Positions 1-33,361 of a stretch of DNA of 33,361 bases are shown here, one piece after another; positions within the stretch are counted from its first letter, which is position 1, and every line of letters begins with the position of its first letter. The translations under genes and the position numbers were made by a program. The notes under the pieces were generated by a model. That model was not told where the DNA came from. It saw nothing but the letters and a program-made list of their open reading frames with translations, and made no database searches. The stretch comes from Candidatus Poribacteria bacterium (GTDB taxonomy: Bacteria > Poribacteria > WGA-4E > PCPOR2b), in assembly GCA_022567695.1 (NCBI GenBank), contig JADFGN010000013.1, positions 1-33,361 on the forward strand, read 5' to 3'.

Positions 1-5
1 TCTTT

Positions 6-800
6 TTGATTCAGTTTATCGATTATGTGGGAAACCGGACACTGCACTGGCTTTATGAGATCGGCAGCGCATCCATCTTGGTTTTCAAAACGCTTGCGCT
101 ACTTTTTGTGCCACCCTTTCAACTGCGGCTGCTTGTTCGCCAGTTATTTTTAATTGGTGTGAATTCACTGCCTGTTGTACTCATCACAGGAGTTTTCACT
201 GGCCTCGTCTTAGCCACTCAAGGGTATGACCAGTTGAGAGAATTGTCCGCAGAGGGATCGGTTGGGCGGTTCGTCAGCGTATCGGTCATCAAAGAACTGG
301 GGCCAATGGTCACGGCATTTGTGTTAGCGGGGCGTATCGGTGCCTCGATTACCGCGGAACTCGGCACCATGAAAGTTACCGAGCAGATTGATGCGCTAGA
401 GGTGATGGCAACCAACCCGGTTAAGTACCTTGTCGTGCCGCGTTTCCTTGCCTGCGCAATCATGCTACCGATTTTAACGGTCTTTTCAACAGTCTTCGGA
501 ATTGGCGGTGGATACTTTGGGGCCGTTTACCTATTCGGTATGAACGGTCGTTTTTATATAAAACAAGCGCGAAGTTATATGTATATTATGAGCATTATCA
601 TTAGCCTTATCAAAGCCTCTGCATATGGAATGGCAATCGCATCGATCGGCTGCTACAAAGGATTCACGATTTCTTCAGCCGATGGGGCGGAGGGAGTCGG
701 TAAGGCAACGACTGGCTCGGCAGTGACCTCCCTAGTCATCATCCTCGTCCTTGATTTCTTTTTAAACCATTTACTTTTTACAGTTTTACAATTGAAATAG
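6..800 (+). CDS. mlaE: MlaE-family ABC transporter permease (MCE/phospholipid transport)
   Basis: 264 aa; ITGVFTGLVLATQGYDQL, KELGPMVTAFVLAGRIGASITAELGTMKVTEQIDALEVMATNP are hallmark MlaE motifs. TTG start at the window edge, so the true start may lie upstream. Confidence 0.93.
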   Translation: MIQFIDYVGNRTLHWLYEIGSASILVFKTLALLFVPPFQLRLLVRQLFLIGVNSLPVVLITGVFTGLVLATQGYDQLRELSAEGSVGRFVSVSVIKELGPMVTAFVLAGRIGASITAELGTMKVTEQIDALEVMATNPVKYLVVPRFLACAIMLPILTVFSTVFGIGGGYFGAVYLFGMNGRFYIKQARSYMYIMSIIISLIKASAYGMAIASIGCYKGFTISSADGAEGVGKATTGSAVTSLVIILVLDFFLNHLLFTVLQLK

Positions 801-842
801 GTCTGTTGACAGAAACCGACAATTTTCAATTGCCAATCCAAT

Positions 843-1595
843 ATGATCAGTATTAAAAATGTATGGAAAAGCTTTGGGGACAACGAAGTCCTTAAAGGTC
901 TTGATTTACACATTCCGCGTGGCGAAACCCTTGTCGTTATGGGACGAAGTGGTTGTGGAAAGAGTGTCCTGCTCAAACTCATTACGGGATTGATGAAACC
1001 CGATAAAGGGGAAATCTGGTTTGACAACATAGAAATTTCCAAGCTGAAGTTGAAAGATTTTAATCAGATTCGACGACGAATTGGGATGCTTTTTCAATCA
1101 TCTGCTCTGTTTGATTCGATGACAGTTGAGGAAAATGTTGGTTTCATGCTTGGTCAACACACAAAACTAAGTAAGCGGGAAATTCAAGAACTTGTCGCTG
1201 AAAAACTTAATCTGGTAGATCTTGATGATACGCAGCATTTGAAACCAGCGGAACTCAGTGGTGGCATGCGGAAGCGGGTTGGTCTAGCACGTGCGATTGC
1301 CTTTAATCCAGAGGTGATTCTGTACGACGAACCCACAACTGGCCTCGATCCAATCACGTGCGCAGAAATTAATAAGCTCATCCGAAACCTCCACCAGAAG
1401 CTGAAAGTCACCTCTGTAGTTGTAACTCATGATATGGATAGCGCATTTTTTGTTGCAACACACATTGCAATGATACATGATGGTAGAATTGTTTTCAATG
1501 GAACCCCAAATGAAGTCGGAAAAACGGGTCATCCAATCTTGCACCAGTTTATTTCTGGTAGCAGCAACTCGGCTTTGGGAGTCCACAATCGGTAA
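843..1595 (+). CDS. mlaF: MlaF-family ABC transporter ATP-binding protein
   Basis: Walker A GRSGCGKSVLLK, signature LSGGMRKRVGLARAIA, Walker B VILYDEPTTGLDP; follows mlaE. Confidence 0.95.
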   Translation: MISIKNVWKSFGDNEVLKGLDLHIPRGETLVVMGRSGCGKSVLLKLITGLMKPDKGEIWFDNIEISKLKLKDFNQIRRRIGMLFQSSALFDSMTVEENVGFMLGQHTKLSKREIQELVAEKLNLVDLDDTQHLKPAELSGGMRKRVGLARAIAFNPEVILYDEPTTGLDPITCAEINKLIRNLHQKLKVTSVVVTHDMDSAFFVATHIAMIHDGRIVFNGTPNEVGKTGHPILHQFISGSSNSALGVHNR

Positions 1596-1618
1596 TTCTA
1601 AACTCAAGGAGGTGGTCG

Positions 1619-3184
1619 GTGAGGTCGTGGGATATTGAAGCGAAAGTCGGCATCGTCGTTGTCGTTGGGCTTGCGTTGTTGGGGCTCTTGCTCGTGAGTT
1701 CTACAAACTGGCCCTGGACAGCCAGCGGTGACGTTTTATATATTCGCTTCGATGCTGTCAACGATCTTCGGGTGGGTGCGGGAGTTCAGCTTTCCGGCGT
1801 TCAGGTCGGTAAAGTAACCGGTATTGAGTTGAAGACCGACAAAAATAAAGTTGAAATTCAAGTGCGCGTTAAAGACGCATTTCAACGACTGAGGCAAGGG
1901 ATGAAGGTGCAAATCGGCACCACAGGTTTTGTCGGCGAGACTTATATTGAGCTTATCAATGGGCCAATTGGTAACACGCCTCTAAAACCAACCGATTTGC
2001 CTTTAGACGGTATGGATCCAATCAATATGGGCAACCTCCTTAAACAAACAAATCAAATCCTCGCAGAAACCGCCCAACTCACCAAACAAGTGAATGGACT
2101 GATACAGTCGAATCAGACGAATGTCAACGAAGGAATTGTAGAAATACGGGAACTGATTAATCAAACAAGCTTTGCCCTAAAAAATGTGGTTAGAAACACC
2201 GAAGAAACGATGAAGACCTTTAATCGCTTGGCGCTGGATAACGATCGGCGTTTTCTGCAAACCCTTCAGCGATTGAACCGTCTAATAAATCAAGTGGAAA
2301 ATGATTCTCTGGTAATTAGCAGCTACGCAGGCGATATCACACGTACAATACTCGATTTGGTCAATCGAAACGCTGGCCGTGCTGAACGCATAATCGTTAA
2401 TTTGCAAGCAAGTTCTTCTGATTTCCGTCAGATGACTACGAAACTTCGTCAAGATCTCAACACGTTAAACTCTGAGTTTTCGGCACTAATTTCCCAAAGC
2501 CGAGATGTCATTGATACAGAAACGCCTAAGTTCGATCGGATTTTAGATAACCTTGCAGATTCAACGGAGCATCTGGATGGGCTTCAAAATAACCTCAATC
2601 AACTTCTAGATAAGGTACAGCATGGGGAGGGTAGCATTGCCCAATTGCTGAATAAACCGGATGCACTCAACGAAGTTCGAGCCAGCTTACAAACCGCAGA
2701 TGAAACAATGACGGCGATTAAGGATCTTTCCAAGACGCTCAATCGGAAATCGGATGGACTCAAATTGCCTTCTCTGTCTTGGGATTATGAACTTCGCTAT
2801 TTAAGCGTTGAGGAAAGTCTCCACAATGAATTCGCTTTTTCAGTGCTTCCACTCCCGAATCAGCGTTATAGATTTGGCTTAGCTGTGCGCCACGAAGATG
2901 TAAAGTTTGAATTGCAATACAGCTATGATTTTACCAACTACTTGCGTGCGCGTCTTGGATTTATACGTTCAAAAGCAGGTGCGGGATTCGATATTTGGTT
3001 ACTTTCTCGGAGACTTGGAATTAGCGTTGAAGGCACACATTTGACCAGCAAAGACCCTGAACTCAACACAGAATTGACATGGAGACTTTTTCCCTATGGC
3101 CATATTATCATCGGTGCTGAAAATATGACTACCGATGATATCCGCTATACGGCAGGATTTCGGCTTGCCGCAAGAAATTGGTAA
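1619..3184 (+). CDS. mlaD: MlaD-type MCE-domain protein with long helical region and beta-rich C-terminus
   Basis: GTG start with AAGGAGGTGG upstream; N-terminal TM; MCE domain LYIRFDAVNDLRVGAGVQLSGVQVGKVTGIEL...GTTGFVGETYIELING; long helical segment; C-terminal ~140 aa of alternating beta-like strands ending in W. Confidence 0.9.
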   Translation: MRSWDIEAKVGIVVVVGLALLGLLLVSSTNWPWTASGDVLYIRFDAVNDLRVGAGVQLSGVQVGKVTGIELKTDKNKVEIQVRVKDAFQRLRQGMKVQIGTTGFVGETYIELINGPIGNTPLKPTDLPLDGMDPINMGNLLKQTNQILAETAQLTKQVNGLIQSNQTNVNEGIVEIRELINQTSFALKNVVRNTEETMKTFNRLALDNDRRFLQTLQRLNRLINQVENDSLVISSYAGDITRTILDLVNRNAGRAERIIVNLQASSSDFRQMTTKLRQDLNTLNSEFSALISQSRDVIDTETPKFDRILDNLADSTEHLDGLQNNLNQLLDKVQHGEGSIAQLLNKPDALNEVRASLQTADETMTAIKDLSKTLNRKSDGLKLPSLSWDYELRYLSVEESLHNEFAFSVLPLPNQRYRFGLAVRHEDVKFELQYSYDFTNYLRARLGFIRSKAGAGFDIWLLSRRLGISVEGTHLTSKDPELNTELTWRLFPYGHIIIGAENMTTDDIRYTAGFRLAARNW

Positions 3185-3252
3185 AACAGAACTCAAGGAT
3201 GCACAGATTGAAGCGAAAATCCGCATCCTCATGAATCTCGAAAGTTTGAATT

Positions 3253-4614
3253 ATGGCAAAAGAAACTCGACGATTTGTATGTCAAGAATGTGGATATAAT
3301 TCCATCAAATGGCTCGGGCGTTGTCCTGAATGCGATAGGTGGAATAGCTTCTTTGAGGAAATCGAAGAAGCAACGCCGTCGGCAATGCACTGGACAGTTG
3401 GGACAGCTGCGAGTCTCCCGGAGCCGATTACACAGGTGACTGCGAGTGAGGAAGATCGGCTGAAGACAGAAATTGGCGAGTTTGATCGAGTACTCGGAGG
3501 CGGTCTTGTTCCGGGCTCCGTTGTTCTTATCGGCGGCGATCCGGGGATTGGCAAATCAACGTTATTACTGCAAGCCAGCAACGCATTGAGTCAGGTTTAT
3601 GGTCTCGTATTGTACGTTTCTGGTGAGGAGTCTCTTACCCAAACAAAATTGCGGGCGAATCGGCTCAATATTAACTCAGATTCATTGTATATCCTCTGTG
3701 AGAATAATTTGGAGCATATTGAAACACAGATAGGGAAACTTCAACCCTATGCTGTTGTTATTGATTCGATCCAAACAGTTTATATTCCAGCGTTACAATC
3801 GGCACCGGGAAGTATTACGCAGATCCGTGAAAGCGCAGGAAAGTTGCTGATTATTGCCAAAGGTAAGAACATCCCGATAATTCTCATTGGACACGTTACC
3901 AAGGAAGGTGCATTGGCCGGACCTCGTATCTTGGAACACATGGTTGATGCGGTACTCTATTTTGAAGGAGAACGCCAACACGTCTACCGTGTGTTGCGAG
4001 CAGTGAAAAACCGATTCGGATCGACTAATGAAATTGGGATTTTTGAAATGCTCAGTCAGGGACTCGCGGAAGTAAAGAATCCGTCGGAGCTGTTCATTAG
4101 CGAGAGGCAAGAAGATATCTCCGGCTCTGTTGTTGTATCAAGTGTCGAAGGCACACGTCCACTTCTTTTGGAGTTACAAGCCCTTGTTTCACCATCGAAC
4201 TTTGGCTCCCCTCGCAATACAACGACCAGCGTAGACCATCATCGGATTGCGCTGCTTGTAGCGGTCTTGCAAAAACGAGTTGGTCTTGATATTGGTGATT
4301 CGGACGTTTTTGTTAATATCACCGGTGGAATGCGAGTCGGTGAACCAGGAATTGATTTAGGTATTGTCATGGCGATAGCCTCGAATCACCGTGATATCGC
4401 CATCCATCCGCGCACCGTCGTCATCGGGGAAGTCGGCTTGGGCGGTGAAGTACGCCCCGTGACACACATTGAAAAACGATTGCGTGAAGCCGCAAAACTC
4501 GGTTTTGATCGAGCGGTCTTTCCAGAATACAACCGAAAGGGATTAGAATTAGCGGAAGAAATTGAGTTAGTTGGCGTCAGAGATCTTTATGATGCGCTCA
4601 GTGCATTACTCTGA
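3253..4614 (+). CDS. radA: DNA repair protein RadA/Sms
   Basis: N-terminal zinc finger CQECGYNSIKWLGRCPECDRWNSF; Walker A GGDPGIGKSTLLLQ; KNRFGSTNEIGIFEM; Lon-like C-terminus. Confidence 0.97.
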   Translation: MAKETRRFVCQECGYNSIKWLGRCPECDRWNSFFEEIEEATPSAMHWTVGTAASLPEPITQVTASEEDRLKTEIGEFDRVLGGGLVPGSVVLIGGDPGIGKSTLLLQASNALSQVYGLVLYVSGEESLTQTKLRANRLNINSDSLYILCENNLEHIETQIGKLQPYAVVIDSIQTVYIPALQSAPGSITQIRESAGKLLIIAKGKNIPIILIGHVTKEGALAGPRILEHMVDAVLYFEGERQHVYRVLRAVKNRFGSTNEIGIFEMLSQGLAEVKNPSELFISERQEDISGSVVVSSVEGTRPLLLELQALVSPSNFGSPRNTTTSVDHHRIALLVAVLQKRVGLDIGDSDVFVNITGGMRVGEPGIDLGIVMAIASNHRDIAIHPRTVVIGEVGLGGEVRPVTHIEKRLREAAKLGFDRAVFPEYNRKGLELAEEIELVGVRDLYDALSALL

Positions 4615-4731
4615 AAATGGGCGAATTAAGAAGGAAGTGCTGGCCTACTTAATGATAGGACACTATCCCAACATGCCGTTCTGATTCGCAGATTCGTTGA
4701 TTTGTCCAATGTCAAAAAGAAGGTGGCTCAT

Positions 4732-5769
4732 ATGCAAATTTGGATTATTCGTGCTTCTTTTACACTATTTAGCGCCGTTTTCGGTTTTATCACGAATAGT
4801 TGGAATGGGGGAATCACCGTTCTTATTATTGCCATCATCTTGGTTGGTATTGAGTCATCAATTCGGCGCGCACTCATGCGGGATGTGTTTGCTTGTTTGG
4901 CTGGACTAACCTTCGGTCTGATTGTAGCCGGTCTAATTATTTATATCATTTCTCACGCAACCGAAGTGAAAAATGCAACTTTAACCATGAGCATTGCCCT
5001 TCTATTTAGTTATACCGGAATGATGATTTTCTACCGGAGACGGGAAACCTTTGGATTGTTTTCCCTAGCTGCGTCGGGGTTTTCTGCCACATCACGCGGG
5101 TTCAAGATTCTGGATACCAGCGTCATTATTGATGGACGAATTCGCGAAATTTGTCAAACCGGATTCATTGAAGGTAGGCTCATGATTCCACAGTTTGTCC
5201 TCAATGAATTACAACACATTGCAGACTCCACAGATCAGCTGCGTCGCAACAAGGGACGTCGGGGCTTTACAGTCTTGCGCATGATGCAGAACGATCCGGA
5301 TATCGAGGTTGAAGTCACAGAGGACGATTTCCCAGATGTAGCGGAGGTTGATGCGAAGTTAGTTCAGCTTGCTCAAAAATTGGATGCACAGATCATCACC
5401 AATGATTTTAATTTAAACGAAGTCGCTGAACTTCAAGGGGTAACGGTCTTAAATGTCAATGAACTTGCACATGCTGTTCGTTCTGTTGTGGTCGGTGGCG
5501 AGGTCATTCAAGTTCGTCTTCTCCGGGAGGGAAAAGAACCGAATCAAGGGGTCGGCTATCTCGATGACGGCACAATGGTCATCGTCGAGGGCGGCAGGGG
5601 ATATGTTGGGCAAACACTTGATGTTGTCGTTACCCAAACGTTGCGGACAAGTGCAGGGCAGATGATCTTTACCCGTCGGAAAGACGATGAAGTGGACAGT
5701 AATGAATCAGAAGATATGCGTTCTTATCCCCGCAGCTGGCAGCGGACGTCGAATGGCCCATCCTACTAA
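4732..5769 (+). CDS. PIN/TRAM domain membrane protein (YacL-like)
   Basis: N-terminal TM helices, PIN domain KILDTSVIIDGRIREICQTGFIEGRLMIPQFVLNELQHIADS...TNDFNLNEVAEL, C-terminal TRAM (GVGYLDDGTMVIVEGGRGYVG). ORF opens at a TTG at 4702; ATG 4732 preferred. Confidence 0.93.
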   Translation: MQIWIIRASFTLFSAVFGFITNSWNGGITVLIIAIILVGIESSIRRALMRDVFACLAGLTFGLIVAGLIIYIISHATEVKNATLTMSIALLFSYTGMMIFYRRRETFGLFSLAASGFSATSRGFKILDTSVIIDGRIREICQTGFIEGRLMIPQFVLNELQHIADSTDQLRRNKGRRGFTVLRMMQNDPDIEVEVTEDDFPDVAEVDAKLVQLAQKLDAQIITNDFNLNEVAELQGVTVLNVNELAHAVRSVVVGGEVIQVRLLREGKEPNQGVGYLDDGTMVIVEGGRGYVGQTLDVVVTQTLRTSAGQMIFTRRKDDEVDSNESEDMRSYPRSWQRTSNGPSY

Positions 5770-6403
5770 GAAACCGTACCTAACGCTAGTTGACAAGCCA
5801 ATTCTCGCGCACACCATTTATGCCTTCGATCAAAACACGAGTATTGACGAAATCTTCGTCATTGTGGACTTCACAGATTTTGAAGCCTGTCAATCTATGG
5901 TCATTGCTCCCTACGGCTTTAAAAAGGTCGCAGACCTGGTAGCGGGTGGAGAAACTCGTCAAGCCTCCGTCTTCAATGGCTTGGGTGCGCTTCCATCGGA
6001 TACCGATTTCGTTATCGTCCATGATGGGGTTCGTCCCTTTGTCACTGATGAGATAATTTTCAATTGTATAGAAGCAGCGGATGAGTGTGGCGCAGCGATA
6101 GCTGCCGTCCCGGTCAAAGACACCATCAAAGTTGCAAATGCAGATGGATTTATTATCGATACGCCTGAGCGACAGAGGCTTTGGGCAGTGCAGACACCTC
6201 AAGCGTTTCGGAAAGACTTACTGCTTGAAGGCCATCAGAATGCCCGCCGCGCACAGATCACCGCAACCGATGATGCCGCGCTTGTTGAAAAACTTGGTTT
6301 CAAGGTGAAATTGGTTATGGGGAGCTACGCTAATTTGAAGATTACCACCCCCGAAGACCTAATTATTGCTGAAACACTAAAACAGTTGGATAGCGTGTGT
6401 TAA
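5702..6403 (+). CDS. ispD: 2-C-methyl-D-erythritol 4-phosphate cytidylyltransferase
   Basis: VLIPAAGSGRRMAHPTKKPYLTL, VIVHDGVRPFV, VPVKDTIKVA, LWAVQTPQAFR, TDDAALVEKLG. Overlaps the 3' end of the PIN/TRAM gene; alternative ATG at 5687. Confidence 0.96.
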   Translation: MNQKICVLIPAAGSGRRMAHPTKKPYLTLVDKPILAHTIYAFDQNTSIDEIFVIVDFTDFEACQSMVIAPYGFKKVADLVAGGETRQASVFNGLGALPSDTDFVIVHDGVRPFVTDEIIFNCIEAADECGAAIAAVPVKDTIKVANADGFIIDTPERQRLWAVQTPQAFRKDLLLEGHQNARRAQITATDDAALVEKLGFKVKLVMGSYANLKITTPEDLIIAETLKQLDSVC

Positions 6404-6683
6404 GTGCCTAACTATCGGACGTTTTTTATGTCCAATTTCACGATTGTTAAGCTTCGACAATAGGGTGTTCATGATAGGTAAATAAGTGTTCCTTGCTTTC
6501 TATAATCCCAAAATCTTTTGATTTCGACCATAAGCGTCAAAAATACTGGGCTTTTCAGTGTCCATCGGTATTCCAGACTTTTTGTCCCGATTCGGATAAA
6601 CTAAAGCTCTTAATTGCTGTCAAAACTATATCCTCGGGTCAAAACCCCACGAAAACGATTAAGCAGAGTGAGAGGTGATTACC

Positions 6684-7411
6684 ATGAAACGCCATTTTGT
6701 TTGGGGGCTTATCGGATTTATATTAAGCGGATTTTTCGGTACATCTTCAATCAGCTTTGCACAAACAGGTGAATGGACAAAAAAAGCCGATATGCCAACG
6801 CATAGGGAGGACTTTGCTGCTGGCGTGGTCAATGGAAAGATTTATGTCATCGGCGGTGGGCATGGAGGAGTCTTCGCGACTGTGGAAGAATACGACCCAG
6901 CGACCGATACATGGGCAATAAAAGCCACATGCCAACGAAAAGGCTCTTTTTCTCCACGAGTGTGGTCAATGACAAGATTTATGTCATCGGCGGTTGGGTA
7001 AATAACGCATATCTTCCGACAGTGGAAGTATACGATCCCGTCATCAATAGATGGAAAAAGAAAGCCGACATGCCCACCGCAAGAGAATTCTTATCCACCA
7101 GCGTTGTGGACGGGAAGATCTATGCAGTCGGAGGAAGATCTAATCTGAGGGACACTATTGCGACTGTGGAAGTGTACGATACCAGTCAAGACACATGGAC
7201 CGAGGCACCCGATATGCCCACGGCAAGAAGGGGTTTGTCAACCGCTGTGGTGAAGGGTCGAATTTATGCCATTGGGGGAAAGGTTGGTATGCGTGGAGAA
7301 GGGATTCCGACGGTCGAAGTCTATGACACCGATTTGGGCGTCAAAGCGAAAGGAAAGCTTGCCACCCTGTGGGGCAAAATCAAATCTGAAGCTAAGGTGA
7401 ATTTACGTTGA
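6684..7411 (+). pseudogene. Secreted Kelch-repeat protein, apparently frameshifted between 6926 and 6927
   Basis: Signal peptide MKRHFVWGLIGFILSGFFGTSSISFA; Kelch repeats (KADMPTxR...VVNGKIYVIGG...VEVYDP...W) split across ORFs 6675..7001 and 6911..7411; one inserted base restores continuity. Confidence 0.88.
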
Positions 7412-7568
7412 AGCATCAGACACAATGACAATCTGTTGCCTTTTTCGGATTCGGACGTTCTTTCCCCGTTCATATTCGTGGCAAAAATGCGAAAAATCAG
7501 TTCACGGACGCCCCAGTCGATTTCAGCACCATTCGACTCGCAAGGACGTTTTAAAATTGGCAATTGAT

Positions 7569-8042
7569 ATGCGTATCGGAATCGGCTACGACCTCCATCG
7601 ACTGGTGCCAAATCGGAAATTAATTTTAGGTGGCGTTGAGATTCCCTACGACTTCGGACTTCTTGGGCACTCCGACGCCGATGTGTTAACTCACGCCATT
7701 TGCGACGCAATGTTAGGGGCAGCGGGGTTGGGCGATATTGGTGGCCATTTCCCCGACACGGATGCAGCATACGAAGGAATCGACAGCTTAATCTTGCTTA
7801 AAAAAGTAAACGACAGGGTGAGAAATTTGGGCTATGCCATCCAAAACGTGGACAGCACGGTCATCGCTCAACAGCCTAAACTTGCACCTTATATCCCTGA
7901 AATGCGACAACGACTTGCTGAAACTTTACAGCTTTCGACAGATGAGGTCAACGTTAAAGCAACGACATCAGAAGGGCTAGGATGCGTTGGCAAGGGAGAG
8001 GCAATTGTCGCTCAAGCGATTGTCTGCCTGGTTAACCGATAA
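7569..8042 (+). CDS. ispF: 2-C-methyl-D-erythritol 2,4-cyclodiphosphate synthase
   Basis: [68 protein letters not shown] track starts upstream at 7425 but homology-like sequence begins at ATG 7569. Confidence 0.97.
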
Positions 8043-8068
8043 TCGACAATTGTGTTAAGGAAAAACGA

Positions 8069-9547
8069 ATGGCATTAAAGATTTACAATTCCCTCAGTCG
8101 GCAACTAGAAAAATTTGTACCGCTCCAAGACGGAAAAGTGTTAATGTATAGTTGCGGTCCAACCGTCTACGATTATTTTCATATCGGAAATGCTCGCACG
8201 TTTCTAATTTCTGATGTGATCCGTCGCTACCTAGAATATAAGGGCTATTCAGTTAAATTGGTTCAAAATCTGACAGATATCGACGATAAGATCATCAACC
8301 GTGCAAACGAGTTAGGCATAAGTTCATCTGAACTGACTGAGAAATATGTGAATTCCTACTTTGAAGATTCACAACGACTGGGTATTCGTTTGGCGGATGT
8401 TCATCCAAAACCGACGGAGCATATTCCGGAAATCATTGAGTTAATCCAAACCTTAATCGACAAAGGCGTTGCATACCCGATTGATGGTGATGTCTATTAC
8501 CGCGTCAACTCTTTTGATGGGTACGGTAAACTTTCTCACCGCCAACCCGAAGACCTACTTGCAGGGGCGCGCGTCGAAGTCAATGAACGGAAGGAAGACC
8601 CGCGTGATTTCGATCTCTGGAAGAGCGCCAAGCCATCCGAGCCATGGTGGAATAGCCCGTGGGGAAAAGGACGGCCGGGGTGGCATATCGAATGCTCGGC
8701 GATGGCGATGAAACACTTGGGCCAAACAATTGATATTCACGCCGGTGGCCACGACCTGCAATTTCCGCATCACGAGAACGAAATCGCTCAGAGCGAAGTC
8801 GCAACGGAAAAACCGTTTGCCCGATATTGGATGCATATCGCCTTCTTGCGCATTGATGGCCGGCGAATGGCCAAATCGGAGCGGAATTTCATCTTCGTTC
8901 GTAATGCGCTTGAGAATTATTCCCCGGAGGCAATTCGCCATTTCCTGATCTCCGCACAATATCGTCACCCATTGGATTACAATGCAACCAGTTTGAAGGA
9001 CTCTACCAGCGCAATTCGACGCTTGAACAACTGCCTTGATGCTTTAAAAATGGCAGGAGTCGAATCCGCTGCGGAAACATCGAGTACCGTAAATTCCCAA
9101 CCCCAATCTATCGAGGGGCTCGATTCTGACGCTTCTTTGCTCGAATCGATCAACACAATGCGCGATGGATTCGAGGCGGCGATGGACGATGACTTCAACA
9201 CAGCTGGCGCACTGGGGGCAATTTTTAAGTTAGTCAATGGAGTGAATCAATTCCTCGCGGGAACAGAAAATCAACCGTCTCAAGCTACGAAAGCGTTACT
9301 TGGCAAAACCTATAATAACCTCGCTGAAGTTTGTGGTGTACTTGGCATCTACTCTGAGACGCAGGATTCTGCCAGTGAAAATGCGGCATTATTCAACCAA
9401 TTGCTCGATTTGATCGTAGACTTACGCCAGGACGCACGGAATCGTAAAGACTGGGAAACAGCGGACAAAATTCGCGATCGATTAAAGCAACTCGATATTG
9501 AGTTAAAAGATTCGCGAAATAGCACAACTTGGAAGATCGGCAATTGA
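8069..9547 (+). CDS. cysS: Cysteinyl-tRNA synthetase
   Basis: YSCGPTVYDYFHIGNARTFLISDVIRRYLEYKGY (HIGN), GRPGWHIECSAM, HHENEIAQSE, MAKSERNF (KMSKS-like region). Confidence 0.97.
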   Translation: MALKIYNSLSRQLEKFVPLQDGKVLMYSCGPTVYDYFHIGNARTFLISDVIRRYLEYKGYSVKLVQNLTDIDDKIINRANELGISSSELTEKYVNSYFEDSQRLGIRLADVHPKPTEHIPEIIELIQTLIDKGVAYPIDGDVYYRVNSFDGYGKLSHRQPEDLLAGARVEVNERKEDPRDFDLWKSAKPSEPWWNSPWGKGRPGWHIECSAMAMKHLGQTIDIHAGGHDLQFPHHENEIAQSEVATEKPFARYWMHIAFLRIDGRRMAKSERNFIFVRNALENYSPEAIRHFLISAQYRHPLDYNATSLKDSTSAIRRLNNCLDALKMAGVESAAETSSTVNSQPQSIEGLDSDASLLESINTMRDGFEAAMDDDFNTAGALGAIFKLVNGVNQFLAGTENQPSQATKALLGKTYNNLAEVCGVLGIYSETQDSASENAALFNQLLDLIVDLRQDARNRKDWETADKIRDRLKQLDIELKDSRNSTTWKIGN

Positions 9548-9550
9548 CAA

Positions 9551-9698
9551 TCAGTAGTCCACAATTTCACACATTTTGTCATTCCTTCGCTGCGCTCAAG
9601 GACAGGCCTGAGTCGAGAGAAAGATCTCTCTGTTGCCTGATTTTTCAAGAGAACAGATTCTTCGCAAAACCGCAGAATGACATTCTGCGGACTACTGA
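9551..9698. repeat. MITE/REP-like structured intergenic element with 10-bp terminal inverted repeats
   Basis: TCAGTAGTCC (9551-9560) and GGACTACTGA (9689-9698) are perfect inverted repeats; internal palindrome CCGCAGAATG-A-CATTCTGCGG (9670-9690) and hairpin GAGAGA-AAGA-TCTCTC (9615-9630) with outer CAGGC/GCCTG. Confidence 0.6.
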
Positions 9699-9731
9699 CA
9701 ATCATAATCACGTTAAAAGGAGATTCTAAGA

Positions 9732-10364
9732 ATGTATCGTTTAGTCACCATATTGCTTATTCTTATATGTTCAGTATCTATGATGAGTTGCAGCGCGCTT
9801 ATTTCCAAACAGGAGTGGAGCGACAACTACACGCAAATAGAAGGCGTCCGAGCAACAAGCCCTGAAATGATTGACGGAAATCTAAGAACTGTCGGCGAAA
9901 CAACCTTCCCTGAAGGTGCTCAACAGTTTTATGGTTCGTCTCCGGCGTCCGAGGCAATTATCACGTTACCCAAAAAAATGCTGATCCGCCGGATTGTGAT
10001 TCATTCGGATAACTTGAAGACATTCGATGTGTTCGCTGATAAAGGGGGAAGTTCTATTAAGAGCACAGATTGGCAACTGATCAAGGAGGTCAAGAGCGTC
10101 CATAAAAATCCAATCGATTTATCGCTTCCGATTGCATTCCCCACCGACAAGATCCGTATCCGAGTGTTGAACACAAGTGATGACGCTGAACTTCGCCGCC
10201 GAGAACGTGCACGTTCAGGTGGATTTTCCCGGTTTACGCGGAATCGTCGCGCCGTCGGCAAAATCTATGAAATCGAACTGTACGGCTACAAATCGACGAA
10301 GGAATCCTCAAAGAAAAAAGAAATTGATCAGCGCGAACAAGAACTCGATGAGTTGTTGAAATGA
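9732..10364 (+). CDS. Lipoprotein, discoidin-like/beta-sandwich candidate (paralogue A)
   Basis: Lipobox-like SMMSC; AAAAGGAGA upstream; segments IRRIVIHSDNLKTFDVFAD..., WQLIKEVKSV..., IYEIELYG typical of carbohydrate-binding beta-sandwich proteins. Confidence 0.8.
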   Translation: MYRLVTILLILICSVSMMSCSALISKQEWSDNYTQIEGVRATSPEMIDGNLRTVGETTFPEGAQQFYGSSPASEAIITLPKKMLIRRIVIHSDNLKTFDVFADKGGSSIKSTDWQLIKEVKSVHKNPIDLSLPIAFPTDKIRIRVLNTSDDAELRRRERARSGGFSRFTRNRRAVGKIYEIELYGYKSTKESSKKKEIDQREQELDELLK

Positions 10365-10415
10365 TGTTGGGGATGGATTAACCGCCCCGGTTCCTAAAGT
10401 TGTAAAATTAAAGAC

Positions 10416-10434
10416 GCGAAAATAAAATTTTCGC
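10416..10434. terminator. Perfect inverted repeat between the two lipoprotein genes (terminator or leader hairpin)
   Basis: GCGAAAAT-AAA-ATTTTCGC, 8-bp perfect stem. Confidence 0.4.
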
Positions 10435-10457
10435 ACCTAAATCGGAAGGAGGCAAAC

Positions 10458-11033
10458 ATGCGTTTATTAACATTCGCCGTTGCTATGCTGTGTTTGGTTT
10501 GTTTTGTCGGGTGCTTGAGTACAGGCCCAAAAATCCAGTGGAGCAGGAACATCGCTGTTTTCGCTGCTAGTAAAGATGCAAAGCTCAACGACGATAACAT
10601 ATACTCAGTTGGTGAAACCTCTCCGCTAATTGAAAGTGCCAGGGATGTGGCATCACAAGAGGAAGCTGATAAATACACTCAGGCAGTTCTTGAGTGGGGA
10701 AAGCCACAACAGATCCAAAAGATCGTTATCAAGGCTGATGTTGGAGCTTTGGAAGTCTTCGACATTCAGTATCGAAATGAAGAGGGAAAGTGGGAAACGC
10801 TTAGAAGTGTCAAAGATCACATCAAAGAAGTATATAAGTACCAACGGAAGGAACCGATTATCACCCGTGAACTGCGCCTCAAAGTTCCGCGTCAATGGGA
10901 TTCCCGTCTGATCCGCGGACAGAAACGATCAACGAGAACGGAGACAGGGGCACCGTCTGGAAGCTTCAAAAAGATTCGCGAAATTGAAGTCTACTACGCC
11001 CTGCCCGCCGAAGAACCAGCAGTAGCGCAGTAA
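10458..11033 (+). CDS. Lipoprotein, discoidin-like/beta-sandwich candidate (paralogue B)
   Basis: Signal and lipobox-like VCFVGC; GGAGGC upstream; IQKIVIKADVGALEVFDIQYRNEEGKWETLRSVKD...IREIEVYYAL parallels the preceding gene. Confidence 0.8.
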   Translation: MRLLTFAVAMLCLVCFVGCLSTGPKIQWSRNIAVFAASKDAKLNDDNIYSVGETSPLIESARDVASQEEADKYTQAVLEWGKPQQIQKIVIKADVGALEVFDIQYRNEEGKWETLRSVKDHIKEVYKYQRKEPIITRELRLKVPRQWDSRLIRGQKRSTRTETGAPSGSFKKIREIEVYYALPAEEPAVAQ

Positions 11034-11102
11034 ATGCCGATATTTTCCAGATAAGTATCCCTCCCGAAAACTGATGTGCCGCAACTCCAAGAGTTATAGG
11101 TT

Positions 11103-12272
11103 ATGTTATCTGATGAAACGAAGAGTTTGATTCATCTCAGCCTTATTCGGGGTGTCGGTAATCAAACGATTCGATGCCTGTTGCGGGCTTTTGCATCCGC
11201 GCAGAAAGCTTTGACAGCCGCGTCCGAGGAGTTAGCCCAGGTTGATGGGTTAACTCCTGCTATTCGCCGACGTATTGTAGGGGGAAGAGAAGACGTTTCG
11301 ATAGACCGCGAACTTCAACTTATCCAAACTCACGGATGCCAAGTTGTTACGATTCACGATGAATCCTACCCTTCGCTTCTCAAGCAGATTGCAGATTCCC
11401 CTCCTTTACTTTACATCAAAGGCAAACTCCCACCAGAAAATACATTAAACATTGCTGTTGTCGGGTCACGGAGTCCAACAGACTACGGCAAAACTATCTG
11501 CCATCAACTCAGTTACCAACTTGCTGCGAAAGGCATTACCGTTGTCAGCGGTTTTGCACGGGGCCTCGATACCTGTGCACATCGAGGGGCTCTTGATGCC
11601 AAGGGACGAACGATTGGGGTGTTGGGCAATGGATTAAGTTTAGTATATCCTGAGGAGAATAGGGGGCTTGCTGATGACATTGTCGAATCCGGGGCGTTGA
11701 TTTCCGAATTTCCGATGACTATGCCGCCGATAGCAAGGAATTTCCCCCGCCGCAATCGTGTAATTAGCGGCTTGACTTGGGGAACGCTCGTCGTCGAAGC
11801 GTCAGATCGCAGTGGTGCCTTGATAACAGCGCGTTTCGCAGCAGAGCAGGGAAGGGAAGTTTTTGCGGTACCGGGGCAGGTCTTCTCCAAACTGTCAAGA
11901 GGAACACATCAGCTTATCAATCAAGGTGCTCACCTCATAAGCACGGTTGATGATCTCCTCGATGCGCTTCCCACCCATTGCCTGGAATTGCCCCGTCTTT
12001 CTTCGACTGCGCAGCCTCCCAAAAAACCACAGGTACAATCCGTAGTAAATCATACTCCAACTCAAGCTACGCAACCCACTCCTCCCCCCGCTTTGCAACT
12101 CAGTGCTGATGAACAGGCGGTTCTTGCAGCAATTGATTCCCCTTCCTCACATATCGATCAGATCGCCCGGATAGCAAAACTTCCAATCAACAAAGTGTCT
12201 GGAACCCTTGTCATGCTTGAACTCAAAGAAATCATTCAGCAGTTGCCGGGTAAACGATATGTCAAAAAATGA
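11103..12272 (+). CDS. dprA: DNA processing protein DprA
   Basis: YPSLLKQIADSPPLLYIKG, VVGSRSPTDYGK, VSGFARGLDTCAHRGALDA, FPRRNRVISGLTWGTLVVEA; C-terminal winged-helix-like region. Confidence 0.96.
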   Translation: MLSDETKSLIHLSLIRGVGNQTIRCLLRAFASAQKALTAASEELAQVDGLTPAIRRRIVGGREDVSIDRELQLIQTHGCQVVTIHDESYPSLLKQIADSPPLLYIKGKLPPENTLNIAVVGSRSPTDYGKTICHQLSYQLAAKGITVVSGFARGLDTCAHRGALDAKGRTIGVLGNGLSLVYPEENRGLADDIVESGALISEFPMTMPPIARNFPRRNRVISGLTWGTLVVEASDRSGALITARFAAEQGREVFAVPGQVFSKLSRGTHQLINQGAHLISTVDDLLDALPTHCLELPRLSSTAQPPKKPQVQSVVNHTPTQATQPTPPPALQLSADEQAVLAAIDSPSSHIDQIARIAKLPINKVSGTLVMLELKEIIQQLPGKRYVKK

Positions 12273-12355
12273 AGCGGATTGTAGTGCGGAAGGGTGAAGT
12301 TGCCGAATACGACCCGACAATTTCTGATGTTGGTTGGTGAAACTCCGCGGTCTGA

Positions 12356-12375
12356 GTTGCCTTGCTGCAGGCAAC
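12356..12375. other. Small perfect hairpin between dprA and accA-like gene
   Basis: GTTGCCT-TGCTGC-AGGCAAC; no U-tract follows, so not a clear rho-independent terminator. Confidence 0.35.
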
Positions 12376-12436
12376 ATGTCAAATGAACGAAACGAAAAAT
12401 TAGGCAAACACGTATTATAATTTGGAGATTGGAATC

Positions 12437-13402
12437 ATGCGTTCAAGGTCTTTAAGTTTTGAAACGCCACTCATTGAATTAAGTCAGCACCTTGCACAAT
12501 TCAAAGCCTTCGCGGAAGACCATCCAGAATTAGACCTTACCAAAGGCATTCAAGCACTCGAAGAAAACTTGGCAGATCTCACTAGAGGAGCCTTTCAGAA
12601 TCTGACCCGTTGGGATAAGATTTGGCTGGCACGGCATGAGCAACGTCCACAAGCCTCCGTTTATATCAAAGCTCTCTTCGACGATCCAATTGAGTTGCAG
12701 GGCGATAAATTATACGGCGATGATCGCTCTTTAATTGGAGGGCTTACTTGGTTCGAGGGACAACCAGTTGTTTATCTCGCACAACAGAAAGGGATGAATT
12801 TCAAAGAACGACAGGAGATGAACTTTGGGTACACACGTCCCGAAGGTTACCGCAAGGCACGACGTTTAATGAAATTGGCAGAGAAATTTGATCGTCCTCT
12901 AATCTGCCTCGTCGATTCACCCAGCGCGCATTTTGACAGACAATCAGAAGAGCGAGGGCAAGCTATGGCAATCGCTGAAAACCTTGCTGAGATGGCGACC
13001 TTGCGTGTCCCAATTCTCGTGGTGCTTATCGGCGAAGCCGCCAGTGGTGGAGCTATAGCCATTGCGGTCGGCGATCGCCTGCTGATGATGGAGCATGCTT
13101 TTTATTGTGTTGCAACCCCTGAAGCGTGCAGTGGGATTGTGTGGAAAGATCAGGGTGAACACGCTCCAGAGGCCGCAGAAGCACTCAAACCAATGGCTGA
13201 AGATCTCTTGCAACTTGGCGTCATTGATGAGATTATTCCGGAACCTCTCGGTGGCGCGCACCGTGACGTTGAATTAGCCACCCAGCACGTCAAAGATGCA
13301 ATTCGAACGCACTTGAAGGAATTGATGCAAATCGATCGAGAGAAACTTGTCGAACAGCGATATGAACGCTATAGGAAGATTGGCATCTATGGCGAAGAAT
13401 AA
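12437..13402 (+). CDS. accA: Acetyl-CoA carboxylase carboxyltransferase alpha subunit-like (divergent)
   Basis: N-terminal IELSQHLAQFKAF..., ARHEQRP, DRSLIGGLTWFEGQPV, FGYTRPEGYRKARRLMKLAEKF, ASGGAIAIAVGDRLLMMEHAFYCVATPEACSGIVWKD, IDEIIPEPLGGAHRD. Active-site region differs from canonical AccA. Confidence 0.85.
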   Translation: MRSRSLSFETPLIELSQHLAQFKAFAEDHPELDLTKGIQALEENLADLTRGAFQNLTRWDKIWLARHEQRPQASVYIKALFDDPIELQGDKLYGDDRSLIGGLTWFEGQPVVYLAQQKGMNFKERQEMNFGYTRPEGYRKARRLMKLAEKFDRPLICLVDSPSAHFDRQSEERGQAMAIAENLAEMATLRVPILVVLIGEAASGGAIAIAVGDRLLMMEHAFYCVATPEACSGIVWKDQGEHAPEAAEALKPMAEDLLQLGVIDEIIPEPLGGAHRDVELATQHVKDAIRTHLKELMQIDREKLVEQRYERYRKIGIYGEE

Positions 13403-13496
13403 AAAACAGATAGGAAAACCATCTCAAATCCAAATTAGAAACAAAACCCTACCACGACCCACCAAACGCATTACCCATCCACTCCTCCTAAATTTC

Positions 13497-13525
13497 TTGA
13501 ATACTTAACACATATATGCTATACT
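13497..13525 (+). promoter_or_regulatory. Sigma70-type promoter candidate
   Basis: TTGAAT (13497-13502), 17-bp spacer, TATACT (13520-13525), in the 518-bp non-coding region upstream of uvrA. Confidence 0.5.
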
Positions 13526-13560
13526 ATTGTGTAGTGAAGCGTAAGAGAGATTTCACCATA

Positions 13561-13588
13561 CCTGACCCTTTGGCAAACTCAGGGCAGG
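13561..13588. repeat. Short imperfect hairpin (CCTGaCCCT...AGGGCAGG)
   Basis: CCTGACCCT TTGGCAAACTC AGGGCAGG: stem with a single bulge in non-coding DNA. Confidence 0.4.
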
Positions 13589-13757
13589 CTCTACGGCTTC
13601 AGTCATTTTCGAGAGCTAAAAGCCCTTTCGTTTATGCTTCCATCTGGCCTTCCAACAATTAAAAGCATGGTCCGTTTTTTTATTGCCCAGGCAAGCCAAC
13701 CAAATTTGTAACGTATCTTCTCAAAAAATGGTGGAGATTTCTGCATGCCGCAGTCAC

Positions 13758-13812
13758 GGGAGGGCAAGGCTCCTGCCGCGCCTTTTGGTTCGGCGGGAGC
13801 CTCACCCTCCCA
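13758..13812. repeat. Palindromic repeat, copy 1 (upstream of uvrA)
   Basis: GGGAGGG-caa-GGCTCC-t-GCCG-loop-CGGC-g-GGAGCC-tca-CCCTCCC; shares 25 bp GTTCGGCGGGAGCCTCACCCTCCCA exactly with 16949-16973. Confidence 0.8.
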
Positions 13813-13932
13813 CCCGCAGGATCTGATTTCTTGCGGGAACTTATTCCCGAAAATTAGTTAAAATCGAAGAATGCCAGATCTCAGGGGTTAGTAACATTAG
13901 TCAACCAAATCAACTCTAAATTGGAGGGCATG

Positions 13933-16857
13933 ATGAGAACAACAATCGCCGTTAAGGGTGCAAATGAGAACAATTTACAGAATATAGATGTGGAGATCCC
14001 CCGAGATAAACTCGTGGTCTTTACGGGAATTAGTGGCTCCGGGAAATCGTCGCTTGCATTTGAAACTATCTATGCGGAAGGGCAACGTCGTTTCCTCGAA
14101 TCTTTATCTACGTATGCCAGGCGATCGATTCGGCAGTTGAAGAAACCAGATGTCGAGTCTATTGTGGGTTTGTCTCCGGTCGTATCAATTGAACAAAAAA
14201 CGGTTACCAGAAATCCGCGTTCAACTGTCGGAACGATGACCGATCTCTATGACTATTTGCGTATGCTCTACGCTACCATTGGTGCTTCTCATTGTCCTTA
14301 TTGCAGAGAGGAAGTCCCAATCAAATCACCCTACCAAATGGTGGAACACATCTTATCACTACCAGAAGGTACGGAAATCGAACTCCATGCCCCGATCTTC
14401 AAGCTCTACGGTGAAGATTACGCCTATCTTTTTGATGACGTACGCACTAAAGGATTCCGGCGGGTATTAATTGATAATGAACTGCATGACATCAGTGAAG
14501 AGATAGAACTCGACGAAGGCAAGACGTTTGAAATGAAAGTGATCGTCGATAAGTTCATCGTTAAGGACAATATTGATAAGCAACTCCTCACATCGATTGA
14601 AAACGGCTTGATTGTTGGTGAGGGCTTCTTGAGCTTTCACATCATGAATCCAGATTTTGTTGTTCAAGGAACAGGTGGGCGAGGCACAACATCTGACCCA
14701 TTAGACGCATTCTATGAAGGCTTCGGCTGTCCCGAACATCACCTCGCTATGGGCTATGGCAATCCCGGCAACCGCTTCACCATGGGCGAGTTAGCTCCAT
14801 ACTATTTTAGCTTCAACGAGCCAAACAGTGCCTGTGTAACCTGTTCAGGGCTTGGTACTTATCTCCAAGTGTATCCAGACCTACTCGTCCCGGATAAAGG
14901 CAGAAGTATCACAGATGGAGCTTTTGTGCGCGAAGCCTTTAACTACGACATGGCTCGCTGGGACGGACGCATCATGTACAGTATGTCAAAACACTACGGT
15001 TTCAGCTTGGACGCGCCTTTCAAAGACCTCCCCGATGAGATTGTCGATATCCTACTCTATGGGACTCGGGGTGAGAAGTTTAAGATTGACTTGCCACAAG
15101 AGGTAAAAAATAGAGAGCGTCACATCGGCAGAGAGATCCGCTTTGATGGAATTATCACCCGCATTGAACGTCAATACAGACGCTATCGCAAGCGCGGAGT
15201 TGCTCATTCTGGAATGGAAGATTATCTAAGAAAAGTGATGATCGAATATACCTGTCCAGATTGCGATGGGACTCGATTGAAGAAACAGCGGCTTTTGGTT
15301 AGCGTCGAAGGTAAGACCATCCATGAATTAGGAGAAATGCACTTTGAAGAATTTAAGGATTTCCTAGAACAAATTCCGATTCCAGAGCGCAAAATGGAGG
15401 TAGGTACTCGAATCATCAATGAGATTACGTCCCGATTAGACCTCCTGCTCGGCATCGGTTTGGATTATCTCAACCTCAACAGAAGGTCTGGCACGCTTTC
15501 CGGCGGGGAATCGCAACGTATCCGTCTCTCAACGCAGATCGGCTCGGGATTGATGGGGATGTTGTATGTCCTCGACGAACCAAGCATTGGACTCCACCCC
15601 AAAGATAACGTCAAGATGATTGATACGCTGAAACGGTTGCGGGATATTGGAAACACGGTCATTGTTGTCGAGCATGATGAATCCACAATCAAGGCAGCAG
15701 ATCACATTATTGAACTTGGTCCCGGCCCTGGTGTTCATGGCGGGAAGGTCGTTGCGGAAGGTCCCTTTGAGGAAATTCTAAAAAGTCCCGCGTCGTTGAC
15801 CGGACAATACATGAGCGGCGCACGGCAGATTGAACTTCCCGAAATCCGAAGGGAGTTGAATGGAACTTCACTAATCATTCGCGGGGCGCGCGAGAACAAC
15901 TTGAGAAATATCGATGTGGAACTCCCGTTGGGCGTGTTCATCTGTGTCACAGGTGCATCCGGGTCAGGCAAAAGCACACTGGTAAATGAGATTGTGTACA
16001 AGAAGCTCTACTCCCTTTACCATGATAGTCGCATTCTCTCAGGCGACCATGATAGCATTGAGGGATGCGAATATGTCAGCGACGTAATTAGCATCGATCA
16101 ATCCCCAATTGGACGTTCACCACGTTCTAACCCCGCGACCTACATCGGTTTCTACGATAATATCAGAAAACTCTTTGCGAGTACCCCGGAAGCCCAAGCA
16201 CGTCGGTATACGGCATCCCGGTTTAGCTTCAATCTTAAAGGCGGACGTTGCGGCGAGTGTGGCGGGGAAGGATCGATCACGACTCAATTGCACTTCATGC
16301 CGGACGTAGAAGTGATATGCCCCACGTGCAAGGGCGCAAGATATAATGAGGAGACCCTTGAAATCACGTACAACGAAAAAAACATCGCGGAAGTTTTGGA
16401 TATGCCTATTGAGGAAGGCGTCGAGTTCTTTGTCGATCAGCGGCTCATCCATCACAAATTGGGCGTTCTCAATGACCTTGGGATGGGATACCTCAAGTTG
16501 GGACACCCGGCGACTATTCTTTCCGGCGGAGAAGCGCAACGGGTGAAATTAGCAAATGAACTGAGTAAAATTAAGCGGGGCAAGCACAATTTCTACATTC
16601 TTGATGAGCCGACCACTGGCCTCCACCTCGCTGATATTCAGAAGCTACTCGACAGCCTAAACCGTTTGGTTGATGCGGGTCATACCGTGCTGGTCATTGA
16701 ACATCACCTGGACGTCATCAAAACCGCAGATTACGTTATCGATCTGGGACCAGAAGGAGGGCATAAAGGCGGAGAGATTATCGCACAGGGTACACCGGAG
16801 GAGATAGTGAAAATCCCGGCCTCCTTTACAGGTCAATTCTTGAAAGATTACCTTTAA
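13933..16857 (+). CDS. uvrA: UvrA-family excinuclease ABC subunit A
   Basis: Two ABC modules ([56 protein letters not shown]), [35 protein letters not shown], zinc-binding [36 protein letters not shown]-initiated ORF from 13921; ATG 13930/13933 more likely after GGAGG. Confidence 0.92.
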
Positions 16858-16864
16858 CGCACCA

Positions 16865-16973
16865 TGGGAGGGCGACGCTCCTGCGGAGCAAAGTTCGGCG
16901 GGTGGACTGGTCAAGTCCAGTTCACCTCCCTTCGGCCTGCGGAGTAAAGTTCGGCGGGAGCCTCACCCTCCCA
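16865..16973. repeat. Palindromic repeat, copy 2, enlarged (downstream of uvrA)
   Basis: TGGGAGGG (16865-16872)/CCCTCCCA (16966-16973) arms; internal 21-bp direct repeats TGCGGAG[C/T]AAAGTTCGGCGGG (16882-16902, 16938-16958) around hairpin TGGACT-GGTCA-AGTCCA (16903-16919). Confidence 0.75.
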
Positions 16974-16982
16974 TCTGAACAA

Positions 16983-18371
16983 TTATCGCTGATTACTTGG
17001 CACCGCTGGTTTTGCCGTCCACGTCTGACGCTTTGCCATGGCAACAACATTATGCGCTTCAAAGCCGGGTGCCATGAGCCATCCACCGATTCGCATCTTC
17101 TTAAAATCTTCCCGTTCAGCGAGCGTTGGTGTGTTCTGAGCCAATTCAATCATCACCGTTTTGGGCGGTTGCGATTGTGCGTGCACATCCCTGATGAGGT
17201 TGGCTGCGGCTTTTAGGAAATCTCCCGGAGTGACTTGCTGACCTACCAGATCAATGATCGAAGGAACGCGATGAGCAAAGCTAACCTTTTGGTGAGCTTG
17301 AGAAGCGGCATTGAGGAATACATCCAAATTCACCTGAATCGGCGCATCAGAAACACAATCCTCGGTTGGGCCGATGGGGCGTCGAATCGGGAGGGTTGTC
17401 GGGAGTGTACGAGACTGATTGTAGCCATCCAAAATGAAGGCCGCAATCCCAAAGATTTCTGCCGGAGAAAGGAACAAGCCGTTTGCCCGATGGTAGGTGA
17501 GTTCTCCTGAAACCGACCTCATAATGTCCAACGCCGTTTCCAACGAAATCCACACATTTTCCTCTTTGTACTTCTCATAGATCTCCCGGTATGTCACGAC
17601 GGGAATGCCTTCCCCTGCAACAAACTCCAGAAAGCGGTCCGCCGCCTCTTGAATCGCTTCTGCATCTGCCTTCGGACGCTTGGGCACAGGCTTCCACTGT
17701 TCTCGCGGCGTGTTCTTCCCATCTCTGAAATTCAAGCCATCTCCGAAAGTCTTTGCGAGCATCAGACAGGGATGGCTCATCATGACTAAATATCCCTCAC
17801 TCCAACTTTCATAGCGTTCGAGAAAGCCATCTTTCATGTGCTTAAACCGATTTTCGACATTCATGGAACGCTCAAAAGAGGTGTGGTACTTCAAACAGAG
17901 CTGATTACAAAACCACATCGGCTGTCCGGGTGCGTACTCAACCGGGGCATCAGCAAAAACTGGAAGACCCAAAATTGACATGCCATAAGTCACCTGCGGT
18001 CCCCAGCTGCTACCCGGTTTACAATGTGCGGTTGGGCGCTGCCCCATAATATGCTCCACATCGGCAATTCCCGGAGTTTCCTCCGCCAGGCATCTTCGCA
18101 CACCGTCATCCCAATTGAGTTCATTCAGATACTCCGCGTGCGTTGGATGAACTGAGTGGAGATCTGAGTGGTAATCAATCTCGTGTTCCTTCAGTGAGTC
18201 AATAATGTCACGCCTCCCGCGATCTCGTAGGACGCGGGCTTTTTCACCAACAATGCAAAAGCAGCCTTTAAGTCCATGCTTTGTGAGCATATCCGCCCAG
18301 ATTTTCGTAGCATCGTCTGTAAAAGGGGCTTGATATTCCTCTGTGTCATACGCAAAAACAACAGATACCAT
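16983..18371 (-). CDS. Polysaccharide deacetylase (NodB-like) family protein with repeated C-terminal module
   Basis: MVSVVFAYDTEEYQAPFTDD, HSDLHSVHPTHAEYL, DAEAIQEAADRFLEFVAGEGIPVVTYREIYEKY; C-terminal internally similar segments. ORF opens at 18401, preferred start 18371. Confidence 0.7.
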   Translation of the reverse strand: MVSVVFAYDTEEYQAPFTDDATKIWADMLTKHGLKGCFCIVGEKARVLRDRGRRDIIDSLKEHEIDYHSDLHSVHPTHAEYLNELNWDDGVRRCLAEETPGIADVEHIMGQRPTAHCKPGSSWGPQVTYGMSILGLPVFADAPVEYAPGQPMWFCNQLCLKYHTSFERSMNVENRFKHMKDGFLERYESWSEGYLVMMSHPCLMLAKTFGDGLNFRDGKNTPREQWKPVPKRPKADAEAIQEAADRFLEFVAGEGIPVVTYREIYEKYKEENVWISLETALDIMRSVSGELTYHRANGLFLSPAEIFGIAAFILDGYNQSRTLPTTLPIRRPIGPTEDCVSDAPIQVNLDVFLNAASQAHQKVSFAHRVPSIIDLVGQQVTPGDFLKAAANLIRDVHAQSQPPKTVMIELAQNTPTLAEREDFKKMRIGGWLMAPGFEAHNVVAMAKRQTWTAKPAVPSNQR

Positions 18372-18605
18372 CTTCGGCTCCTTGTGAATAGTGTCAATCA
18401 CGATTTGTGTTGTGCAACAGCTTCAAAATCTATAAATCTAACAAGTTTGCTGACTACGAACCTATGAATTAGTTGTAGTGCACTAGCCGCATCAACTTTT
18501 GCGTTGAAATCTCGCCTGTTGCAATATTCAATTCTTTCATCTTCCGACGCGCCATCACAAAAGCAGCAAAGGTTTACAATGAATCATAGAGTGCGCCAAC
18601 AGTAC

Positions 18606-19310
18606 TTATCGTCGTCTTATCCTTTGCATCAGATCTGCCTGACGCTGTCGTGTTCGTTCCAATTGACGTCGGTCCTGTTTGGTACGCTGTCTCTGGAGTT
18701 CCGCTTGATGATTGAGCAGATGCTTCTGGTGCTCCCGACGGGATATCCCCGATTCCGACTCGCCTTGCTGGATTGAAGAGTTAAAGTTCGTCAGCGTAAC
18801 CGTTTGTTTTGTCGGTGGATATGTTTGAATGACTCCCGGACTTTGACGCTCGATTGGCGGGGTTAAGTTGAACCGCGACAATGATTGGTATTCAGATCGT
18901 AGCTGGTTGACTCTGTCTGCAAGCAAATCCTGTTGGGTCGTGTGTTGGGCCTGCCAATGGCGTTGTGTATTCTGATAAGTCTCAATTAGTGTTCTCTGTT
19001 GCGAAATTAGTTGAGCCGCTTCCTTGAATTGCTGGTGCTGCTGGTAAAGTTCACGCCTTTGTTCGGCAATTCGTTGCTGTTGGCGTTGAATTCGTCCCTC
19101 TTGCCCTTGAAGTCGCCCATTGAGTGAAGCCACTTCGCCTTGCAATTGATCGATGGTCTGTTCAAGTAAGATGAGTCGATCTTCCTGCGCTTCGAGGAGC
19201 ATTTCCATTTGGGATATGTCCTCCGATTCGGGGTTCATGAAGATAATCCCAAAGGCGATCGCCACGATTGCAACTCCGATTGTTCCAACAAACCAATGCG
19301 TCTTTGTCAT
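18606..19310 (-). CDS. Single-TM, Gln/Arg-rich coiled-coil protein
   Basis: TM segment WFVGTIGVAIVAIAFGIIF near the N-terminus, then heptad-like LLEAQEDRLILLEQTIDQLQGEVASLNGRLQGQEGRIQRQQQRIAEQRRELYQQHQQ, and basic QR-rich tail. Confidence 0.7.
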   Translation of the reverse strand: MTKTHWFVGTIGVAIVAIAFGIIFMNPESEDISQMEMLLEAQEDRLILLEQTIDQLQGEVASLNGRLQGQEGRIQRQQQRIAEQRRELYQQHQQFKEAAQLISQQRTLIETYQNTQRHWQAQHTTQQDLLADRVNQLRSEYQSLSRFNLTPPIERQSPGVIQTYPPTKQTVTLTNFNSSIQQGESESGISRREHQKHLLNHQAELQRQRTKQDRRQLERTRQRQADLMQRIRRR

Positions 19311-19344
19311 GATTTAACCCTCCTGATTTAGTCCGCATTATAGA

Positions 19345-19917
19345 TTACCTAATTGCCAAAGCAACGGTATGATTTCTTCCCTGCTTAACCTTTCGATAAT
19401 TTCCGAAGATCTCTTTGAAATTCCGCTTGATAAATTCCCGCAAGCCAGAAATCGTGACGACGTAAAATTTGCCATTCGGTTGTAGATGAGCTCTAGCTTC
19501 GAGCAGGATGATTCTGAGGAGTTCCTTTCCAACATTACCGGGCAAGTTTGATGCAATCACATCGAATTGAATCTTCGGAAGGTGGCTAAAAGCGTTACTT
19601 AATAAAACTTCACAATTTTGGAGACCGTTATTTTCAACGTTTTTCTGTGCATACTCAACCGCCACAAAATCCTTATCGACCATGTAGATTTTTCCGGAAT
19701 TGGACAATCTTGCCATTGCGAGTCCGATTGGACCATACCCACAGCCGAGATCGAGACAGGTATCCCCTCCATCCACATCAAGCTGATCAATTAGGAGACT
19801 TGTTCCTTTGTCGATCGATGTCGGGCAAAAAAGTCCCCATGTCGTATGAAAAACAAAATCAAATCCCCGTAACTGTGCGTTAAAAACCGTATCGCGTTTC
19901 AGTTTTTTTAAGTTCAT
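19345..19917 (-). CDS. Class I SAM-dependent methyltransferase (RsmC/MTS-like)
   Basis: GGDTCLDLGCGYGPIGLAMARL, GKIYMVDKDFVAVEYAQKNVENNGLQN, FDVIASNLPGNVG; ORF opens at 20025, preferred ATG 19917. Confidence 0.82.
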   Translation of the reverse strand: MNLKKLKRDTVFNAQLRGFDFVFHTTWGLFCPTSIDKGTSLLIDQLDVDGGDTCLDLGCGYGPIGLAMARLSNSGKIYMVDKDFVAVEYAQKNVENNGLQNCEVLLSNAFSHLPKIQFDVIASNLPGNVGKELLRIILLEARAHLQPNGKFYVVTISGLREFIKRNFKEIFGNYRKVKQGRNHTVALAIR

Positions 19918-20028
19918 CGTTGAAGCCACTCCTTCAAGAATCGGATGGTGTGTTCCCATTGTCCTTTGGCGTAAAGCGAACAGAGATAAAGGCTCAACGC
20001 CAATAGCCCACCGCCGACTAGCCAATCT

Positions 20029-21972
20029 CTAATCTTTGCGAACATAGAGTCCTTCTCCAATGCTTTCTAAGCCACCGGTAGTCACGGCTTCTTCGATCTT
20101 TTGCTGAACAAGAGGCGGAGGTCGTGAAACAAAGAGATACGATACATTTCGCTGGCGCATGATTTCCAAGATGTCCGTGTTGGCATCAATCGGCACATAG
20201 CGCAATTTGCGTGAGAAATCGGCGGCGTACAGTGGATATACCCATCCATCGCCACTAACATTATATCCTATGATTTCATCTGGTGGCACCGTTTCAAGGG
20301 CATTCTGGTAACTTTCCCCGATGTACAAACCCAATGCCGCTGTCGATCGCTTCTTGAGCGGCAACCGGGCCATCTGCTCCCACTGTTTAAGAGTGAGCCG
20401 CCCGATGTCGAGCGTACCGACGAAATTGAGTATCAGACATCCTGTTGCTAAAAAATAGAAGCCCCAACGGATTGGCTTGGGACGCAGGCGGCTGACGACC
20501 AATCCAAAACTCAACGAGAACAGCGCGGGAAACCAGAGTGTAAAGCGCATGTTCCACGGATCTGGTGTTACCCACGCCAGCAGTCCAGCGAGTGAAAGTA
20601 GGAAACCTCCTGCAAGCCAGCGCACTTGGGAGACCGTAATAATACCATATACAAGGGTCGGTAATCCACAACAGAAAGCAAACCAACCCCATCCGGTAAT
20701 ATCGTTGAGATCGGCGTTGTACCGTCCTTGCGAGTCGTAGATTTTTTCGCCGATTAGCATTTCAACGTTTTTGGCAAGTGACGCAAAGCTGAAAGTCCCT
20801 TGTTGTCCGTGTCCCTCACCTGCGCCGAAGATGAGGTGTCCAAATAGACGCAAATCTGTTGGATAAAAAGGGTTGTCAAAAAGGATGAGATTCCTGATGA
20901 ACCAATATCCGGCAATGAGTGAACCCGCTCCAGTAACGAAGCAGATGAGTAGAACTTGCTTTGGTGTCGAGTTCTTCGAGACAGCGATTTTCAACTTCGA
21001 TCGCCATGTCGGGAGTTCTTCTTGAACTGGAGATTTAGTCCAAATCTGAGTTCGCTTCCATAAACTCCAGATAGCAAACACGAACAATCCGGGAACGATA
21101 AAAGCGATGTAAGGTTTCGTCCCGATTGCCAGACACAATCCCAACCAGATCAGCAGTAGGCGTTTTCGCAAGTGTGTCCCGCTCTGTTGCCAATCGAGGA
21201 GGAGAGCGAGAATAAACAGATACACCGCCGCAATCGGGAGGTCATTGTTGCCAGAAGTTGCGTGGAGGGCAATTGAAGGGGTGTAGGCGTAGAGAATCGC
21301 CGTAAAAAGTGCGAGCGGATGATTGATGTTGAGCGTACGAGCAATCGAATAGACACAGGCGGAAGCAAGGAGATAAAATGGGATGCTTGCTGCATCAATC
21401 ATAAAATCGTGATGTGGAAACAGCACAAACCACGTCTGAAACAGTTCATAATTCGCGGGCCAAAAACTCCTTTTTACTGGTGTATCGAATATCAGCATCC
21501 GATGATTCTGTATCCATTCGGCAACGTTTGGCAGGTGATACGTCAGCGTGTCCCAAACGTAAGGCGGCAGGAACCAGACGTGAATTCCCATTCGGATAAA
21601 TTGCAAAGCGATGAGGACAAAGAAAAACAGATTGAGCAGATATCGGCGTCGCACTTGACTCAGAATGCTGAGTGTTCTAAAATCCGTATCGACTGAGTTG
21701 ATACGGATTTTTCCAGACCGCCACGCCCAGCCGATGGCGATGCATCCTAAAAGGGCGATCAAAAAAATTGGCGTCCGGTGAAGCCATCCGACAAGCCCAA
21801 AGAGCATCATCAATAACGTGGTGATAAAAATAAAAAGAAATCCGTAAACAAGGAAATTCATCCGCTGGTGATTGAGGCGTAGCGATTGCCAAAGGAGTAC
21901 GGCTAATCCCATGACGAAAAGATTCGCAACGCCCCACTGCAAAAGTGCGAGAATGAAGCTTGGTGTTTGCAT
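20029..21972 (-). CDS. Multi-pass membrane glycosyltransferase, GT39/ArnT-like
   Basis: 647 aa, many TM helices; PPYVWDTLTYHLPNVAEWIQNHRM...WPANYELFQTWFVLFPHHDFMID matches GT-C/GT39-type first-loop architecture. Confidence 0.72.
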   Translation of the reverse strand: MQTPSFILALLQWGVANLFVMGLAVLLWQSLRLNHQRMNFLVYGFLFIFITTLLMMLFGLVGWLHRTPIFLIALLGCIAIGWAWRSGKIRINSVDTDFRTLSILSQVRRRYLLNLFFFVLIALQFIRMGIHVWFLPPYVWDTLTYHLPNVAEWIQNHRMLIFDTPVKRSFWPANYELFQTWFVLFPHHDFMIDAASIPFYLLASACVYSIARTLNINHPLALFTAILYAYTPSIALHATSGNNDLPIAAVYLFILALLLDWQQSGTHLRKRLLLIWLGLCLAIGTKPYIAFIVPGLFVFAIWSLWKRTQIWTKSPVQEELPTWRSKLKIAVSKNSTPKQVLLICFVTGAGSLIAGYWFIRNLILFDNPFYPTDLRLFGHLIFGAGEGHGQQGTFSFASLAKNVEMLIGEKIYDSQGRYNADLNDITGWGWFAFCCGLPTLVYGIITVSQVRWLAGGFLLSLAGLLAWVTPDPWNMRFTLWFPALFSLSFGLVVSRLRPKPIRWGFYFLATGCLILNFVGTLDIGRLTLKQWEQMARLPLKKRSTAALGLYIGESYQNALETVPPDEIIGYNVSGDGWVYPLYAADFSRKLRYVPIDANTDILEIMRQRNVSYLFVSRPPPLVQQKIEEAVTTGGLESIGEGLYVRKD

Positions 21973-22246
21973 AGCTGTTGAGAATCCTCTTACTGAACTT
22001 TTTTCGCGAAGGCCCGACCGGATCGGAAAATCGCAGAAACGATTCGGCTCCTACAATCAACGCGACACGAATCAAACTGGAAATTTCTGTTGCACACGTA
22101 TCAAGATTATGCTAGAATGAGGCAAAAGCGAGATAGATATTGCAATAAAATTGTAGGTCGAGATTCTTGCGATGACTTGCAATCTTTAACCTCACCACGC
22201 CCTCCTCTCCTAAGAAGAGAGGGAGAATATACAGGGAGGCAGTTCT

Positions 22247-22684
22247 TTGAAACAGGCTGGTTTAACATCTACACAACTTCTCGTAGTCATTGTTGTAATT
22301 GGTATCGTGGCAGCCGTTTTCTTAGCTCCTCGCATTCTTGGTCAAGCTGGCAAAGTGTTGCAGGCCCAAGCTGCGGAAGAAATCGAAACCATCGGTATCG
22401 CACTAGACCAATACGCGAAAGATAATGGAGATTATCCATCGACTGAGCAAGGGTTGGCTGCACTCTGGGAGAAGCCGGAACTTCCGCCCATTCCAACGAA
22501 CTGGGCTGGACCTTACCTGAAGATTCCTATCACGACAGACCCGTGGGGAAATGAATATGTTTACATTCGCCCTGGCGTTCATGATCGATATGGATACGAT
22601 CTCCTCTCTTTTGGAAGAGACGGCACTGAAGGTGGAACAGGCGACGCCGAAGAGGTCGTTAGCTGGATCCGGCCAGATGAATAG
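22247..22684 (+). CDS. GspG-like type II secretion major-pseudopilin homologue
   Basis: TTG start, AGGGAGG upstream; prepilin-like GLTSTQLLVVIVVIGIVAAVFLAPRI, then DQYAKDNGDYPSTEQGLAALWEKPELPPIPTNWAGPYLKIPITTDPWGNEYVYIRPGVHDRYGYDLLSFGRDGTEGGTGDAEEVVSW. Confidence 0.93.
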   Translation: MKQAGLTSTQLLVVIVVIGIVAAVFLAPRILGQAGKVLQAQAAEEIETIGIALDQYAKDNGDYPSTEQGLAALWEKPELPPIPTNWAGPYLKIPITTDPWGNEYVYIRPGVHDRYGYDLLSFGRDGTEGGTGDAEEVVSWIRPDE

Positions 22685-22686
22685 AA

Positions 22687-23214
22687 ATGGATTATCAGCG
22701 AGAGGAACTTGAGAAAGATGACAATCCCTTTGCCTTGGTGGTTTTTGCCTCTCAAGAAAGAGAACGCCTCCGGCGAGATGGGGATGGCTTCGATGCCAAG
22801 TGGTATCTGATTCGGAAGTTGTATGAACGGGGATATAGCCGAGAGGAAGTTGTAGGGTTGTTTGAATTTATCGATTGGGTAATTCAACTAAATGACGAAG
22901 AAGAAAATCGATTATGGGAAGAGATAGGAACTCTAGAGGAGGTGAAACAAATGCCTTATATCACAAGCGTCGAACGAATCGGTTTGCGAAAAGGCAGGGA
23001 AGAAGGGTTGCAACAGGGGTTGCAACAGGGACTGCAACAGGGACTGCAACAAATGGTTATTGATGCCTTGGAAGTGAGATTTGCGGAAATCCCATCTCTC
23101 ATTTCTGAATCTATTCATCAGACCAAAGACCCCGAGCGGCTGAAAGCTCTACACCGTCAAGCCATTCGGAGCGCGTCTCTGGAAGAATTCCAACAGGGAC
23201 TCAACGGAAACTGA
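22687..23214 (+). pseudogene. C-terminal fragment of Rpn/PD-(D/E)XK nuclease-family transposase-like protein
   Basis: DNPFALVVFASQERE...KWYLIRKLYERGYSREEVVGLFEFIDWVIQLNDEEENRLWEEI...MPYITSVERIGLRKGREEGLQQGLQQG is the typical C-terminal half; N-terminal nuclease domain absent. Confidence 0.75.
23005..23052 (+). repeat. Four tandem 12-bp repeats encoding GLQQ
   Basis: GGGTTGCAACAG x2, GGACTGCAACAG, GGACTGCAACAA. Confidence 0.95.
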
Positions 23215-23362
23215 TCCTCAGCTATACGGATGGATACATATTTTATCGCTTGACACCGTGCAGGAGGCAAGATGCAGGAGATACAAGGGACAAGATGCAA
23301 GGATACGCCTCGCTAGGCGGAATGCAAAAGCGCAAGTTATGCTCTCATTGGCCTGATATTCT

Positions 23363-26300
23363 TCATCCCCGGATGTGGACACGCGAACTGCCATTGCCCA
23401 TTTTCTCAACAGCGATTTGCACGGGAATACGCCGCGTCAGCTCTCCAACATGACTGATAACCACGATGCTCTTGCCCGCCATCCGTAGGCCTTCTAGCGC
23501 AGAAATTGCGGTGTCAAGGGTTTTGGTGTCGAGCGTACCGAATCCTTCGTCTAGGAAAAGCGAATTGAGTTGTGTCCTTCCCCGGCTCATCTCCGAAAGC
23601 GCAAGTGCCAGTGAAAGACTTGCCAAAAACGATTCTCCGCCGGATAGCGTTTCTACAGGGCGTTCTTCATTCGCATTCCATTTGTCGATCACAACCATGT
23701 CTTGCATGCCCTTCACCTTCAGCCGGTAACGCCCCGTCAGGTCCTCCAACTGTTTGTTCGCCAAACGGATAAGGAAGTCAAACATGTGTTCTAGGGCGAA
23801 GTCGCGCAGGCTGTTTTGGGGCATGCAATCCTGCAGTCGCGCCCATCGATCGCTCTCTTTTCTGGCTTTCTCCAGTACAATTCCTTGTTCTTCACGTCTG
23901 CGGAAATTCTCCTCCAATTCACCGATTCGTTGTCTCAACTGTCCAATCTCCTGATCTGTGGACTGAATCTCACGATCGACGGTTCGTTCTGTTTCCTGAA
24001 TGCGTTCCATTACCTGCGAATCGAAAGGTTGGTCGGCGAAGTGCTTCTGCAACGACCTAACTTCCTCCTCTGTGGCGTGCCGTCGTTGCCGGTACGCATC
24101 AATTTCCTCCGTAGATTTTTTCATCCACGAATCATCTCGGAACGCCTGCTCGTGGGTTTCCGGTGACGCGAAACCTGACTCTTCGAGTGCAACCGAGTAA
24201 GTTTGGTGGGCGACATCGAATCTCTCCAAGCATTCAGCACAACGTGATTCAGCATTGTTATGGTTTGTATGTGTGTATGCCAAGGCGTTCTCCTTTTCTC
24301 GCAACGCTTCTTCAGCGTGATTTCGGAGATCGGTCTTCTCCTGAACCTTCGCCTCCAACTTTTGGATGGCATCTTCCGCCCTCAATCCGCCTGTCTTCGC
24401 CCGTGCCGATGTCAATAATTTCTCGCCCTCCGTCCGATAGCGGTTAATCTCCGCATCCGCATCCATCAGCCGCTTCTGCTCAGATTCCAGCTTCCGCGTG
24501 CCTTCCTCGATTCTGTCGCTGAGGCGATCAAATAAATGCTGTTTCTGATTCAGACGCTTTTCACGTGTTTTGACCGCATCGATCTGTGCGGCGAACCGAT
24601 CGATTGCCTCCTCCGGCTGAAGCGCAGCACGTTCAGATGCGAAATCGTCAGGCAACGATTTCCAAAATTCTGCCTCGATTTCCAGAATCTCGTCGTTCAA
24701 CGTCTCAATTTCTGCAATCAACGCTCGACGTTCATCTTTTGTGCCGACCAACTCACTTTTGACACGCTGAAGCTCACGTTCGTGGTCGTTGAGCCGTTGC
24801 GTAATAAGCTTCTGAGCGTTCGATGCTTCTGTATGCGCAGTCATTGCATCCCGAAGTTTGCGAATCGAGTCATCAGCGGCGTCAATCTGCCGTTGTAACC
24901 AATCCGCCTCAATTTCATTCTTCGGATAAACTTGTTGCCATTCCGTTTGCGCAGAGATGATGGTGGTCTCTAACTTTTGCATCCGTTCGTGGGATTGGTT
25001 GATTTGTTGCTCTAAATTTTGCCCATCCCCTTCTGTACGTATCCGTTGCTGTTGCATTTCGCTGAGCTTGTCACTTTCGGCTTTCAATTCCGTCTCAGCT
25101 TGCGACAGATTTTGCGATGCGAGTTCAACCTGCTTTTCGGCGTCGAGTTCTTTTTTATTTGCCCACGGGTGTTCCAGCGCGCCACATACAAGACACGGAT
25201 CTCCCTTATGCAGTTGCTGCCGTAAGGCACTCACATGGTTAGCCATGCGGGCAATTTCTCTCTCTGCTTCACAACGCTTGACCTTCTCCTCCGCTTGCCC
25301 GACGATTTCTATTTGAACCGCCAACTCCTGATCGAGGGAAATAAGTTTATCATTAATCGCACTTTTGTTTTCAATTATCTGCGCTGAATCACGCTGTATT
25401 TCATTGAGCCGATGGGCCGCGTCTTCGTATTTCCTTGCAACTGGTTGCATTTGTTGCGCTTGACGTTTTTGAACTTCCCATGTTTCTAGGCTTCCCTCAT
25501 CTTGTTGGGTTTTCAATTGAACTTCTGCCTGTTCCAGAGTTGTATCGGCATCGGTCTTTTCCGCGATGAGTTCTTCCCGTTCCTTCTCTAACTTTTCCAA
25601 CTGATAGCACAATCGCGTATGCTTCGACTGCGATTCTTTCTGGGCTTTCGACTTTTCTGCAAGAAATTCGCGCTTGCCGGTTAGCTGCACAAGGATTGCT
25701 CTGGCATCACCGAGTCGTTGATCGCTATTCTCTGGGAGTAGATTATCGCGCAGGAAGGCATTATCGGTATCAATCTGCTGCGCGAGTGCAGAACTCTCCT
25801 CCTCCTGTGAAGTCAACTTTCTCGACAGCTCGTTAATCTGTTCTTCAATGGTTTGCAATCCATCTTGTCGTTCTTTCAGTGTGTCAAATTGTGCTTGTGC
25901 CTTGATCTGTTCAGCGAGGGCAACGTTGTACGCCTCCATCTTCATTTCTCGCTCTTGCAGTACCGCCCGATACTGCCCATCAATTTCGGCGAACCCTTCA
26001 AGGCTCGCATCGTATTCGCGTTGTGCATGAGCTAAAGCACGTTCGGCTTTCTGAAATGCACTTTGTGCATCTTCAAGATCTTGCTTTTCTGACTGAAACG
26101 CCTGTCTTTCAGGACGTAATTTTGCGGAACGCCGAGCGAGTTCTAGCTCTGATTGTTTTTGATCGATCTCCGTCTGTTGGCTCAAGAGCTTTGTATGTCG
26201 AATTTTCACCTGAATGAGTTGTTCATGCAACCGTACACGATGAATTTCCCTCTCTTTCTCCGAAAGGATTGCCTGTCGTTTTTGTTGCAAAGATTTGGCG

Positions 26301-27016
26301 TTTGCCCCTAACGCTGTAAGCCTCGCTTCGGCTTCCTCGATCTCCTCACGGGTCGTGGCAGGGATGGCGTTGAATGATGCTTCTGCCTGCGCGTGCATGT
26401 TTTTCAAGCTCCTGACCTTTTCGTTAAGCACCTTTTTAAGTTGATCGTAGATAGCAATCCCCGTTGTGGCTTCGAGAATCTGACGCCGCTCTTCCGCCTT
26501 CGCCTTTAGAAACGCTGCGAAGTCTCCTTGCGCCAACATTACCGAGCGTGTGAAGGCATCAAAATCGAGTCCTAAAATAGATGCGATGGCGTCGCTTACT
26601 GTCAGCTCACTTATTCCCCGAGATTTCCCACGTGACGACAAGCGGTCGGTAATCAGTTCATGTGTATCCGTATTGATCAGTTTCCCCTCCGGTTTAAGTT
26701 CACCCCTTCGGTTCCGTTTGACACGCCATTCAGAGAGGTAACGGGTGCCATTGGCTGCAAAGAGAACTTCAGCAAATCCTTCCGTTTTGCCCTGACTCAA
26801 TAGATTCCCGGGATTTTGGTTACCGGTACTCGACAAACGTGGGGTCTTGCCGTACAATCCAACGCATAATGCATCGAGCAACGTCGTCTTGCCCGATCCG
26901 GTTGGCCCTGTGATAGCCAGCAACGAGGCATCATTTAGCGGCGAACTTTCGAAGTCGATTTCGACCTCTTGTCGAAAGCTATTCAAGTTTTTGAGGCATA
27001 ATTTGAGAAGTTGCAT
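23363..27016 (-). CDS. sbcC: Exonuclease SbcC (Rad50-like SMC ATPase)
   Basis: MQLLKLCLKNLNSFRQEVEIDFESSPLNDASLLAITGPTGSGKTTLLDALCVGLYG; zinc hook GDPCLVCGALEHP; ETLSGGESFLASLSLALALSEM; SLFLDEGFGTLD. Confidence 0.96.
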   Translation of the reverse strand: MQLLKLCLKNLNSFRQEVEIDFESSPLNDASLLAITGPTGSGKTTLLDALCVGLYGKTPRLSSTGNQNPGNLLSQGKTEGFAEVLFAANGTRYLSEWRVKRNRRGELKPEGKLINTDTHELITDRLSSRGKSRGISELTVSDAIASILGLDFDAFTRSVMLAQGDFAAFLKAKAEERRQILEATTGIAIYDQLKKVLNEKVRSLKNMHAQAEASFNAIPATTREEIEEAEARLTALGANAKSLQQKRQAILSEKEREIHRVRLHEQLIQVKIRHTKLLSQQTEIDQKQSELELARRSAKLRPERQAFQSEKQDLEDAQSAFQKAERALAHAQREYDASLEGFAEIDGQYRAVLQEREMKMEAYNVALAEQIKAQAQFDTLKERQDGLQTIEEQINELSRKLTSQEEESSALAQQIDTDNAFLRDNLLPENSDQRLGDARAILVQLTGKREFLAEKSKAQKESQSKHTRLCYQLEKLEKEREELIAEKTDADTTLEQAEVQLKTQQDEGSLETWEVQKRQAQQMQPVARKYEDAAHRLNEIQRDSAQIIENKSAINDKLISLDQELAVQIEIVGQAEEKVKRCEAEREIARMANHVSALRQQLHKGDPCLVCGALEHPWANKKELDAEKQVELASQNLSQAETELKAESDKLSEMQQQRIRTEGDGQNLEQQINQSHERMQKLETTIISAQTEWQQVYPKNEIEADWLQRQIDAADDSIRKLRDAMTAHTEASNAQKLITQRLNDHERELQRVKSELVGTKDERRALIAEIETLNDEILEIEAEFWKSLPDDFASERAALQPEEAIDRFAAQIDAVKTREKRLNQKQHLFDRLSDRIEEGTRKLESEQKRLMDADAEINRYRTEGEKLLTSARAKTGGLRAEDAIQKLEAKVQEKTDLRNHAEEALREKENALAYTHTNHNNAESRCAECLERFDVAHQTYSVALEESGFASPETHEQAFRDDSWMKKSTEEIDAYRQRRHATEEEVRSLQKHFADQPFDSQVMERIQETERTVDREIQSTDQEIGQLRQRIGELEENFRRREEQGIVLEKARKESDRWARLQDCMPQNSLRDFALEHMFDFLIRLANKQLEDLTGRYRLKVKGMQDMVVIDKWNANEERPVETLSGGESFLASLSLALALSEMSRGRTQLNSLFLDEGFGTLDTKTLDTAISALEGLRMAGKSIVVISHVGELTRRIPVQIAVEKMGNGSSRVHIRG

Positions 27017-27164
27017 CCGATCTCCTTAACTAATTTTCTCCCATTCTTGTCGATTGATTCCTGCTTTCCTAAGAATCCGCATGAGTAGGTTGGCGTGGTT
27101 CAAAATTGTCGTCCAAGGTCATTTTGTCAAAGGCAGAGAGTTGTCGAGAAACTAGAGAATATTC

Positions 27165-27956
27165 TTAACGACCTTTAATTTGTCCCCAAGTGGTAGCGAG
27201 TTTGTCTTTCGCATCAACGGCAAGCGTCTCATTCATCATTCTCTCAATGTCCGCTCCAGAGAGCGCGTAATTAGCAAGCGTCACTTCGTCGATGCGTCCT
27301 TGGAAGAATCGAGGGCAGCAACCTGCATTTTCGCCACCGATTTTGATATTTTCTCGATTGCTCCTTCCGATTCCGCCCTGCTTGATGATGCTTGCGTCCT
27401 TTTTACCGTTGATGTAGAAGTTTATTTCTTTGCCGTCCCAAACTACGGCAACGTGTGACCATTCTTTTATAGGCACCTTCTCACTTGATAGGTGGTATCC
27501 GGGGACTGCGGTTTCGTAGAAATAGTAGGCAATGCTACCACCGTTCGGCTCAAGCTGCATGTAGTACGATAGCTTAAAGAAAATAGTAAACTTATCCCCG
27601 GGCGGTTCGTTGGGATAAACCCAAGCCGCCATTGTCAGTGCTTCGTCGATGTCCACTTCGTCAGAGTGCGGAATCTCGATATACTGTGCACTTCCAACTT
27701 TGCCTCCAAATTCCAAGGCGTCACCGGAAATCCCTTCCGCCCACTTGACGTTGCCGGTAAATGTGCCAACTAGCCCATCAGTCGCATCTTCGGTTTCTTT
27801 GCCCTTCCCTTCGTCAAAATGCCAGATGTACATTTTTTTGCCAAGCTGTTTGACATTTCCTTTACCGCCAGCAGCAAAGCTAGCTTGACAAACGAACATC
27901 ATCGCAAAGATTAAAATTGCGAGATAGTGCCCACTTTTCAGAACTGTACTTTTCAT
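27165..27956 (-). CDS. Secreted LamG/concanavalin A-like lectin domain protein
   Basis: Signal peptide MKSTVLKSGHYLAILIFAMMFVCQASFA; LamG pattern MYIWHFDEGKGKETEDATDGLVGTFTG...YIEIPHSDEVDIDEALTMAAWVYP...WSHVAVVWDGKEINFYINGKKDAS...GRIDEVTLANYALSGADIERMM. Confidence 0.92.
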   Translation of the reverse strand: MKSTVLKSGHYLAILIFAMMFVCQASFAAGGKGNVKQLGKKMYIWHFDEGKGKETEDATDGLVGTFTGNVKWAEGISGDALEFGGKVGSAQYIEIPHSDEVDIDEALTMAAWVYPNEPPGDKFTIFFKLSYYMQLEPNGGSIAYYFYETAVPGYHLSSEKVPIKEWSHVAVVWDGKEINFYINGKKDASIIKQGGIGRSNRENIKIGGENAGCCPRFFQGRIDEVTLANYALSGADIERMMNETLAVDAKDKLATTWGQIKGR

Positions 27957-28191
27957 TTTATATTCCTCATTATTGTATGTAAGTCGATTTTTCAAAATGC
28001 GTTCGGTTTCGACCGGGACAACTAACGCCACGCAGTTCCCACTCTCACCTACAGCATCATCGAAGTATGAATCTCGACCTACGATTACTGAGCATTAACA
28101 CTGAAAAATTCATTAGGGACAAATTCAATTCCTAAATAGTTTCTCTACAACTCTCCGCCAAAAATCAAGGCATCACTCTGATTCTTTCAGT

Positions 28192-29421
28192 CTATGACGG
28201 GTCTCCATCGGTTTGGGTTGAGGCAATGTGCGTCAACTCCGTAAATGTGTCTATCAACGTGGCGAGTTGCGATTCGTCAGTGCCTTCTGCGCTGTATTTT
28301 GTGCGATAGAATTCCTCGAAGATCTCTGCAGGGGATTTCGCCGAGATGTCCTCAGCAGAGAGATCGGCTTCACGCTGTTGTTCAGCCAGTTGAACTTCAA
28401 CAATCAATACATCGCCGCCCCGGTCTTTAAAAGCGTCACGAATTTCATCGCCGACCCCGAGGCGTGGTGCTTCAAGTGTGAGCTGCACTTCGATATATTT
28501 GCCCTCCCAATCCCCAGACATTGCGCCTACCATCACCTGATCGTAATTCCCTCGTACGCGGCATAGTGCCCTGAAGACGGGGATGGTGAGTTCTGTAAAT
28601 CGATCATCGTTTGATTGCCCAAGCTCAAGCAGACACACTTTCTTGTCATATTCTGCTTCCTTGAAAGTCATCGGTAGCGGTGACCCCGAATATCGAATTG
28701 GGTAGCCTGCCCCCTTGATTGCTTGCGAGCGATGCAAATGTCCTAGTGCGACATAATTCACATCCTTTGGGAAATCGCCGGCACGCACTGGCAACGCACC
28801 TCCAATCTGGATGACACGTTCAGATCCGCTTTCTTCACCGCCTTGAACCACGAGATGTCCCATCAAGAGTTTCGGTACATCCGCAGGCATCTGCGCAACA
28901 CAGTGATGATAGAGTTGTTTCATCGCTTCTCGATATCGCCTCGCCTTTTCGATTTCCGTCTCAAACGAAACGTGCGATAGGATTTCACTCTCCGATAGGT
29001 AAGGGATAGCCGCGATTGAGATGGCTGATACGCCGTTGTTCTCATTGGCTTCGTGGGAATTCAAAGTAATGATACACGCATCAAGTCCCGACTCGATTCC
29101 GCCAATGACATGGATACGCCCCATTTTGAGGAACTCTCGAGGCGCAGCTAAACGCCGAGGTGAATCGTGATTGCCTGCCGTAATCACCGCTTGGGCGTTT
29201 GTTTCATGGTATAATTGAAAGAGAAACCGGTAATAGAGATCTGTTGCTTCCGACGAAGGCAAAGCTGTATCGAACACATCACCGGATACGAGCAACACAT
29301 CAATCGCGTGTTCCTTAATCGTCTCAAGCAGCCATTCGAGGAATTGACGATGTTCATCAATCCGGTTGCGTTCGTAGAGTCGGTGTCCGATATGCCAATC
29401 GGCGGTGTGGAGAATTCGCAC
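28192..29421 (-). CDS. sbcD: Exonuclease SbcD (Mre11-like)
   Basis: MRILHTADWHIGHRLYERNRIDEHRQFLEWLLETIKEHAIDVLLVSGDVFDTALPS; ITAGNHDSPRRL; YVALGHLHRSQ. Confidence 0.96.
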   Translation of the reverse strand: MRILHTADWHIGHRLYERNRIDEHRQFLEWLLETIKEHAIDVLLVSGDVFDTALPSSEATDLYYRFLFQLYHETNAQAVITAGNHDSPRRLAAPREFLKMGRIHVIGGIESGLDACIITLNSHEANENNGVSAISIAAIPYLSESEILSHVSFETEIEKARRYREAMKQLYHHCVAQMPADVPKLLMGHLVVQGGEESGSERVIQIGGALPVRAGDFPKDVNYVALGHLHRSQAIKGAGYPIRYSGSPLPMTFKEAEYDKKVCLLELGQSNDDRFTELTIPVFRALCRVRGNYDQVMVGAMSGDWEGKYIEVQLTLEAPRLGVGDEIRDAFKDRGGDVLIVEVQLAEQQREADLSAEDISAKSPAEIFEEFYRTKYSAEGTDESQLATLIDTFTELTHIASTQTDGDPS

Positions 29422-29603
29422 AGATGATACTCCTTATGCGTATGGGTGATGAAACTCGTGAAATGAAATGAACCGAAGTGTCTAATAAAGTGTGTGACAG
29501 GATATATGAAAAATCCTTCGCTTGATGCGTCGCGTCAAAAATTAATATTGATCTGTGCCTGAAATTTTGATATACTGCAAATACAAATAAAGGAGATTTT
29601 CTC

Positions 29604-30566
29604 ATGCCAAACATCCATATTCCAAAACCTTGGGAGATTTCGGGGCGAGAGGTAACACCAGAATCGGTTTTTATGAATCGGCGTCACTTTCTCAAGGGGC
29701 TCACCGTTGCCGGCTTAAGCATCGCTGGCGCACCAATTCTCGGTTGTGCACAGAACTCGGATTCCGCAGCACCTCCGACGGATGCGCCAAAATTCGACGG
29801 ACTCAAACGCAATCCAGATTTTGCACAGGTGAATCGTCCCCTCACTGACGAAGCCGTCGCCGCGAAATACAACAACTTTTATGAATTCGGTGGCACAAAA
29901 TCCATCTGGAAAAAAGCACAAGCACTGCCAACCGAAAACTGGAAGGTAGAAGTTACAGGTCTGGTACGAAACCCGCGCACATACGACATGGACGACATCA
30001 AGAAAAAGTTTCCGCTGGAAGAACGGATTTATCGCTTCCGTTGTGTTGAGGCGTGGGCGATGGTCGTGCCCTGGACGGGGTTTCCCATGAAATTACTTAT
30101 CGACGATGTGGAGCCGACGGCCGAAGCAAAATTCGTTCGGTTCACTTCATTTTACGATCCAAAGATTACCAAGGGTCCGACCTTCAGCTTTTCGCGACTT
30201 CCCTGGCCCTACACCGAAGGTCTGCGCATCGACGAAATGGCAAACGAACTTGCGTTTTTTGCAGTTGGCATTTACGGACATGCCTTGCCCAAGCAACACG
30301 GTGCACCAATTCGTCAGGTGATGCCATGGAAGTACGGTTTCAAGGGAGCCAAGTCAATCGTTAAAATCGAGTTTATTGACCATCAGCCGGCGACGTTCTG
30401 GAATACGCTCCAGCCGAAGGAATATCTTTTTGAGGCAAACGTCAATCCCCAAAAGCCGCATCCCCGCTGGTCTCAGGCGACAGAGCGTATGCTTGGCTCC
30501 GGCGAAAGACTCCCGACCCTCCTCTACAACGGTTACGCAGAATATGTCGCTCAACTTTATGGATAA
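29604..30566 (+). CDS. msrP: Protein-methionine-sulfoxide reductase catalytic subunit MsrP (YedY), Tat-exported molybdoenzyme
   Basis: EISGREVTPESVFMNRRHFLKGLTVAGLSIAGAPILG (Tat signal), YNNFYEFGGTKSIWKKAQAL, RFRCVEAWAMVVPWTGFPM (Mo-ligand Cys region), LPKQHGAPIRQVMPWKYGFKGAKSIVKIE. Confidence 0.94.
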   Translation: MPNIHIPKPWEISGREVTPESVFMNRRHFLKGLTVAGLSIAGAPILGCAQNSDSAAPPTDAPKFDGLKRNPDFAQVNRPLTDEAVAAKYNNFYEFGGTKSIWKKAQALPTENWKVEVTGLVRNPRTYDMDDIKKKFPLEERIYRFRCVEAWAMVVPWTGFPMKLLIDDVEPTAEAKFVRFTSFYDPKITKGPTFSFSRLPWPYTEGLRIDEMANELAFFAVGIYGHALPKQHGAPIRQVMPWKYGFKGAKSIVKIEFIDHQPATFWNTLQPKEYLFEANVNPQKPHPRWSQATERMLGSGERLPTLLYNGYAEYVAQLYG

Positions 30567-30581
30567 AGGGCGAACTTCTGT

Positions 30582-31007
30582 TCATAACCTTTGTATCAGG
30601 GCGTTAATTCCTCTCTCGGTTTCTTTGAGTGGGTCATATTCCGCTGCTGGAAACCCGTCATGAATATGCCAGTATTCAACTTTATCCACCCAGATTGGAT
30701 GTCGTTTCGAGAGATACGGCCGATGCTCCGCTTCTTTCAGAGCGATGATTAGATCTGCTTCCTCAAAGTCTACTCCTTGTACCTGAATTGGATATCGTGG
30801 TGCGTCTGTCAATTCGATGCCACGTTCTTCTAAAACCTTGAGGGCGTACTTTGACATGGGGCCAATGTTGTTTTTCTCTAAAGCCAAGCCCCTTGAGTCC
30901 GCTCTCCAGTTAAGCTTTGCTTGGACTGCACGTGAGTTGAATAGAATTTCCGCAAAGCGACTGCGGTAGTAGTTTCCGGTACACAGGAACAGAATTCTGT
31001 TTGCCAT
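30582..31007 (-). CDS. Low-molecular-weight phosphotyrosine phosphatase/arsenate reductase-like protein
   Basis: N-terminal ILFLCTGNYYRSRFAE (CX5R P-loop); ADSRGL; ADLIIALKEAEHRP. Confidence 0.85.
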   Translation of the reverse strand: MANRILFLCTGNYYRSRFAEILFNSRAVQAKLNWRADSRGLALEKNNIGPMSKYALKVLEERGIELTDAPRYPIQVQGVDFEEADLIIALKEAEHRPYLSKRHPIWVDKVEYWHIHDGFPAAEYDPLKETERGINALIQRL

Positions 31008-31021
31008 TGGTATAATCTTCC

Positions 31022-31588
31022 CTACTTGCTGACGTCCATCGGACCATCCTTCTCCGAAAACAATTGTTTCACATTCCCCTCAGCATCAATGCCGGTCCAG
31101 ATACGCATCTGCTTCTCTTGGTCGAGGAAGTATTGACTTGCAGTCCCGTCAAGATCTGTGCCAATCCGAATGCGCTTTAGGCCGTTCTTGTCATAAATAG
31201 CTTGTCCCGCGCTACCCGCAGCGGTCTTATGGTTCCGAGGGAACGTCGAACTTGAAACCCGCACGACGCCTTCATCATCAAAAAGCCGTTGTCGTGCTGT
31301 GCCGTCTTGTTCAACGGCAATCCGAATCCGTTGCGTGCCTTTTGCGTCAAGGAATGTTTGAACGATTCCGCCTCGATAATCAACCCCAATCTGAGCACGT
31401 ATTGTACCCTTATCGTCTTCGATGCGGAGCTGTTGTACAGTTAGATTTTCAAATGTGTTTGTATGACTCGCTCCCATAAATAATAGTACGCTCCCGATAG
31501 CAATGGCAAGAACTTGAGTCCACCGGCATTGTCGCCATAAGCGACGGTTCTCTTGCTCGAGACGGTAAAAACGTTCCTCAATATTCAT
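31022..31588 (-). CDS. Single-TM protein with repeated beta-strand motifs
   Basis: TM segment VLAIAIGSVLLFMGAS followed by repeats such as QRIRIAVEQDGTARQRLFDDEG, KRIRIGTDLDGTASQYFLDQEK, MRIWTGIDAEGNVKQLFSEKDG. ORF opens at 31603; ATG (MNIEERFYRLE) at 31588 equally plausible. Confidence 0.7.
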   Translation of the reverse strand: MNIEERFYRLEQENRRLWRQCRWTQVLAIAIGSVLLFMGASHTNTFENLTVQQLRIEDDKGTIRAQIGVDYRGGIVQTFLDAKGTQRIRIAVEQDGTARQRLFDDEGVVRVSSSTFPRNHKTAAGSAGQAIYDKNGLKRIRIGTDLDGTASQYFLDQEKQMRIWTGIDAEGNVKQLFSEKDGPMDVSK

Positions 31589-31652
31589 GATATGAACCTC
31601 CAAAATTTTATTGAATTCGATTTGAATCGATAAGGATTTTGCAATCCTCCAG

Positions 31653-32915
31653 TTAGGGGCTTAGGTCTAGTGCAACGATCTCCTTCCGATCGCGGAGATA
31701 GAGTGTTGTCCCAACCAGTGTTGGAACTGTCCATGCGCGTGTCGTGAGAACTTGGGCTTTCGCATGGATATCGAACCCATCCGGCGTAGCGGTCACAATG
31801 GCGAGTTCACCATCTTCATCAAGCACAATCAATTTGTTCCCAACGGCAAGGACATTTGCTTTGGCGAATCCTCGCTGTTTTGCAGTCATCTCGCCAGTTT
31901 CGGCGTTGGCGCCCATCAGAAACGCAGGACCGGAATCGCCGCTAGAGCCATAGATGGTATCGCCGATCCGTACGGCTGTACCATGCTGGATTTTCATTTT
32001 GCGGCTGAACCACATTTCCTTAACAGAGGTCTTTCCATTGTTCTGCGCTAGATGAAGGACTCGACTCCCGGCGTCGTATGCGGATGAGATGAACAGCAGA
32101 TTGCCTTCTCCCCAAACGGGGGTTGAGGCATTGATATCGTACTTCGTGCGATGGGGATGCTTCCACAGCAACTTACCGGTTTCTGGGTCAAATCCGGCGA
32201 CAAGCTTGCCTTCAAATATAACAAGTTGGTCTTGCCCGTCTACATTGATAATAATTGGGGACGAGAAGGTACTGCCGAAATTTTGGCTTTTCCAAATAAC
32301 GTGACCATCGCGGAGGTCGAAGGCCATGACCCCATGTCCTCGCTTTCCACCAACGGGAAGGATGAGCATACCCTTGTATGCAATTGCACTAGAAGAATAG
32401 CCGCGATCGGTAGGTTTCGCTCCAAATTCTTTCCGCAAGTCATGTGACCAGATGGCCTCACCGGTCTTTTTGTTCAGGCATAGAAGGTCAGCTCGGACGC
32501 CTACTGTATACACATAATCATCAACAACAAGTGGTGTTCCATGGGGCCCCGGTCCATATCCGCTGTTGAATTTAGGCCACAGCGGGGCGTGATGAGTATG
32601 CTCCCAGAGGATCTCTCCGTTTTGAGCATTAAGGGCGATAATAATTTCATCGTCGTTTCGACGGTACATCGTATATAGGACATCATCATCAAAGACAATG
32701 GCAGAGTTTCCATCCCCCAGTTCATGATTCCACAAGCGTTTGGGGCCATCTTCTGGCCAGTCCGTATTCAGTTGGACAGACTCAGCTGTAAAATTCCGAT
32801 TTGGACCGCCCCACTGGTGCCATTGAGTTTGGGCAATTGGTGCATAGCCATTGATAAAAATCGCACTGATCAGCGCAATTCGGAAAAATTTGGTAAAATT
32901 AAAGTTTCGTTGCAT
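31653..32915 (-). CDS. Secreted PQQ-like beta-propeller repeat protein
   Basis: N-terminal signal; WHQWGGPNRNFTAES, ALNAQNGEILWEH, CLNKKTGEAIWSHDLRKEFG, GFDPETGKLLWKHPH. Confidence 0.9.
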   Translation of the reverse strand: MQRNFNFTKFFRIALISAIFINGYAPIAQTQWHQWGGPNRNFTAESVQLNTDWPEDGPKRLWNHELGDGNSAIVFDDDVLYTMYRRNDDEIIIALNAQNGEILWEHTHHAPLWPKFNSGYGPGPHGTPLVVDDYVYTVGVRADLLCLNKKTGEAIWSHDLRKEFGAKPTDRGYSSSAIAYKGMLILPVGGKRGHGVMAFDLRDGHVIWKSQNFGSTFSSPIIINVDGQDQLVIFEGKLVAGFDPETGKLLWKHPHRTKYDINASTPVWGEGNLLFISSAYDAGSRVLHLAQNNGKTSVKEMWFSRKMKIQHGTAVRIGDTIYGSSGDSGPAFLMGANAETGEMTAKQRGFAKANVLAVGNKLIVLDEDGELAIVTATPDGFDIHAKAQVLTTRAWTVPTLVGTTLYLRDRKEIVALDLSP

Positions 32916-33209
32916 TAAGAGACTCCTACTTCTAAAAGTGTTGAGTTGCTTCTATAGTAAGTTTTTATTTCCATATCTGCCGCATTTTTGTTTATTGACA
33001 CCCCTGAATCTTTGTGATAGGCTGTATGTCGTCTTTTTCTATCGTCTTATCGGATGCGAAGATGTAGAATAGCTCGGCAAGCCATCGTCGAGATTTTAAA
33101 TTATCGGCGATTTGCGTCATCATGTTATCAGAATTTTGTTGAGACGGCAACCTAAAAATGATCAGTATCACTAATGAAAGGCCGAACACAATCGATTGGG
33201 AGTTATGCG

Positions 33210-33361
33210 ATGGAATCAAACAAACGGACTTATGCAGTTAGTTTAATCACGGACAGTGTATTGGGCCCCGCATCGCGACATGGGTTAAACAAGACCAGAC
33301 TTGCGTTGCAAAATAAGGGCATCCCTTTTGAAGAAGTTAGGGCGTTAGGGACATCCTCTGC
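33210..33361 (+). CDS. 5' end of an unidentified CDS running off the window
   Basis: ATG 33210 after GGGAG; open to the window end: MESNKRTYAVSLITDSVLGPASRHGLNKTRLALQNKGIPFEEVRALGTSS. Confidence 0.6.
   Translation, partial: MESNKRTYAVSLITDSVLGPASRHGLNKTRLALQNKGIPFEEVRALGTSS

Follow-up and report, generated by a model that had tools for sequence, protein, structure and literature searches.

Two unrelated proteins of the window end in a common peptide

The window, namely the whole stretch of 33,361 nucleotides of Candidatus Poribacteria DNA analyzed in this study, carries two genes, for a LamG protein and a Kelch protein, whose unrelated products share one short C-terminal peptide, hereafter called the tag. 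The LamG gene (27165..27956, minus strand) encodes a protein of 263 aa, which was shown by its sequence and an AlphaFold2 model to consist of a signal-peptide-like N-terminus MKSTVLKSGHYLAILIFAMMFVCQASFA (27873..27956, minus), a Laminin_G_3 (concanavalin A-like) domain at residues 88-237 (27246..27695, minus; Pfam E 5.3e-27), a low-confidence linker, and the tag. Its full tail is AVDAKDKLATTWGQIKGR, within which the tag core VDAKDKLATTWGQIK occupies 27174..27218 (minus).

The Kelch gene, on the plus strand, was found in two pieces. The 5' piece (6684..7001), in the frame of the ATG at 6684, encodes the signal-peptide-like sequence MKRHFVWGLIGFILSGFFGTSSISFA and the first Kelch repeat, and the 3' piece (6911..7411), in the frame of 6911, encodes further Kelch repeats and the tag core VKAKGKLATLWGKIK (7340..7384), followed by the eight residues SEAKVNLR and a stop codon at 7409-7411. 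Comparison of both frames with the repeat unit placed the frame change at 6923..6932 (plus), and thus the window copy represents either a pseudogene or a sequence error. The preliminary description of this DNA had presented it as a Kelch protein with the tag; the tail proved to be real, but the single open frame did not, since the signal peptide and the tail are read in two different frames. Relatives carry intact Kelch homologues of 338-387 aa with a signal peptide and a terminal tag or a worn variant of it.

The tag conforms approximately to the consensus V-x-[PA]-x-x-K-L-[AT]-T-T-W-[GA]-x-[ILV]-K, usually followed by 1-5 residues. When the ORF tails of the window were scored with a profile built from tails at other loci, with the Kelch copy excluded, the LamG tail reached 37.2 bits and the Kelch tail 26.6 bits (E ~4e-7), while the third-best ORF reached 3.8 bits. 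The two cores are identical at 11 of 15 residues, and 6 of these 11 (V, K, L, A, G, and I) are encoded by different synonymous codons, exactly as the preliminary description had stated. Its view that the two proteins are unrelated outside the tag was likewise borne out, one being assigned to Laminin_G_3 and the other being Kelch-like by its repeats and homologues. Elsewhere in the window, the translation of an ORF at 22247-22684 (plus) reads like the type II secretion major pseudopilin, and its product is a putative GspG.

Occurrence of the tag in Poribacteria and other genomes

Rarity of the motif in the rest of the genome would, according to the preliminary description, have refuted its proposal. 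Instead, a search with the LamG tail alone returned 148 matches in the window's own genome, and a phylum-wide search with a profile built from 36 tails (profile A2) found the tag in all 85 Poribacteria genomes, representing 22 of 22 genera and all 10 taxonomic families, with 29 to at least 104 scored matches and up to 248 candidates per genome. The complete poribacterial chromosome OX638316.1 (G080) contains at least 150 tag matches. In 2.4 Mb of this chromosome, in which genes and signal peptides were called with crude scripts and not with Prodigal or SignalP, the tag ends 88 of 2130 called genes; five shuffled proteomes of the same region gave 2 hits in total, i.e., a chance level of ~0.4 per proteome versus the 88 observed.

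A scan of GTDB genomes with a degenerate DNA pattern recovered, among the matches listed, almost only Candidatus Poribacteria. Metagenome-assembled genomes (MAGs) labeled 'Deltaproteobacteria', 'Thermoprotei', and 'Pseudomonadota' contained one, three, and five copies, respectively, and the copies listed for them sit on one or two small contigs; such a pattern makes mis-binning likelier than real spread. A 'Clostridia' hit showed no profile match. In a further phylum, one genome (G086) gave a single hit on a 3.8-kb contig, and 147 further genomes of that phylum lacked the tag. Among the genomes tested, the tag is restricted to Poribacteria. The five matches in the 'Pseudomonadota' MAG (G085, 1.9 Mb; loci L054, L300, and L301) reflect either mis-binning or transfer; three tagged proteins of this MAG, 341-364 aa in length, have signal-peptide-like starts and matched no Pfam family.

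Most tagged proteins have predicted signal peptides and end in the tag

Among 190 occurrences at loci fetched by the pattern or tail searches, the motif lies no more than 12 residues from the stop codon in 189, in most of which the stop follows 2-4 residues beyond the last K. Likewise, 93 of the 96 profile hits of at least 4 bits on OX638316.1 fall within 12 residues of the C-terminal end, and the residues beyond the last K vary freely. The motif is accordingly a C-terminal feature and not an internal one, the latter having been named at the outset as a ground for refutation. The one clear exception was found in the window's own genome (locus L020:1423-2418, plus), where a signal peptide is directly followed by the tag and then by a protease-like protein with a HEIGHGLSQAHF motif; this protein gave no Pfam match.

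The co-occurrence with signal peptides, proposed from the two window genes, was also evident in the 2.4 Mb, albeit by crude prediction: a strict signal peptide was detected in 72 of 88 tagged versus 499 of 2042 untagged genes, and a looser, signal-peptide-like N-terminus in 84 of the 88, only 2 being lipoprotein-like. Tagged proteins in this region have a median length of 264 aa, and 41 of the 82 signal-peptide proteins of 250-300 aa are tagged. Because the tagged proteins have signal peptides, a role as a cargo peptide for bacterial microcompartments or encapsulins was ruled out.

Carrier families are diverse

Across the genomes searched, the tagged proteins are mostly of sugar-binding or propeller type. 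By homology, the tagged genes of the complete chromosome form 26 families, including 15 singletons. A Pfam search of 84 tagged proteins assigned Laminin_G_3 to 41, with smaller counts for 3-keto-disaccharide hydrolase (DUF1080-like), CBM9, F5/8C, NPCBM, CBM4_9, and others; PD40 propellers, Kelch proteins, and lamin-tail-domain (LTD) proteins are also tagged. Families are for the most part tagged in full; the tag was present on 41 of 41 LamG, 7 of 7 LTD, and 10 of 17 PD40-like proteins, and at least 5 of the 7 untagged PD40-like proteins end in a divergent form of it. The Pfam LamG model stops at residue 237 of 263, about 10 residues ahead of the tag, and no Pfam model covers the tail of the LamG protein. 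This position outside the LamG model, together with the 26 families, shows that no known LamG or Kelch domain normally includes the tag and that the domains upstream of it are diverse.

Tagged fusions of an ECF sigma factor with a Kelch propeller were also observed, three in the window's own genome (L286:1712-3583, L287:897-2759, and L288:1232-2728, all minus) and one in genome G016 (L285). Their order is Sigma70_r2 and r4, one apparent membrane pass, an extracytoplasmic Kelch propeller, and the terminal tag.

The peptide itself is conserved

Tagged genes are often tandem neighbors, with 21 adjacent pairs observed versus 3.6 expected, and hence duplication has spread some of them. Such an arrangement would also fit a functionless relic, left by shared ancestry or by recent copying of DNA between paralogues. 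This explanation is, however, very improbable, considering that the tag occurs on 26 unrelated families of one chromosome and in all 10 taxonomic families, and that third codon positions are randomized while the residues are conserved, which contradicts a relic. Where two tails share a residue, the codons differ in 63.6% of cases, versus 66.4% expected from random genome usage; the randomized third positions indicate that selection acts on the tag peptide itself. As a general cause of the similarity, recent copying of DNA is excluded, and the peptide is conserved, in agreement with the earlier suggestion of selection at the protein level.

Among 252 distinct DNA tails, W was invariant (252/252) and V, K, L, T, G, and K were nearly fixed, where the search pattern itself required W and residue classes at other positions. 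That exact residues are maintained on unrelated folds points to a partner that recognizes them. An AlphaFold2 model of the LamG protein built with 80 relatives gave pLDDT values mostly >90 for the lectin domain, <50 for residues 247-252, and ~54 for the tail, which was modeled as a helix of correspondingly low confidence. The low-pLDDT linker ahead of the tail suggests that the tag is probably separate from the lectin fold. A second model, of a CBM9 protein with 8 sequences, was too poor to use (mean pLDDT 58). A short conserved peptide on a flexible linker, attached to many unrelated folds, as observed here, is what would be expected of a docking peptide bound by a receptor.

As an alternative, the tag could be an amphipathic segment adhering to membrane surfaces with no protein receptor, in line with the placement of L, W, and I/L at i, i+4, and i+7, the flanking lysines, and the low-confidence helix of the model. 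We consider this improbable, since T-T-W-G and both K are kept as identities rather than as classes, and the calculated helical moment is modest and no higher than the strand moment.

The tag differs from known C-terminal sorting signals

None of the 84 tagged proteins matched the NCBIfam CTERM models (MYXO-CTERM, GlyGly-CTERM, and others) at E ≤ 0.1, and none of the papers searched prints the motif (LATTWG, LTTTWG). A profile search of the PDB yielded a sole match of 10 residues in 8dj2, which was attributed to chance; no solved structure contains the tag. MYXO-CTERM of Myxococcota is a tripartite signal, the first motif of which contains an invariant Cys, and is the substrate of an intramembrane protease, myxosortase (PMC11980579). 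MYXO-CTERM resembles the tag in being a phylum-wide C-terminal label on dozens of unrelated exported proteins, whereas the tag has neither the Cys nor a hydrophobic segment. PEP-CTERM, which combines a membrane helix with a basic end and is paired with exosortase (PMC1569441), is likewise a short C-terminal homology region on unrelated exported proteins, and similar reasoning led to both; the tag, in contrast, has neither the membrane helix nor the basic end. Indeed, the hydrophobic helix and basic cluster of the PEP-CTERM type were absent from the tags, the tails of which mostly end 1-5 residues past the last K, and no LPXTG-type motif or membrane helix was found in them. Judged by its sequence, the tag appears to be a C-terminal sorting label of a known general kind, but without the membrane helix that defines the PEP and MYXO labels.

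These features bear on the possibility that the tag marks proteins for processing or turnover, being cut or exchanged by a periplasmic protease or a sortase-like enzyme. While the C-terminal placement is typical of such signals and the free variation beyond the last K would be compatible with one, the membrane helix or basic end of exosortase, rhombosortase, and myxosortase substrates is lacking, and the exosortase family (PF09721) was missing from three (G022, G080, and G002) of the four Poribacteria genomes tested, so that we regard processing as quite improbable. The window's own genome does encode a PF09721 member (G000:C677:6921-7697, plus; E 1.9e-58).

Type IX tails and a SprA-like translocon in the same genomes

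A 2014 single-cell study of Poribacteria reported T9SS-like tails, but no secretion machinery or Por structural genes (PMC3909097). In this study, four Poribacteria genomes were found to encode a SprA/Sov-like translocon, each with a single ORF of 2129-2300 aa. In G080, it lies at 1481073-1487819 of OX638316.1 (L220:1073-7819, minus) and scored 140.9 bits (E 2.7e-41) against TIGR04189, under the curated cut-off of 200; the corresponding genes elsewhere are located at C1:1482193 in G022, C368:51422 in G002, and C143:6245 in G000. These genomes also have 49-78 TIGR04183 tails each.

The main rival to docking holds that the tag directs export across the outer membrane, where the SprA-like translocon would recognize it as a shorter substitute for the type IX C-terminal domain. 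In support of this reading, the genomes possess a SprA/Sov homologue of ~2200 aa, albeit one scoring below the cut-off, and the TIGR04183 tails are C-terminal signals in use there; both labels are, moreover, C-terminal, borne by signal-peptide proteins, and present in the same genomes. The type IX label, however, spans ~72 positions, ends like GVYFYTLTAGDFTATRKMLIRK, and is carried by long proteins (median 878 aa versus 264 aa for tagged ones), and the two sets do not overlap: the 72-position TIGR04183 model matched 0 of 84 tagged proteins even at E ≤ 0.1, and 0 of 29 T9SS-tail genes in the 2.4 Mb bear the tag. In addition, an inner-membrane sigma factor and a tag at a mature N-terminus are poor fits to cargo read from its C-terminus. 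Export through a SprA-like translocon thus seems unlikely, although less so than the other alternatives.

Proposed docking function

On balance, we favor, with moderate confidence, the reading that the tag is a short (15-20 residue) C-terminal peptide for docking or sorting, recognized by a putative receptor of the cell envelope. Given their signal peptides, tagged proteins would be exported by Sec via a normal signal peptide, and the exported modules would fold as small lectin-like or propeller units, leaving the tag on a flexible linker. A dedicated envelope receptor may then bind the conserved residues K-L-[AT]-T-T-W-G-x-[IL]-K, presumably non-covalently and without cleavage, and would keep 100 or more distinct modules together in one place, probably on the cell surface or on the outer membrane's periplasmic face.

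As the ECF sigma-Kelch proteins should stay in the inner membrane, the tag would have a use in the periplasm, or at least be recognized there. Together with the N-terminal copy of L020, their architecture would speak for docking rather than for a secretion signal that must be C-terminal to be recognized; the N-terminal case is a single gene, and the strong bias to the last few residues would also fit an export signal. Dockerins, modules of ~60-70 residues with calcium-binding repeats, gather different carbohydrate-binding proteins at one scaffold. Such scaffold-docking modules are like the role proposed for the tag, which differs in having 15-20 residues and no calcium-binding repeats.

In a broader and more tentative form, to which we give somewhat less than even credence, docking would amount to a phylum-wide localization system, in which one envelope receptor reads a 15-residue terminal tag lacking a membrane helix and collects at least 100 lectin-like or propeller proteins per cell, while the tagged membrane-bound ECF sigma factors signal receptor occupancy to transcription. 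The tag looks like a previously undescribed address label for the whole sponge-associated phylum Poribacteria, and it bears on how these bacteria, abundant in marine sponges, display proteins to their host. Borne by about 4% of all genes and half of the small exported proteins, it offers a direct handle: sequence alone suffices to predict a set of exported proteins, and the receptor can be sought with a short bait peptide.

No receptor was found; all that the neighborhoods of tagged genes yielded was a link, in some places, to UnbV/ASPIC and TPR proteins. At 8 of 10 scattered loci, a UnbV/ASPIC FG-GAP protein is encoded no more than two genes away from a tagged gene (p 1.4e-6), often on the same strand, with tight spacing, and beside TPR proteins. 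In 8-kb windows near tags in other genomes, UnbV/ASPIC was present in 12 of 115, versus roughly 4% expected, and TPR in 21 of 115. Since most tagged genes are without these neighbors, they are leads rather than proof. Near tagged genes, no clear enrichment was seen for the phyH, Gfo/Idh, and sulfatase families. On the G080 chromosome, recurrent groups consisting of TPR, UnbV/ASPIC FG-GAP, and one or two tagged genes were observed at ~126 kb and at 1.16, 1.78, 1.955, 2.168, and 2.395 Mb.
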